The notes beneath the pieces were generated by a model. That model was not told where the DNA came from. It saw only the letters and a program-made list of their open reading frames with translations, and did not search any database. A stretch of DNA of 64,000 bases from Methanomassiliicoccales archaeon (lineage in GTDB: Archaea; Thermoplasmatota; Thermoplasmata; Methanomassiliicoccales; UBA472), in assembly GCA_036504055.1 (NCBI GenBank), contig DASXVU010000036.1, positions 1 through 64,000 on the forward strand. The letters are read 5' to 3'. The translations under genes were made by a program, and so were the position numbers. Below, piece by piece: positions 1 through 64,000 of the stretch (within the stretch, counting starts at the first letter, position 1; each line of letters opens with the position of its first letter).

Positions 1-609
1 ATCGCCCTAAGGAACTGTGCGGTCGGGCTAGAAAGAATTTTGGTGCACTTCGAGCTCGATTGCATGATGCGCCGATGCGAGGTTTTGCGGCTCACCGTCG
101 AGGACGTCAAGGATGGAAGGATCGATATATGGGGAAAGGGACGGTCCGGAGGGAAGCCTCGGTCGGTGCCCTGGCACCCGCGGACCGGACAGGAATGGAT
201 GTACTACCTCAAGCTAAGGGAGGGACTGATCGCAAAGGCAAGAGAGACGAACCCGACCCTTGTGATACCTGACGAGGTCATGATATATGAGAGGAGAGGC
301 GAGCTGCACCCCTATCGTAAGACGGCAATCGACCGCATGGTCAAGAATGTAGGCGAGAGGGCCATGATACCGAAGGAGGAAATCTCAAACCACGTCCTGA
401 GAAGGAGTGGGGCAAGAATCCATAAAAGGGCAGGCACCCCGACCGCGACGATCATGAAGATACTCGGACACAAGACAGAGGAACAGACGCAGAGGTATCT
501 TGGGCTCAACCTAGATGACATGTCAGAGGGCATGGTGAAGGCCGAGGAGTTTATGATGGGTTTGGAAGGGACAGTACCCGGGCATGCACCATCGGGGTTC
601 AAGCCATAA
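1..609 (+). CDS. Tyrosine recombinase/integrase, C-terminal catalytic domain (5' end outside window)
   Basis: The reading frame is open from base 1, so this is the C-terminal 202 residues of a longer protein. It shows the catalytic set of the lambda-integrase family: the first Arg in MMRRCEVLRL, a Lys-containing beta-hairpin (GKGRSGGKPRS), the HVLRRS box (HxxR), the LGHKT His box and a final nucleophile Tyr in QRYLGL. Such enzymes cut and rejoin DNA at att sites or resolve chromosome dimers. The TTG at 40 falls inside the catalytic domain and is not a real start. The AT-rich DNA that follows and the tRNA-like sequence at 3.5 kb fit an integrated element, but the family also includes the housekeeping archaeal XerA. 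Its role is therefore open; the family call is secure. Confidence 0.88.
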   Translation: MALRNCAVGLERILVHFELDCMMRRCEVLRLTVEDVKDGRIDIWGKGRSGGKPRSVPWHPRTGQEWMYYLKLREGLIAKARETNPTLVIPDEVMIYERRGELHPYRKTAIDRMVKNVGERAMIPKEEISNHVLRRSGARIHKRAGTPTATIMKILGHKTEEQTQRYLGLNLDDMSEGMVKAEEFMMGLEGTVPGHAPSGFKP

Positions 610-1728
610 ATGAGTTGTCCCTTAGTCTTCAGGAACGCCTGGAATTCACACAATAGTGGGTGCTATTAGATGAAGCAGGTTTCTACACAGGAGCTGGTTT
701 TTCGAAGAAAATATTTACGCAAACTGAAGATAGCGTGCCTCTGATGTAATGCGAGAGGTCCATCTGCTTGTCCGGGTGGGCTTCCAATGCTAAATGGCGC
801 ATTATCTATTTTGACAAACAAGTGATTCCTCGACCCTAGTATTGCGGGCCAGGTACCATCGGAGCAGACTCCCTCGTCTGCGATACCTTGTCCCACCTCG
901 AGGATGCATACATCCCCACTTGATCGGCCTCGTCTCTACTGACAGAACTTGACTTTGAAGGCAAACAAAACATGATAGTTCGTTGTCAATAAGAGACTTC
1001 AAGATAATAGATAGTAATTTTATTATATTTATCATTATTTACTAACTATATTATAATATTTGTTCATATCATAATGATGTATGTAGGCCTAATACCTATC
1101 CGAGAGAATTACTAATCATCAGATGGATTGACGAGAATCAAATCCTTTTAAAATAAACTATACTAAATTCATATACCATATTTCCATGACAAATTCAATT
1201 GAATAACTCAGATAAGTTGCGTTATTTTCGTGATAAGAACCGTCATTTTTTTGGTATATTTTACCATTCATTCTCATATGATGTCAGTGTTTGAATGACC
1301 AAATAATACATTTGGTGATGTAGAACAAAGCTCTGTCCGAGCCTTATAGATACTGGCCTTAATTTGTATTGATCCATCAAACCATGGAGAAGAAGAGAGA
1401 TGAATGGTATTTTTCACCGATAATGCATCGATCTTGGCGAATTCCTCAACAATAAATGCGATAATAGATATGACAATTTATTATAAATATAGTTAGATAA
1501 ATATGAAGGGGTTTGGGCCTTTTTCGCATTCCTGAGATTTTTTTCCTGACCATCTGGATGAGCGGAGAATCGTATACCGACGCCCGCACTCAATCTTCAT
1601 CCAGTCAGACGGAAAAAATTCTCAGAAATTCGCCTTTTACGATCTGGCCTGATAACGATAGGTTGGCGGTTTTTGGGTCGGGCCGGACATATTCAACACC
1701 CCCGGCACAATCAAGTTCTGAGAAGTAG
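610..1728. other. AT-rich stretch without a convincing gene
   Basis: About 1.1 kb between the recombinase and the methyltransferase, clearly richer in A+T than the rest, especially 1000-1510. Short frames on both strands show no recognisable motif or ribosome site. A TATA-like run (TTTATTATAAATATAG) near 1478-1493 could drive the genes downstream. A 71-codon frame starting with TTG at 1513 ends exactly before the methyltransferase ATG but has no family resemblance. The stretch is probably a decayed or non-coding part of an accessory region. Confidence 0.6.
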
Positions 1729-2451
1729 ATGTCTGCCTATACAGTGACGCATATGGGAAGAGAAGAAAAGATGGCCGAGATCCGGTCCAATTTTTCCGAG
1801 AAGTCCAAAGAATACGACGCCCATGTGAGAAAGGTCATTCCCCTGTACGAGGAGATGCTGGATGCCCTGATCTCATGCATTGATAGACCAATTCAAAGTA
1901 AATTCAGGGCGATCGACCTCGGTTGTGGGACCGGGGCGGTTTCAGAAAGGTTGATGGCCGCGTTTCCTGGAACAGAATTGACCTGCCTGGACATGACCGA
2001 GGAAATGATGAACGTCGCCAGGCAAAGGCTGAGCGCCCATCAGTCAGTGAGATATGTTCTCTCAGACCTTTACCACTTTGAGTTCGACGGCCATTACGAC
2101 ATCATAATCTCGTCGCTTGCCCTGCACCATATCGTCACCGATCAGGACAAGAAGATGATCTACCGCAGGATCTTCGAAGCACTCGCACCTGGTGGGTCGT
2201 TCTATAACGCGGACATCGTCCTGGGTTCGGACGACCGCATCCAAAACATCTACATGAAGCAGTGGAAGGAGTTCATGTACCGAAGCTTTCCCAGAGAGGA
2301 TGTCGATGAGGTGCAAGTCCCTCGCTATGAGCATGAGGATTCACCGGCCAAGCTGATCGATCATTTGCACTGGCTTGAGGAAACGGGTTTCAGGAACGTG
2401 GACGTGATCTGGAAGTACTATAACTTCACCGTCTACGGCGGAAAGAAATGA
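1729..2451 (+). CDS. Class I SAM-dependent methyltransferase
   Basis: A 240-residue single-domain methyltransferase. Motif I (AIDLGCGTGA, residues 61-70) binds S-adenosylmethionine, the acidic loop after strand 2 is LTCLDMT (84-90), and the motif IV-like strand DIIISSLALHHI (124-135) resembles UbiE/Methyltransf_25-type enzymes. The substrate cannot be told from sequence. In-frame ATGs at 1729, 1753 and 1771 are all possible starts, and none has a strong ribosome site; the conserved part begins near residue 15, so the protein may be about 226 aa. The next gene begins 29-35 nt after its stop on the same strand, so the two are probably cotranscribed. The high-AT leader upstream suggests the pair may have been acquired. 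Confidence 0.85.
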   Translation: MSAYTVTHMGREEKMAEIRSNFSEKSKEYDAHVRKVIPLYEEMLDALISCIDRPIQSKFRAIDLGCGTGAVSERLMAAFPGTELTCLDMTEEMMNVARQRLSAHQSVRYVLSDLYHFEFDGHYDIIISSLALHHIVTDQDKKMIYRRIFEALAPGGSFYNADIVLGSDDRIQNIYMKQWKEFMYRSFPREDVDEVQVPRYEHEDSPAKLIDHLHWLEETGFRNVDVIWKYYNFTVYGGKK

Positions 2452-2486
2452 AATTGTCATACCGTTATCGATAGAAGGGAATGAAC

Positions 2487-3419
2487 ATGAACATCGCGAT
2501 AATAGGCGTTGGCGGGGTCGGGGGATATTTTGGGGGCAAGCTCACCCAATTGCTAAGGGACGACCCAGACGTGATGATATATTTCATCGCCCGAGGAAAC
2601 CATCTGGCTGAGATCAGAAGGAACGGTCTGCTCCTGGATACCGACGAACACCAAATAATATGCACGCCAACGCTTGCGACCGAGGACATCTCTGAATTGC
2701 CAACCTTGGACCTGTGTCTCATCGCCGTGAAGAGCTACGACCTGGAAGAGGTGCTCATAAGACTAAGACCTAAAATCACTGGTTCGACCATCATCCTGCC
2801 GCTTATGAACGGCGTGGACATCTACGAAAGGATACGAACGATCATCGGAAAAGGGCTCGTCCTTCCCTCCAGTGTCTATGTGGGAACACATATCGAAAGG
2901 CCGGGCAAGGTGACCCAGCGGGGAGGGGCCTGCACCATCGTGTTCGGGAAAGACCCAAGAAATGGGAACGACATCGCAGGTCTGACGGACACATTGAAAC
3001 GGGCCAACATCCGATTTAGCCTATCGGACAATCCCTATGTGGAGATATGGGGAAAATTCATCTTCATTGCCTCTTTCGGCCTGGTCACGGCTTGTTACGA
3101 CAAGACGATGGGCGAGGTGTTGGAATCCGAGGAACTGTCCAGCTATGTTATGAAAATAATGAAAGAGATCGTTGATATCGCCAACGCAAAACGCATACCT
3201 TTGCCCCCGTCGATCATCGATGAATCCTTCGTCAAGGCTAGAAATTTTCCTTTCGGAACTAAAACTTCATTCCAGAGAGATTATGAGATCCCAGGCAAAA
3301 AGGATGAACGGGACCTTTTCGGTGGTGCGATCATCAGAATGGGAGAAGAGCTTGGAATAAATACTGAAACTACTAAAATGATCTATGAACTTCTACAGAA
3401 AGGGAAGGCAAACTATTGA
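2487..3419 (+). CDS. 2-dehydropantoate 2-reductase (ketopantoate reductase)
   Basis: A 310-residue ApbA/PanE-family protein. It reduces 2-dehydropantoate to pantoate with NAD(P)H in coenzyme A biosynthesis. The N-terminal Rossmann loop is GVGGVGGYFGG (residues 7-17). The family motifs AVKSYD, LPLMNGVD and WGKFIF carry the conserved Lys and Asn positions, and the C-terminal helical domain carries FGTKTSFQRD, matching the family's K-x-S-x-x-D segment. Length is typical. ATGs lie at 2481 and 2487; the GAAGGGA just upstream spaces better with 2487. It follows the methyltransferase closely. Paralogues acting on other 2-oxoacids are common, so panE is likely but not certain. Confidence 0.88.
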   Translation: MNIAIIGVGGVGGYFGGKLTQLLRDDPDVMIYFIARGNHLAEIRRNGLLLDTDEHQIICTPTLATEDISELPTLDLCLIAVKSYDLEEVLIRLRPKITGSTIILPLMNGVDIYERIRTIIGKGLVLPSSVYVGTHIERPGKVTQRGGACTIVFGKDPRNGNDIAGLTDTLKRANIRFSLSDNPYVEIWGKFIFIASFGLVTACYDKTMGEVLESEELSSYVMKIMKEIVDIANAKRIPLPPSIIDESFVKARNFPFGTKTSFQRDYEIPGKKDERDLFGGAIIRMGEELGINTETTKMIYELLQKGKANY

Positions 3420-3521
3420 TTCCTCCGTAAGGGCATTAATATCGTGGTGGAAATAAGAGTTCTATCTGGGAGTTAATGTCCCCTTGGGCCTAATGCATTA
3501 TTATTCTTGAGGTTATTTAGT

Positions 3522-3564
3522 GGTTGCCTGGATGACTCGGGTTCAAATCCCAAAGCTCGCAACC
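3522..3564 (+). other. tRNA 3'-end-like element / hairpin (possible att remnant)
   Basis: Contains a near-canonical T-arm: stem TCGGG (3537-3541), loop TTCAAAT (3542-3548), partner CCCAA (3549-3553, one C/A mismatch), then seven bases AGCTCGC, a discriminator A and ACC. No D-arm, anticodon arm or matching 5' acceptor strand (GCGAGCT) is found upstream. GGTTGC at 3522-3527 also pairs perfectly with GCAACC at 3559-3564, so the whole unit can fold as a nested hairpin. It may be the 3' tRNA piece left at an integration boundary, or simply a hairpin after the reductase gene. Confidence 0.3.
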
Positions 3565-3631
3565 TTGTCAAGGACCTACGATGTGCGAAGACCGTTGATT
3601 AACAATTCTTGTTTTGCTTCAGAGTCGAAAA

Positions 3632-3793
3632 TCATTGACCCCATGCAGACACGTTGACCCATGTCACAAAAACCATGAACGGCCCGCTCAGCGCACCCAA
3701 TAGCAATATCCAAGGAACCACGGAGAAAAAGGAATTTGGGGCGACAACAGCGAACAGGAGCGACATGATCACAAAGCAGGCGACATGGATCAT
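3632..3793 (-). CDS. Small two-helix membrane protein, possibly a 5'-truncated remnant
   Basis: On the minus strand a 53-codon frame from ATG 3793 encodes two clear hydrophobic segments, VACFVIMSLLFAVVA and VVPWILLLGALSGPFMVFVTW. The frame remains open upstream to about 3855 and reads a basic-aromatic lead-in (RAYPRFRYYITKAL) like that before the first helix of 2TM-domain (PF13239-like) proteins. A stop then interrupts it with no start codon beyond TTG 3796. An ATG in another frame (near 3875) would need a frameshift. The gene is therefore either a very short membrane protein or a decayed 2TM protein. The hydrophobic pattern is clear; family and status are inferred. Confidence 0.4.
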   Translation of the reverse strand: MIHVACFVIMSLLFAVVAPNSFFSVVPWILLLGALSGPFMVFVTWVNVSAWGQ

Positions 3794-3923
3794 CAAGGCC
3801 TTGGTGATATAGTACCTGAACCTGGGATATGCCCTAGGAAATGCTCGAACACCGCTTACCTACCACTGAAAATTTCATGACTATGATACTATGAGCTATT
3901 CTGACCATCCTGGAAGATGGCCA

Positions 3924-4373
3924 TCAAAGATCGATTATGAACCCGGTCTTCTTTCCCCGGACGAATCCGGCCTGTTCATAGAACCTCAGGGTCCCCTCGT
4001 CCTTCTGGCCGGTCAAGAGCATCACCTTGTAGCAATCCCGCTCCCGGGCGATGTCCACCGCTTTGCTTAGCACCATGGTGCCATACCCCCGCTTCCTAAA
4101 GTTACGGTCGGTGATCACGTTCTCGATGATGCAGTACGGCCTCATGGCCCGAGTGAGGTTCTTGATGATGGCCAGGCAACAGGAGGAGACGATCTTGCCA
4201 TCCACTTCGACCGCCAGATAGTGTAAGTTGGGGTCGTTGAGGATGTTGTCCCAGTGTTCCTCCAGGCGGGGGTCCTCCCTAATGTCCGGGTCGCCCTCAT
4301 GTAGTTGCCCATAGAGGCCGAGCAGGTCTTCCAGTTCCTCATTGCGAATCCTCCTAACGGTCGTGTTGAACAC
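3924..4373 (-). CDS. GNAT-family N-acetyltransferase
   Basis: A 149-residue single GNAT domain, which transfers an acetyl group from acetyl-CoA to an amine. The acetyl-CoA pyrophosphate loop is RKRGYGTM (residues 93-100), matching R/Q-x-x-G-x-G/A. It is preceded by the strand CIIENVITDRNFR and followed by FYEQAGFVRGKK, the usual motif B end. Length matches small cytosolic GNATs such as those acting on amino acids, polyamines or ribosomal protein N-termini; the substrate cannot be assigned. The N-terminal helices (EELEDLLGLYGQLHE) are typical. It stands alone, convergent with the reductase gene. Confidence 0.9.
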   Translation of the reverse strand: MFNTTVRRIRNEELEDLLGLYGQLHEGDPDIREDPRLEEHWDNILNDPNLHYLAVEVDGKIVSSCCLAIIKNLTRAMRPYCIIENVITDRNFRKRGYGTMVLSKAVDIARERDCYKVMLLTGQKDEGTLRFYEQAGFVRGKKTGFIIDL

Positions 4374-4701
4374 AAAGCACCGTGCAAATAATGAGATATC
4401 GGATATTTAGGGAACTGTCCAGGTCATGCCAGTGCAAGGCTTACAACGTGCCCTTTTTGAATGGAGTCGACCGGTCCGGAGGAGAGTAATCAGGCTGCCC
4501 AGCGTATGAATCCTGGACCACGCACCCGTGCATTGGGGCCATAACATCTCGATGAAATGCCCGATGTCGATGAACCTGGCCACAATTCCATGTCCGCTCA
4601 TAGGGTTAACGAATTCCAAACCAGCGCCTCCGAGAGGGCGTGGCCGAGCATCTTTGTCAATTTCGTTAGCAAGAAAGATTCAGTCCAGCAAAACGTCCTT
4701 G
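4374..4701. other. Intergenic stretch, no supported gene
   Basis: Short frames occur on both strands (for example 4407-4619 minus), but none carries a recognisable motif, ribosome site or coherent amino-acid composition. The region separates the acetyltransferase from the 3' end of the MDR operon. Confidence 0.5.
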
Positions 4702-5682
4702 TTAGAGATTCCCATCATTTCCGACAGTTACCACCACTTTCCCTAGGGCGAGCCCTTTTGATAGGTACGTGAGAGCCTCGGGAACCTCGCCGAGAGTGAC
4801 CTTTCGATCAATGACCGGCGAGAGCTTGCCCCTTTCATGGAGCTCGAGCAGGAACCGCATGTCCTCATCGTTGTCAACGTTCCAAGGGTTGATGGTCATC
4901 CTCTTGCCGCCGATGGAGACCAATGGCCCTAGGACGAGCGCCTGGAAGATAGCGTATCTCGAGCCTCCCACGAGCACATACAGACCATCGGGGGCCATGA
5001 CCCGCCGGTAATCGAAGATCGACCGCCGCGCGACCGTATCCAGTATGAGGTCGTAGCGCTCCCCGCCGGTCGTACAATCGACCTGGGCATGATCGATGAC
5101 GTGGTCTGCCCCGATGGCAAGAAGCATCTTGTGCTTCCTCAGGCTATCAACGCCGGTCACCTCTGCCCCATAGTGCTTGGCGATCTGAACAGCGAACGTA
5201 CCCATACCGCCGCCGGCGCCATTGACCAGGACCTTCTGCCCTTTTTTGATGGGGCGCCTCCCTCGGAGGCCTTGGAGGGCGATCTTGGCCGCCTGGGGAA
5301 GGGTGGCCGCGTCCTCGAAGGATATGCTGTCCGGTTTCCGCATCAATGCAACTTCAGGTACTGCCACGTACTCTGCGAAAGCGCCGAAGCCGCAGGTGAA
5401 CAGGTCGCCGAAGACGGCATCGCCGGTTTTCAGCCGGTCGACCTTCCTTCCGACCTCCACGACCCGGCCGGCGACGTCCGATCCTGGTATCCGATGTCGT
5501 GGCCTGAAGGGACCGGTGATGCGCGCCGAGACCGCGCCGCCCAGCAGCTCGAGATCGGCCGCGTTCAGTGACGAGGCGTGAACCTTCACCAGTACCTGGT
5601 CGTCCCGGAGGGTGGGCCTCCCCACCTCCTCGAGCCGGAGGACATCCGGCAGGCCGTATCTGTCGCACACTATGGCTTTCAT
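4702..5682 (-). CDS. Zinc-independent MDR oxidoreductase (quinone oxidoreductase-like)
   Basis: A 326-residue medium-chain dehydrogenase/reductase. The N-terminal GroES-like domain (about 1-125) has IPGSDVAGRVVEVG in place of the zinc-enzyme GHE motif, and no catalytic zinc ligands are evident. The Rossmann domain has NGAGGGMGTFAVQIAKHYGA (from residue 154). Such proteins use NAD(P)H to reduce quinones, enones or aldehydes. It lies 14 bp behind a paralogue (5697-6617) and a small membrane protein gene, all on the minus strand, which suggests an operon controlled from the divergent promoter near 7.2 kb. The cofactor is probably NADPH; the substrate is unknown. Confidence 0.88.
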   Translation of the reverse strand: MKAIVCDRYGLPDVLRLEEVGRPTLRDDQVLVKVHASSLNAADLELLGGAVSARITGPFRPRHRIPGSDVAGRVVEVGRKVDRLKTGDAVFGDLFTCGFGAFAEYVAVPEVALMRKPDSISFEDAATLPQAAKIALQGLRGRRPIKKGQKVLVNGAGGGMGTFAVQIAKHYGAEVTGVDSLRKHKMLLAIGADHVIDHAQVDCTTGGERYDLILDTVARRSIFDYRRVMAPDGLYVLVGGSRYAIFQALVLGPLVSIGGKRMTINPWNVDNDEDMRFLLELHERGKLSPVIDRKVTLGEVPEALTYLSKGLALGKVVVTVGNDGNL

Positions 5683-5696
5683 GGTGTTGTGGATTC

Positions 5697-6617
5697 TCAG
5701 GCATAATTATCACCGACCACGGTTATAACCACATTGCCCCTCTTGTGTCCCTTGTCGACATACCGGTGCGCCTCCGGGACATCCTCCAACGGATACGTCC
5801 TGTCGATCACCGGCCTTAACCTTCCCGCCTCCACGAGCTCTTTGAGTCGGACCAGGTCCTCATTCGACTCCCTGGTGGGGGACCACGTCGATAGGAAGAC
5901 CCCGTTTTCACCCAGGGACCGGTCGCAGCTCGACCTCTTGAGCTTCCTCACGGTGTCGAAGATGACGTCGTAGGTCTTCCCGTTCTTCCTGAAATCCTCT
6001 TTGGTGTAGTCGATCACCTCATCGGCACCGATCGACCTCACCAGGTCGAGGTTCGCACCGCTGCAGACCCCAGTCACGTGTCCCCCGTAGCACTTCGCTA
6101 GCTGCACGGCGTAGGTGCCCACGGAACCGGACGCCCCATAGATGAGGACCCTATCCCCTTTCCCGATGTTCCGCAGCCTGAGTATCTGGAGCGCGGTCAT
6201 CCCCCCGATCGGGATGGCGGCGGCTTCCCCGAAGGATACGTTGGCCGGTTTCATGGCCACCGCCCCCTTTCCGCCCTCCCCGGGGATGCAGACATATTCG
6301 GCGTTGGCGCCACACTTGAGGCCGGTGGTCGTTCCGAAGACATGGTCGCCGATCTGGAACGACCGAATTTCCTTGCCCACCGCCTCGACTGTACCGGCAA
6401 GCTCATGACCTGCGATCTTCTTCATCTTCATGCCCATCACGACCATCATCGGGCCCATAACGAATCGGGGCAGCTTGCGGAGGATGGCGTCCCCGATGGT
6501 CACCGTCGAGGCGTGGACCCGGACCAACATCTCATTGTCCCGGGGGGTGGGCTTTTCCACCTCCCTGAGCTCAAGGACCTCGGGCGCCCCGCTTCCCGTT
6601 ATCACTATGGCTTTCAT
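5697..6617 (-). CDS. MDR oxidoreductase (NAD(P)-dependent alcohol dehydrogenase-like)
   Basis: A 306-residue medium-chain dehydrogenase/reductase, paralogous to the protein encoded just downstream. It starts with the same MKAIV, keeps a GHELAG motif (residues 70-75) that the other lacks, and has a Rossmann loop YGASGSVGTYAVQLAKCYG (160-178). The structural zinc Cys cluster is absent. The middle gene of a three-gene minus-strand set, it follows the membrane protein gene by 12 bp and precedes the second MDR gene by 14 bp. A tandem duplication followed by divergence is the simplest history. Redox use of NAD(P)H is certain from the fold; the substrate is not known. Confidence 0.88.
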   Translation of the reverse strand: MKAIVITGSGAPEVLELREVEKPTPRDNEMLVRVHASTVTIGDAILRKLPRFVMGPMMVVMGMKMKKIAGHELAGTVEAVGKEIRSFQIGDHVFGTTTGLKCGANAEYVCIPGEGGKGAVAMKPANVSFGEAAAIPIGGMTALQILRLRNIGKGDRVLIYGASGSVGTYAVQLAKCYGGHVTGVCSGANLDLVRSIGADEVIDYTKEDFRKNGKTYDVIFDTVRKLKRSSCDRSLGENGVFLSTWSPTRESNEDLVRLKELVEAGRLRPVIDRTYPLEDVPEAHRYVDKGHKRGNVVITVVGDNYA

Positions 6618-6629
6618 TTTGGGTCACAC

Positions 6630-7157
6630 TCACGCGTTCAGGACGTCCAACCCTTGTGCGCTCCTTACCGCCCCGTCCCTTTGGACCCTGGGCCACTTCC
6701 ATGCCACCCAAATGATCATGGCTAGGATAATGACCTCCACGACGGTCCCGAAGACGTAATAGGCATTGACCTCTCCCGAACTGAACCCTAACGCGGTCAT
6801 GATCTGGAACGTGCCCAGACCGATGTTCGCATACCGGTTCATCTTGGCCGGCAACATCAGGGAGACGCAGACCATTATGACCGGCAGGGTCATCAACATC
6901 AGGCTCAGCAGCAGCCACGTTTGATCGATGTCGAAGATCCAGGCCTTACCTGCCAGAATTTCTGCTATCGTCCCCGGTTTAAAGAATCCGATGATGTCCA
7001 CGTAGATGTACATGAACATCACGGCGGCCCACAACCCCGCCAGCTTGACCTGGACCGGTATCCTCAACTGTTCCAGGACCGGCCCCGGCGTCGCTTCCAG
7101 TCCCTTCCCGTTCGTCCTCTCGACCTTGTCCTTTCCGATCGTTTGATGCTGTTCCAC
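6630..7157 (-). CDS. Four-helix membrane protein, DUF6326-like
   Basis: About 175 residues with four hydrophobic helices (near VKLAGLWAAVMFMYIYVDII, LLLSLMLMTLPVIMVCVSLM, IGLGTFQIMTALGF and VVEVIILAMIIWVAW). The lead-in (IPVQVKLAGLW) and the FMYIYVDIIGFFKPGTI segment resemble DUF6326 proteins, whose function is unknown. I chose GTG at 7157: GGTGAT lies 8 nt before it, whereas the longer frame to 7223 adds residues that look non-coding and runs into the promoter. As first gene of the operon with the two MDR oxidoreductases, it may help in the same redox or stress response, but that is only context. Confidence 0.75.
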   Translation of the reverse strand: MEQHQTIGKDKVERTNGKGLEATPGPVLEQLRIPVQVKLAGLWAAVMFMYIYVDIIGFFKPGTIAEILAGKAWIFDIDQTWLLLSLMLMTLPVIMVCVSLMLPAKMNRYANIGLGTFQIMTALGFSSGEVNAYYVFGTVVEVIILAMIIWVAWKWPRVQRDGAVRSAQGLDVLNA

Positions 7158-7221
7158 GATTGTATCACCCGGCGATATTCGCCGACCATTGCATGCTCGA
7201 GAAAGTACTAGGAAATTGAGC

Positions 7222-7248
7222 AATACATGTATTATAGTTTAAATAGCG
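7222..7248. promoter_or_regulatory. Divergent promoter with 12-bp palindrome
   Basis: Lies between the MDR operon (minus) and the Bat-type regulator (plus). AATACATGTATT at 7222-7233 is a perfect 12-bp palindrome. It abuts an AT-rich TATA-like run TATAGTTTAAATAG (7234-7247), whose centre is about 28 nt before the regulator's ATG, so that gene is probably leaderless. The same run read on the other strand (CTATTTAAACTATA) could serve the operon. The palindrome is a good candidate site for the regulator or another dimeric protein; binding is not shown. Confidence 0.55.
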
Positions 7249-7267
7249 GCTTGCTTATTTTAAGTGC

Positions 7268-7927
7268 ATGGCCATGAGGACCCTCACCCTGGAGATCGAG
7301 CCCTTCGAGGCTGTAAAAGAGGAAATGGCCGAGACCTTTGCCATGGTCAGTTCCTACTCGATACTTGAGACCCTGAAGATGGACTACAAGGAAGGCATAT
7401 GCATCGAGATCATTGAGTTCACGCTGAAGGAGGGGGTGTCGATCCAGGATCTCAGGAAGGTAGGCAACATGGACATCCTGAGCGTCCTGAAATCCACCGA
7501 CAACAGACATACCTGCCTTATCCGATACACGGAACCGGAAGAGACCAAGGGGCAGTTCCAGGAATCCGACCTCGGTCTGGTCCACACCATACCGACGATC
7601 GTTTCTCCGGAGAAATTGACCATCAGCATGATGGGGGAGCGGAAGAACCTGTCCGATTTCATCGAGATGATCAGGAACGCCGGCACCATACGGAAGATGT
7701 CCTTCAGAAGGGCCGCCTACCATAGCGCCGACATCCTGGCGGTCCTGACCGACAAACAGCGGGAGGTGATGGTGATGGCATTTCAGAATGGCTATTACGA
7801 CTATCCCAAGCGGATCAGCAGCGAACGCCTGTGCCGGAAGGTGGGCATCAGCAAACCCACCCTATTGCAGCACATGAGGAAGGCGGAGGGGCGGATATTC
7901 AAGGAGATCATCACCGGGCGCTTCTGA
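7268..7927 (+). CDS. Bat-type HTH transcriptional regulator (HTH_10)
   Basis: 219 residues. The C-terminal part (about 158-211, LTDKQREVMVMAF...GISKPTLLQHMRKAE) is the bacterio-opsin-activator (Bat) HTH domain typical of archaeal regulators; the N-terminal 150 residues form the sensor-like part of this family and show no PAS or GAF motif that I recognise. It is divergent from the membrane-protein/MDR operon across 110 bp holding a TATA-like run and a palindrome, so it probably controls that operon and itself. The ATG at 7268 sits about 28 nt after the TATA centre, consistent with a leaderless transcript. The inducer is unknown. Confidence 0.85.
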   Translation: MAMRTLTLEIEPFEAVKEEMAETFAMVSSYSILETLKMDYKEGICIEIIEFTLKEGVSIQDLRKVGNMDILSVLKSTDNRHTCLIRYTEPEETKGQFQESDLGLVHTIPTIVSPEKLTISMMGERKNLSDFIEMIRNAGTIRKMSFRRAAYHSADILAVLTDKQREVMVMAFQNGYYDYPKRISSERLCRKVGISKPTLLQHMRKAEGRIFKEIITGRF

Positions 7928-7990
7928 TCCATTAGCGATCACAGCCAGAGTGAAACACGTTAGGGACATGCATCAGATTGAGAGTAATGA

Positions 7991-10837
7991 TCAGATCACC
8001 CCGAAGAGCATCACCGTACCGAGAAGTAGCATCACCGCGCCTATCACGAGCCTGAGTTTGCTTCTCTTCTCCAGGCGCCATTCATTGGCCTTTTGCGCCG
8101 AGACCCCGAAGTAGATTATCACCAATATTGCCGCAAGGGGCAGCACAAAGATGAGGTTGTACAGTACCAGGTAGGGCATGCCCTGAGCGGCGGTCATGTT
8201 GTCGCCCAGCAGGCTCAGTATCGCCAGGTATATGCCTCCGGTGCAAGGGAGCTCGAACATGCTCACCATCGCCCCCAGCACCACTGCCGCCGGGATGCTG
8301 GCCTTCTCGATGTATTTCTTGATCAATGGCTTCCTGGATTCCGGAATGGCCACGGTGGGTTTGTTGCCCGGGAAAATGTAGTCCTTTATGTTGATGACGC
8401 CTATCGCTATTGATAGCACGGCTGCCCCATAGTAAACGTACCTGGTCATTGCCGTGGATTGCAGGAAGGCCAGCAAACCGATCCCAGCGATGAGATAGAC
8501 GAGGAATACGGTGACGATGTAGGCGATGCCGACCAGAAGCACCCGCCTCTTGTTCCCGAGGCTGGTAAGGAACATCAGCAGGAATATCATGACACTTATG
8601 GCGCAGGGATTGATGCTGTCTATCGCTGCCGCAGCTATGACCATCCCTATCGTCAGGTCCGTCGAAAACCCACCTTTGGGTGTGGAATCGAGCACATCGG
8701 TCATCGTGCCATTGCCGGCCGAGCTGAAGGCACAAACCCGGTAATAGTAGACCTGACCGTTTGTGAGACCGGTGTCTGTGTACGAAGTCGAAGTTACCGT
8801 GTTTAATAGCGTCATCGAGGCCGGGCTCGTTCCCCGGAAGATCAAGTAACCCGATATCGCGGCCGATCCGTTGGACGGTGGCGCATTCCATGACAGAAGG
8901 ACTTGCCCGTCCCCTGAGGTGACGACAAAGTCCTGAGGAACGGAAGGAGCAACGGCCGTCCCGATGGAGGTGATGTTCACCTCGTTGGATTCCGGTCCCG
9001 GGCCTTGGGCGTTCACCGCCCGCACTTTATAGTGATAGGTCTGACCGTTGATCTGGTCAGTATCATTGAACCAGAGGTTCGGATATGCGTCGGTCAGGAT
9101 CGTCTCTGCGTCAGAGGAAACCCCCCTCCATAGCTCATAGTTGGTGATGACGGAGCAACCGTCGTAGAACGGAGCCTGCCAGCTGAGGTTGATGTAGCCG
9201 TCGCCGCGGCTGGCCTGGAGGTTTTGGGGCGCGGTAGGTACGGTTGCAGGGGTGGCACTGGACTCGACAGACCTCGGCCCCTCCCCTACCGAGTTCACCG
9301 CGCTCACTTCGTAATAGTAGGTCTGGCAGTTGGTCAGACCTCTATCGGTATAGGTCAGAGCGCTTCCCAGGGTGAGGAACAGGGTCTCGCTGCCAGATGT
9401 CATGGAGCGATAGACGTTGTAGTTTGTGACCGTTGAACCGCCGTTGTTCGCTGGCACGGACCAGGTCAGGATGATCTGACCGTTGCCGGCGGTGGCGGTC
9501 AGGGATCGAGGCGCGGTTGGCGCGGTCGGAGCTTTGCCTGGTATGGCGTAGACCTCATTTGAACTCGGTGCCGATCCCTGTGCATTTTCGGCCCTTATGA
9601 TGTAGTAATAGGTCTGACCGTTTGTCAGGCCAGTATCGTTGAACCAGAGGTTCGGATAGACATCGGTCAGGAACGATTCTTCACCTGGGGATATACCCCG
9701 CCACAGCTCATAGTTGGTGATGACGCTGCCACCGTTGCTGGCAGGTGCTTGCCAAGATAGATTGATACAGCCGTCACCAGGACTTACCTGAAAGTTCTGA
9801 GGAGTGGTTGGCGGTCCGACAGGAGTGGCACTGAGCTGATCCGACACAGGTCCGTCTCCTGCGCCGTTCACTGCGCTTACCCGGTAACAATAGGTCTGGT
9901 CGTTATCGAGCCCGGAATCGGTGTATGTTAGAACGTCGCCAACGGTGGTCAGGAGCGTCTCATACCCGGATGCGATCCCGCGGTACACCCTATAATTGGT
10001 GATAATGCTTCCACCATTACCACTTGGAGACGCCCAGATTAGTACCACCTGACCGTTGCCTGGAGTGGCCGAGGTTAGGCTCGGTGCCGAAGGTGTTGTG
10101 GCCGGAGTGGCGGCGGCTTCGTTGGATCGTTCCCCCGCTCCATCAGAATTTACCGCGCTCACCCTGTAATAATAGGTGACGCCGTTCGTCAGACCGGTGT
10201 CGGTGTAAGCCAGTACGTTTCCCAGAGCTGCGATCGGGGTCGATTCCTGCCCGCCGGAGACATATCCTCGATACACATCATATCCAGTGATAACTGCGCC
10301 GCCATTGTCTGCCGGCGTGGACCAGGTTAGAGAGACGCCTCCATTCCCGGCATTCGCAACCAGGAATTGAGGTGCGGAAGGCGGATCGACCTGGGTCAAT
10401 CGCAGTATGGTCGATTCCAGGTCAGCCCTGATCTCATCCGGACCTATCAGTGCCACCTCGTTCTCTATGAAGACAGAAGGAGTCGTCGTGCGCCCGGTGC
10501 TGAAGGCGTTGTTGAAATCCAAGAACTGCAGATAGTTGGTACGGTTATGGGTTATCTCCAGTTTCAGAAAGGTGACTTGAGTATATTTTGCGGCAAGGCT
10601 ATCGATGAACGGCTCCGTTGCCGCACAGTGTGAGCAGCCGATCGCCCAGAAATAGTAGATGACGATGCTTCCATCGACGCTGTCTCCGATGTATGAAGTT
10701 GCCAGCGGCGCTTTCATCACGATATCGTTCGTCTGTGCTACGGAGAGCGCGCCGTCACCGCCATAGGCAAGGCCTGAGACGGATGCTAGCGAAAGCATCA
10801 ACGCCAATGCCATGATCGTCAGCGAACGCGACCTCAT
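7991..10837 (-). CDS. Secreted thioredoxin-like domain, six FN3 domains and CcdA/DsbD-like membrane domain in one protein
   Basis: 948 residues from ATG 10837 (GGGGGA lies 10 nt upstream; an in-frame TTG at 10855 adds six residues). Order: signal peptide (1-25); thioredoxin-like domain with CSHC active site (Cys68, Cys71) and a likely cis-Pro TTPSVF (Pro120); six fibronectin type III domains (about 152-700), each starting near P-x-x-P-x and holding L-x-W-x-x-P; and a membrane domain (about 725-948) with six helices and the CcdA/DsbD motifs SINPC (Cys745) and ELPCTGG (Cys865). CcdA/DsbD proteins carry electrons from cytosolic thioredoxin across the membrane to an outer thioredoxin. Here donor channel and acceptor are joined by a long stalk, so it probably reduces disulfides or cysteines outside the cell. 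It stands alone and converges with the Bat-type regulator gene. Confidence 0.85.
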   Translation of the reverse strand: MRSRSLTIMALALMLSLASVSGLAYGGDGALSVAQTNDIVMKAPLATSYIGDSVDGSIVIYYFWAIGCSHCAATEPFIDSLAAKYTQVTFLKLEITHNRTNYLQFLDFNNAFSTGRTTTPSVFIENEVALIGPDEIRADLESTILRLTQVDPPSAPQFLVANAGNGGVSLTWSTPADNGGAVITGYDVYRGYVSGGQESTPIAALGNVLAYTDTGLTNGVTYYYRVSAVNSDGAGERSNEAAATPATTPSAPSLTSATPGNGQVVLIWASPSGNGGSIITNYRVYRGIASGYETLLTTVGDVLTYTDSGLDNDQTYCYRVSAVNGAGDGPVSDQLSATPVGPPTTPQNFQVSPGDGCINLSWQAPASNGGSVITNYELWRGISPGEESFLTDVYPNLWFNDTGLTNGQTYYYIIRAENAQGSAPSSNEVYAIPGKAPTAPTAPRSLTATAGNGQIILTWSVPANNGGSTVTNYNVYRSMTSGSETLFLTLGSALTYTDRGLTNCQTYYYEVSAVNSVGEGPRSVESSATPATVPTAPQNLQASRGDGYINLSWQAPFYDGCSVITNYELWRGVSSDAETILTDAYPNLWFNDTDQINGQTYHYKVRAVNAQGPGPESNEVNITSIGTAVAPSVPQDFVVTSGDGQVLLSWNAPPSNGSAAISGYLIFRGTSPASMTLLNTVTSTSYTDTGLTNGQVYYYRVCAFSSAGNGTMTDVLDSTPKGGFSTDLTIGMVIAAAAIDSINPCAISVMIFLLMFLTSLGNKRRVLLVGIAYIVTVFLVYLIAGIGLLAFLQSTAMTRYVYYGAAVLSIAIGVINIKDYIFPGNKPTVAIPESRKPLIKKYIEKASIPAAVVLGAMVSMFELPCTGGIYLAILSLLGDNMTAAQGMPYLVLYNLIFVLPLAAILVIIYFGVSAQKANEWRLEKRSKLRLVIGAVMLLLGTVMLFGVI

Positions 10838-11180
10838 GTGAAGCCGATCCCCCAATTAATATGCGGAGGTCAGCGTAATAATGCTTTTTCATTTACCACA
10901 TTTTTCCGCCCTACCATTGCTTCCGTACATCCCTCAATCCTAATTCAGGCCTGGACGAATGAAAGGAAGGTTGTCTCATGAGGCCGGTATCGACTGATTA
11001 TGGCCAGGGTTTTTTACGCAGAGACAGGAGATCGACACGGCGCATCAAGAAATGGCCAGTAAGTATTCGCACAATCGATTGATGCTGGAAAAGATAGAGA
11101 AAAGTGTTGATGGTCCTTACCGCTAAGGACCATCAGGAAAGAGATAAAAGGAGGCGGTGAGGCCTCGTTGCTCTCGACGC
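10838..11180. other. Intergenic stretch between two surface-protein genes
   Basis: Holds the promoter region of the thioredoxin-FN3-CcdA gene (AT-rich ATATTAATTG near 10852-10861 on the minus strand) and, at its other end, the strong hairpin at 11109-11134. No gene is seen. Confidence 0.5.
11109..11134 (-). terminator. Perfect 11-bp hairpin after the beta-helix surface gene
   Basis: GATGGTCCTTA and TAAGGACCATC form a perfect 11-bp stem around a 4-base loop, 46 nt beyond the stop of the minus-strand gene ending at 11181. Read on the minus strand it is followed by a T-rich run (AACACTTTTCTC). This fits a transcription end or an mRNA-stabilising hairpin. Confidence 0.55.
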
Positions 11181-14100
11181 TCACTTCTTCTTGCGCCTCT
11201 GCAGCAGCAGGAACGCGGCGGCCAGCAACGCTATGATGCCGATGGCCCCTCCGGCGATCAGCAGCGTGTTGTCACTGCTGGACTCGCTGGCCAGTGCGCT
11301 CAGTGTTCCCAGGGCGGTCGTCTCTCCGGCTGCGGTGGATACGCTCTGCGTGACCGTCTTGTACCCATCCTTGCTGATCGTCAGCGTATATGAGCCGGAC
11401 GTCACGTTCTTGAGCTCAAAGTACCCGTTGGCGTCGGTGGTGGCGCTCATGCCGTTGCTCAGCGTGACCTTTGCGCCGGCCACCGCCTTGCCGCTGGCAT
11501 CCTTCAGGGTGCAGGTTATCTTGCCCTCGTCCTTCATCGTGGTGAACGACCAGCTTACGGTGGCGAGCTCCTTCCCGGACAGGTCCTTACCGCTGACCGT
11601 GACGGTATAGGTGGTGTTATAGGCCAGCGCCGAGGAGGGCGTGTAGGTGGCGTTGTTGCCGTTCCAGGTCAGCACTCTGATGACGCCGTTGACCGAGATG
11701 GTCGTGGCGGTCTTGTTCATCGGCTCACTGAACTGGACGGCGATGGTGGCGCCCCTGGGGACGACGTTTCCGATCGGGGTCTTGTCGGTGACCGTCGGCG
11801 TTGACGATTCGACGGTCAGCGACACCGACGTCTGGTTGACGTTGCCGGCCTTGTCGGTCGCCTTGACGGTTATGGTGTATGGGCCGTCGGCCAAGGTGAG
11901 GACGCGGCTGTTCCCGGTCACGTTGGTCCAGGTCGTTCCGTCAGTGCTGAGCTCGACCTTGTCGATGCCGGAGGTGGCATCGCTGGCTTCCCAGCTCACA
12001 GTCACCGAGCCGGTGATGTTTACGGTGTTGTTGCTCGGCGAGGTTATCACGACTACTGGCTTGACCGTGTCGACGGTGAAGGCAACGGAAGTCTGGTTGA
12101 CGTTGCCTGCATTGTCGGTCACCTTGATGTGCACCTGGTAGGCGCCATCGGCCAGGGTCAGAACGGTGCTGTTCCCGGTCACTGGTGTCCAGGTCGTTCC
12201 GTCGGTGCTGATCTCGGTCTTGGCAATATCCACTACCCCGCTGTCGTTCCAAAGCACCGTCACGGTGCCAGTGTTGTTGTACGAATTATTGGCCGGAGAG
12301 ATGACGACGACGACCGGCTTGACCGTATCGACGGTGAAGGTTACGGAGGTCTGGTTGAAGTTGCCGGCCTTGTCGGTCACCTTGACGTATGTGGTGTAGG
12401 TTCCGTCGGCCAGGGTGAGTACGTGGCTGTTCCCGGTCACGGTGGTCCAGGTCGTTCCGTCGGTGCTGATCTCGGTCTTGTCGATGCCGGACGTGGCATC
12501 GCTGGAGGTCCAGTTGACGGTCACCGAGCCGGTGGTGTTCTTCGAGTTGTTGCTCGGGGAGGTTATCACGACTACCGGCTTGACCGTGTCGACGGTGAAG
12601 GCAACGGAGGTCTGGTTGACGTTGCCCGCTTTGTCGGTGACCTTGACGGTCACGGTGTAGGCGCCATCAGCCAACGTGAGGATGGTGCTGTTCCCGGTCA
12701 CTGGTGTCCAGGTCGTTCCGTCAGAGCTTATCTCGGTCTTGTCGATCAAGGACGCGGCCTCGCTGGTGTTCCATTGCACCTTCACCGAGCCGGTGGTGTT
12801 GTACGAGTTGTTGCTCGGCATGATGATGGTCAGGTTCGATCCGAGCGTCTTGAGGACGATGGTCACATTGTCGCTGACCATCAAGCCCTGGCTGTCGGTC
12901 GCGTTGACGGTGATGTTGTTGATGCCCAACACCAATGTGGCCGTCGCGGTCCATGAGCTTATTCCGCTGCCCTGACCGGACGCTCCGGAGACCAGATTGT
13001 GCCAGGTGACGTCGGCGATGATGTAACCCGTGGTTGTTCCCGACAGAACTATGCTGGTCGCGTTAGTGTACAGGTTCGAAGGGGGTGAAAGGATCTTCAC
13101 CGAGAGGGCCACTGGGTGGTTGTCAACGGATAGGCCCCCGGCGATGGCGTATGACGAATCGACTATCCCGTCCTTGTTGGCGTCGGGAGTGGCCCAGTCG
13201 CCCCAATAGTTGCCGATCGTTCCATTCCAGCGGTTGGAGGCGTCGTCATGGGCCTGGATATGGTCCGCGCTGTACACCGAGGTGCTGCCGTTGTTGCCGA
13301 TCAGCACATTGGTGTAGATAAGATCGACAGCCCCGGTGCATTCCGTCAGGTTGATGCCGTAGTCCAAGGAATTGAAGATCTTGTTCCTGTTGACGGTATT
13401 GCCGAAGGACTTCCACAGGCTGATACCGCAATCCAGGGCACCGACGACGGTATTGTTGTAGAGGACATTGCCGTTGGACAGCTGGGTGAATATGCCTCTG
13501 AACGATGAACCGTTCACGATGTTATTGGAGACGTTGTTGTTGTTCGATGCCTCGATGTATATGCCGTTCCCGGTTGAATGATTCACTCTGCTATCGGTGA
13601 CATTGTTGTTGTTAGAATAAGATAGGGCTATACCATCGAATGTGTCTTTGACGGTGCTGCCGGCGATGACATTGTTCGTTGAATACATCACCACTATGCC
13701 GTACGCAGTGCTGTACACGACCTGGTGAGTGACGACGGTACCGGATACAGCGTTGTGCGACGACAGGTACAGCCGAATGCCGGCGTGCCAGGCATCCACG
13801 ATCTGGTTGTTGGTGTAGGTACAGTAGTTGGACGAGAACGAGTAGATCGCGTCGTACGCGCCGGTGATCACGCTGTTCTCGACCGTGATGTGAGAGCTCC
13901 AGAAGATTACTACTCCGCCGTGGTTGTTCAATCCGTTGACGTTAGCGTAGGTAACGTTCAGCAGGATGACCTCGCCTGCCCCGGAGGGGACCGAGGCGTT
14001 GTCCATGTTCTGGTTCTTAAGGAAGAACACGGCCGCGCCGTTGACGGTGTTGGTGGATGAGATCGCCGTGGCGTCGATGTAGGCTTGAACGCCGCTGTTG

Positions 14101-14528
14101 CTGTCGACGTGCCTAAGCTCGATCGAGCAACCGGTGAGCTTGTTCCTCTCCAGGGTGGCGGTGCTGGAATCTAGATAGATGCCGTGAGTCCCTGCCGCTC
14201 CGGTGATGGTGTTGTTGTCTACGAGTATGTTACTTGATCCGACGATCTGGATACCATAATTAGCATTGTATATGGTGCAATTGAAGATCGTAACATACAG
14301 GTTGACGTTGGTAATCGATATGCCCGCGCCCCCACTGCCGTCGATGCTGAGGTTGGCGATGACCTTCGGGTCCGAGGCCGTTCCGGCTCCCGGATAGCTG
14401 TCAAGGTCAGTGTTGCCATTAATTACGATTGGGGTCGATGTGGTGAGCGTAGCGCTCGCCATCGACGTGCCAAACACGCTAATCAGCAAGGCAATGGATA
14501 TTATGGCTGTCAGAAACTTGGTCCTCAT
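11181..14528 (-). CDS. Beta-helix (NosD-like) surface protein with Ig-like repeats and C-terminal membrane anchor
   Basis: 1115 residues. Signal peptide (1-27); a right-handed parallel beta-helix (about 60-470) made of short N/G-rich turns such as GIYIEASNNNNVSNN and GIVVMYSTNNVIAGS; an Ig-like segment (about 475-560); four Ig-like repeats (about 565-930), three of which begin DTVKPVVV, with STDGTTW cores; a Big_5-like domain (TPIGNVVPRGATIAVQFSEPMN); a carboxypeptidase-regulatory-like domain (GKAVAGAKVTL...TDANGYFEL); and a final helix with RRKKK tail. Many N-x-S/T sites suggest glycosylation. It is probably anchored in the membrane with the ectodomain exposed, serving adhesion or polysaccharide binding. 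A TATA-like TTAATATACG and GGGGAT precede the ATG. The ligand is unknown. Confidence 0.85.
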   Translation of the reverse strand: MRTKFLTAIISIALLISVFGTSMASATLTTSTPIVINGNTDLDSYPGAGTASDPKVIANLSIDGSGGAGISITNVNLYVTIFNCTIYNANYGIQIVGSSNILVDNNTITGAAGTHGIYLDSSTATLERNKLTGCSIELRHVDSNSGVQAYIDATAISSTNTVNGAAVFFLKNQNMDNASVPSGAGEVILLNVTYANVNGLNNHGGVVIFWSSHITVENSVITGAYDAIYSFSSNYCTYTNNQIVDAWHAGIRLYLSSHNAVSGTVVTHQVVYSTAYGIVVMYSTNNVIAGSTVKDTFDGIALSYSNNNNVTDSRVNHSTGNGIYIEASNNNNVSNNIVNGSSFRGIFTQLSNGNVLYNNTVVGALDCGISLWKSFGNTVNRNKIFNSLDYGINLTECTGAVDLIYTNVLIGNNGSTSVYSADHIQAHDDASNRWNGTIGNYWGDWATPDANKDGIVDSSYAIAGGLSVDNHPVALSVKILSPPSNLYTNATSIVLSGTTTGYIIADVTWHNLVSGASGQGSGISSWTATATLVLGINNITVNATDSQGLMVSDNVTIVLKTLGSNLTIIMPSNNSYNTTGSVKVQWNTSEAASLIDKTEISSDGTTWTPVTGNSTILTLADGAYTVTVKVTDKAGNVNQTSVAFTVDTVKPVVVITSPSNNSKNTTGSVTVNWTSSDATSGIDKTEISTDGTTWTTVTGNSHVLTLADGTYTTYVKVTDKAGNFNQTSVTFTVDTVKPVVVVISPANNSYNNTGTVTVLWNDSGVVDIAKTEISTDGTTWTPVTGNSTVLTLADGAYQVHIKVTDNAGNVNQTSVAFTVDTVKPVVVITSPSNNTVNITGSVTVSWEASDATSGIDKVELSTDGTTWTNVTGNSRVLTLADGPYTITVKATDKAGNVNQTSVSLTVESSTPTVTDKTPIGNVVPRGATIAVQFSEPMNKTATTISVNGVIRVLTWNGNNATYTPSSALAYNTTYTVTVSGKDLSGKELATVSWSFTTMKDEGKITCTLKDASGKAVAGAKVTLSNGMSATTDANGYFELKNVTSGSYTLTISKDGYKTVTQSVSTAAGETTALGTLSALASESSSDNTLLIAGGAIGIIALLAAAFLLLQRRKKK
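11806..12835 (-). repeat. Four tandem Ig-like coding repeats of about 258-261 bp
   Basis: Within the beta-helix surface gene, units recur at 258 and 261 bp: the word GACCGT(G/A)TCGACGGTGAAG starts at 12063, 12321 and 12582, and a diverged copy lies near 11806. Long stretches (for example around the TGGTTGACGTTGCC and CAGGTCGTTCCGTC words) are nearly identical between units. This points to recent duplication or gene-conversion homogenisation, and copy number may vary between strains. Confidence 0.8.
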
Positions 14529-15059
14529 GAATTTATCCCCACTGTTAAATCGTACAGGCGTATATTAACATAATCAAAGAACCCAGCAAATGATAATAAC
14601 CGCAAGACAGCCATAGGAAAATCGGTGGCCTATTTTCGATTCGTGATAGGAATGAGCGACATTTCTTATACCGCTGCCATCAAAATCGAACGCATCATCC
14701 TGGAACCATCGATAACATCATCCATTCTCCATCAACCGGGTGGTATTTTGGCTAATGGAATACGTTTTATCGACACACGATCGGACCGCAAATGACACTT
14801 TTTGTTCAGCGAAGGGCAGATGTGTGATTCCACATTAGTGAGCACCGATGGATAGGTTCAGGACCGACACCACCTTCTTGCTGCGAGACATCTTGGGAAA
14901 TTCCCCGAACGTTCGGCGATCCGATCCGGTCGTCGGCAGTTCCACGGGGCGATAATCGCCAAGCAGCATGCTCCGTCCCTGGTATATCGAACCGGCAGGA
15001 CGGTCCAGTGAGCGTCCCGGTTCGATGATGGAGCGTTCAGTACTTCGACAGATCTGGGC
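14529..15059. other. Intergenic stretch between surface gene and pilin gene
   Basis: 530 bp with no supported gene on either strand. The left end holds the surface gene's promoter (TTAATATACG near 14557-14566 on the minus strand). The right end holds a long hairpin just after the pilin stop, listed separately. Confidence 0.5.
14970..15033 (-). terminator. Long imperfect hairpin downstream of the pilin gene
   Basis: ATCGAACCG (14986-14994) pairs with CGGTTCGAT (15018-15026), extended inward by GGACG/CGTCC after a 3-base bulge and outward by GCTCC (14970) with GGAGC (15029). It begins about 27 nt beyond the pilin stop. No T-run follows directly, so it may stabilise mRNA 3' ends rather than end transcription. 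Confidence 0.4.
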
Positions 15060-15893
15060 TTAGTATGTGTTGTTCGCGCCGTTCACCATGCTCCCTCCCG
15101 GCCCGGACGGGTTCTGGGATACGGTGACGATGAACTGACCGATCACATTGTTGTCCGAATTGTCATTCACGGAGAATATGATCGTCCGGCCATTCCAGTT
15201 GCTATAAGAAGCCGTGTAAGGATCGATGCTCGTAAACGTCCCATCATGGTCTGGGTCTGTCAGTGCGATATTGCCCGCCAGACCAAGCGAGGAGGCGTCG
15301 ACCCACGCGTTCTTGACGCTGGTGCTTTTGACCGGGATCGTGACGAAGAAATGCACCAGGTCTTGATCGTAGACCGGGGACGGCATAAGACCCCTCTCGG
15401 CAATGATGGGTGGAGTGTTTTGATCGGTAGTGGTTCCGGCCAATGTTGTCTGCCATACGATGCTGTTGGTCGTCTTGTCCACGATCATGATGCGCACTGC
15501 CACGCTGCTATCGTAGCCTGGCACAATGTAGGACCATACCTCTCCGATATTCCAGTCTTGGCCTATGCTGGACGTACTTGATGATATGTTTAGCGTCGAT
15601 GACACGTCATTCTTGAAAACGTAGATGTTAGTTGATGAATCGCTCAATGGCTGTCCTTCCTCGTGGGTTATATTGACATATAGGCTTGTGCCGGAGACAC
15701 CGGTCTGAGCATTGAAATCGCTTATCGTCCGGTCCTGTGGCGGAGGCATGTTCATTACGAAGACCAGGACGCCCGAGAACATGGTGACCGTTATGGCCAG
15801 GACGAGCAGGTTCCCGATGATCTCAGAGACGGCGTTATGGCCTTTCTGGAGGCCTTTCAAGTTTCGATGATGATTATGCGTTTTAATTGTCAT
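15060..15893 (-). CDS. Archaeal type IV pilin
   Basis: 277 residues. The N-terminus has a basic leader (to about KG at 17-18) followed at once by the hydrophobic segment AVSEIIGNLLVLAITVTM, the class III signal of archaeal pilins (PF07790-like), processed by a prepilin peptidase. The remaining 220 residues are a beta-rich ectodomain with N-glycosylation-type sites. It forms or decorates an adhesion or motility filament. No prepilin peptidase, ATPase or platform protein is present nearby, so assembly genes must be elsewhere. It sits among giant surface proteins, which fits an adhesion locus. Confidence 0.85.
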   Translation of the reverse strand: MTIKTHNHHRNLKGLQKGHNAVSEIIGNLLVLAITVTMFSGVLVFVMNMPPPQDRTISDFNAQTGVSGTSLYVNITHEEGQPLSDSSTNIYVFKNDVSSTLNISSSTSSIGQDWNIGEVWSYIVPGYDSSVAVRIMIVDKTTNSIVWQTTLAGTTTDQNTPPIIAERGLMPSPVYDQDLVHFFVTIPVKSTSVKNAWVDASSLGLAGNIALTDPDHDGTFTSIDPYTASYSNWNGRTIIFSVNDNSDNNVIGQFIVTVSQNPSGPGGSMVNGANNTY

Positions 15894-16132
15894 GGATTAT
15901 GTTGCCTCGATCGTCGAGTGCCCTCTTTCGGTGCCTATCTGCCCATTTGGTTTGTCTATATTTACGATTTCCGGAGGCGGCAGGTAAATGCAGGCATGGT
16001 CTGGCTACGGCAGAAGCATCGTATCTCGTCGATCGCCAGATTCCAAGTGATTCTTGACAAGGAGATATAGGACCTTTAGCAAAATGACATATCGGAGACG
16101 CTCTGTTCATTTTTTCGAGAGGAGGTCGTCTA

Positions 16133-17734
16133 TTGAAAGAAAATGGCGGATTTCCAGTCGTATTGACAGCTGATCGGACTCTTATGAGCGAGTACGGTGG
16201 CAGCATATTTCTCGGTTTCAGCGCCGTGGTCCCGGAAAAATGGGTCCCTCCATCGATCTATTTTTCAATATTCTGCCCTCCGGTGGATGTCAATCAGGAC
16301 GGTTCGGTACCCGTGGCTCCCTGCGGAACCAGGAAGGTCGAGTCCATACTCCTCCATGGAGGGTTTTCTCGAGAGGACGTTATCGTGGCTCATCCGGAAC
16401 ACCTCGATAAGGTCGTGGGACCGGACACGAAGGTCATCGGGTTCACCGAGAACGATCCCCTGGGTATCGGGCCGGCCACCTCCACCTTCAGCAGCATTTT
16501 CAGAGGGGATGCGTACATGAAACGCAAGTTCAGGGAGGCGCTGAACCATCCTTCCATCCTGAAATACAAACCGAAGATCATCGTCGGGGGTCCGGGGGCA
16601 TGGCAGCTGACCGACGCCGCGATCAGAAAGGAATTGGGAATAACCACGGTCGTTCTGGGCGAGGGCGAGATGGTGATCCCCCAGTTGTTCCAGAAGGCGA
16701 TAAGAGGCGAGACCCTGCCAGGAATGGTCATGGGCGAGGTGACCCCGATAGACCGCATCGCGAGGATCGAGGAACCGACCGTTAACGGGCTCGTTGAGAT
16801 ATCCAGGGGTTGCGGAAGGGGATGCGATTTCTGCATCCCCACCATGGCGAAGTACCGGTGCCGGGAGATAAAGGACATACTGGCGGACGTAGAGGTCAAT
16901 CTGGCGGCAGGCCGGCAGCCATGCCTTCATGCGGAGGATGTGTTCCGCTACGGGGCCAAGAAGATCGAGGTGGATCCAGGTCGATTGATCAGCCTGTTCC
17001 AGGCGGTCAGCGAGGTACCGGGAGTGACCCGCATGACCATCTCCCATTTTGCCCTGGCATCCGTCGCCAGCGCCCCCGAGGAGATCAGGACGATCTCTGA
17101 TCTCATGAACGTAACCGAGAAGGAATGGATGTCGGGCCAGACAGGGATCGAGACCGGGAGCCCGGAATTGATGAAGCGCTACATGATCGGCAAGTGCCGC
17201 CCGTTCGAGCCTGATGCCTGGCAGGAGACAGTGGTCAGCGGGTTCAGGATCCTGGAACATAACCATTGGATCCCCTGCGCCACGCTGATAATGGGTCTGC
17301 CCGGTGAGACCGATGAGGATGTGGACATGACGATCGAGCTCGTCAGGAAGATAGACGATTACAATTCGCTGATAGTGCCCCTGTTCTTCGTCGCGCTGGG
17401 AGAACTTGACGAAGGCGGCCGATCGTTCACCGCGGAGATGATGAGCAAGGCCCAGACCGAATTGTTCCTGGCCTGCTGGGAGCACAATCTGAAGTGGTCC
17501 CCGTCGATCGTCAATGACTGGGCCCACCGCAGCATCCGCAATCCGTTGGCACGACCTTTGCTGAAGGTGCTCCTGAAGTTCGGCATGGCCGAGGGCATGG
17601 AATTGATCCGCATGTGCAGGGATGAATACGACTATGACATCCAGGAATTCCTGGACGAACGCAGGAAGGGCAATGTGAAGATCCTGCCGCTGACGGTGAA
17701 CGCGATCGGGCACCTGGTAGGGCAAAGCCATTAG
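16133..17734 (+). CDS. Radical SAM protein (B12-binding-like N-terminal region)
   Basis: 533 residues. The CxxxCxxC iron-sulfur motif (Cys227, Cys231, Cys234 in ISRGCGRGCDFC) lies in a radical SAM barrel (about 215-430) that also has EKEWMSGQTGIETGSPELM and the late motif LIMGLPGETDEDV. The N-terminal 200 residues resemble the cobalamin-binding-type Rossmann half of this superfamily (KIIVGGPGAWQL, VVLGEGE), but I see no DxHxxG motif, so B12 binding is doubtful. Start: TTG at 16133, preceded by AGAGGAGGT with ideal spacing. It is alone on the plus strand between the pilin and the trk operon. The substrate cannot be inferred; it is a member of a broad archaeal family of anaerobic enzymes. Confidence 0.88.
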   Translation: MKENGGFPVVLTADRTLMSEYGGSIFLGFSAVVPEKWVPPSIYFSIFCPPVDVNQDGSVPVAPCGTRKVESILLHGGFSREDVIVAHPEHLDKVVGPDTKVIGFTENDPLGIGPATSTFSSIFRGDAYMKRKFREALNHPSILKYKPKIIVGGPGAWQLTDAAIRKELGITTVVLGEGEMVIPQLFQKAIRGETLPGMVMGEVTPIDRIARIEEPTVNGLVEISRGCGRGCDFCIPTMAKYRCREIKDILADVEVNLAAGRQPCLHAEDVFRYGAKKIEVDPGRLISLFQAVSEVPGVTRMTISHFALASVASAPEEIRTISDLMNVTEKEWMSGQTGIETGSPELMKRYMIGKCRPFEPDAWQETVVSGFRILEHNHWIPCATLIMGLPGETDEDVDMTIELVRKIDDYNSLIVPLFFVALGELDEGGRSFTAEMMSKAQTELFLACWEHNLKWSPSIVNDWAHRSIRNPLARPLLKVLLKFGMAEGMELIRMCRDEYDYDIQEFLDERRKGNVKILPLTVNAIGHLVGQSH

Positions 17735-17753
17735 CGTCGATGTCCCACATTCA

Positions 17754-17770
17754 AAGGACAATTCGTCCTT
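17754..17770 (+). terminator. Short hairpin after the radical SAM gene
   Basis: AAGGAC and GTCCTT form a 6-bp stem around AATTC, 20 nt after the stop codon, followed by GACATTTTAG. A weak candidate for transcription termination between two converging genes. Confidence 0.3.
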
Positions 17771-17939
17771 GACATTTTAGCCGATCCCGGTCGGTCATGG
17801 CGTGAGAATTGCCTCTGGTCTGGAAAATGTTCTCAATGTCGAATAATTCCGTTTTGGCGATCTGGGAGACCCATCTGACGATATTATCCTCTGGTAAGGT
17901 AAGAAACCCAACGGCCGATTCAGATGCATCGCAGAGCCT

Positions 17940-19493
17940 TCAGGATTTGTATCTGAGGAGCTCTCTCCAGAAGACAGGCGTGAGGATGACGAACACTGCG
18001 ATGAACTCCAGCCTTCCCGCCCACATGGTGATCGTGAGCGCTATCTTGCCGAGATCTGGGATGCCCGCAAAGGTGCCCATGGGGCCCAATGCCCCCATCC
18101 CCGGACCTACGTTCGATAGGGTGGTGATGGCGGCCGACATCGAGGTCGTTGGGTCGATCCCCAATATCACCAGCACTATCGTGCAGGCCAGTGCCGAAAG
18201 GATGTAACAGATCAGAACGGCCATCAGCGACGAGAGCACGTTCTCGCTCATCGGCTTTCCATCCATTTTCGTGGTGTAAACGGATCTGGGATGGACGGTC
18301 TTGTACAGGGTGGAATAGACGAATTCCCGGGTCAGCATGAGCCTGGCCACCTTTAGTCCGCCTGCCGTCGATCCGGTGCAGCCGCCAATGACCATCAGGC
18401 CGAAGAGAATGAACAGGGCCGCCTTCTCCCACTGGGCAAAATCTATGGTGGCAAATCCGGTCGATGTCATGGTCGAAGCGACCTGGAACATGGACGTTCT
18501 GATCCAGTATTCGATGTTAGCGAGGGACCCGTCCCATACCAGGAGGAATATCATGGCCGAGGCGATGATCATGAGCGCCAGATAGGTGCAGAACTCAGAG
18601 CTTTTGAAGTATGTGCGGATGCGACGGGACGATATGGCGGTGTAGTGGAGGTAGAAGTTCACCCCGGAAATGAACATGAACGCGATGACCGTCCATTCGA
18701 TGACCGGATTCCCATAGAATGAAATGCTCTGGGTGTGGGGAGAGAAGCCACCGGTTGAGACGGTGGAGAACATGACGGCGAACGAATCATAGATCCCAAT
18801 GCCACCAAGCAGCAGCAGGACGAGAAGGACCCCGGACAGACCCAGGTATATGTTCGTGAATTTTCTGGCCTCGTCCTTTATCCGGAGGGAAATGCTGCCT
18901 TGACCATTGCTGCTTCCCGGAGATTCGTTGCGGGTGAGGTATCGCCCTCCGACACCGAGCACGGGCAGAACGGCCACGAACAGCATGATTATGCCCGCCC
19001 CTCCCAGCCACTGGGTGAAGCTGCGCCATAGCAGAAGGCTCTCCGGCCACGATTCGATGCTGGTCATGATGGTGGCACCGGTGGTGGTGAACCCGCTCAT
19101 GGTCTCAAAGATCGCATCGATGGGACCCATTCCGTACATGATGTAAGGCAGGGCACCGACCACTGACGTCGTAAGCCAGACCATGGCCACTATGAACATC
19201 GCCTCCGTCGACCGCAGCCTGCCGGACGATCTGCACCGGGACAGGACCATCCCGGCTATCATGCCAGAGAGAAGGATCGGGTACAACCAAGGCCTGACGT
19301 CCTCCCGGTAGATGACGGCGACGGAAAGCGGGAGCAGCATGGAAACGGCGAGATACAATGAGAGCAGCCCGAACATGTGAGGAACTGGTCTCTCCTTTCT
19401 CGCCAGACCTTCCCTGATCAGATAGAGGTTGATGCCCTTGACCTTGAGGGTCCTCTTGATCTCCCTCTTGAGGTGCTTGAGGTTCTGTCCCAT
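17940..19493 (-). CDS. trkH: TrkH-type potassium uptake protein, membrane subunit
   Basis: 517 residues from ATG 19493. The GGAGGTGA just upstream overlaps the in-frame GTG 19502, so the ATG is the likelier start. The protein has the four pore-loop repeats of the Trk/Ktr superfamily, recognisable at GFTTTGATIM, STVSTGGFSPH, TSTGFATIDF and LSNVGPGMGAL, each supplying part of the K+ filter, and about ten membrane helices. It imports K+ together with the cytosolic TrkA gate encoded immediately upstream; TrkA's stop codon is next to this gene's ribosome site, so translation is probably coupled. The C-terminal end FWRELLRYKS is typical. Identity is secure; cation selectivity (K+ versus Na+) is inferred. 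Confidence 0.93.
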   Translation of the reverse strand: MGQNLKHLKREIKRTLKVKGINLYLIREGLARKERPVPHMFGLLSLYLAVSMLLPLSVAVIYREDVRPWLYPILLSGMIAGMVLSRCRSSGRLRSTEAMFIVAMVWLTTSVVGALPYIMYGMGPIDAIFETMSGFTTTGATIMTSIESWPESLLLWRSFTQWLGGAGIIMLFVAVLPVLGVGGRYLTRNESPGSSNGQGSISLRIKDEARKFTNIYLGLSGVLLVLLLLGGIGIYDSFAVMFSTVSTGGFSPHTQSISFYGNPVIEWTVIAFMFISGVNFYLHYTAISSRRIRTYFKSSEFCTYLALMIIASAMIFLLVWDGSLANIEYWIRTSMFQVASTMTSTGFATIDFAQWEKAALFILFGLMVIGGCTGSTAGGLKVARLMLTREFVYSTLYKTVHPRSVYTTKMDGKPMSENVLSSLMAVLICYILSALACTIVLVILGIDPTTSMSAAITTLSNVGPGMGALGPMGTFAGIPDLGKIALTITMWAGRLEFIAVFVILTPVFWRELLRYKS

Positions 19494-19506
19494 CGCCCTC
19501 ACCTCC

Positions 19507-20859
19507 TCACGGATTCACCGGGATCCGGATATCCAGCATCCGTTCCAGGGCCGGAATGTCCGCCTTCACCGTATAGAATAGCATGGTATCGCCCTTCTCC
19601 AGGACCAGCCCCATATAGGGGACCGTTGTTCTGCCATTGCGCAGGACCATCGCTATCGTCGTTCTGTCCGGCAGGTCGATCTGTTCGATGGCCTGCCCCT
19701 TGAACTGGCTTTCGTCGCCCACATCGATGCTGAACAGCATCTCGGAGAATGTTTCCAGCAAGAGCAATGCCTTGAAACCGGGGTAGATCAACCTGATGAT
19801 CTCGTTGGCGACCACGTGATAATAGCCTATGTCCGCGTCGATCTCGGACATGCTGAACACGTCCTCATAGTCGCGTTTTGAAAAGGAAGCGACCACCTTC
19901 AGGACGCCCAACTGTTTGGCGATGAGGGCGGTTATGAGGTTCTTCTCCTCGTTCTCCGTCACCGCGAACAGCACGTCCGTCATGTTCACGTTCTCCGCTT
20001 TAAGGATGGACGGATCGGCACCGTTGCCCATCACGACCACGGTCCTGTTCGACCTCTTGGAGAGGCCGTTGCACCTCTCCCCATCCTCCTCGATGATCTT
20101 GACCGAGGAACCTTTCGATTCCAACCGGGTCACCAGATGCTCCCCGAGGATCCCGCCCCCGACGATGACGAAATCTTTCATCCTCATCCTCTTTCCGAGA
20201 TACTGGTCGAATCTGGTCAGGCATTCGCTGCTCCCGATCACGGTGATCTCATCGCCTGCCACCAGTCTGTAGTCATCATCGGGAATGATGGATGCTCTTT
20301 CACGATGGATGGCCAGTATCTTGCATCCCTCTGGGATGGGGAGCTGCCTAACGCTGGTGCAGAAGACATGGGAGAACAATCCAGATATCTGAAACTTGCC
20401 CATGCTGACATCAATGCCGGGCAATTCCTCCCAATCGACCAAGTTCTCCATGTCGACCATCTTGATCATCTTCTCCGCGACTATGCGTTCAGGCGAGAGG
20501 ACGAAATCCACATTCATCAATTTGGAGACGGCGCCGTCCTCCTCGTACTCTGGATTTCTGACCCTGGCAACGGTGATGATGTCGCCCTTGACCTGTTTTG
20601 CGACCGCGCAGGCGAACATGTTCACCTCATCCTTTTCCGTGACCGCGATCACAAGCTTGGTCTGCTCATCGATGACCTCTCGCAACACCTTGGGATTTGC
20701 TCCGTTGGCGTTCATCGCGGCGACGTCCAGATAATCGAGGATGTAGCCGAACTTGTCCTCGTCCCCTTCGACGACCGTGATCGAATGCCTCTTGGACAGC
20801 GTTCTGGCTATGGTGTAGCCAATGTTACCTGCCCCGATAATGATTATCTCCGATGACAA
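19507..20859 (-). CDS. trkA: TrkA-type potassium uptake regulatory protein (two RCK domains)
   Basis: About 450 residues holding two TrkA_N/TrkA_C units. The first nucleotide-binding loop is IIGAGNIG near the N-terminus, the second is VIVGGGILG near the middle; each is followed by a RCK_C domain ending in metal or nucleotide-sensing beta strands. TrkA binds NAD(H) or ATP/ADP and gates TrkH. The frame can start at TTG 20880 (457 aa) or TTG 20859; family members usually begin just before the IIIIGAG strand, so 20859 is favoured, though no strong ribosome site supports either. It is the first gene of the trkA-trkH pair. Confidence 0.9.
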   Translation of the reverse strand: MSSEIIIIGAGNIGYTIARTLSKRHSITVVEGDEDKFGYILDYLDVAAMNANGANPKVLREVIDEQTKLVIAVTEKDEVNMFACAVAKQVKGDIITVARVRNPEYEEDGAVSKLMNVDFVLSPERIVAEKMIKMVDMENLVDWEELPGIDVSMGKFQISGLFSHVFCTSVRQLPIPEGCKILAIHRERASIIPDDDYRLVAGDEITVIGSSECLTRFDQYLGKRMRMKDFVIVGGGILGEHLVTRLESKGSSVKIIEEDGERCNGLSKRSNRTVVVMGNGADPSILKAENVNMTDVLFAVTENEEKNLITALIAKQLGVLKVVASFSKRDYEDVFSMSEIDADIGYYHVVANEIIRLIYPGFKALLLLETFSEMLFSIDVGDESQFKGQAIEQIDLPDRTTIAMVLRNGRTTVPYMGLVLEKGDTMLFYTVKADIPALERMLDIRIPVNP

Positions 20860-20880
20860 TGCCCATCCCAATCCGAACAA

Positions 20881-21209
20881 GAAATATCTTCAGGCTTGAA
20901 ATAATTTTGTGGCCCATTTTGGAAATCGACAGCATATCCTGACCAGATCTGACCATTGCCTTCAGGATGGCGGTCCTTCCCCGAGATAGGAAATGTCCGG
21001 CTCGGAACGATGTCATCTCGACATGAACGAACGTCATGACGATGGAAAATTCCCGATGAATGACCAAGGGTCACGAATTGGTGTGAAATTGACATTACCA
21101 AATCGCCACGTTCGGGACCGGCAGGTCGCGCTGGACCTACCGGTTTGCCTTTGTCCCTTTTCCTAGGTTCAGACCATGTTCGGGATCGAGGTTTGATCTC
21201 TTCTGTACC
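20881..21209. other. Intergenic stretch before trkA
   Basis: No gene supported. It holds the promoter side of trkA and the hairpin at 21117-21144 beyond the FN3 surface gene. Confidence 0.5.
21117..21144 (-). terminator. Hairpin downstream of the nine-FN3 surface gene
   Basis: ACCGG-C-AGGTC and GACCT-A-CCGGT form a stem of ten pairs with one C/A mismatch around GCGCTG. It lies 66 nt beyond the minus-strand stop at 21210. No long T-run follows on that strand, so it may act as a 3'-end stabiliser. Confidence 0.4.
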
Positions 21210-24200
21210 CTACTTCCTGGCCCTCCGTCTGTTGAACAGCACCAGTCCTGCTATGAGCATGACGGAAACGACCGCCAGTCCAGTAATGGCCACGATGGGC
21301 AGCGGGCTGTCGCTCAGGTTACTGGAACCAGTCTTGGTCACCTCGCCCAGGCTCGCCACGATGCTGTGGGTGCTGTGGTGATATTCGAAGTACAGGATCC
21401 AGGAGGATTCGGTGGAGTTGAGCTTATAGCTCATTTCCTTTCCATCCATAGAAAGCCGTATCTCGGAGCCGTTGGCCACCAGGTCCTTGCTGATGACGAT
21501 CCGTGAATAACCATTGGTCCCGGTCTCGCCGCTCACATTGAAGCTCAATTTCTCGCTCTCTGAGTTGAACGACAGATCGGTGATGGTGGAGTTCGACTGG
21601 ACCGTGAAGACATATTTGTCCGAGGTCTCGGTGATCGCCAGGCTCTTGATGGAGGTCGAAGGCAAGTAGATCGCATTGCCCGCCCAGGCCGCTTTCACCA
21701 TAAAGATGCCGGTTGCATGCGGGTTCCATTGGGTCGAGAAACTGCCCTTGACGGATGTGCTGACCGATGATATGTCCGACCAGCTCAGACCGTTGGTGGT
21801 GCTGTACGAGAGGCTGATGCTCAATCCCTCGATCGGCATCCCTGCGTTGACGGTGACCACGCTGCCGGTCAACGTCACCAATGCACCGATGGAGCTGGAT
21901 GATTCCGTCTCCATATCCAATCTGACCGCCGTGGAGGCATAGATCGGCCCGGTCTCCTTGCTAGGGATGGAGCTGCCCAGCTGATTGACCGCTTTGACGT
22001 AATAGTAGTAGTTGGTCCCGAGGACTATCGCCCTGTCGGTGTAGGAATTGACAGAGGTGTTGGCCAGCATCGATTCCGTTCCTGCGGAGGTTCCCCGTAA
22101 GATGCTGTACGATACCGGATATCCCCCGTTGTCGCTGGGGGCGGACCAGTCGAGAACGATCCCGCTGTCGATGGTCGAGACAGAAACGTTGAGCGGCTCC
22201 GACGGTACTGTCTTGGTCGGTATGGCGACGGCATAAGTGGTCGGTCCGGTTCCGGCCGGATTATGCGCGGCCAGGGTGAAGTTGTAGCTCTGTCCGTTGA
22301 GCAGGCCGGTGATCGCGAAGGTCAGGCCGGTCGGGTTGATGGACAGCACCACCCCATCCTGATACACGACATAATGATCGATCGCTGCCCCGCCGTTGTT
22401 GCTGGGCGCGGTCCACGTCAGTGTCACGAACTCATTGCCCGGGGTCGCAGTCAATCCCGCCGGGGCACCCGGTATCGTGTACGGCATGGCCAGAACAGGG
22501 GCCGACTTGGCGCTGAGGCCCATGGAGTTATGCGATGCGATCGAATAGGAATACGATTGTCCGTTGAGCAGTCCAGTGACCGACCAGGAGTTCCCGGTTA
22601 CCTGGATTATCTCGATGTCGTTCTGATAGACCACGTAATAGTCGATCGGAGCTCCTCCGTTGTCGGCCGGGAGCGCCCAAGCTAGGTCGACCTTGCCATC
22701 ACCTGGCGTTGCGGTCAGGCCTTCCGGGGCGCCCGGTGATGTCAATGCCGGTCTCGGTGCCGCGGAAACGGTCGTCGTCCTCGGTCCCTCCCCTGCCCCA
22801 TTGCGGGCGGAAACAGCATAATCATAGGCCTGTCCAGAGGTCAGTCCAGTGATGGTGAATGACGTTTCCGTTGTTTGCTGCACGACGACCCCGTTCTGGT
22901 AGATGAAATAGGAGTCTATTGCCGTTCCTCCGTTGGACAGCGGTGCCGTCCAGTTCAAAGTGATCTGCAGATGCCCGGGTACTGCAGTCAGACCGGTCGG
23001 GGCGTCGGGGATGGCCACAGGAACGGATACCGTTGCCACGGACTGTGCGCCGATGCCGGCCAGGTTATGCGCGGCGACGGTAAAGGTGTATGATTGGCCG
23101 TTGACCAGAGCGTTGATGATGGCCACTGGCCCCGACTGTTGATAGGTCAGTGCGACCCCGTCCTGATATACCACATAGTAATCGACCGCACTGCCACCGT
23201 TATAGGCCGGCGCGGTCCAGTTCAGGGTCACCTGTTCGTTGCCTGGAACGGCCATCAGACCGGTCGGGGCGTTAGGCAAGGTGTACGGTATCGCCGTGAT
23301 GGGAATGGATTTGACGCTCAGGCCGGCGCTGTTATGGGCCGCGACGGCAAAGGAATATTGTTGGCCGGGGAGCAATTCGGAAATGGTCGCGGTTGTGCCA
23401 GGGGCAGTGGTCGTCAACGCGACCCCGTCCTGATAGATCACATAGTGATCGATCGTGGCTCCTCCGTTGTCCGCCGGAGCCGCCCATGCCAGGTCGACCT
23501 TCTCATTTCCTGGGGTTGCGGTCAGTCCGGTCGGGACGCCGGCCGGGTCTGGTGTCGGGGTCGCTGGGATGGTGGCCTTGACGCTCTGCCACATGGAATT
23601 GTTGGCGGCGACAGCGAACTGATATGGCCTTCCGTTCTCCAGGTTGTTTATCAGGTAATAGGTCTGGGAGGTTTTGCCGATATATGTTCCATCCTGATAG
23701 ACAGCATATGAATCAATGGCCCCGCCTGTTTCCGATGGGGCAGCCCAGGTAAGATTCACGGCCTTGTTGTGCATGGTAGCCGACAAAGAGACCGGTGCGC
23801 CAGGTACGCCCAGCGGTATCACCATTACTGGAGCGGTCTGTTGGCCTGTCCCGACCTCGTTATGCCAAGCGGCGGAAAAGTAATAGGTCCTGCCATTCGT
23901 CAGGCCGGTGACTTGTAGATAAGTGTCGGTGGTCTGCGCGACTTCCACCCCATCCTGATAGATGATGGTGTATAGGATCGACAAACCACCAGCATCGGAC
24001 CGGGCACTTATATGGTAAGAGATATAGGCAGACCCGTCTCCTGCGTCGGCGGTGAAGTCCTCCACTTGGCCTGGCGTATTTACCGGATATGACTCCGCAG
24101 GATCGCTTGGCGACCCCACTCCGACAGCATTGTGCGCTGCCACGGTCCAATCGTAGGGATTCCAATCCGACGGTGATTCGATATATTGGTACAGTACTGA

Positions 24201-24479
24201 GATAACGGCCTTCAACCCGCTGTATTGATCAGGAAGGGGCGCCCCGTCCTGGTATACGACGTAATAATCTATTGGGCTGCCTCCGTCCGAAGCCGGAGCG
24301 GCCCATGTAAGGGTCACGTTGTTTATTCCAGAGGTTGCCGATAGTCCTGTCGGAGTCCCGGGCAGCGTTGCGTCTGGGGCAGCGGCAACCGTTTGCATTC
24401 CGAAAATGACAAATGTGCTCGACAGTAGGAACAGTGCGATGACTGCGGTTTTTGCGATCGACTTGGATTTCTCCCCCAT
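21210..24479 (-). CDS. Surface protein with nine FN3 domains and C-terminal membrane anchor
   Basis: 1089 residues. Signal peptide (1-33, ending AAAPDA); nine fibronectin type III domains (about 40-830), each with a P-x-x-P/G-x-x-L-x-A opening, an L-x-W-x-A-P strand, then NGG and a YxVYQDG strand; an Ig-like domain (LVTLTGSVVT...IPLKGSF-like, about 850-950); a beta-rich stretch; a membrane helix (IVAITGLAVVSVMLIAGLVLF) and RRRARK tail. It is probably displayed on the cell surface as a long rod for adhesion or for holding other proteins. The 270-bp repeats diverge more than the Ig repeats of the 11-14 kb gene. A TATA-like TAAATTATTAAG lies upstream. The binding partner is unknown. Confidence 0.85.
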   Translation of the reverse strand: MGEKSKSIAKTAVIALFLLSSTFVIFGMQTVAAAPDATLPGTPTGLSATSGINNVTLTWAAPASDGGSPIDYYVVYQDGAPLPDQYSGLKAVISVLYQYIESPSDWNPYDWTVAAHNAVGVGSPSDPAESYPVNTPGQVEDFTADAGDGSAYISYHISARSDAGGLSILYTIIYQDGVEVAQTTDTYLQVTGLTNGRTYYFSAAWHNEVGTGQQTAPVMVIPLGVPGAPVSLSATMHNKAVNLTWAAPSETGGAIDSYAVYQDGTYIGKTSQTYYLINNLENGRPYQFAVAANNSMWQSVKATIPATPTPDPAGVPTGLTATPGNEKVDLAWAAPADNGGATIDHYVIYQDGVALTTTAPGTTATISELLPGQQYSFAVAAHNSAGLSVKSIPITAIPYTLPNAPTGLMAVPGNEQVTLNWTAPAYNGGSAVDYYVVYQDGVALTYQQSGPVAIINALVNGQSYTFTVAAHNLAGIGAQSVATVSVPVAIPDAPTGLTAVPGHLQITLNWTAPLSNGGTAIDSYFIYQNGVVVQQTTETSFTITGLTSGQAYDYAVSARNGAGEGPRTTTVSAAPRPALTSPGAPEGLTATPGDGKVDLAWALPADNGGAPIDYYVVYQNDIEIIQVTGNSWSVTGLLNGQSYSYSIASHNSMGLSAKSAPVLAMPYTIPGAPAGLTATPGNEFVTLTWTAPSNNGGAAIDHYVVYQDGVVLSINPTGLTFAITGLLNGQSYNFTLAAHNPAGTGPTTYAVAIPTKTVPSEPLNVSVSTIDSGIVLDWSAPSDNGGYPVSYSILRGTSAGTESMLANTSVNSYTDRAIVLGTNYYYYVKAVNQLGSSIPSKETGPIYASTAVRLDMETESSSSIGALVTLTGSVVTVNAGMPIEGLSISLSYSTTNGLSWSDISSVSTSVKGSFSTQWNPHATGIFMVKAAWAGNAIYLPSTSIKSLAITETSDKYVFTVQSNSTITDLSFNSESEKLSFNVSGETGTNGYSRIVISKDLVANGSEIRLSMDGKEMSYKLNSTESSWILYFEYHHSTHSIVASLGEVTKTGSSNLSDSPLPIVAITGLAVVSVMLIAGLVLFNRRRARK

Positions 24480-24834
24480 TTTAGCCCCGCCTCAACAAGG
24501 ATGAACGAACGAGCGCTTAATAATTTAGGTTCCTATTCTACTCTTGATATTGTCCTTGATATTCACATAATCACCTTGTGCCATATGCTAAGAAATAACG
24601 ACAATATGTCAATATATTATCAAAAATGATAAAGATGTAAAATATTGAAGAGTGAAATAGATTGTTTGTATGAAATTTTTAGATTTTAGTGCTGGTATGC
24701 TAGATGCCGGCCGGCAACTCGTCATTTTCTGATTTGACCGCTTAGCTTTTTCGTTAAACGACCCTTCGTTCGATCGAAAGAACGAAGACCGTAAGACCAT
24801 ACGGTGAAAAAGGACACGGATGCCTTCCAAGGCC
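24480..24834. other. AT-rich intergenic stretch
   Basis: Holds the promoter of the nine-FN3 gene at one end and tandem hairpins beyond the helicase stop at the other. The middle (24540-24720) is very AT-rich, with repeated AATAT words. No gene is supported. Confidence 0.5.
24764..24805 (-). terminator. Two tandem hairpins after the DEAD-box helicase gene
   Basis: CTTCGTTC/GAACGAAG (24764-24771 with 24780-24787) and ACCGTA/TACGGT (24788-24793 with 24800-24805) sit end to end, 30-70 nt beyond the helicase stop at 24835 on the minus strand. Probable 3'-end structure of that mRNA. Confidence 0.4.
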
Positions 24835-26124
<1,290 letters not shown>

Positions 26125-26636
26125 TCTATGGGAAATTAAAAACGATCTGTAATGTCACAGGACGATTTTGCTTTCGAACAGTGGTTGCTATTCGTGTATT
26201 TAAATGTGCGCAATTGACCTGTGAATCCGGCTGGCAAAAAAAGCATTTAGAAATCGCAGAACGGATTCTAGACCGGCTGATTTGTCGTGAACCATATACC
26301 ATCGGTCTTTTCGGCCCTGAAGGTGACCCTTCGATGATCTCTCTTTTGGAGCATGGACGGGATATGTGCAAATTTTATCTGCCAATATGCTTACGACGAT
26401 CCTCCACAAAAGACATGGATCCAGATCCATTCCCTCTCGCTCAAATGGTGAAATGGTATTTAATTCAGGAAATGTCCATTTATTGTTCCATGATCTGGTT
26501 CAGGCAAAAGATGTCTTGTCGGAAATGATTTAGAACACTCCTTTGACGCTCGCTATTATGACACGATACGACACGATTGCACCAGTTATATAGGAATCAG
26601 GGGAATAAGGCCTAGAATCGGAAGGATGCCGCTGTC
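26125..26636. other. Intergenic stretch, no supported gene
   Basis: Holds the promoter area of the helicase on the minus strand and, at 26586-26592 (TTATATA), a TATA-like box for the plus-strand gene at 26637. A 139-codon plus-strand frame overlapping the helicase start (26109-26528) has no family resemblance or ribosome site and is left out. Confidence 0.5.
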
Positions 26637-26990
26637 ATGAGCAACAAGCAACTAAACGATAGATGCGTGATCTTCGTTGACCAGATCTTGAACGCCGATG
26701 AAAAGGATCGAACCAAAGAGGATGTAAGGTCCATTGAGCCGGAAGTGACGGAGAAGGAAGGTCGATTCAAGATCCCATGCTGCGAGTACCTGGTGGATAA
26801 CATAGGCCGGTTCAAAGGAGTGTACGATGGACATATCGGATTGGAGTTCTCGGTAGACGGCGAGGAATACTTTGAAGACTTCACCAACTGTCCATTCTGT
26901 GGAGCTGCGATCTCCTATGCCATCCGAAAGACATACAAAATGGTTCAAGGGAGAAACGCAGGGCAATGGACCAAGCAGGAAGTGGATTAG
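26637..26990 (+). CDS. Small Cys-motif protein of unknown function
   Basis: 117 residues, acidic and soluble. It carries a CPFCG zinc-knuckle-like pair (residues 83-86, CPFCGAAIS) and an earlier PCC pair (near 48-50), which could together bind one zinc ion. I do not recognise the family. A GGAAGGA lies 11 nt before the ATG and a TATA-like TTATATA about 48 nt before it, so it looks like a real gene. It is near the DNA-processing genes, upstream of the glycosylase, but on the other strand; no link is shown. Confidence 0.65.
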   Translation: MSNKQLNDRCVIFVDQILNADEKDRTKEDVRSIEPEVTEKEGRFKIPCCEYLVDNIGRFKGVYDGHIGLEFSVDGEEYFEDFTNCPFCGAAISYAIRKTYKMVQGRNAGQWTKQEVD

Positions 26991-27213
26991 GCAGTGACAC
27001 CTAATCTACCGTCTTCATCGGAAATGACGGTTATTCGATCACATATAGAGATAGTGTCTCCCAAAGACGTCTTTATGCAGATGGAGTCAATGCCTTGGTG
27101 ATCAATTTCGATTACCATCCTCTAAACTCCATTCATCTCGTCCAATTGACGTCTTAAGTCCTAACTTATGAGCTGTAAGAAACGTTCCTCGACCGGCCTA
27201 TCCCAAATCATGC

Positions 27214-27807
27214 CTATGGATAGGTCCTATGGCAATTCCTAATACAGCGCCATCTACGGACTTTTTCTTCGAATGAAATTCCAGCATTGGCGGGGGAGGT
27301 GGAAGGCATGCATAAGAATGTCACATCTTGGAATGATCTTTGATCATAATCACTGAAAAATAGTTTCTTTGCCTTCTGTCCATTGAAACAGACAGACTTG
27401 ATGTTTCGGTGATCGGAAAGGAACTTGTGGAAATCATTTGATGCTCCGTTCCTGATATCTGGATCCCCGCTGCCATCCCTTTCGCACACCTCTAGGACAT
27501 CCCATAATGCGATCTCGTTTTTCATTAGAAAGTCGATCTTATCTGGATAGGAAATATGGTGCAATGAACTAATGGATTGCTCGAAAACCTCATACATGAT
27601 GCTCCAAAAATGGTTCCGGGGGTTGGCATAATATTCTCCCCGTGCCAATGATATCGTGCTCGGCATCGTCCCCAGTATCAACACTCGGGAATTGGGGTCG
27701 ACGACCGGCGCAAATGAGTGCAATATTTCTTTCAGAGTATTTCCCAGACGAAGCATACTCCTTCTCGAGTTCTTTTCCTTATCTAAAGACGGTAAGAATT
27801 CTATCAT
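27214..27807 (-). CDS. Uracil/hypoxanthine-DNA glycosylase (family 6-like, HDG/MUG superfamily)
   Basis: 197 residues from ATG 27807, or 180 from ATG 27756, which matches the family N-terminus better. It has the N-terminal motif LILGTMPSTISL and YYANPRNHFW, typical of the DNA-deoxyinosine/hypoxanthine glycosylase branch, and the C-terminal MPSTSPAN motif (S-T-S-P-A) that lines the uracil pocket. It removes deaminated bases (hypoxanthine, possibly uracil) from DNA to start base-excision repair. It is divergent, over 85 bp, from the nuclease-helicase gene at 27893, so the two may share a promoter. Family is secure; substrate preference is inferred. Confidence 0.85.
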   Translation of the reverse strand: MIEFLPSLDKEKNSRRSMLRLGNTLKEILHSFAPVVDPNSRVLILGTMPSTISLARGEYYANPRNHFWSIMYEVFEQSISSLHHISYPDKIDFLMKNEIALWDVLEVCERDGSGDPDIRNGASNDFHKFLSDHRNIKSVCFNGQKAKKLFFSDYDQRSFQDVTFLCMPSTSPANAGISFEEKVRRWRCIRNCHRTYP

Positions 27808-27892
27808 GGTACTTCTTTGGACATTGTAGATGTACTTGGATGAGATTTAGCTCCATGGTCGTCCAGACAACTGAGACGCAGGTTGATTGAAA

Positions 27893-30800
27893 ATGTCAGA
27901 AGAAATTCCTCAGATCATCGTTACTGACATCGGAGAGTATATCGACAAAGGTTGCTGTGCGCGCAACTTCAAGCTTCGCCTGGATAAGGGCATGGAGGCC
28001 CGGAGATTTCCTTTCTTCCCCGCAGTGAGGAAACCTCTGAACCCCATCCTGGCGATGAACGGTCAACGATTGGAGGACCAATGGGCCGAGGACTTCTCCA
28101 AGACGATGACCTTGATCAACCCCCCGATCTCGAAGAGCGAGAAAGGTGAGATCACCTGGACCGATTTCCTGGAAAGGATCAAAGAATTGCCGCCAGGTCA
28201 TTCTGTCTTCGCTAGAGAGGTCGAGATATATCGCCAGATAGGGTCATTCCGCGTCACGGGAAGGATGGACTTCCTCCTCTTTCGATGGGATGGACAAACA
28301 CCAGTCCTCAGAATAGTCGAATGCAAGGCCAGTCGCAAGGACAAGACATATCATCGCATCCAGCTCGCCGCGTACCGGTTGATGGTCATGGAGGCACTGG
28401 CAGAGGGAAAGCCAACCTTGGATGGGTTTGGTTTCAAGGACATTCGGATCGAATCTGTAGTGGCCAGGATAGATGAGAAGTCCAATCAGAACCAGGATGC
28501 GTTGACGATCCCATCGCTTGATCTCGAAGAGGAGATGGACGATCTCAGGCAACTTCTTTCCAATGGCGGTCCTTTCGTCCATGTCCAAGCTGCTCCGCTC
28601 GAGCAACTGAACTACCGTCTGGAACCGAAATGCGATTCCTGCCAGTATTGTCCGATCTGCCTGCCGGAAAGTGCCAGGCTCAGACGGGTAGAGCTGATCG
28701 GCATCGATCAATCGACGACCAATACCCTCATCGAGAATGGTATCGACACCATCGATGACCTAGCTGACCTGGACCGCACATCTGAGAAAGCCCAGGCGCT
28801 GGTCGGGAGTCCTGGATTCAACATGGACCTGGGCGACCTCATCGTCAGGGCTAAGGCTCGCCGGTCCACCCTCAAGGGCCGACAGGAAGGGGATTGGGGA
28901 ATCATACCTCGGCCTAACCCGGGCAAGGGTCAGCTCCCAGTATATCAGAGCGGGACCGACTCCCGCCTAATCCGCGTCTACCTAGATGTTGAATACGAGT
29001 ACATCGAGAACAGATTGGCAGCATTGTCCGCTCACGTCACCGACAGCGAACTGCCGTTGGTCACAAGGTCCGAGAAGGTAGGGGAAAAGAACCGATATGA
29101 TCCGGTGCCGATGGAATTGGACCGAGAGACCGGACAGTCCCGGCCATGTGTCGGGACGGACGTGGTCAATTACATCTCAAAGCCTTGGACGGGCGACCAT
29201 AGGACCGATGACGAAAAGGAGGGACAGATGGTCCAGGACTTCTTTGACCGGCTGGCAGACGCGATAGCGGACGTCGGTAAGGGAGAGGACATGAGGCCCG
29301 TACACTTCTATGTCTGGTCAAAGAACGATATGACCCACCTCATCGACGCCTGCTCCCGCGTCGGTGGTCCCCTGCTTCACAATCTGACCGAACTGCTCGG
29401 CTCCCGTGAGCGCTGCCAGGGTCCGATGGAACAGCTTATCTTCACCCCCCTCCGTGACGAGATCGATCAGAAGGTGGCGCTCGGTTATACAGGTCACAGT
29501 CTGGCGATCGCTACCTCGCTAGGCTGGTTCGGATTCCCCAAGTTCCATTGGACCAGGAAGGTCGAGGGTGTACCGACCGATCTGTCCTATTCCTTCCGCC
29601 GGGACATATTCGATTTCCGCACATCGCTGAACCTCAACAGCGTAGGCCAATGGTGCGAACGGAACGACCCGGACGGGCATCCCGAGTTCTTTGAGATCAG
29701 GACCAAGTTCGGCTCGGACATCAATGCCCCGTATTGGTATGCGTTGTGGGGCATCCTGCCCGAACCGGGCAACAACCTGGACAAGGTTCTGCTGAACGAT
29801 TACAGGCGGGGCGGTAAGGCCCCTCTAATAGCAGCGTTCCTGCAGGCCAAGTGCCAGGCGCTCAGGTGGCTGGAGGAGCGCCTCTCAAAGAACGATGGCA
29901 TCCAGAAACCTTTGATGCCGATCAACGACCTGAAACACATTGACAAACGCTTCGAGGACCGTTACGACCTGGTCAACGCCTGCCTCGATTTCATGCGCCT
30001 TGATCACCATGTCAAAAAGGTCGAATGGGTCACGTCATGTCTGCGGTCCCCGTCCACCCGGGTCGCCGAAGGCTTCGCGCTGCCGCTGAAGGACCTGATC
30101 GACGTCCCGCTGGATGACAATAGCCACGTGGTCCGCGGCGTGATCGACCTGGAGCGCTACGCAGTCGATCCGGACGTCTTCTTCTCGGTCTGCATGATCG
30201 GTGAGGAATCGTTCGTGCGCATCTCGCCTTACTCGGGCAAGCCTGACGAAGGCCAATCGATCCACGAGGTCCTGAGCAAGGGGGTCACTGGCAAGGTCAC
30301 CTTCCTGGACAGGAAGACCGGTCTTTTCGCGGCCAAGGTCATCACCACGAACTATAAGGACCCGATCGCCCGGGACTATGTCCTTCCCTCGCTGTCAAGC
30401 AATGCCGCGATGCCATACGCATTAGTCGAGGAGGGCATCTCGGCCTTCGTCCAGAACCGGGTCGACGAATGGCTGAGGAACCACAGGAATGCTCCGGCGG
30501 TCAGGTGGTTCGATCCTGGATCCCCTGCGATACCATTACGAGATCAGCTGACATCTGAAACGAAAGAGGCATGCAGGAACGTTCTCCGCTCGATGAGGGT
30601 CCTCGACCGCTCGCTCGATGAGGTCCAGGTCCAGGCGTGCATCGATGGAATGGAAGGCACGGTCCAGCTTCTGCTCGGTCCGCCCGGAACGGGTAAGACC
30701 AACACCACCGCTGCGGCGATACTTCTCCGCCTGGCATCCACGCCGGAGCGCAAGCTCTTTCTCCTATCGGCGAACACCCACACCGCCGTGGATGAGCTGA

Positions 30801-31984
30801 CGGAGCGATTGAGGCTGACCCTGCCTTCGTTCAGAAAGGCCTCGGCGGAGAACGGCTTCCGGGACAATCCGGTCAGCATCCTCCGGCTCAAGGATGAACC
30901 GTCGAGCGCGGAGGAGATCACCTTCGAGAACATCAATCAGATCAAGGACCAATTGAGCATGAACGACGTCGTCATCTGCGGTTCGGTGAACGAGGTCCTG
31001 AAACTCGGTAAGAACATGGACAAGTCGGGCTGGCCGTTGGGTTCCGCACATGCTTCCGGATTGATCGTCGACGAGGCCAGCATGATGCTGTTCCCGGACT
31101 TTCTGGCACTGGCGACTATGGTATCAGCGAAGGGAGAGATCATGCTCACCGGCGATCACATGCAGCTCTCGCCAATAACATCGCATGACTGGGAGAACGA
31201 GGACCGGGAGCAGATCGTCAGGCTGACGCCCCATGAGAGCGCATATGTCACGGTGAAGCGGCTTTGCAGCAGATGCGACAAGAAGGCTCTGAGACAATCG
31301 GAGCTCACTCTCACCTATCGGCTTACGGACGAACTGATCCACCTCATATCCGACGTCTACAAGGATGAAGGGGTCACGCTCACTTCAAAAAAGACCGCTC
31401 CGTCCAAGAGCGGCAGGATATCCTCGCTCTCTGACGTCTGGAGATATGGCGGCATATACCTGATCGTTCACGACGAATCAAGTTCGAGGAAGCTGAACGA
31501 GTTCGAGGCAGGACTTATCCAAGACGTCATCGCATCCCGGCCTGGATCGAAGAAGGATATCGAACCGGGTTCGATATCGATCATCACCCCTCACCGAGCG
31601 CAGAAGGGGGCGCTGAAGAGCCTCCTGATGGAAGACCACGGCGATCAGATAAAGATGATCGACACCGTCGAACGGCTACAGGGCGGCGAGTGTGAGACGA
31701 TCATCGTTTCCGGCACCCAGAGCGACATGAACGCGATCGGGGACAGCGCCGAGTTCATCCTGAACCTAAACCGGACGAACGTGATATTCTCTCGGGCCAA
31801 GGAACGCCTCATCGTTGTTTGTTCGAGGAACCTGCTGGACAGCGTCCCTGCCGATATCGATGACTACAGATCGTCGTGGCTGTGGAAACGGTTGCGCTCA
31901 ACGTGCGACACCGAGATGTTGAAGGTCGAGGGGTACGAACACGAAGTATCGGTCAGAGTGCCGGGAAGATTCTGGAATAAATGA
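27893..31984 (+). CDS. RecB-like (TM0106-type) nuclease fused to SF1 helicase
   Basis: About 1363 residues from ATG 27893 (an in-frame TTG lies 6 nt upstream; GGTTGAT precedes the ATG). Domains in order: RecB/Cas4-like PD-(D/E)xK nuclease (about 1-270) with an N-terminal Cys pair, GRMD, ECKAS, QLAAY and a CDSCQYCPIC cluster that probably holds an iron-sulfur centre; a helix-hairpin-helix-like stretch; an RNase H-like domain (about 365-500, with YLDVEYEY and YVWSKND); a linker; and an SF1 helicase (about 880-1330) with GPPGTGKT (near 929), VDEASMM, GDHMQLSP, LTYRLTD, TPHRAQK, QGGECETII and SRAKERL. It resembles Dna2/UPF1-type helicases and known TM0106-family nuclease-helicases. It probably resects or unwinds DNA in repair or defence. 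No CRISPR array is nearby. Confidence 0.85.
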   Translation: MSEEIPQIIVTDIGEYIDKGCCARNFKLRLDKGMEARRFPFFPAVRKPLNPILAMNGQRLEDQWAEDFSKTMTLINPPISKSEKGEITWTDFLERIKELPPGHSVFAREVEIYRQIGSFRVTGRMDFLLFRWDGQTPVLRIVECKASRKDKTYHRIQLAAYRLMVMEALAEGKPTLDGFGFKDIRIESVVARIDEKSNQNQDALTIPSLDLEEEMDDLRQLLSNGGPFVHVQAAPLEQLNYRLEPKCDSCQYCPICLPESARLRRVELIGIDQSTTNTLIENGIDTIDDLADLDRTSEKAQALVGSPGFNMDLGDLIVRAKARRSTLKGRQEGDWGIIPRPNPGKGQLPVYQSGTDSRLIRVYLDVEYEYIENRLAALSAHVTDSELPLVTRSEKVGEKNRYDPVPMELDRETGQSRPCVGTDVVNYISKPWTGDHRTDDEKEGQMVQDFFDRLADAIADVGKGEDMRPVHFYVWSKNDMTHLIDACSRVGGPLLHNLTELLGSRERCQGPMEQLIFTPLRDEIDQKVALGYTGHSLAIATSLGWFGFPKFHWTRKVEGVPTDLSYSFRRDIFDFRTSLNLNSVGQWCERNDPDGHPEFFEIRTKFGSDINAPYWYALWGILPEPGNNLDKVLLNDYRRGGKAPLIAAFLQAKCQALRWLEERLSKNDGIQKPLMPINDLKHIDKRFEDRYDLVNACLDFMRLDHHVKKVEWVTSCLRSPSTRVAEGFALPLKDLIDVPLDDNSHVVRGVIDLERYAVDPDVFFSVCMIGEESFVRISPYSGKPDEGQSIHEVLSKGVTGKVTFLDRKTGLFAAKVITTNYKDPIARDYVLPSLSSNAAMPYALVEEGISAFVQNRVDEWLRNHRNAPAVRWFDPGSPAIPLRDQLTSETKEACRNVLRSMRVLDRSLDEVQVQACIDGMEGTVQLLLGPPGTGKTNTTAAAILLRLASTPERKLFLLSANTHTAVDELTERLRLTLPSFRKASAENGFRDNPVSILRLKDEPSSAEEITFENINQIKDQLSMNDVVICGSVNEVLKLGKNMDKSGWPLGSAHASGLIVDEASMMLFPDFLALATMVSAKGEIMLTGDHMQLSPITSHDWENEDREQIVRLTPHESAYVTVKRLCSRCDKKALRQSELTLTYRLTDELIHLISDVYKDEGVTLTSKKTAPSKSGRISSLSDVWRYGGIYLIVHDESSSRKLNEFEAGLIQDVIASRPGSKKDIEPGSISIITPHRAQKGALKSLLMEDHGDQIKMIDTVERLQGGECETIIVSGTQSDMNAIGDSAEFILNLNRTNVIFSRAKERLIVVCSRNLLDSVPADIDDYRSSWLWKRLRSTCDTEMLKVEGYEHEVSVRVPGRFWNK

Positions 31985-32085
31985 CCTTGGTCCCGATCAA
32001 TCAGCCGATCGTCTGATATCATGGTGAAATTTTATTCAGCGATAGTTAATGAAACAGCTTTAAGCAAGCAGCTTCTAGGAGTACT

Positions 32086-32568
32086 ATGGAAATTGAGAGC
32101 AGCTTTACATCCATATCTGACGAGGTTCGCTCAATCATAGGTCCGGTATTGACCACCACCGGCAGCAATGGAAAAAGAATGGTCGAATCGATTCTGAAGA
32201 TCTTGGAGGACAACCCTGACATTTATCTAAAACCCACCACGCAGGGTTTCCACGTCTGCATGAAATGGAACGGGGAAGAGATCAAATTGATCCAGATATG
32301 GGGGAGGCTGGACCCGACGAAGACCGACATCATGGAGACAAGAAGGCAATGGCTGCCCGAATCCCTGCAGCTGGGCAATGAGGAATACAGAAAGATAGCC
32401 CAGCTGTTCTTGACGGCCAACTTCACGCCGGTCGGCGGAAAATATCGCAACTACTCGTTGCATTTCGAAGATGCTAGGAAGCTACAGTTCAACGACACGG
32501 TCATCGACAAGGTGGGAAAGGCCATCGTCGGGCTGAAAGACGTGATCAAAGAGAGCACGGAACAATAG
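32086..32568 (+). CDS. Hypothetical protein downstream of nuclease-helicase
   Basis: 160 residues, mixed helix and strand by eye, soluble, with no recognised motif. The central part (FHVCMKWNGEEIKLIQIWGR) looks like a small beta-sheet domain; the rest is amphipathic helix. TAGGAG lies 5-6 nt before the ATG, so it is a real gene. It follows the nuclease-helicase by about 100 bp on the same strand, with its own TATA-like sequence possible in the gap (TTTATTCAGC). It could be a partner of the helicase, but nothing in the sequence says so. Confidence 0.65.
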   Translation: MEIESSFTSISDEVRSIIGPVLTTTGSNGKRMVESILKILEDNPDIYLKPTTQGFHVCMKWNGEEIKLIQIWGRLDPTKTDIMETRRQWLPESLQLGNEEYRKIAQLFLTANFTPVGGKYRNYSLHFEDARKLQFNDTVIDKVGKAIVGLKDVIKESTEQ

Positions 32569-32729
32569 GGCGGAACCAATAACCGTCCCAACTTCCCATT
32601 CCCAATTAACAAAACAAGGACCATTGAATCCGGCCAGTTGTTTTGGCCAGTTTTCACTTTCCACTTTTTTCAGACAAACAATTAAGCCGGTTCAAGGTCA
32701 CACCTTCATATCTTCGTGGGGTAGTTGTC

Positions 32730-35700
32730 ATGTCGGAACCAGGTTATTCTCTGCCATCGCCAAGGAAGGGCAAGCGAATCATCTCGAAAGTCATTACATT
32801 CGTCGTGATATTGGTCATTGCCTCTGCATCTGCGGCCATATTGTTATGGAACGGCAATGGTGGCGTCAAGAATAATGATGGGAACAACGGCGGTAATGTC
32901 ATAGATACCCCGTCAGAGGCCACGCCTACCACATGGACAGGAGCCATCATCCCTTCATCAATGATGTACACACCGACAGCGTCGCATCTGGAGTCGACCA
33001 ATGGTATATCCTCCATCCCACAACAACTTGCCTCCGGTCCCTCGCTGGCATATTTCGTAGGAAGTCCGGAAGATTGGACCAATGGAACGCAGATCACTTT
33101 TCCGGTTGACACCAATATCCAGATAACAAAGGTGATTGGCGGAACTTTCAATCTCCTGAAAACGGGAGACCGCTACTCATTCTCAAATATGATCTCATCG
33201 AACTCGTCGGCAGTTCCTGGTGAACGACTGAGCAGCTCCATGGTCTGTTATAACAATATCGATGTGACTTTGAGCTCCACGAGTGTGGTCTATTCTGACT
33301 ATACATTCGGTATTGGCACGAACGGGACCACCGATTACATCTGGATAGCCCCTCACCGATCATTCCCGACCTTTTTCAACCACGTCTCCATGCATGGAAT
33401 GGTGATGGACCAGAGCACCTTGAGCACGTTGAGGTCGGATTTCTCCGGTTCCGTTTTTGGCGGATTGGACCTTGACCGGATCTCCGAGGTAGGATCCAAG
33501 TACGGTCTCTCGTTCCAGGGGATCCAAGACCGTTTCCTCCTGGTAGATAATCTGACCTATCTCGATGAAATTTCCGTGAAAGGAGATGTCCTAGACACTT
33601 TGACACCTCAGGATCTGACCAGACTTGCCAGCGTTTTCTGCAACCCGGGGACTGACTGGATCAAGGACGTGATCGGCAACATCGGCGAAGGTGCGGCGTT
33701 CGTGACCGAATCAAGCAGTACCTCGAACCTGACCAAACTATGGATCCTGGTCTATCCCCTGAACATGGACCATGAGTTCAACGGGATCTGCGATCTTGTG
33801 GTCTCCCCGGCCGACTACTCCATCCTATCAAGCGAACTGAACAAGAACCCTTCATCGTTCCAGCCATTGACCGAGGAACACCGTTTCCAAGTAAAGGTGG
33901 GAATGATCACCGAGGCCACGGCAGACGGATATAACAGAACATCAGTCCTTGATCTATGGGGCCAGATGGGTAAGGGAGGGAACACCCAGGTAGAAAGCGT
34001 AACGGTCAAAGGCTATGGCGTCGTGGTCGACCTAAACACGATGGAAGATTGTCTCTTGTCCGGTCTCGGGATGAACGGTAATGGCGGCCTATCATCCATC
34101 ACGACTTTCAAGAATCCGGCGGTGGTGCTGCTTCTGAACGAGAATTTCAGCGGGTTCTTCGAATTCGATGATGTCCCGTTCTGGCACTATGGCGCTATCT
34201 GCATTATCCCGAATTATGAGCATGATGATTCAGCCTTCCACCATATGGAGATCAACGGAACGCTTTACGACTCTTCAGCCTACTTCAGCTCGTCATTCCC
34301 GATCTTCCGCATTCCATTGGTGATATCGGATAGCTATCATGAGGTCATTGAAGGGCTCCAGCAGGTATCCGTCAAGGACATGAGGGCAGACAACCTGGTT
34401 TACCAGGACGTCGGAGGCAGGAATGGTGCGTATGTCGAGTTCGATTCCCAACCGGTGGGTACGAGCTTGTTCACATTGGCAAACTACCTATGCCCGATAT
34501 CCAGAAGTGTGACACAGTTCCTGCCGATCGACCTGGGAATATACCTAGCAATTCAGAAGGACGGAGGTAAGCATTACTACGTTCCTGTTCTCTATCTGTC
34601 ATCTGGAAAAGGAGACACATACTTCGGAACAAAGACGGTCGACATTAAAGGGATGTATGTTGATTCCAGTCCTTCTTCCCCCGAATTTGCCCATCTGGTC
34701 GACGAGGTTGAGGTGGTAGATAACACGTCGGGCATAATGCCAACTGGAGTGGTTTTCGCCTTCACACTGGACACGATACATGATGGCCTCCAGGACGCCA
34801 AGGCGATCGGTCCGGTCAAATCGACGAACAGTAGTTTCGATGTCCATTACTCGATCGACCCTTCACTGGCATCCAATAGCACCACCAGGGTCCAGCTTTA
34901 CTGGATGGATTCAAAGGATTGGCTGTCCCGTCCTATTTGGTATTCCTATGGCCTTGACCCCACCCCAGGAGATGGGCTATTCCCGGTCGATGCAAAGAAG
35001 ATGCATGGGGACAAGAACTATGGCTGGTTCATCCAAGTGATCAGCGAGGACTTCACCTCTGACAGTGCACAACCGGATTGGTGGACCAGCCCCGAGGCAT
35101 ATACGAGGGTGAACTACCTCCCGCCCGAGGCTGTCGAACAATATCTACCTGAAGCACCAAATCCAGGCGATCATGTGGTGCTCAATTGGCAGGAAAGCCG
35201 CGACAGCAGCTTCGCCTCTTATTCAGTCTTCTGTGGCCAATCACCATCTTTCGTCACGGACTCTTTCTCGTTCGTAGGGAGTGTCACTATCCAGTCTCAG
35301 ACGTCGTATCAGATCTCGGGATTAGATCCCGGTGTCCAGTATTATTTCACTGTTCGCGTCAACGATCTTGATGGTTTCCATTCCGGCTCGAACACGACTT
35401 ACACAAGAACCTATTCATCATTGGATTCTGGAAGCTCTTTTTCTTCCGCCACACACGTAGCTCCCGGAGTGGCCTGGACCGAGCAGACGTCGTTCTGGTT
35501 CGATTCTGATGACATGTATTCGATTCACCTATCCCAGGGCGACGAATTGATCGTCAACATGATCGGCAATACGCTCGGATTTGCAGATATTTATGCTTAC
35601 AGTCCGAATGGCACCCTGATCGCGCAATCGAAAAATATCGGTGTCACTGAGGACATCGACATCACAACATCCGTCACTGGATTATACTACATTAAGGTCA

Positions 35701-35753
35701 ATTCACAACTAATAGGAACGGATTGGTACACTCTCTGGTTTGAGGTGATCTAG
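32730..35753 (+). CDS. Large membrane-anchored ectodomain protein with FN3 and PPC-like C-terminal domains
   Basis: About 1007 residues from ATG 32730 (GGGGTAG lies just upstream; a longer frame from 32643 adds residues without a leader). An N-terminal basic stretch (SPRKGKRIISK) is followed by one membrane helix (about 20-40), then a Gly/Asn linker and a long extracellular part. Residues about 70-780 are beta-rich and not recognised. Near 800-890 is an FN3 domain (VVLNWQESRD...YQISGLDPGVQYYFTVRVNDLDG), and the last 110 residues look like a pre-peptidase C-terminal (PPC) domain with the SFWFDSDDMYSIHLSQGDEL and GLYYIKV strands. Orientation is N-in, ectodomain out. Ligand and enzyme activity are unknown. 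Confidence 0.7.
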   Translation: MSEPGYSLPSPRKGKRIISKVITFVVILVIASASAAILLWNGNGGVKNNDGNNGGNVIDTPSEATPTTWTGAIIPSSMMYTPTASHLESTNGISSIPQQLASGPSLAYFVGSPEDWTNGTQITFPVDTNIQITKVIGGTFNLLKTGDRYSFSNMISSNSSAVPGERLSSSMVCYNNIDVTLSSTSVVYSDYTFGIGTNGTTDYIWIAPHRSFPTFFNHVSMHGMVMDQSTLSTLRSDFSGSVFGGLDLDRISEVGSKYGLSFQGIQDRFLLVDNLTYLDEISVKGDVLDTLTPQDLTRLASVFCNPGTDWIKDVIGNIGEGAAFVTESSSTSNLTKLWILVYPLNMDHEFNGICDLVVSPADYSILSSELNKNPSSFQPLTEEHRFQVKVGMITEATADGYNRTSVLDLWGQMGKGGNTQVESVTVKGYGVVVDLNTMEDCLLSGLGMNGNGGLSSITTFKNPAVVLLLNENFSGFFEFDDVPFWHYGAICIIPNYEHDDSAFHHMEINGTLYDSSAYFSSSFPIFRIPLVISDSYHEVIEGLQQVSVKDMRADNLVYQDVGGRNGAYVEFDSQPVGTSLFTLANYLCPISRSVTQFLPIDLGIYLAIQKDGGKHYYVPVLYLSSGKGDTYFGTKTVDIKGMYVDSSPSSPEFAHLVDEVEVVDNTSGIMPTGVVFAFTLDTIHDGLQDAKAIGPVKSTNSSFDVHYSIDPSLASNSTTRVQLYWMDSKDWLSRPIWYSYGLDPTPGDGLFPVDAKKMHGDKNYGWFIQVISEDFTSDSAQPDWWTSPEAYTRVNYLPPEAVEQYLPEAPNPGDHVVLNWQESRDSSFASYSVFCGQSPSFVTDSFSFVGSVTIQSQTSYQISGLDPGVQYYFTVRVNDLDGFHSGSNTTYTRTYSSLDSGSSFSSATHVAPGVAWTEQTSFWFDSDDMYSIHLSQGDELIVNMIGNTLGFADIYAYSPNGTLIAQSKNIGVTEDIDITTSVTGLYYIKVNSQLIGTDWYTLWFEVI

Positions 35754-35867
35754 GGTTTTCTGGAATCGTCTTGCCTCTTCAGCTATGCTGGAGGACGTTC
35801 CTCATATGGCGGCTATAATGATGTGACCGTCACCTCTAGTTGGGTCTTTTGACCGGACATAACAGCA

Positions 35868-38255
35868 TCAGGCCCCAGGGTCCCAGACCAATGCCACCAG
35901 CTTGACCGAGATGTTCGTCTTGGTTGTGCCTATTGGAATGGATTCCAGCTTCTCCGTCAGCGGGTCTGTCTTCTCCCCCATCGCCCTGACCTCCGCTTGG
36001 AAATCCTCATCCAGCTTCTTCCGCTGTTGGCGAAGTGTATCGAGGTTCTCGTCGGCGAACTCGACGTCCTTCTTCTCCTTCTTCACCCGTTCGTAATCGT
36101 TTATCGTCTTGGTGCCCTTCACCTTCCTCCCGACCATGGCGTCGAAGAGCGCCGTGCCGAACGAAGCGGAGCTCTGCTGTTTGCGCATGCTTACCTGGTC
36201 CTTCTCCTTCTCCAAAGTCATCTCTGCCTTCCGGATACGTTCATCCAGCGCAGCGATCTTGGGGGCATATTTCTTCCTCAGTCTGTCCATGTTCCCGTCC
36301 GCGGTCTCCCTGAAGGCAAGCTGCATCCGTATCCTGAAATCGCTTTCCTTCTCCCCCACCTTGGAATATTGGTTCAGGCTCGGGCTATGCAGCAGCTCGA
36401 TCCTTTGGCTCCGTACCAGCCAGTTTACCAGGTCCTTTTCCCAGGCGGCGTAGTTCTTCGGGACCGATGCCGTGGCCGGAAGATCGGAAAATTTCGCGGC
36501 GCCCATGGGCTCGGCCTGCAGGTCGGACATGGTCAATTCCGCTTTTTTCGCCGTCTCCCAATTGACCGGGATGGGACCGTCGGTCACCGAGGCCAGAAGA
36601 TACAAGTCCTTGGTCTCCTCCACGTTCTTCCTTGCATCGGAGAAGCGCACCTGTGAGATTCCTAGCAGCATCGGCCTGTAGACCAGAGGGGCCGGTTGCT
36701 TCGGCCGAAGGAAATACTGCGGAACCCCCGACGGCAACATAGGCCTCTTGGAATCCAGAGAAACGGGGCCGGCGGTTGCTTGCACGGCTGCAGCCGCCTC
36801 CGGCGCTACGACCGGAACAGCGGAGCTCGCTTTCGACTTGATCGGGTCCATAAGGATCTTGATCTGGTCCCTGGTCAGCGGTCCCCGGAGATATGACATC
36901 GCCCATCTTGATGTGAACACCAATGGTTTGTCTTCGTTCACATTGTGCATGAGGAACACCCGGTTCCCTAGCCCGGCGATGATCTGGTCCATCTCGCCGC
37001 GATTGAACGATTTTCCAGTGCCGGCGGATACTCCCTCAAGAGCATCCAGGATGCGTAGTTTGTCCCGGTCGGTCTGGAGCCGTCCGATGAACCAGGTGCC
37101 AGTGTTGGACAGTCCTTTATAATCCAGGTCCACCGGGTTCTGAGTGACCAGCACGACGCCTACCCCGAACGCTCTGGCCTGTTTCATGAGCGTCAGCAAG
37201 GGCAGCTTCGAGGGCGGATTGGCAACCGGAGGCAGGTAACCGAACACCTCATCGATATAGAGGATCGCCCGCAGACTGGTGGTGCCTGACTGGGTGCGCA
37301 TCCAGCCGACCACGTGATTCAACAGGAGCGACACGAAGAACATCCGCTCGGAATCACTGAGATGAGCGATGGAGAAGATGGAGGTCTTCGGTCTTCCTTC
37401 AGGAGTGTAAAGGAAGCTCTTGACGTCGAGCGGTTCGCCTTCCAGCCAGAGCCTGAAACTTGGGGCGGCGAGAAGGTTATTGAGCTGCATCGCCAGGGTG
37501 AGCCTGTCCTTCGATGGGTAGAACGCCTCCAGCTCCAGGACACCTACCCGCTTGACGGAGGGATTTTGGATCTGATTGATCAGACTGGCCAGGTCGAGAC
37601 TGACCCCATTCCTCCATGCCTCGGAAAGGATGGTCGAGATCAGGATGTGCTCCCTGGATCTGATCGGGTCCGCGTCAACTCCGATCAAGCCCAGAAGGCT
37701 CGTTACCGTGGTGCTGATCCGCTCGTTCAGGAGCTCGTCATCGCTGACGATCTCCGGGGGAGGGGCGGAGAAGGACTTTAGTATCGACACCGGCAGTCCG
37801 GCGTTGCTTCCCGGCGTGTATATGGTGAAACTGCTGGCATCGCGCAGCCGTTTGATGCGTGCCCCGTCCTCCCCCCATTGAGCCAGGCCGCTCTTCCAGA
37901 ACTCGGCCTGTTTAGCCGCGTACTCATCGACGGAGAGGCCGTTCTTCGTCGCATCCTCGGCGTTCACCCAAGGCTTGAAATCCTCGTTGCGGAGCTCCGG
38001 AAACGTAAGCATCAGGTTGGCGATATCGCCCTTGGGATCTATCACGATGGACGGAATGCCATCAAGGGCCGCCTCCTCAAGAAGACAGACGCAGAGTCCG
38101 GTCTTACCGCTTCCGGTCATGCCCACGCAGACAGCGTGCGTCACCAGGTCCTTTGAATCGTAAAGGACGATGTCATCCCTCTTCGATTTGTTTGCCAGAT
38201 CATAGGTGCTTCCCAGGTAGAAAGCCCCGAGCTTCTCAAAATCCTGCATTTCCAA
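35868..38255 (-). CDS. HerA/FtsK-superfamily ATPase (DUF87-type) with coiled-coil
   Basis: 795 residues. Walker A is GMTGSGKT (45-52), followed by the strand IPSIVIDPKGDIANL; Walker B is RAILYIDEVFGYLPP (about 335-349), and the arginine/sensor region VVLVTQNPVDLDYKGLSNTGTWFIGRLQTDRD is typical of the HerA-FtsK branch. The C-terminal 300 residues include a Pro/Ala linker, a beta domain and a charged coiled-coil (about 665-765). Such ATPases form hexamers that move DNA or thread protein. HerA itself works with NurA in DNA-end resection, but this is a distinct, longer family often of unknown role. It is convergent with the ectodomain gene. A functional link with the nuclease-helicase 4 kb away is only suggested. 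Confidence 0.82.
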   Translation of the reverse strand: MEMQDFEKLGAFYLGSTYDLANKSKRDDIVLYDSKDLVTHAVCVGMTGSGKTGLCVCLLEEAALDGIPSIVIDPKGDIANLMLTFPELRNEDFKPWVNAEDATKNGLSVDEYAAKQAEFWKSGLAQWGEDGARIKRLRDASSFTIYTPGSNAGLPVSILKSFSAPPPEIVSDDELLNERISTTVTSLLGLIGVDADPIRSREHILISTILSEAWRNGVSLDLASLINQIQNPSVKRVGVLELEAFYPSKDRLTLAMQLNNLLAAPSFRLWLEGEPLDVKSFLYTPEGRPKTSIFSIAHLSDSERMFFVSLLLNHVVGWMRTQSGTTSLRAILYIDEVFGYLPPVANPPSKLPLLTLMKQARAFGVGVVLVTQNPVDLDYKGLSNTGTWFIGRLQTDRDKLRILDALEGVSAGTGKSFNRGEMDQIIAGLGNRVFLMHNVNEDKPLVFTSRWAMSYLRGPLTRDQIKILMDPIKSKASSAVPVVAPEAAAAVQATAGPVSLDSKRPMLPSGVPQYFLRPKQPAPLVYRPMLLGISQVRFSDARKNVEETKDLYLLASVTDGPIPVNWETAKKAELTMSDLQAEPMGAAKFSDLPATASVPKNYAAWEKDLVNWLVRSQRIELLHSPSLNQYSKVGEKESDFRIRMQLAFRETADGNMDRLRKKYAPKIAALDERIRKAEMTLEKEKDQVSMRKQQSSASFGTALFDAMVGRKVKGTKTINDYERVKKEKKDVEFADENLDTLRQQRKKLDEDFQAEVRAMGEKTDPLTEKLESIPIGTTKTNISVKLVALVWDPGA

Positions 38256-38488
38256 CCCCGCTGATGATTGATATTGGTTAGCTCAATAAAGAAAGTTGTC
38301 GAAGGATGGAGATCTGTACTCAGACAAAGCCGTGAAGGACCGAACATACATTTGCTCCGTTCGGTAAGGATCATCATTCCGACCATTAGCATTTATTAGA
38401 ATATTCAAGCATGGGCTAGGTTTAACTGATGATGTCATGTCGGTACTGCACCCAAATGTTAATAATATGTCACCTGCAAACTAACACC

Positions 38489-39064
38489 ATGAACTCAATC
38501 GTTGATAGTGTGATGGGCATGCTATCCTCTGGGGACAATCTGTCCGCCATGGGGAAGTCGGTCGGAGGGGATGAAAAGTCGGTCAAGTCCGCGCTTGGCA
38601 TGGGATTGCCGCTGATCATGGGTTCCATGGCGGACAAGGCCTCGAAGCCCGGAGGGGCCGAGGAGCTGGCCAACATGATACCGAAAACAGGTAGTAGCAC
38701 TCCTGACAATTTGAGCGCCCAGATCAACAACCCAGACACATCGGGAGGCTCGGACATGCTGAACAAGCTGATGGGGAACCAAATGGGCCCGATGCAGAGC
38801 GCGATCTCCAAGAAGTCAGGACTGGCCCCGGACGGCGTCGGTAAGTTACTGGCTATGGTGGCCCCGATGATAATGGGACAGGTCGGGAAGATGTTCACCC
38901 AGGGTAACATGGACAGCAAAGGCCTATCCGCACTGCTCGGAAGCCAGTCCAAGATGGCCATGCAGTCCTCTCCTGAGGCCTCCGACCTCTCCAAGCAGCT
39001 GAACATAGGCCAGGTGGGAGGCGGGGGCCTGATGGCGAAACTGAAGAACATGTTCGGGAAATGA
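38489..39064 (+). CDS. DUF937 / YidB-like family protein
   Basis: 191 residues from ATG 38489. The repeated G-x-x-x-G helices (GMGLPLIMGSMADKAS, GVGKLLAMVAPMIMGQVGKMF) match DUF937, a small family of mainly helical proteins of unknown role. No ribosome site precedes the ATG, but a TATA-like TTAATAATATG lies about 20-30 nt upstream (38458-38469), which fits a leaderless mRNA. The longer frame from 38429 would run through that TATA box and is less likely. A clean 10-bp hairpin follows the stop by 45 nt. Confidence 0.8.
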   Translation: MNSIVDSVMGMLSSGDNLSAMGKSVGGDEKSVKSALGMGLPLIMGSMADKASKPGGAEELANMIPKTGSSTPDNLSAQINNPDTSGGSDMLNKLMGNQMGPMQSAISKKSGLAPDGVGKLLAMVAPMIMGQVGKMFTQGNMDSKGLSALLGSQSKMAMQSSPEASDLSKQLNIGQVGGGGLMAKLKNMFGK

Positions 39065-39489
39065 ATAGATCACCATCTCCTGTCCGGGACATAGAGAAAG
39101 CAGCTGGCCTAGCCTGAAATATTCAGGCTAGACATCCGTTCCGGCGAACTCTTCAGTTGCGGATTTCAATGCTCTGAGTTCTACGAAAGACGTTGCGTCC
39201 TGGAACATGGCGGATCGAGCATGATCCATGTCCGATCATGGAAGAAAATGGAATCGTATGCTGTGCCTGGTTAAGGCCGGTTTGCGCCGGACGGTGACCT
39301 TCGCCAAAATGCATAGAGGGTGCACTACTGCCTTTCAGGACCTGGCACCTATGATATTCGATGCAACCACCGGCGGAGAAGCATCTGGCCTGTCCTGCGT
39401 TGGTCTGGCGATGCTCACATGATCAGGGGTGTCGCCTTCCTGTGGGGAAGGAGAGGTGTCCTGCCGACGCAGCCCGTTAGCCCCCAAGA
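39065..39489. other. Intergenic stretch between DUF937 gene and ftsZ
   Basis: No gene is supported between two converging genes. The hairpin at 39109-39131 lies at the left. A second, weaker palindrome (CATGATC/GATCATG, 39220-39240) lies in the middle. Confidence 0.5.
39109..39131 (+). terminator. Perfect 10-bp hairpin after the DUF937 gene
   Basis: CTAGCCTGAA (39109-39118) pairs perfectly with TTCAGGCTAG (39122-39131) around a 3-base ATA loop, 45 nt beyond the stop. The tight loop suggests a stable RNA hairpin. No T-run follows. Confidence 0.5.
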
Positions 39490-40701
39490 TCAGCGCACGA
39501 AATCCACACCGTCGTTCTGCTGCCTTGGTTGCTGGTATTGCAAGGGCACCTTACTGGCCGCGTATTGGGACGTTTCCCTCTGGGCCTGCTGCGCGCTCAT
39601 CCCCGCACCTCTGGCATCGAGCATGTACTTGCTCTTAGCACCGGTGACGATGAGCAGGACCTTGATCGTCCCGGTGAGCTCGGGCTCGATCGAACAGCCC
39701 CAGATGATCCTGGCCCGTTCGCTGACCGACTTGGTCACTATGTCGGCGGCCTTCTGGGCTTCGCCGACGGTCATGTCCGGTCCTCCGACGACGCGGATCA
39801 AGGCGCCCCTTGCCATCCTCAGGTCGATCTCTCCCAGCATCGGGGACGTCAGGGCCTCATGGACCGCATCCTTGACCCGGTCGTCCGAATCTGTGTTCGC
39901 CTCGCCGATACCGACGAACGCCACCCCGCCCTCGTTCATGACGGTCTGGATGTCGGCGTAGTCCAGGTTGACCAGTCCGGGCTTGGTGATGATCTCGGTG
40001 AGTCCCTTGATGGTCTGCATCAGCACCTCATCGGCCACCTTGAACGCCGCCTCGATGGGCAGCTTGGGGACCATCTCCAGCAATTTGTCGTTCGGCACCA
40101 CGATCGTGGTGTCGCAGGCCTGCCTCAGCTTGTTCAGCCCAGTCAAGGCATTCTCCATCCGGAGGGTCCCTTCCGCCTTGAACGGGATGGTAACCACTCC
40201 CAGCGTCAGGGCGCGTATCTGTTCCTTGGCGATGCCAGCGACGTAATGCGCCGAACCGGTTCCGGTCCCGCCTCCCATACCCGCCGTCACGAAAACTATG
40301 TTCGCCCCGTTCAGGAAGTCCCTGATCTCACCATCATTCTCTCTCGCCGCTTCCTCTCCCACTTCTGGCTTCGCTCCTGCCCCCAGACCCCGGGTCTTGG
40401 ACTTTCCGATCAATATCTTCTTCGGCGCGCGAATGGTGAGCAGATGCTTTGCGTCGGTGTTGATGGCGCAGAGCTGTGCTCCGCTGATACCTGCATCAAC
40501 GCAGCGGTTGATGGTATTGCAGCCGCCACCGCCACAGCCGACGATCTTGATACAGACATCCAGCTGAGCGGCTATACGGAGCAGTTCCTCGTCGCTCGCG
40601 CTCACCGGCGCTTGTGGCGCCGGTTGGTTTCCTACACTTGCATTTGCCGGTTGCTTAGCTCCGGCGGTCGATAGCGCATCCTTTACCAATGAGCTTGGCA
40701 T
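39490..40701 (-). CDS. ftsZ: Cell division protein FtsZ
   Basis: 403 residues. The GTP-binding tubulin signature GGGTGTGS is at 143-150, preceded by the first glycine loop [10 protein letters not shown] (56-65) and followed by the catalytic T7-loop segment [12 protein letters not shown] 45-residue Ala/Pro/Gln-rich N-terminal extension precedes the core. The C-terminal peptide DGVDFVR after a Gln-rich linker resembles the archaeal FtsZ tail that binds the membrane anchor SepF. FtsZ polymerises with GTP into the division ring. The ATG is preceded by GGGGATG at good spacing and an AT-rich TATA-like area (near 40715-40765). It is a single-gene unit, with no other division gene in the window. Confidence 0.96.
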
Positions 40702-40982
40702 TTGTGCATCCCCGAATATATAGCGCCCTAGTTGATATTAAATATTTCTAAGGTCCAGATTTAAATAGGAATATAAAAAAATGCGATACTTCGGATAATT
40801 TAACAATTCTTGCATCTCCCATCAACAGCCCAGTGATCCTGGTGAAATCAGAACATTGAGACCTTAGCCTAAGAATTCGAACAGGCGCTCCATCAGGGCA
40901 TTATCACTCTAACCTGAAGCTATTCAATCCTATCAAATCATATAGCGGATGGTCCAACTTACCGGTTAGGTAGGAAGCTCAA

Positions 40983-41309
40983 ATGGGACTGATCGACGAA
41001 GTATTGAATTTCATATTGCATGGAAACATCGGCGGGATTCCGACCCTGGCGGTGATGTCAATGCCATTGGTCATCGGACTGATCGTCGGGTTCCTAGCGG
41101 CCAAGTTCCTCAAGTTGGCGATAATCATCGTCGTCATCATCGCGGTGGCCGTCTATCTGGGTTTCTATTCGCTGGACATCTCCACCCTGCAGCACCTGGC
41201 CCAACAATACGGTCCTTCAGCTTTGCATCTGGGTGCCTTTCTGATCGGCCTGCTGCCGCTGACGATCGGCTTTGCCATCGGTGCGATCATCGGGTTCATC
41301 CTGGGCTGA
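40983..41309 (+). CDS. Small membrane protein, three to four helices
   Basis: 108 residues, almost entirely hydrophobic, with helices near MSMPLVIGLIVGFLAAKF, LAIIIVVIIAVAVYLGFY and LGAFLIGLLPLTIGFAIGAIIGFIL. The ribosome site AGGTAGGAAG lies at ideal distance before the ATG, so the gene is real. Short charged ends suggest both termini close to the membrane. I do not recognise a family. It precedes the polyphosphate kinase gene by 150 bp on the same strand. Confidence 0.7.
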   Translation: MGLIDEVLNFILHGNIGGIPTLAVMSMPLVIGLIVGFLAAKFLKLAIIIVVIIAVAVYLGFYSLDISTLQHLAQQYGPSALHLGAFLIGLLPLTIGFAIGAIIGFILG

Positions 41310-41459
41310 GATGGAAATAGCTATGGTCTTTAAGGACCCGGCCCTTGCCCATGATCCAATCTCAACGATTGACCAAAGATGTAACATTTCTCAGGCCACG
41401 GCCTTTCCTTCAAGCATAAATATCGTCGGCTTCCAATCGCAATATGCAGGTTGAATGGA

Positions 41460-42365
41460 ATGGCTGATGATAACGATAGGTTGATACCGCGGACCTTGGT
41501 ACCTCCGAACAAGAAGGTAAAGCTCGAGGAATATCCCACCAGCTGGAAGGATTGCGATGATCTGGACCTTAACGGCCTGGTCCTATCGAAAGAGAACGCG
41601 GACAAGATATTGGAACGGAGCAGAGAGGAACTGGAACGGGTCCAGGAACTGCTGTGGGCAGAATCCTCCCATTCCATGCTAATGATCCTCCAAGGGATGG
41701 ATGCGGCGGGCAAGGATGGAATTATCGAACATGTCATGTCCGGCGTGAACCCGCAGGGTTGCCAGGTGACCGGTTTCAAAGTGCCGTCGGCAAAGGAGCT
41801 AGGCCATGACTTCCTGTGGCGCTGCTATGGGGCCCTGCCGGAAAGGGGCATGATCGGGATCTTCAACCGCTCCTATTACGAGGAGGTCCTGGTGGTCAGG
41901 GTGCATCCAGAACTGCTGGAGCAACAAAGATTACCAGGAAGCAAGAAAGGAAAGGATCTGTGGCAGGAACGCTATGAATCGATCAATGATATCGAGCGTC
42001 ATCTCGTTCGCAACGGGACGGCCATACTGAAGTTCTTCCTCCATGAATCCCTGGAAGAACAGAAGGAGAGGTTCCTGGCCAGGCTTGACGACCCGAAGAA
42101 GCAGTGGAAATTCAACCCGGCAGACATCAAGGAAAGGGACCTTTGGGACGACTATACGAAGGCCTATGAGAAGATGCTCTCGGCGACCAGCACCGAAGAG
42201 GCACCCTGGTACATCATTCCTGCGGACCAGAAATGGCTGGCCCGGACGCTTATCTCCAGCATCATGGCCCGGACGATAGAGTCGTTACATCTCCAGTATC
42301 CCCAGCCCTCGAAAGAGGTCAAGAAGGCTTTGGATGAAGCGAAGAAACGGTTGAAGGAAGAATGA
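41460..42365 (+). CDS. Polyphosphate kinase 2 family protein
   Basis: 301 residues from ATG 41460 (an in-frame TTG at 41451 is also possible). Walker A-like GMDAAGKDG (79-87), followed by the PPK2 signature region with FKVPSAKELGHDFLWR, PERGMIGIFNRSYYEEVLVVRVHPE and the Walker B-like part. PPK2 enzymes use inorganic polyphosphate to phosphorylate AMP, ADP or other nucleoside phosphates, or the reverse. Length of about 300 aa without duplication resembles class I or III proteins; the substrate class cannot be fixed by eye. It ends 95 bp before a small membrane protein gene. Confidence 0.9.
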   Translation: MADDNDRLIPRTLVPPNKKVKLEEYPTSWKDCDDLDLNGLVLSKENADKILERSREELERVQELLWAESSHSMLMILQGMDAAGKDGIIEHVMSGVNPQGCQVTGFKVPSAKELGHDFLWRCYGALPERGMIGIFNRSYYEEVLVVRVHPELLEQQRLPGSKKGKDLWQERYESINDIERHLVRNGTAILKFFLHESLEEQKERFLARLDDPKKQWKFNPADIKERDLWDDYTKAYEKMLSATSTEEAPWYIIPADQKWLARTLISSIMARTIESLHLQYPQPSKEVKKALDEAKKRLKEE

Positions 42366-42459
42366 TCGATCGAACCCATCCCCCTGGAACAATATCAGGT
42401 CTCTTGTCGCTACGGAGTCCATATCATAATCTAATGGACGCTCGCCTGATCTCTGTGGA

Positions 42460-42873
42460 ATGATCTTGATGGACGGAATAAGAAAGAGACCTTTGCGGAT
42501 CACGATCATCGGCGTTCTCTCCATATTCGCCGGCCTGATCTTCTTGTTTCCCATATTAGGGAGCTTCGGACTGGCCCATCTGATCGACCTGTCTGGTCAG
42601 ACCTTCAATGAGGGTCCGCTGGTATTGACCACAACCATCGTTGCCATAGCCAATTTCATTCTGGGAATAGGTTGTCTTATCGGGTGGCGACCCGTCTGGC
42701 TCTATCTTACCGTACTCTCAGTTCTCAACTTCGCCATCGCGCTAGTAGCTTTTTCCAGAGCGGACGCCAGCCACATGTCGACGGTGATCATTCCACTCAT
42801 CTGGCTACTGATCGCGATATACGTTCTGGTCTCGATCCAATCGAGGAAGACCAAAGTATGGTTCGGACGTTGA
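42460..42873 (+). CDS. Four-helix membrane protein of unknown function
   Basis: 137 residues with four hydrophobic helices (about 12-32, 50-70, 75-97 and 108-130) and short charged loops; the N-terminus has a basic RKRPLRI stretch. ATG at 42460, or at 42469 for a protein three residues shorter; upstream TCTGTGGA is a weak ribosome site. No family is recognised. It is on the same strand as the PPK2 gene and could be cotranscribed. Confidence 0.65.
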   Translation: MILMDGIRKRPLRITIIGVLSIFAGLIFLFPILGSFGLAHLIDLSGQTFNEGPLVLTTTIVAIANFILGIGCLIGWRPVWLYLTVLSVLNFAIALVAFSRADASHMSTVIIPLIWLLIAIYVLVSIQSRKTKVWFGR

Positions 42874-43175
42874 TCTTATGATACGATTGGATGTCGCCCA
42901 GCGTCCGAGGGTCCTTTCATTCGTCGGCCGAATATGGTAGTCCGGCCTCGACACTATCATTACCCCCGACTACCCCGAGTTGTTAGAGCCGAATGGAAAC
43001 CCCCGGAGATGTGGCAGATCCTACCCATACTGCGCTGCACCATTGACCGGCGCGGAGTGAGGCGGCTCATGCGGTAAGAAGGTGACCTGCCGAAGATCAC
43101 CGATCCTCCATCGGTCAATGTTGACTTCCGCCAGCGAGGAATGTTTAATATCGTTAATGCCGCGTTGTTTGAACG
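42874..43175. other. Intergenic stretch, mainly empty
   Basis: Holds a TATA-like GTTTAATATCG (about 43142-43152) for the flavodoxin gene. On the minus strand a 36-codon frame ends at 42967; it is basic and Arg-rich but has no known motif and no ribosome site, so it is not annotated. Confidence 0.5.
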
Positions 43176-43181
43176 GTGGGT

Positions 43182-43625
43182 ATGAAGAGCCTTGTGGTGT
43201 ATGTATCGGTCTCGCATGGGAACACGGAAAAGGTGGCCAAGGTCATCGCAGAGGTCCTCGGTGCCGATCTGAAGGAAGCGAAGGCGGTCGATCCGGCCAT
43301 TATCCAAAGCTACGATCTGGTAGGGTTCGGTTCGGGTATCTTCTATGGGAAATTTCATGCAAGCCTGCTGAAGCTGGTGGACATGCTGCCTGGCTCCAAG
43401 TCCAAGGCCTTCGTATTCTCAACTGGCGGCTATGGGACGACCGATTCGCACGTGAAATTATGGAGGGCCCTAGAAGCCAAGGGATTTACCAATGGAGGCG
43501 ATTTTGCCTGTAAGGCCTGGGACACCTGGTCGCCTTTCAAATTGGTCGGTGGGATAAACAAAGGGAGACCGGACGAGAATGATCTGAACAAGGCCAGGGA
43601 GTTCGCGAAAGGGCTCAAGATCTAG
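43182..43625 (+). CDS. Flavodoxin-family protein
   Basis: 147 residues from ATG 43182 (a GTG two codons earlier is also in frame). The FMN phosphate-binding loop is VSVSHGNTEKVAK near the N-terminus (about 7-19), and later FSTGGYGTTDSHVKLW is a flavin isoalloxazine-binding loop as in short flavodoxins. These carry electrons between redox enzymes, probably ferredoxin- or NADPH-linked. A TATA-like GTTTAATATCG about 33 nt upstream suggests a leaderless or very short leader mRNA. It is convergent with a PhnB-like gene. Confidence 0.85.
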   Translation: MKSLVVYVSVSHGNTEKVAKVIAEVLGADLKEAKAVDPAIIQSYDLVGFGSGIFYGKFHASLLKLVDMLPGSKSKAFVFSTGGYGTTDSHVKLWRALEAKGFTNGGDFACKAWDTWSPFKLVGGINKGRPDENDLNKAREFAKGLKI

Positions 43626-43630
43626 CATGC

Positions 43631-44104
43631 TTACTTCCGGTCATACGCCTCTTTCAGGTCCTTGATGATGAGTTTGTCCATTTTCAGCATTGCCTCCATG
43701 ACCCGCTGCGCCTTCACTGGATCCGGATCCCTGAGCATCTCGTTCAGTACTGTCGGAACTACCTGCCATGAAATTCCGAACTTATCCACGAGCCACCCGC
43801 ATCGGTCCTTGCGACCGCCCTCCGAAAGCATCTCCCATAAGCGATCAACCTCGTCCTGGTCTTTGCAGTCCACGAACATCGATATGGCAGGCGTGAAAGA
43901 GTATACCGGACCGCCGTTCAGCGCAAAGAATTCCTGTCCCTCTAGCTGGAACGTGACCGACATTACCGTTCCCTCCGGACCGGGACCAGCTTTCCCGTAT
44001 CTGGTTATCATGCCCTTGTTTGAGTTCTTGAACACAGATGTGTAAAAGTCCATGGCCTCTTCCGCATTATTATTGAACCACAAAAATGGAGTAATCTTTT
44101 GCAT
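43631..44104 (-). CDS. PhnB-like VOC family protein
   Basis: 157 residues from ATG 44104. It begins MQKITPFLWFNNNAEEAMDFY, the usual PhnB/3-demethylubiquinone-methyltransferase-like VOC start, with the EGQEFFALNGG and GWLVDKFGISWQV strands of the family. A TATA-like CACTAAATAATCC lies about 25 nt before this ATG, favouring it over the ATG 15 nt upstream (44119). VOC proteins bind a metal in paired beta-alpha-beta-beta-beta motifs; this branch is often uncharacterised. Substrate unknown. It is convergent with the flavodoxin gene. Confidence 0.85.
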   Translation of the reverse strand: MQKITPFLWFNNNAEEAMDFYTSVFKNSNKGMITRYGKAGPGPEGTVMSVTFQLEGQEFFALNGGPVYSFTPAISMFVDCKDQDEVDRLWEMLSEGGRKDRCGWLVDKFGISWQVVPTVLNEMLRDPDPVKAQRVMEAMLKMDKLIIKDLKEAYDRK

Positions 44105-44288
44105 GCATTCGATTGGCATCGTGGATTATTTAGTGATTTGCAGGAGACCTCGAGGAGTAAACATAATCCATACCAACCTTATCGATATAATTGCTCCGAA
44201 TTACAATCGTTAAATAATAAAGGCGAAAAATCGACCTAATTTAAAGTTATTTATATTCGGTCATCACCTAATTCAACAGGGTAACTTA

Positions 44289-45032
44289 GTGCCATGGAGG
44301 CTAAAAGCCGCGACAATAATGGTGGTCGCATTCCTATTCTTGGGCGAGATGATAGCCTCCACGCCATCGAACGCGGCGACCTCAAAAAGCAGTATCGAGA
44401 CCATTGGAACGAGCGTTCCTGACGATTCAATAGGTCAAACCGGAAAGGCAACGGAAGCGTATGGAAATGTAGATCCAGCCGTTCTCTGCCTAGGGATAGG
44501 CGAATTGGATCATCGTTTGATATCAAGTGATGATCGTGCAAGATGCCTGATCAACCATGTAGTAGCCGGGGCGCTATGCCGTGCCATCGCGCCGATTGCC
44601 ACCTTCAGCCTTATCTCGGAAGAGATGGGGCCTTCAAACTTGAACGCCACGAGGTGCTCAAATTGTTCCATCACCCTGAAATGGACCGCACCGGCTAGTT
44701 TGGCCGGATTGACCGCCTATCTGGTCCAGGTGTCCGATTCTAGTTCTTTCCAGGTGGTATTGAAGAACATCACGGTGACTTCGAGATACAACAGCATCAC
44801 CGTTTCTGATCTGACCAAGGATGCGGATTATTACTTCCGAGTCCAAGGTGTGTTCGATGGAACGGTAGGGCCTTTCTCCGCCACCATCCGTTCCGGTCCG
44901 CAGCCATCCCAAGTAAGAGTGGACGTTGTCGACACGAACCTGCTGATCGGAACGGCGATGGTGGTTGCCATCCTCGCATTTCTGGATTTCATGACCCTGT
45001 ATAGAAAGATGAGAGGGAGGCTGCATCACTAG
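44289..45032 (+). CDS. Secreted FN3-domain protein with C-terminal membrane helix
   Basis: 247 residues from GTG 44289. Signal peptide (1-28, ending SNAATS); a central 75-residue segment with paired Cys in AVLCLG, ARCLIN and ALCRA; an FN3 domain (about 118-205: LNATRCSNCSITLKWTAPAS to YYFRVQGVFDG); and a C-terminal helix (LLIGTAMVVAILAFLDFMTLY) with a basic tail. It is a small surface protein of the same style as the larger FN3 proteins here. A TATA-like TTTATATT about 35 nt upstream could serve a short-leader mRNA. Ligand unknown. Confidence 0.65.
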   Translation: MPWRLKAATIMVVAFLFLGEMIASTPSNAATSKSSIETIGTSVPDDSIGQTGKATEAYGNVDPAVLCLGIGELDHRLISSDDRARCLINHVVAGALCRAIAPIATFSLISEEMGPSNLNATRCSNCSITLKWTAPASLAGLTAYLVQVSDSSSFQVVLKNITVTSRYNSITVSDLTKDADYYFRVQGVFDGTVGPFSATIRSGPQPSQVRVDVVDTNLLIGTAMVVAILAFLDFMTLYRKMRGRLHH

Positions 45033-45139
45033 AAGATAAGGCCAGATATTATGAGCTCAAAATGATGCCCGAACAATAAGAAATTGAGGCCCTGGAGGCG
45101 ACCCCGAACAAGAAAAGGATCCAGTGAGTGCCCTGGGAC

Positions 45140-45484
45140 TCACAATTTCCCTTTCACGTTATGATCTTTACTCATTTTCTTGGACTCGGAGGATCCTTTA
45201 ATCCAGGTGCTTCTGTTACGCTCTTTCTTGTGTTCCGTCTCGACTGTCGTGTCTTTAGAAGAGACAACGGGGTTTGCATCCTCAAAGGGCGCCATCCTCT
45301 CTGATGGCCCGATCATCCTGTTTACCCCCACACCTGAATTGGCTTCCCCTTTTCCGATCTCTATACGGTCATTATCGCTACCCAAATGTGCGCTTCCCCT
45401 CTTCTCAACGGCGGCCTTCTTAGCGGTCGCCTCTGCATTGTCCTTCCTGGTCGGCTTTTCCCGCATATTGTTGGAGTGTTTCAT
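45140..45484 (-). CDS. Lysine/glutamate-rich hydrophilic protein, probably disordered
   Basis: 114 residues of low complexity, rich in Lys, Glu, Asp and Ser, with no hydrophobic core. AGGT lies 8 nt before the ATG, and GGGTATAGG upstream is a weak TATA candidate. The composition looks coding rather than random, but a plus-strand frame overlaps it (45180-45626), and no family is recognised. If real, it may be an intrinsically disordered DNA- or RNA-binding, or stress, protein. Confidence 0.4.
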   Translation of the reverse strand: MKHSNNMREKPTRKDNAEATAKKAAVEKRGSAHLGSDNDRIEIGKGEANSGVGVNRMIGPSERMAPFEDANPVVSSKDTTVETEHKKERNRSTWIKGSSESKKMSKDHNVKGKL

Positions 45485-45686
45485 GATAGTGACCTATACC
45501 CTTAACCATGCCTGCCCTGTTGATGAACTTTTGGGAATGATCCCTCCTGAAGAATCGTCCTGGGCCGTTGCCTCTCGAAAGTCATCACAACCCTCTGGAT
45601 ATATTTCTGGCCATTCTTTGAGATAATAAATGTGACATCTTTTAATTGCAAATATACAATCACTTTCGGTTGTTAGGATGCTCTAG

Positions 45687-45722
45687 TTCATATAGAAGAC
45701 CGGATTTGACTGACCGTCAGTC
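45687..45722 (+). promoter_or_regulatory. TATA-like box and palindromic TetR operator
   Basis: TTCATATAG (45687-45695) is followed by GACTGAC-C-GTCAGTC (45708-45722), a perfect 7-bp inverted repeat with a 1-base spacer, which ends 3 bases before the TetR gene's GTG start. Placement between TATA box and start, over the likely transcription start, is that of a self-repressing TetR operator. It probably also controls the exporter gene downstream. Confidence 0.75.
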
Positions 45723-45725
45723 GAA

Positions 45726-46391
45726 GTGATTAAAACGCCAAGAACTACCAAACCCGCATCCGACCGTCGCATCGAGTTCATCAACGCGGCCGAAGCGCTG
45801 TTCAACGAGAAGGGATTCGAGAACACTTCCGTCGACGATATCGTCCAGCGTGTCGGTGTCGCCAAGGGCCTGTTCTATTACTATTTCAAATCACGCGAGG
45901 AGCTCCTCGCCGCAATCGTGGACCGTATACTGGACGAGGTGGAGCAGGTCGTGGTCGAGGCCACAAAGCGAGAGGGCCTCACCGCCATGGAGCGGCTGCA
46001 GGAGATGAGCCATTCCTCCGACATCGTCCGCCTCCGCTGTGGAAAACTGATGAAGTTCTTCCACGAAGAGCGCAACCAGGCGCTGCATCTTCAGCTGGAG
46101 ATGCGCACCATGAAGTTCCTGGTACCAGCGATGGAAGCGATAATCAGGCAAGGTGTGGAAGAAGGAGTCTTCAACACCCCCTATCCGCGGGAGACCGCTG
46201 TCGCGCTGTTCGGGATCAAGGGAGTCATTGCCCATGCCAACTCCGGGACAGATTATTGCGAGGATCAAGAAAGAAGCATCCGGATCATCGCGTTCCTGTC
46301 GGAACGCCTGCTCGGAGCCGGGGAGGGGACCTTCCTGGAGTTTCTGAGAGAGTTCAAACAACGCAGCATGAAGAACGGCTGCGGCGTGTGA
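45726..46391 (+). CDS. TetR/AcrR-family transcriptional repressor
   Basis: 221 residues. The N-terminal HTH (about 12-60) matches the family: FINAAEALFNEKGFENTSVDDIVQRVGVAKGLFYYYFKSREELL. The rest is a helical ligand-binding and dimerisation domain. GTG at 45726 is preceded directly by a perfect palindrome, so it probably represses its own promoter. The DHA2-type MFS exporter gene begins about 28 bp after its stop, so the pair is an inducible drug- or toxin-efflux unit, with the exporter's substrates as likely inducers. Confidence 0.92.
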   Translation: MIKTPRTTKPASDRRIEFINAAEALFNEKGFENTSVDDIVQRVGVAKGLFYYYFKSREELLAAIVDRILDEVEQVVVEATKREGLTAMERLQEMSHSSDIVRLRCGKLMKFFHEERNQALHLQLEMRTMKFLVPAMEAIIRQGVEEGVFNTPYPRETAVALFGIKGVIAHANSGTDYCEDQERSIRIIAFLSERLLGAGEGTFLEFLREFKQRSMKNGCGV

Positions 46392-46419
46392 TTCACGATC
46401 AAAGAAGGAAGTGATTACG

Positions 46420-48084
<1,665 letters not shown>

Positions 48085-48092
48085 CGCACAAA

Positions 48093-48126
48093 CCTTTTAA
48101 TTTCCCTTTTTCAGCATTGCCTTTTT
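48093..48126 (+). terminator. Oligo-T terminator after the MFS gene
   Basis: Three T-runs (CCTTTT, CCCTTTTT and GCCTTTTT) lie within 34 nt, starting 9 nt beyond the stop codon. Archaeal RNA polymerase ends at such T-runs without needing a hairpin. Confidence 0.6.
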
Positions 48127-48135
48127 GGTTCCCGT

Positions 48136-48345
48136 CTATTTTCTGATACGTTTTGAGACAATGACCAAGGCGACAAAAGCGGCCAATATCATCGCTAACG
48201 GCAACAGAACGAACAAGGCCGGATCAGAACCAATTGTGCCGCTTGATCCGATGGCCAACCCGATACCGTATCCGGCGGCAAGACCGATGACCAGAAGATA
48301 GGCGGCCGGTGCCCACCTGTCCCAAGAGGAAATACCGATATTCAT
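48136..48345 (-). CDS. Small two-helix membrane protein
   Basis: 69 residues from ATG 48345 (WDRWAPAAYLLVIGLAAGYG... then LFVLLPLAMILAAFVALVIV, ending KRIRK). A longer frame from 48453 adds residues that overlap the divergent zinc-ribbon gene, so the shorter start is preferred, though it lacks a clear ribosome site. Hydrophobic pattern and basic tail suggest a real small membrane protein. No family is recognised. It is convergent with the MFS gene. Confidence 0.5.
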   Translation of the reverse strand: MNIGISSWDRWAPAAYLLVIGLAAGYGIGLAIGSSGTIGSDPALFVLLPLAMILAAFVALVIVSKRIRK

Positions 48346-48434
48346 GGCAAGACCGTTCTTGATTCCTTCTTTCAATACCGGACTAGACAGACATGAGGTT
48401 ATAATTGTTGGTCCATCGCCTTCCAAGTTGCTCC

Positions 48435-48692
48435 ATGGAAGCAAAGTGTCCAAGGTGCGCAGCGATCTTCGAATACCCTTGGCACCCCTCCTTGATCCAC
48501 ATCGGAAGCGTCAAGCTTCTGAAATGTCCGGAATGCGGGAAACATAGCATTTATGGAAACGAATGTGATGGACCGGGTGACCTGGCCGTTGGAAAGGATA
48601 CAATGACGGATCGTTTATTGATCGTGTCAGGACAGAGACCGGTGACCTCATTCGTCCATGAACAGCATCGATTTGGAAAGAAGAGGCTATAA
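48435..48692 (+). CDS. Small zinc-ribbon protein
   Basis: 85 residues. Two CxxC pairs (CPRC at 5-8, CPEC near 32-35) form a rubredoxin-like zinc ribbon; the C-terminal 45 residues are polar and unremarkable. No ribosome site lies upstream, but TTATAATT (48398-48406) lies about 30 nt before the ATG, so a leaderless mRNA is plausible. Similar small archaeal zinc-ribbon proteins are numerous and mostly uncharacterised. Confidence 0.6.
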   Translation: MEAKCPRCAAIFEYPWHPSLIHIGSVKLLKCPECGKHSIYGNECDGPGDLAVGKDTMTDRLLIVSGQRPVTSFVHEQHRFGKKRL

Positions 48693-49228
48693 ATGAGTCT
48701 AGCCTTCTTCCTTTGAGTCCTTTCCTAATGTGAGATCGACCGAGGTCTGGAGGGGGTTGTCGGAGAGACGAAAAATCGGTCCAGACCCCGTAATGATTTT
48801 CTTCCATCTGTCCTTCGTGGACCACTAGATCCGCATTCGTTTGCCTCCCTATGGGCACACGCCAATATTCTATCCTCCCGCAGACTATATGAATCGTCAC
48901 TGCCGTTTTGCACTTGTTTTGTATCGACTCCCCGTTCAGTCTTCAGGGAAATGAACGGGCCATTTGTATTTCGGACCATGGTTTAATGACTGCCATACGG
49001 TCGAGGAGAATCCAGTCGGGATCTAGGGTTAATCAAATTGTCCATGATCATTATACGCTATCAGGTTCCGGAGCTGCTGAGGTCCCCAGCCACAGACATG
49101 GTCGGGATATTCCGCATTGTTACTATCGATGATAGTACCATTTTTATAGAGTACCTTCCTTGACCGTTCCTGAGGTATGCGCCTGGAACCTGATGGTCAT
49201 CGGCACATATCTTCGGTCTGGTGAGTCC
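48693..49228. other. Intergenic stretch, no supported gene
   Basis: About 536 bp between the two zinc-ribbon genes. Frames on both strands are short and motif-free. A TATA-like run (near 49137-49148, ACCATTTTTATAG) precedes the second gene. Confidence 0.5.
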
Positions 49229-49510
49229 ATGCAAAAATGTTGGAATTGCGGAGCGGATGTTCCCGAACAAGCCACTTATTGTCCGAAGTGTGGAAAGACC
49301 TTCGTAGCTACCTCGCCTGGTTCCCCTCAGCAGCCTGGACCGGGCGGTCAGCCCTCTCAGTGTCCACCACCACCGTATCCCTACATCCCGAACTATCCAT
49401 ATCCACCAATGCAGGGCGGTCAGTTGGAACGTAAGGTGGACGGCCTCCGCAACCTGGTGACCGCGGTATTGTTCCTGCAGATCTTCTTCATTATCCTGAT
49501 CTTTCTGTGA
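49229..49510 (+). CDS. Zinc-ribbon, proline-rich, tail-anchored membrane protein
   Basis: 93 residues from ATG 49229 (GGTGAG at ideal distance). The N-terminal zinc ribbon has CWNCG (4-8) and CPKCG (18-22); next is a Pro/Gly/Tyr-rich linker (PPPPYPYIPNYPYPPMQ); then a helix at the very C-terminus (about 73-92) that probably inserts in the membrane. This zinc_ribbon-linker-TM design is common in archaea and bacteria, usually of unknown function. It is convergent with the ABC permease gene. Confidence 0.7.
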   Translation: MQKCWNCGADVPEQATYCPKCGKTFVATSPGSPQQPGPGGQPSQCPPPPYPYIPNYPYPPMQGGQLERKVDGLRNLVTAVLFLQIFFIILIFL

Positions 49511-49525
49511 TCGACTTTTCGACCG

Positions 49526-50284
49526 TCAGGCCTTGTACCGGTCATAAAGCCGGTCCGCCGCCACCTGGAAGATCACGATGAAAAGTACCAGCATGCCCAC
49601 GTCAACCAAGGGATCGAAGTGCGAGGTTCCGGTATAGGCGGCATGAATGAGGTCGAACCCGTAGGTCAGAGGTGAGAAATAGGTCACGAACTGGGCGTAG
49701 GACGGGATCGATGCCAGCGGTATGAACACCCCGGAGATGAACACCAGCGGCAATCGGACGAGGTTGAGCATGGACATGATGTCCCCCGGGCTCTCTGTCG
49801 GATAGGAAGCGAACAGCGTCCCCATGGAGGCGATGCAGAAAGAGGTCAGGAGGAGACCCAACACCAGGGGGAGGATGCTGACTACTCCCAGGCCGAAGAT
49901 CAGTATCCCGGCCACCAACGGGATGAAGGCGATGCCTATGCTGTACAGGAACCCGCTCAGGCTTTCTCCCAGGACCACGCTGTTCAGCGAAACCGGCGCG
50001 GAAAGCAGGCGGTCGAAGGTCTTCGTCCTCCTTTCTATCGGTATGGACACCGGTTCGATGGATGATGCCGAGAACAGAATGGTGATGGCGATGAGACCGG
50101 GAACCAGCAGTTCCGGACCGGCCGTGGTGCTGACGGAGAAGGCCAGGAACATGAAGAGCGGGAACATTATCCCGGAGACGATGATGTTCGGCTTGATGTA
50201 GTAGATCCGCATGTCTTTCTTGGCAATGGCCCAGGCCGCTTTCAGTTCGATGACCGGCTGCCGGTACCATGCGGCCTCAGTCAA
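49526..50284 (-). CDS. ABC-2 type transporter permease
   Basis: 252 residues, six membrane helices, the ABC2_membrane pattern of drug or glycan exporters (ELKAAWAIAKKDMRIYYIKPN start, then PLFMFLAFSV, VPLVAGILIFGL and FISGVFIPLASIP). It starts at TTG 50284, whose bases overlap the stop of the ATPase gene (50277), so translation is coupled. With that ATPase it forms an exporter. The substrate is not predictable. Confidence 0.9.
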   Translation of the reverse strand: MTEAAWYRQPVIELKAAWAIAKKDMRIYYIKPNIIVSGIMFPLFMFLAFSVSTTAGPELLVPGLIAITILFSASSIEPVSIPIERRTKTFDRLLSAPVSLNSVVLGESLSGFLYSIGIAFIPLVAGILIFGLGVVSILPLVLGLLLTSFCIASMGTLFASYPTESPGDIMSMLNLVRLPLVFISGVFIPLASIPSYAQFVTYFSPLTYGFDLIHAAYTGTSHFDPLVDVGMLVLFIVIFQVAADRLYDRYKA

Positions 50285-51257
50285 CCGTCCTCACCCCCTT
50301 GGCGTTGATCTCCAGGCCCGTCAGCTTGATGAAGACGTCCTCCAGGCTCGGTCCGAAAGTGTTCATGCTGATTATCCGGTTCGCCTGCATCTTCGAATAC
50401 TCCATCAGCTCCGCCATGACCGCCGCGGGGTCCTCGGTGAATATCCGGAACTTGTCCCCTTCCTTACGGACCTCGCTGGCCCGGCCCATTCCTTTTAGTG
50501 TTTCCATCAGTTCAGCTGAAGGCCGGTCGAATGCCACCTCCACCGACTGCACGCTCTGGATGGTCCCCTTGAGCCTTTCCGGCGAATCTACGGCGGCGAT
50601 GCGTCCCCGGTTGACGATCGCCACATGATCGCAGACCAGGTTGGCCTCCTCGATGTTATGCGTGGTAAGGAAGACAGTCACCTTCCTTGCGTTCAGGTCC
50701 CGGATGACATCCCGGATGATCAGATTGCTCTGCACGTCCAAGCCCGAGGTCGGCTCATCCAGGAATAGTAGGCGCGGCTCATTGATGAGCCCCATGGCCA
50801 GAGTAAGTCGTCGCTTCATCCCTTTGGAGTATCCTCTGGCCTTATCACCCCTCCTTGACCACAGCCCGAACATTTCGAGAAGCTCTTGACCCTTCCTTTC
50901 CCTAACGCTCTTGCCGATTCCGTAAAGTTCGGCGGAGAACATCAGGTTGCGCCATGCCGACAGATCGTCGTAGACGTTCGAGGTCTCAGGTACCACTCCC
51001 ATCAACCCCTTGGCGGCGATGGTCTCCTTGACGATGTCCAGCCCGAAGATGGACGCCGTTCCCTCGGTGGGGGCGGAGATGCCGGTCAGGATACGGATGG
51101 TCGTGGTCTTGCCTGCGCCATTGGGGCCGAGGAACCCGAAGGTCTCTCCATCCTGGACAGATAGGTTTATGTCCGTGACCGCCTGAAAATCCCCGAACCT
51201 CTTGGAGAGATGCTTGACCTCGATCGCCAACAATGTTAGGACCCTCGAAACTTTCAC
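50277..51257 (-). CDS. ABC exporter ATP-binding protein
   Basis: 326 residues. Walker A GPNGAGKTT, signature-like YSKGMKRRLTLAMGL (in place of LSGGQ), Walker B LLFLDEPTSGLD and H-loop TTHNIEEA; the last 90 residues are the DUF4162-like domain of drug-exporter ATPases (as in DrrA/CcmA-type). GTG 51257 is the first start in frame; TTG at 51233 or 51230 would place translation at the usual IEVKHLSKRF and lies 33-36 nt after a TATA-like TATGTATAG, so the true start may be there. Gene overlap with the permease shows they work together. Confidence 0.92.
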   Translation of the reverse strand: MKVSRVLTLLAIEVKHLSKRFGDFQAVTDINLSVQDGETFGFLGPNGAGKTTTIRILTGISAPTEGTASIFGLDIVKETIAAKGLMGVVPETSNVYDDLSAWRNLMFSAELYGIGKSVRERKGQELLEMFGLWSRRGDKARGYSKGMKRRLTLAMGLINEPRLLFLDEPTSGLDVQSNLIIRDVIRDLNARKVTVFLTTHNIEEANLVCDHVAIVNRGRIAAVDSPERLKGTIQSVQSVEVAFDRPSAELMETLKGMGRASEVRKEGDKFRIFTEDPAAVMAELMEYSKMQANRIISMNTFGPSLEDVFIKLTGLEINAKGVRTVD

Positions 51258-51485
51258 ATGCTATACATACTGCGGACGGACCGCGGGATATTCAAATATC
51301 CACAACCTCTCACCGGCCGACCGATCAGTCCGACCAGACGGATGGCTACATGCCCGTGACCGTCTGAGACGGTTGATACCGGAGTCATCCATACTTATTT
51401 TCTTCTTCGATCCGATGGATTGCTCACCCAATATCCGAAAGTCAGGGTGTCCACAGGATTCATCCTATGAACCCCACAGGGAACG

Positions 51486-51953
51486 TCATTCCTTGTTCGG
51501 CACAGCCATCCTTTGGTTCTTGACCACCAGGACAGGACACTCGGCGAATCGGACCACCTTCTCGGCCACACTGCCCATTAGGAACTTCGAGACACCCGAA
51601 CGGCCGAGCGAGCCCATCACTATCAGGTCGAAGTTCCCGGAATCCTTGACGATCGTGTTCGCTGGAGACCCCCACTCTATCTTGGTCACGACCTTGACCC
51701 CCATCTTCTCTCCTTCGGATTGAACCGAGGTGACTGCCTTGGCCCCTTCGCTCTCGAGGACCTTCGTCAGGTCGGGAACGGTGGTCGGCATGATCGGACC
51801 CCAGGTCTTCGTCATGTACACGTCGTCATCTATCACGAACAGCGCAGTGACCTCAGCACCGGCCAATTTTGCCAAAGCCAGTCCATGCAAGGTCGCCGCC
51901 TTGGTGTACTCGCTTCCATCGGTGGGAACAAGAATACTTCGATAGAGTTCCAT
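51486..51953 (-). CDS. Universal stress protein (UspA family)
   Basis: 155 residues from ATG 51953, with AGGAG at ideal distance; the longer frame to 52127 is not supported. The opening YRSILVPTDGSEYTKAA (4-20) and the late ATP-binding loop GSLGRSGVSKFLMGSVAEKVV (G-x2-G-x-x-G... S/T) match nucleotide-binding USPs, followed by CPVLVVK. Such proteins respond to starvation, oxidative or energy stress; what they bind or regulate is often unknown. It lies between the ABC operon and the REC-PAS-kinase gene on the same strand. Confidence 0.92.
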   Translation of the reverse strand: MELYRSILVPTDGSEYTKAATLHGLALAKLAGAEVTALFVIDDDVYMTKTWGPIMPTTVPDLTKVLESEGAKAVTSVQSEGEKMGVKVVTKIEWGSPANTIVKDSGNFDLIVMGSLGRSGVSKFLMGSVAEKVVRFAECPVLVVKNQRMAVPNKE

Positions 51954-52068
51954 AACACTCCTGGAAGAACATTGTTGCCCGTTGTATTTGTTGTTATTAT
52001 TTCGGAATAGATCGGGAGTCTTCGCTGATCTCAACGGAAAATGATGATCCAGCCCCCGAGAACGAGGC

Positions 52069-54270
52069 TTAGGCCCGGTATCTGTACCCGCCCAAAGGTA
52101 CGCGGATCTCAAAACGGGCGCCTTCACCCGGGATGCCGTTCTCGACGATGGTGATGCAGGTCATGTTCAGTATCTCCTGGATAAGGAACAATCCCAGTCC
52201 AGTGTTCTTTCCGTAGCCACGCAGGAATATCCTTTCCTTTTCCCCGGACGGTATCCCTATGCCATCATCCTCGTACACCAAGGTAAGTCCTTTTTCATCC
52301 CTTTTGCATTCCAGCCTGATCGTTTTGACGTGCTCACCGTGACGTACCGAATTGTCGACCAGGTTCTGGAAGACCTTCTCCAGCATCGGATTTGCGTACA
52401 GTTCCAGGTCTTGACCGCCCTCCATGCCCTCGATCGGGTAGATGGTCGATGACCTCCTCACGATCTCCCCTAGGCTCTGCCACACCGGATCCTGGCCACT
52501 CAGGTCCTGCAGGTCACCGGTGAGCTCCAGCTCGGAACGTATTGCGGTCACGGAAGAAGCAGCCTTGGTCAGGATATCCTTTGTTCCGTTGTCAGAAACC
52601 CGCCGGGATGCCAGCTCTAGATACCCAAAGGCGGCTGCGATCTTGTTCAGGCAGTCATGCCTCGTGATGCTGGCCATGAGATTAAGCTGCCGGTTCATGC
52701 GCCGTAGCGCGTCCTCGCTTCTCTTCCGTTCCGTGATATCGGTAAAGATACCTGTCCAGATATCTGATCCGTCAGCCTGTACAGGGGAAGGGGAGGCCGT
52801 TCCCAGTATCCACTTCATCGTGCCGTCCACGTCGAGGATCCGGAACTCCTTCTCCCAGAGCTTCTTGGAGACCATCGCGTCGACCACCGAGGCCATCAAC
52901 GGCTCTGAGTCCTCGTCTAGTATTACCGCCATGACCCGGCCGATATCATTTTGCCAGGTCTCTACCGGAAGGTGAAGGATGTTCTCCGCCCCTTTGCTCA
53001 CGAACAGGAACTGCAGATTCCCGTCCGGTGCGATCAGCAATTGATAAACGATGCTCGGGGTCAGGTCTGCTATCATCTGCAGCCGGGCCCTTTCACGTTC
53101 AAGCTCCTCGGTCTTTGCCTGCAGGTCCTGCTTGACCTCCACCAGGTCTGTCATGTCATCGTTCATCATCAGGACGTGGGCTTTGCCGTTGAAGTTGATC
53201 AACCTGGCCGATGTCATCAGATGCCTTTTTCGGCCGTCGGTCTGCATTATGGACGTAGGGTACCGATCCATGGTTCCGTTCTTTTCCAGAACCAGCTCCG
53301 ACAAGGTCTCGTACTCGGACCCATCGATGTATCCTAGATCGACCGGGGTCTTGCCCACGATATCCCCTTTCTTCATGCCCACCATCTCCTGGTGCTTCTC
53401 GTTCACGTCCACGAACCGGCCATCGACGCCGTTCAGGGTCATGGACAGAGGACTTTTGTCGAAGAGGGTGTGGTATAGCTCTTCGCTCTCCCGCAGCGCC
53501 GATTCCACCTTCTTCCGTTCAACGATGGAGCGGGTGGTGATGACCATGCCGTCGACGTTGGGCACGCCGAACATGTTGCTGCCGATAGCCTCAACCATTA
53601 GGTAATGGCCATGGACATTCTTCACCCTGAACTCGGCGGGTAGACCGTCCTGGCGATTCTCCTTCACCAACCTAAGTTCGGTCAGCACCTTTTCATGGTC
53701 GTCGGGATGGATGATCTCCAGCGGACTCTTCCCCACTAAGAATTTCTCGTCGTAACCCAGGATCCTCTCGATCGATGAGGAACTGTAGATCACTATCCCG
53801 TTCCCGTCCACTATGGTGATGAAATCGGAAGAGTTCTGGACCAGGGTCCTGAACCGGTTCTCGCTCTCTTTGAGCTGCCTCTTTGCGCGCTGGGACTCGT
53901 CCGACCTCCTTATGATGTTCGCAAGCTCGGTGAATTGCGCACCCGGGTCTCCTCCCTTTTGAAGGTAATAGCTGGCGCCCAGGTTGAGGGCGTCCACCGC
54001 CACGCTCTCTCTTCCCTTTCCGGTAAACAGAATGAAAGGCAGGTCGTACCCCTTGTCCTTGATGGCACGGAGCAATTGCAGACCGTCCATGGACGGCATC
54101 TGGTAATCAGACACCAATACATCGAAATCCTCATTTTCTATCCTTGCCAAGGCCTCCTCGGCAGAGCCGGCCGTCACCACTTCGATGTCCTCATTGCCTT
54201 CCAAGAAAATCTTCGTCAGATCGAGAAGGTAAGGTTCATCGTCGACGACCAGGGATTTGATCTTACTCAT
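52069..54270 (-). CDS. Hybrid sensor: REC domain, three PAS domains and histidine kinase
   Basis: 733 residues, cytosolic (no membrane helices). A receiver domain (1-120) with the acidic pair DD (10-11), phospho-acceptor Asp55 in VLVSDYQMP and the conserved Lys in FTGKG; three PAS domains (about 138-250, 260-375 and 400-510); an H-box ASITRHDCLNKIAAAFGY (about 530-550); and an HATPase domain with N-box VDNSVRHG, YEDDGIGIP and GKNTGLGLF. The order REC-PAS-HK, without an output domain, is common in archaea; it may receive phosphate from another kinase and pass it on. AGGAAG precedes the ATG. Signal and partner are unknown. Confidence 0.9.
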   Translation of the reverse strand: MSKIKSLVVDDEPYLLDLTKIFLEGNEDIEVVTAGSAEEALARIENEDFDVLVSDYQMPSMDGLQLLRAIKDKGYDLPFILFTGKGRESVAVDALNLGASYYLQKGGDPGAQFTELANIIRRSDESQRAKRQLKESENRFRTLVQNSSDFITIVDGNGIVIYSSSSIERILGYDEKFLVGKSPLEIIHPDDHEKVLTELRLVKENRQDGLPAEFRVKNVHGHYLMVEAIGSNMFGVPNVDGMVITTRSIVERKKVESALRESEELYHTLFDKSPLSMTLNGVDGRFVDVNEKHQEMVGMKKGDIVGKTPVDLGYIDGSEYETLSELVLEKNGTMDRYPTSIMQTDGRKRHLMTSARLINFNGKAHVLMMNDDMTDLVEVKQDLQAKTEELERERARLQMIADLTPSIVYQLLIAPDGNLQFLFVSKGAENILHLPVETWQNDIGRVMAVILDEDSEPLMASVVDAMVSKKLWEKEFRILDVDGTMKWILGTASPSPVQADGSDIWTGIFTDITERKRSEDALRRMNRQLNLMASITRHDCLNKIAAAFGYLELASRRVSDNGTKDILTKAASSVTAIRSELELTGDLQDLSGQDPVWQSLGEIVRRSSTIYPIEGMEGGQDLELYANPMLEKVFQNLVDNSVRHGEHVKTIRLECKRDEKGLTLVYEDDGIGIPSGEKERIFLRGYGKNTGLGLFLIQEILNMTCITIVENGIPGEGARFEIRVPLGGYRYRA

Positions 54271-54643
54271 TTTGTCGGACTTCCTAATATCGAGCGAATA
54301 TCCAAATTCGATATAAAAAGCTAGGAGCCATGAGTTCAGTCAATGATTTTAGTTGCTCTGGATTCGATGATCAAACAAATTGAGACGAAGGATCCGCTTC
54401 GGAAGTGATGTTGATACAGGGTCCTTGACCTTTGACACCGCCCTTCGATCTCAGACGTCATTTCTTTGATACGACAAGGTTTGGGCATGACCTCCGAATG
54501 AAGTGACCTTGCTGGCATCCCTTCTTATTGCAACCTCTCGAAGATGGTAATGCTTTGAACATTCAGAGCCTCTATCTTGGGGTTCGTCAATAAGCAATAT
54601 CGAAGCTGACCGAGAAGTCCATTAAGACCGCTTCCTTCGAATT
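54271..54643. other. Intergenic stretch, no supported gene
   Basis: Holds the promoter of the REC-PAS-kinase gene (TTTTTATATCG near 54308-54318 on the minus strand). No other feature is seen. Confidence 0.5.
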
Positions 54644-55108
54644 TCATCGGGCCTGGTAATATCTCCTCGTTGACGGGAGTATCAGCATGACAAAGATGCC
54701 GACCCCTATCACGACCGTGAAATAGGTCGCCGGCCAGTCAAGACCGATCAGGCTCCCTTCGACCGCCAACCAGATCACGAGGACCAACGTCAGAAGCATC
54801 CCTCCGGTCCAGGACCAATGGTATCCGGACACCTCGCTGACCTTCCTGAACACCGATTCATTACGGGTCAATGCACCGTACGCAAGGACCAGAGATCCCA
54901 TGCCGTAGATGAAGAAGAGGAACAGACCGACCAGGAGGAAACTGTGAAGAGGCACCTTTTCTACAATGTTCGAATCGAATCCCAATCCCCCTCCGGTAGG
55001 GTCGGCGATCAGAAGCGCTCCACTGATCAACCCCAATATGCCATAGAAGACCAGCAGAGCCATCAAGATCTTCGAACTCAAAGGACGCGGTGTATTCGGA
55101 TAACCCAT
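54644..55108 (-). CDS. Four-helix membrane protein of unknown function
   Basis: 154 residues from ATG 55108. Four hydrophobic helices (ILMALLVFYGILGLISGALL, SFLLVGLFLFFIYGMGSLVLAYGAL, WTGGMLLTLVLVIWLAVEG and YFTVVIGVGIFVMLI). A longer frame starts at 55138, but its first codons spell a TATA box (ATTTTTATAAC); the downstream ATG lies about 20 nt after it, fitting a leaderless mRNA, so 55108 is preferred. No family is recognised. It is on the same strand as, but separate from, the surface-protein gene upstream. Confidence 0.7.
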   Translation of the reverse strand: MGYPNTPRPLSSKILMALLVFYGILGLISGALLIADPTGGGLGFDSNIVEKVPLHSFLLVGLFLFFIYGMGSLVLAYGALTRNESVFRKVSEVSGYHWSWTGGMLLTLVLVIWLAVEGSLIGLDWPATYFTVVIGVGIFVMLILPSTRRYYQAR

Positions 55109-55138
55109 GTTGAGGTGTATGTTATAAAAATATTTCAA

Positions 55139-55490
55139 GACCGCTTGGGCCCTCCGAGAGGCCGAACGGGTTCGGGGCCCACTGCCAACTTACTTCTTTG
55201 CTGCCCATCCCCTGATTGGCCTGGGTGATCGAAGCTATTCATCTGAGATTGCATCCATGAGGGGAGCGCTTCCGATATGGAAGTTGCATCGATATTTCCA
55301 AGCGAAAGGACAAACCATAGGTCATAGCATCAGAGAATGGGTGTCAGTAAAATATATCGTCCGGCCGCCCTGGATATGGCCGGCAAGGGTGTCCGCGAAG
55401 ACTCTGGAGGGTCGCCCTTGCCGACCGGATCGGGCCGATATTCCCGTGACCGTTCTGTACCCTGCTCGACCACTTTCGGCGACCGGTGTC
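55139..55490. other. Intergenic stretch, no supported gene
   Basis: 352 bp between the small membrane protein and the giant surface gene. Frames on both strands are short and without motifs. Confidence 0.5.
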
Positions 55491-58400
55491 TCAGATGGTC
55501 TTCCTGCGTTTGCGAGCGATCACGACCACCGTGACCAGCCCCCCAACTGCGGCGAGCGCCCCGATGATCAGGAAGGGTGTGATGTCCCCTCCCTTGGATC
55601 CACTATTCTCCCCGATGTTCTCCGTAAGGGATATCATCGTCAACTGTCCCAATTCCTGGTCAGATGATATGACTAAACCTTGGACATAATCGGTCATTCC
55701 CGAAGCAGAGACGCGAAGCTGAAGTTGACCGGCGTCCACATAGACACTGAACTGACCCTGGGCATTGGTCGTGAGGCTCTGCCCTCCGGCCACCACGGTG
55801 GCACTGGAAATCGGCTTGCCATCCTTGTCGATCATGGTCCCTCTGAGAACGAACCGACCAGGAGACATCTCGCCTGATACCGAGTTGAACGACCAGGAGA
55901 ACACCTCCATTGTGTTTCCGGAAAGGTCCTTGGCACCTGCGACGATCACAGTATAGTTGGTCCCTCCGACCAACTGTCTGCTCACCTCATAATTGGTGCC
56001 ATTCATCGTGAACGGACATTCCTGCCCGTTGACCTTAACGGAGATGCCGATCTCGCTGACCGTCTCTGAGAACCTGAACGATATCTTTTCATTGACACCT
56101 GCGTTTGCCGTGGATGGCGAGTGGGCCACTATTCTGGGAGCTGCACCATCCGCCGTGACGTTGACATATCCAATCGTGGCACGCCAGGCCCGGTCGGTCA
56201 CCGTCAGCTTGAACGTGTGGTTTCCCGGCGTTAATGAGACCGATACCGACGAGGCTCCGCTCGTCAGACCATGGTTGATGTCCGAGTCAATGCTGTATGT
56301 GATCGAAGAGATCCCGATGGAATCACTGACGTCCCACCCGAAGAGCACTGTAGCATTGTTAGCCATCGAGCCTTCGGCAGGAGTCATCGAATGGATGACC
56401 GGGGGGTTCAGGTCCACGGTCATGTTCACGCCCACTGTCCTGGCGTTGCCGGCAAGGTCGGTAGCCCTGACGTAGACGGTATGCAGACCTTCGCTCATCT
56501 GGATCGGATCATACGCTCTGGTGGCCTGTGATTGCCATTCACCCGTGTCGACCTTGACCTCATAGTATGCCAGACCGCTTCCGAACTCCATGCTCGACCA
56601 TGTGATGTTAAGGGTCGGGATGATATAGAATCCGCCTTCGGTGGGGGCCATTACGCTCAACGACGGAGCGACCGTGTCGATCACTACCGTGAGGAACGCG
56701 ATCCTCATCTTCACGGATTTGTCCACAGCCATGACACGGAGGTCGTGGGTTCCGTCAAAGAGATTGTCGAATGTCCAACCCGTCGCGGTGCCGACCGAGG
56801 TCATCGGACCGCTATCGAGACCGACCTCATAATGATCGATACCAGACCCGCTATCTGCGCCAGTCCATGTGATCGAGATCGTGTTCACGGCACAAATGGT
56901 GTGATTGGACGGAGAGGATATCGTGATCGTGGGCAGAGCGAAATCGACCAGTACCCTTGAGCTCTTTTCCACAGTATTTCCAGCCTTATCATATGTCCTC
57001 AGGTAGATGGTATGGGGACCTTCGGTTACGTCTAGGAACGTATGGCTGGTGCCCAGGCCCTTGTTCACCCAATCTCCATCGTCCAACCTTAATTCGGTCC
57101 GGTCAAGTCCGAACGGGCTGACCGCCAGGTCGAAGGCGTACCAGGAGATCGGAATGTCGCGATCGCTGATGGGCGTCCCGTCCGAAGGCGATATCGAATC
57201 CAAAGTTGGTATCCTGGTATCGACGTAGAAATCAAGAGAGCAAACGCGTATGTGGTTGGAGGCGTCCTTTGCCCACAGATAGACGGTGTGGGACCCATCG
57301 TCCAACGGTAAGATGAACGTGAATGAATTGACCGTCCCGACCGACTCGTAGACCCCCAGGTCCCAGGCCACCATGTATTCTGCCACAGTGCTGCCGGCAT
57401 CGGTTCCTGTCCAGGAGATGGTCGGAGTGTTATCATTGATGGCGGTATGATTTTCAGGAGTAACGATATTGACAACTGGAGCATTGGCATCGATGTATAG
57501 GGTGCGTGTAGCGGTGTTCTCGTTGCCGGCCTTGTCGACGGCCTTCACTGTCACAATATGTCGTCCGTCGGTCAGCCCGCCGAAGCTGCAAAGGTTTCCC
57601 AGACCGATGTTCCCAAAGACCCCGTCATCGATCTTGACCTCGAAATATTGTATGCCAGCATAATCATCAATGCCCTGCCAGCTGATCGAAGCGGTATCCG
57701 TGGTGAAAATCACGCCATCATGGTCGGGGCTGGTTATGTCCACGACGGGAGCCCCTGTGTCTGCGATAGGGAAGTAATCGTAGGCACCGCCTGGGATGAG
57801 GAGCTCTTCATCGACGATGCCGTTTCTGTCCCCGTCAGGCCAGCAATAGTCCGACCAAAAGTTGCCGATCCCGTCAGGACCGGTGGTGTTCCACCGGTCG
57901 TTCGGGCTGTCGTCCCAGGCCTGATATGCCGTAGGTGAGAATTCTCCGTCCGACCCGTGGTTGAACAGGAATCTGTTGTGGTGCAACAGAATGCTCTCGC
58001 AGTCGCTTATGTATACACCCACGTCCCGGTTGTGATAGAACACGTTATTGGTGATGAGGTCGGTTGCCTCGGCATTCAGCACCATGCCGATGTTACATTG
58101 GGTGAGGTTCATACCCTGAACGATCGTTGCGGAGGATTGGACGAGGTAGACCCCTATCGAACTGGCCCCTCCCGTCGAATCGGTACATAAGCCATTGTAT
58201 ATTTCGAACGTCCCGCACCCGAGGAGGTAAATACCCCCGATGGAGGCGTCCACCAGATTGTTGGTCATGACCCCGTCGGTGCATTGTTCGAAGCACATGC
58301 CATTGACGCCACCGGTGAGAGTGTTATGATCGAACACTCCATGGAGGCATAGCTCAGCGTATATGCCATCGACCTCGGAATCAGTGACGGTGTTCTCGGT

Positions 58401-60122
58401 CACTGTGAGGAAGCTCGTGAGCTGCATCCAAATGCCATAGACACACTCTGAGATGTGGTTCTGGTCAAGGGAGATCACATTCGCATTGGAAATCTTCATT
58501 CCGCGGTCCAGGCCAGTGATGGTATTATCCTGGATCATGGTGGATAGGCCGGAAGAGACCTCGATGCCGATGCCTGCCGAACCAGGTCCGGCGATCTGGT
58601 TCCCGCTAATGTTGCAGTCAACGGAACCGGAAGGACCGGTAAGGAGCACTCCAGAATGCGAATTCAACAATATGTCATTGTCCACTATCCACGCTCGGTC
58701 CGAATCGGATATCCATAGCCCATAGATGTTCCCGGTGAGATGGCAGTCCGACACCGTCGCATTATCGGAGTTGTAGAGCTCAACGCCCTCCTGGTTGAGG
58801 TATGCTCTGATACGCTGGACCGTTGAATTGTCAGAACCTACAACCCTTATTCCGATGACATTCGACATGAAGCTTCCGTCGATAACGCGGCACTTGTAAC
58901 AGCTGTCCAAGATCGCACCGTTCTGGGCGTTGTGAGAGGCGTTTGCCGAGCCGATCGTGCAGTTGTCGCTGTTGACGATCCAGAATCCACTTGCTTTGTT
59001 GTAGGTGCAGTTTGAGGTGGTATAGATCCAAGAGGACCCGGAAGAGAAGAAACCATACTGGGTGTTATTGCAGAGGGTATCATACCACAAGTAAGAGTCT
59101 CTACAGTTAGTCAGGTAGATACCCTGCCCATTGAAGTACATCCGGTTACGGTCGGTGCTGATATGCTCACAGTAATTTGCGTAGAATCCGTACTGGCTGC
59201 TCCTGGAGCAGTTGTTGCCGTTCAGGGTGACATAGTTGGCTCCGGTGGCGTATATGCCTCTCGGGTTGTCGATGCAGAGATTGCCGGTCAGAGTGCAATT
59301 ATCCGCCTCATTGACCTGGATACCGCTGAATCCGTTGGAAAAGACCTTGTTCGCGGCGACAGTGTTCCTGTCACCCGCGATGAAGATGCCGGAGTTTGAG
59401 TTCGAGCTGCAGTTGTTCAGATCGATCTTATTGAAATTGGAACCAGCTTCAATGTACATCCCATAGGTGAATCCTTTTACGATATTATCGCTGATCACGT
59501 TCTGATAGCTCCCAGAGATGAGCAGACCGTCTACTCCGCGAAGGCAGGTATTGTTGTCGAAACTGCTTCCATGGGTCGATTGGATGGCGATGATCGCGCC
59601 ATATGAATCGGCTATGTTGTTCTGATAGACCTTCACGTTCGAACAGCCAGCGATCTTGACACCGGCCATGGTGACATTGTGCACCGTGTTCCCGTAGACC
59701 ACGACGTTCTGTGAGTTGAGAACGGTTATTCCATCATAGGTCTCGTTGACCCTGCTGTTGCATACAAAGATATGGCTGGACGATGAAATGAAAATGCCTG
59801 CGCCTGATCCGATGTCGGAGTTGAATAGTCGGGTGTTGTTGACAACGCAATTGTCGATGTTGAGGTAGTCGTCGACGTTCTTGATGACTATCCCGTTCTC
59901 CTCGTCGTCCGCATCGATGACTAGGCCGTTGATCTGGAATGGTGAACCTGATGAGCCATCCCCCACGTTTCCATGTCCTGCCACGAAGACCGCCAGTTGA
60001 TCATTTCCATCGATCACCACGGGCTCATGTGACGCGGCAGTAGCATTTCCGGTAATAAGCACGATCGTGACGACGAACAGCATACCAATGATGGTCCCCA
60101 ACAGGACCTTTCGCAGAGACAT
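55491..60122 (-). CDS. Giant beta-helix (NosD-like) surface protein with six Ig-like domains and C-terminal anchor
   Basis: 1543 residues. Signal peptide (1-29); a very long right-handed parallel beta-helix (about 60-770) of some thirty 22-24 residue turns (such as GIYLTNCRDSYLWYDTLCNN); six Ig-like domains (about 790-1330) opening with PVVDITSP, PVVNIVTP, PTLDSISP, PTITISSP, PSLSVMAP and PVIHSMTP; a Big_5-like domain with RIVAHSPSTANAG; a carboxypeptidase-regulatory-like domain (KDGKPISSATVVAGG...TTNAQGQFSV); and a final helix with RKRRKTI tail. Same plan as the 11-14 kb protein, larger and less repetitive in DNA. It is probably a surface adhesin or a polysaccharide-binding or -cleaving protein. 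GGGTG precedes the ATG. No catalytic site is recognised. Confidence 0.87.
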   Translation of the reverse strand: MSLRKVLLGTIIGMLFVVTIVLITGNATAASHEPVVIDGNDQLAVFVAGHGNVGDGSSGSPFQINGLVIDADDEENGIVIKNVDDYLNIDNCVVNNTRLFNSDIGSGAGIFISSSSHIFVCNSRVNETYDGITVLNSQNVVVYGNTVHNVTMAGVKIAGCSNVKVYQNNIADSYGAIIAIQSTHGSSFDNNTCLRGVDGLLISGSYQNVISDNIVKGFTYGMYIEAGSNFNKIDLNNCSSNSNSGIFIAGDRNTVAANKVFSNGFSGIQVNEADNCTLTGNLCIDNPRGIYATGANYVTLNGNNCSRSSQYGFYANYCEHISTDRNRMYFNGQGIYLTNCRDSYLWYDTLCNNTQYGFFSSGSSWIYTTSNCTYNKASGFWIVNSDNCTIGSANASHNAQNGAILDSCYKCRVIDGSFMSNVIGIRVVGSDNSTVQRIRAYLNQEGVELYNSDNATVSDCHLTGNIYGLWISDSDRAWIVDNDILLNSHSGVLLTGPSGSVDCNISGNQIAGPGSAGIGIEVSSGLSTMIQDNTITGLDRGMKISNANVISLDQNHISECVYGIWMQLTSFLTVTENTVTDSEVDGIYAELCLHGVFDHNTLTGGVNGMCFEQCTDGVMTNNLVDASIGGIYLLGCGTFEIYNGLCTDSTGGASSIGVYLVQSSATIVQGMNLTQCNIGMVLNAEATDLITNNVFYHNRDVGVYISDCESILLHHNRFLFNHGSDGEFSPTAYQAWDDSPNDRWNTTGPDGIGNFWSDYCWPDGDRNGIVDEELLIPGGAYDYFPIADTGAPVVDITSPDHDGVIFTTDTASISWQGIDDYAGIQYFEVKIDDGVFGNIGLGNLCSFGGLTDGRHIVTVKAVDKAGNENTATRTLYIDANAPVVNIVTPENHTAINDNTPTISWTGTDAGSTVAEYMVAWDLGVYESVGTVNSFTFILPLDDGSHTVYLWAKDASNHIRVCSLDFYVDTRIPTLDSISPSDGTPISDRDIPISWYAFDLAVSPFGLDRTELRLDDGDWVNKGLGTSHTFLDVTEGPHTIYLRTYDKAGNTVEKSSRVLVDFALPTITISSPSNHTICAVNTISITWTGADSGSGIDHYEVGLDSGPMTSVGTATGWTFDNLFDGTHDLRVMAVDKSVKMRIAFLTVVIDTVAPSLSVMAPTEGGFYIIPTLNITWSSMEFGSGLAYYEVKVDTGEWQSQATRAYDPIQMSEGLHTVYVRATDLAGNARTVGVNMTVDLNPPVIHSMTPAEGSMANNATVLFGWDVSDSIGISSITYSIDSDINHGLTSGASSVSVSLTPGNHTFKLTVTDRAWRATIGYVNVTADGAAPRIVAHSPSTANAGVNEKISFRFSETVSEIGISVKVNGQECPFTMNGTNYEVSRQLVGGTNYTVIVAGAKDLSGNTMEVFSWSFNSVSGEMSPGRFVLRGTMIDKDGKPISSATVVAGGQSLTTNAQGQFSVYVDAGQLQLRVSASGMTDYVQGLVISSDQELGQLTMISLTENIGENSGSKGGDITPFLIIGALAAVGGLVTVVVIARKRRKTI

Positions 60123-60483
60123 TGAACAACACCCTTGTCACAAAAATTCGCGAATTGAATATTTAATCATGGATTGCCAGTTATCATCTGTGATAATCTC
60201 CATATACGAATCATCGATTCATTTGGCTCGATGTATAACATTCATCTCGTAACAGTTAATCTCACAAAATCGAATGAGAATTTCATACTCCATGAACTAC
60301 CGATGTTCACAGATCAGGATGCGCTTATTTCCGCTGATATGTTCGGATTTAGTATCTTTGATGAAAAGTGAAAAAGGCTTGCCTTATCTGATACAAGGTC
60401 GATGGTCATAGCATCATTGATAGCGCTGACGGATAAGGAATGAGGCTGGAATAGGTTTCAAGCGACGATGGAATGTTCAGACC
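60123..60483. other. AT-rich promoter stretch of the giant surface gene
   Basis: Holds the promoter described at 60145-60167. The rest is AT-rich and free of supported genes. Confidence 0.5.
60145..60167 (-). promoter_or_regulatory. TATA-like box with adjacent 12-bp palindrome
   Basis: On the minus strand a TATA-like ATTAAATATTC (60157-60167) is followed directly by AATTCGCGAATT (60145-60156), a perfect 12-bp palindrome, about 23-34 nt before the surface gene's ATG at 60122. This placement suits a repressor or activator site; the binding protein is unknown, and the AT-rich context allows chance. Confidence 0.4.
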
Positions 60484-60879
60484 TCACATTCCGCCAGTGG
60501 TCTCCCATAGACCCATGATGTTCCCCTCGCTATCCTCGAAGTAGGCAAAGAAGCCCATGGTTCCGGCCGCCATCTTTTTCATTGTGATCTTGCCGCCATG
60601 CTTCTTCACGCTTTCCAGCGCCGCATCGATGTCATCGACCTCGAGGGTGACGATGGGATGCATGTTCGGACCCTCCCTCGGCACAATACCGCCGTTAATG
60701 GCACCAGGCTCTTTAGGCATGAACTTCTCGTTTACAGACGTCGTTCCCACTGATTGATAGTGTATGACCGGGTCGGGAGGGAACATCTGCCACCCAAAAA
60801 CCTCGGTATAGAACTTCTTTGCTCTATCCATGTCGTCAGCCGGAACCTCGAAATGAGTCACTTTGGCTTGTTTTGCCAT
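60484..60879 (-). CDS. VOC (glyoxalase-like) family protein
   Basis: 131 residues from ATG 60879, with GAGGAT at ideal distance (the in-frame ATG at 60897 lacks one). It has the two beta-alpha-beta-beta-beta halves of glyoxalase/dioxygenase folds: HFEVPADDMDRAKKFYTEVFGW at the start and ITMKKMAAGTMGFFAYFEDSEGNIMGLWE at the end. The metal ligands would be the early His and the late Glu, as in similar proteins. The reaction is unknown. Located between the giant surface gene and the MFS gene on the same strand. Confidence 0.88.
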   Translation of the reverse strand: MAKQAKVTHFEVPADDMDRAKKFYTEVFGWQMFPPDPVIHYQSVGTTSVNEKFMPKEPGAINGGIVPREGPNMHPIVTLEVDDIDAALESVKKHGGKITMKKMAAGTMGFFAYFEDSEGNIMGLWETTGGM

Positions 60880-61021
60880 GATTTCATCCTCGTTCAAATC
60901 CTCTGAGCAGAACGTAATTAACGATTTGTGGTCTCTTTCACCGGGATAATGCCCATACGTCGTTGATTCCGCAATGAATGGCGCTTGTCAGAGATACGAC
61001 CATGAACGGAAGGGATTTGTC

Positions 61022-62230
61022 CTATGCAACTGTCACTTTTTCGGACCTGATCCTGGCCCACAGTGCGACCATCCCCACTGCCGTGACCATGCCCAGGGCG
61101 GAGATGGAACCCCAGAAGATCCATCCGTTTGCGAGGTTGTCATAGAGGATGCCTCCGACCAGCGTCGAACCGAACCAACCGAATGATCCGATCAGCCCGA
61201 ATATCCCCAGATACTTGCCGCGTTCGGTCTCGCTCGACATGCTGACCGTTAGGTCGGTAGAAACCGGTACGACGATCATCTCCCCGATGGTGATGATCAC
61301 CATGGTGATCGCTAGCGTGATCCCTTCAACCACCCCAGCCACGAGGAAGTATCCCACCGCATAGATCACCGTACCCAATGTCATGGCCAGATATTTGTCC
61401 CTCTTTTCCAGTGAACGTGCCAGGGGCATCTGCAGAAGGACCACCATGACACCATTCAGGCCAAAGACAAGTCCGATGGTGAGTGTATCGATGTGCACCC
61501 GTTCGTTAGCGTAGACCGTGTAAGTGGTCCCGAACTGGCCGGACATAAGGAACATGGGGATGCATACCAGGCAAAAGATCAGGAAGAGCAACTTGACGTT
61601 GCGCAGTTCCTTTACCAGGGTAAAACGCTCCTTCGCCGGTCCCGGGACATAGGACTCGGTCAGCATGAAGGCAACTATCAGACCCGCCACCAGGGAAATC
61701 AACGCCGAGACCAGGAATGTGACGGAGTAGGAGAACACCAGCAGTATCCCGCCGATCATCGGTCCGAACGCGAATCCGAGGTTCCAGGCGACGCGCAACA
61801 ATCCGTAGGCCTCTAAGCGTCTGGCCGGTTCGACCACATCAGCCACCATCGCATTGTTTGCCGGGTCGAACACCCCTCCGAAGAACATGCTCAGCGACAG
61901 CACAAAGGCCACCGCAAATATATCGGGCCAGAACGCCACCAGGACGGCCAGGGCTAGGAAGGTGAGGCATCTCAAGATCATTGAGTAGGTCATGACCCCG
62001 AGACGACCGTATCGATCGGCCAACAGACCGCCGGCAAGGTTCCCGGCCGCACCGGCGATGCCGGAGACCAGCAATACCAGCCCGACCACCACCATTGGCA
62101 CCCCTAGCCCTTGGTACATGAAAAGGGCGAGGAAGGGGCCGACGATGCTGAAGCCAATGCCATCGATCAGACGGGACGTAAAGAGTACCCAAACCCTGTG
62201 GTCGTAACCCTTAAAGCCGAACCCTTTCAC
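61022..62230 (-). CDS. MFS transporter (12 helices)
   Basis: 402 residues from GTG 62230 (GAGGCGAT upstream). Motif A-like GGLLADRYGRLGVM after helix 2 and a second half with helices separated by KRDKYLAMT; twelve hydrophobic segments. It resembles MdtH/YfcJ-type multidrug or sugar exporters of MFS_1. Substrate not assignable. It stands alone on the minus strand, separated from the kinase gene by 167 bp. Confidence 0.9.
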   Translation of the reverse strand: MKGFGFKGYDHRVWVLFTSRLIDGIGFSIVGPFLALFMYQGLGVPMVVVGLVLLVSGIAGAAGNLAGGLLADRYGRLGVMTYSMILRCLTFLALAVLVAFWPDIFAVAFVLSLSMFFGGVFDPANNAMVADVVEPARRLEAYGLLRVAWNLGFAFGPMIGGILLVFSYSVTFLVSALISLVAGLIVAFMLTESYVPGPAKERFTLVKELRNVKLLFLIFCLVCIPMFLMSGQFGTTYTVYANERVHIDTLTIGLVFGLNGVMVVLLQMPLARSLEKRDKYLAMTLGTVIYAVGYFLVAGVVEGITLAITMVIITIGEMIVVPVSTDLTVSMSSETERGKYLGIFGLIGSFGWFGSTLVGGILYDNLANGWIFWGSISALGMVTAVGMVALWARIRSEKVTVA

Positions 62231-62397
62231 CGGATCGCCTCATCCCGGAGTGCAGTCATAATGGTCATTGGCATGGATGATTGGCCATGGTTCTGGTTTT
62301 ATTTATCTGCAATGCCGGAATCACCGCCTGGTCGATGGAGGTAACCGCTCGACAGGATGGTCCAGGGTGCATTTCGCGGAGAACGAACCAACGATCA

Positions 62398-64000
62398 TCA
62401 TGCCCTCTGATCCTGACCGGCCAATCTCCACTTTCCCGCCGGGACCTTGATCTCGAACCTGACACCCTTATGGTACTCTCCGTTCTCCCTTATCTCGATC
62501 CCGGTGATGGCCAGGATCTGCATGCCCAGATAGAGACCGAGACCGGAGTCCTTACCGAAACCTTTCAGGAAGATCCGGCTCTTGTCTTCAGGCCGAACCC
62601 CTGTCCCGTCATCCTCATAGACTATGGTGCAACCACCGTCAAGGGATGTGATGGATGAAAGCCTGACCTTTGTCACTTTCGACCCATGACGGTTCGTGTT
62701 GTCCAGCATTATGTAGAAAAACCGTTCCAGCATCGGGTCGGCGAATATCTCCAGGGAGCCGGTGTCCACAATGTACTCCACACCCTGCTCGGCACAGAGA
62801 ACCTTTGCCTTATGGTACACCTTACTGACGTTCTGCCATTCGGGGGAGACGATACCGACCTTCTCATAATCCCGGGTGAAGTTGATCAGATGCTCTATGG
62901 CCACCGTGGAGTCCATCATCTTCCTCAGATACTCGCTTGCCTGGGAATTCTCTTCGGTCTTGTCGTTTAGCAATTGGCCATAACCCCGTATGACCGTGAT
63001 GCGGTTCAGGATATCATGCCTGGTGACGCCATAGAGAACGTTCAGTTTGGAATTGGAGGATGCGAGCGCCTCTTCCACCTTCCTTTGCGAGGTAATGTCC
63101 CTAAGGATGAGAAGCTGACTGACCTTCTTTTTCTCGACCATGACCGGTGAGTAACGGACCTCCAGCCGTAGCGTCCGACCCTCAGGTCCGATCATCTCGA
63201 TGATGGCCGACCCCTCCTCGTCCGGAACGGTGGCCGCGTTCACTGCGGGCAGAATGGAACTGAGGGGCTTACCGAGCGGGAAGCCTTTCTCACGATGGAC
63301 CAACCTTTCCGCCGACGCGTTGAGGTAGGTGATGAGTCCCTCTTGGTTCACCATGATGGCACCGTCCTGCATGATGTCGGCGATCGAGTTCAGGGCCAAG
63401 GGCGTGGCATAAAACAACCCGTAACGGTAAACCACCAGGTATAACACACATCCCGCCAGTATGAACCCGAACAGCATCACATCAATGATCGGGAACGGGA
63501 GAAGGTTCTCAAGGCTCAACGTGACCAGCAAGGTCGGCACCAATGACGAGAACAGGATCAAACCGACCTGAACCCTCTGCACCTTGTGCGATTTTATGAC
63601 GGCGATAGCGGCTATGCTGATCGCAGCCAGTTCGAGCACGTAAGAATATGCGATCTGTAGGAGCGAGAAGATGCCGTCAACCGCCTGGAAAGGTTGAAGA
63701 ATGCCAGGCTCCAGGGTTACGCTCTCAAAGAACAGATGGTGGAGATCATTGGTCCACAGGGTGACCAGGCAGAAGGCAGGAACCACCGAGACCATAATGA
63801 TGTTCGTCCGAGTAAGGAGGTCGTCTCGGCCTGCATATCTCACCACGATCAGAAGGTACAGCTCTGGGATGCCGACTATTCCGAGATATTCCAACCCGTT
63901 CCAGAATAATTTCTCAGAGAGGGTGGCGCTCAGTAGTTCGAGCACATAGGAGACGGCAAGTATGGTGATCAGCAAAGACAGAGCGACGAAGAACATCTTG
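62398..64000 (-). CDS. Membrane histidine kinase: 7TM sensor, PAS domain, kinase (5' end outside window)
   Basis: 534 complete codons in the window. The first visible ATG (63996) falls at what matches the second helix of the histidine-kinase N-terminal 7TM region (family segment ELLSATLSEKLFWNGLEYLGI), so the gene probably starts upstream of the window. Six further helices span about 1-205. A PAS domain follows (about 208-320, DIMQDGAIMVNQEGLITYLNASAERLV), then the H-box YGVTRHDILNRITVIRGYGQ and the HATPase domain with LDNTNRHG, YEDDGTGVRPED and GKDSGLGLY. Signal unknown; no response regulator is next to it. Confidence 0.88.
   Translation of the reverse strand, partial: KMFFVALSLLITILAVSYVLELLSATLSEKLFWNGLEYLGIVGIPELYLLIVVRYAGRDDLLTRTNIIMVSVVPAFCLVTLWTNDLHHLFFESVTLEPGILQPFQAVDGIFSLLQIAYSYVLELAAISIAAIAVIKSHKVQRVQVGLILFSSLVPTLLVTLSLENLLPFPIIDVMLFGFILAGCVLYLVVYRYGLFYATPLALNSIADIMQDGAIMVNQEGLITYLNASAERLVHREKGFPLGKPLSSILPAVNAATVPDEEGSAIIEMIGPEGRTLRLEVRYSPVMVEKKKVSQLLILRDITSQRKVEEALASSNSKLNVLYGVTRHDILNRITVIRGYGQLLNDKTEENSQASEYLRKMMDSTVAIEHLINFTRDYEKVGIVSPEWQNVSKVYHKAKVLCAEQGVEYIVDTGSLEIFADPMLERFFYIMLDNTNRHGSKVTKVRLSSITSLDGGCTIVYEDDGTGVRPEDKSRIFLKGFGKDSGLGLYLGMQILAITGIEIRENGEYHKGVRFEIKVPAGKWRLAGQDQRA

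Follow-up and report, generated by a model that had tools for sequence, protein, structure and literature searches.

The closest described systems are thiol relays of the CcdA/DsbD type. E. coli DsbD and ScsB combine a transmembrane thiol relay with an extracytoplasmic thioredoxin-fold domain on one chain; in DsbD, the membrane part is preceded by an Ig-fold alpha domain and followed by a thioredoxin gamma domain. Members of the CcdA/DsbD_TM family (PF02683; solved structure 5vkv) have six helices, with one cysteine each in helix 1 and helix 4 (motifs SPC and (S/W)PC), and an extracytoplasmic thioredoxin partner. In the pneumococcal CcdA-Etrx-MsrAB2 system, CcdA passes electrons from cytosolic thioredoxin to a surface thioredoxin (PMC3914529); there the components are separate proteins, the thioredoxin is a lipoprotein and a dedicated surface Msr is present.

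We analysed a stretch of 64,000 nt from a Methanomassiliicoccales archaeon (the window), which encodes on its minus strand (7991..10837) a protein of 948 aa with a secreted thioredoxin, six FN3 domains and a CcdA-like membrane domain. The protein resembles DsbD and ScsB in its fused thioredoxin-fold domain, but this domain is N-terminal and FN3 domains serve as the linker. With CcdA it shares six helices, the cysteines in helices 1 and 4 and an extracytoplasmic thioredoxin; it differs in having the thioredoxin on the same chain, in its motifs (SINPC and ELPCTGG) and in giving no DsbD_TM match. The route that we propose for it, from inside to an outer thioredoxin, is that of the pneumococcal system carried out by a single chain.

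Domain architecture

The ORF starts with ATG; an in-frame TTG is situated 18 bases upstream. A signal peptide (residues ∼1–25; 10763..10837) is seen as a hydrophobic helix behind MRSRS. The thioredoxin-fold domain (residues 58–149; 10391..10666) scored 25.4 bits with Pfam Thioredoxin (cutoff 23.5) and was modelled by AlphaFold2 as β-α-β-α-β-β-α with pLDDT ∼90. Its CxxC motif, CSHC (C68 codon, 10634–10636; C71 codon, 10625–10627), lies at the first helix, opposite the cis-proline P120. The six FN3 domains (residues ∼152–720; 8678..10384), delimited by Pfam (fn3, E 1.9e-49, six stretches), were assigned by pairwise identity to types in the order A A B A B C. The six-helix membrane domain (residues 724–948; 7994..8668) carries C745 in SINPC of the first helix (codon 8603..8605) and C865 in ELPCTGG of the fourth helix (codon 8243..8245); both are invariant in 51 aligned domains, and C865 aligns with the second CcdA cysteine. 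The other five cysteines of the protein (317, 357, 504, 561 and 702) all lie within FN3 domains.

In the AlphaFold2 model of the full protein, β-sandwich strands (160–704) are followed by six membrane helices; the membrane domain modelled alone reached pLDDT 82 and pTM 0.80. A Foldseek search with the full model gave 50 listed matches, all of them FN3 or Ig-type proteins, and a search of the PDB with the membrane model gave nothing significant. The original prediction of a secreted thioredoxin, six FN3 domains and a six-helix domain is thus borne out by Pfam, AlphaFold2 and the orthologues, and it had placed Cys68, Cys71, Cys745 and Cys865 correctly. Since the orthologues share the same four cysteines, a chance origin of the arrangement is excluded.

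Identity of the membrane domain

Neither the profile search of the protein's own genome nor hmmscan matched the protein to Pfam DsbD_TM; the sole Pfam match of its membrane domain was SfLAP, with 30.8 bits, below the 35-bit cutoff. Among 34 full-length relatives, 31 matched Pfam SfLAP, 12 NCBIfam ArsG, 9 NCBIfam DsbD and 7 Pfam DsbD_TM (E up to 0.01). Aligned by hhalign with archaeal DsbD_TM/CcdA proteins, the family profile gave 96.3%, E 1.7e-9 over 213 columns, with INPC on APC and LPCTGG on SPCVGP, so that both cysteines fall on those of CcdA. The match to the CcdA structure 5vkv was weak (E 3), yet both cysteines were again in register. An SfLAP relative (L010), which has neither a thioredoxin nor the two channel cysteines (NPS and LPTS at their positions), gave an alignment no worse than that with CcdA (97.1%, E 6.4e-11). 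The functional claim thus rests on the cysteines and not on overall similarity; it is the CcdA profile match, with cysteines in register, that supports the predicted relationship to CcdA/DsbD. Judged by sequence, the domain belongs to the wider LysE–DsbD superfamily and has the cysteine pair of CcdA; its homology to the SfLAP/GAP/ArsG branch of LysE proteins is at the level of the fold.

Relatives with thioredoxin and channel

A membrane-domain profile, applied via two conserved peptides to 84,980 species genomes, yielded 401 stretches, of which the best 80 were fetched. These came from Methanomassiliicoccales, Methanomicrobiales, DPANN and other archaea as well as from Patescibacteria and related bacteria. 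Thioredoxin and channel were found in one frame at 70 of these 80 loci (at a further locus, L033, the fusion is interrupted by the contig end). Ten genes encode the channel only; a secreted thioredoxin-profile gene directly precedes six of them, and a gene for a secreted CPHC protein precedes a seventh. As the two parts are fused in some genomes and adjacent in others, they are likely to work together. A scan of viral contigs revealed no relative.

The fusion proteins of this family (L022–L101), from archaea and candidate-phyla bacteria, have the order of parts and the invariant cysteines seen here, and their membrane domains are 41–74% identical to the one in the window. C68, C71, P120, C745 and C865 are invariant in the 34 full-length relatives, and both channel cysteines are present in all 108 relatives inspected (104 by pattern, 4 by eye), the first always in NPC and the second always before T or S. 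In 51 relatives the mean numbers of Lys plus Arg were 2.9, 5.6 and 5.1 in the predicted inside loops versus 0.2, 0.7 and 0.7 in the outside ones; this concentration of positive charges places the N-terminus and the thioredoxin outside. The thioredoxin–channel fusion is therefore a widespread architecture, and the novelty of our protein is its FN3 linker. The original prediction knew of no described protein of this kind, which does not hold for the fusion; the FN3 insertion alone is unusual, and within the open-licence literature we found no FN3-containing thioredoxin–CcdA protein described.

Several related channels have long N-terminal regions (L104, L110, L115, L118, L121 and L129), and several of these have a second CxxC upstream of the channel-adjacent thioredoxin. 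At a Woesearchaeota locus (L099, 5047–6681), the genes for a secreted CPHC protein, a CcdA-like channel and, judging by eye, a VKOR-like protein adjoin, an arrangement that would join oxidising and reducing arms at one locus.

Distribution and history of the FN3 linker

The distance from CxxC to the membrane domain has a median of 106 residues among relatives. In several Methanomassiliicoccales relatives the linker, which is disordered and has a high content of D, N, G, T and P, is 131–142 residues long; in Methanomassiliicoccus sp. QR_Bin.16 (G029, locus L022) it has 368 residues with three FN3 domains, and in the window protein ∼656 residues with six. The fusion occurs in 9 of 147 Methanomassiliicoccales genomes, in every one with thioredoxin and channel on one chain, and only the window protein and that of G029 contain FN3 domains. 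Among the relatives examined, other archaea share the order of thioredoxin followed by channel, but the FN3 domains in between are confined to these two proteins.

The two are sisters in the membrane-domain tree (support 92/94). Their FN3 domains, A A B A B C here and B A C-like in G029 by pairwise identity, share types, with 60% identity between the third domain here and the first of G029, and 57% between the first here and the second of G029. The shared types suggest a single FN3 insertion in the common ancestor, after which copies would have been gained or lost. A common archaeal reductant, itself scarcely described in the literature that we found, would have had its reach altered by inserted domains within one order. 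How far extracytoplasmic thiol reduction can extend in space becomes testable when proteins with different linkers are compared.

In another family of the phylum, one protein (L113, G142) has ∼100 extra residues between thioredoxin and channel; they look Ig-like by eye, are not recognized by Pfam and perhaps represent an independent lengthening of the linker.

Proposed thiol relay

The protein is quite probably a one-polypeptide relay of CcdA/DsbD type that reduces extracytoplasmic disulfides. Its electron flow, the outward direction, the substrate and the purpose of the stalk are what we infer from the comparisons. A cytosolic thioredoxin with WCGPC is encoded close to a TrxR-like gene, and the enzyme encoded there would keep it reduced. 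Within the six-helix domain, this thioredoxin would reduce C745–C865, from which electrons would pass to the outside and reach C68/C71 of the extracytoplasmic thioredoxin on the same chain; disulfides of secreted or envelope proteins would in turn be reduced by the latter. No VKOR-type oxidative partner scored over cutoff in the 147 Methanomassiliicoccales genomes; together with the cytosolic thioredoxin and the TrxR-like gene, this makes reduction from inside to outside the most economical reading. The predicted self-contained relay with its own outer thioredoxin gains support from the invariant cysteines and P120, the CcdA profile match, the adjacent split genes and the finding of no further DsbD_TM protein in the genome, its outer location from the positive-inside charges and the inner donor from the TrxR-like neighbour. 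CSHC and CPHC, the commonest motif of the family, resemble DsbA-type motifs, and so the redox potential of the domain may be rather oxidising. Its presence suggests that methanogens generally considered cytochrome-free maintain an extracytoplasmic thiol economy.

Genes of cytochrome c maturation

Methanomassiliicoccales are usually called cytochrome-free, yet the genome has a ccm set. Genes for a CcmA-like ABC ATPase, CcmB, CcmC, CcmE and CcmF form an unexpected cluster on the minus strand (L176, 7186–13580; G000:C34:42000–61000), which adjoins an operon for a hydrogenase-like membrane complex as well as genes for secreted Ig-domain proteins whose Cys-His motifs are unusual. Such proteins, secreted and anchored C-terminally, are encoded next to ccm genes at L176 13891–18273, L193 13944–15125, L195 6910–7908, L196 11815–12831 and L194 7129–9447; their motifs (GDCSCHG, DCGFQPGCH, IGCAGTSKHS and DCSAHS) are possible atypical haem or metal sites. 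In three genomes of genus g14 (G029, G041 and G045), a CcmF-like gene neighbours genes for an iron-sulfur membrane protein and for a secreted protein with the GDCSCHG motif. Judging by these genes, methanogens usually assumed to lack cytochromes may possess a cytochrome c system.

The fusion (nine genomes) and PF01578 (11 genomes over cutoff) coincide in 6 of the 147 genomes (Fisher p 2.8e-6), a value inflated by kinship, as the association at genus level is not significant (p 0.12). PF01578 is missing from three genomes with the fusion (93–99% complete), and five genomes with PF01578 lack the fusion. In G045 both are located on one contig, ∼7 kb apart.

Alternative roles and the function of the FN3 array

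A role as reducing arm of cytochrome c maturation, with CcmG and CcdA united in one chain, would agree with the ccm set, with the lack of any further DsbD_TM protein in the genome and with the co-occurrence with PF01578, including the shared contig in G045. We consider this unlikely, given the loss of significance at genus level, the exceptions in both directions and the atypical motifs (CSCH, CX5CH) of the putative target proteins; moreover, M. acetivorans makes cytochrome c under reducing conditions without ccmG and ccdA (PMC9084895). The protein may thus take part in cytochrome c maturation, though not as its defining task. Another reading addresses the membrane domain: it would be a small-molecule exporter of the SfLAP/GAP/ArsG branch, its thioredoxin handling thiols or metalloids at the mouth and its cysteines serving in binding rather than in electron relay. 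The SfLAP matches (the best Pfam family here and in most relatives), the ArsG matches and the strong profile alignment with an SfLAP protein that has no channel cysteines speak for such an exporter, which we nevertheless regard as very improbable: the compared SfLAP protein lacks the NPC and the second cysteine before T or S that the family always keeps, and nearly all members of the family pair with a secreted thioredoxin. The thiol relay remains our preferred reading.

The FN3 array of this relay can be read in two ways. Six FN3 domains would span roughly 20 nm, and in place of the short disordered linker of relatives they would widen the radius of thioredoxin action. The series from a linker of ∼106 residues through 130–140 disordered residues to three and then six FN3 domains agrees with a stalk that sets the reach, for disulfides remote from the membrane, within a thick envelope or an inter-membrane space; we offer this tentatively, as a somewhat doubtful reading. 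For Methanomassiliicoccus luminyensis, an outer layer that is electron-dense and may be a second membrane has been described, separated by a thick transparent zone (PMC4243693). An envelope of this kind in the archaeon studied here would make a long reach useful. The original prediction of a stalk holding the thioredoxin at a distance left unaddressed that the thioredoxin must return to the channel for re-reduction, with which a rigid stalk conflicts; hinges or intermolecular transfer are required. Low-confidence, possibly flexible stretches of the AlphaFold2 model (151–156, 626–635 and 707–725) could be such hinges. The array would then bend at residues 150–156, 626–635 and 707–725, or the channel of a neighbouring molecule would serve the thioredoxin. 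Alternatively, the array would be an envelope-binding or adhesive scaffold that keeps the thioredoxin off its own channel, each being served by other donors and thioredoxins. The same span of six domains, other FN3 surface proteins of the genome (e.g. the nine-domain protein at 21210–24479) and the enrichment of FN3 domains in the free-living clade of Methanomassiliicoccales (PMC7883539) fit a scaffold; the retention of thioredoxin and channel on one chain in every orthologue of the order and the possibly flexible stretches (151–156, 626–635 and 707–725) do not, and we think it improbable.

Gene context

No gene neighbour beyond the gene itself is conserved among the Methanomassiliicoccales orthologues, so that context indicates no substrate. 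Methionine sulfoxide repair outside the cell was considered and rejected: MsrA and MsrB are encoded in the genome, but both start without signal peptides. Directly upstream on the same strand lies a gene (11181–14528, minus) for a surface protein with β-helix (NosD-like), Ig and carboxypeptidase-regulatory-like domains, a C-terminal anchor and six cysteines. Another surface protein (21210–24479, minus), encoded ∼10 kb from the thioredoxin–FN3–CcdA gene, has nine FN3-like domains (seven by Pfam), a C-terminal membrane anchor and no cysteines.
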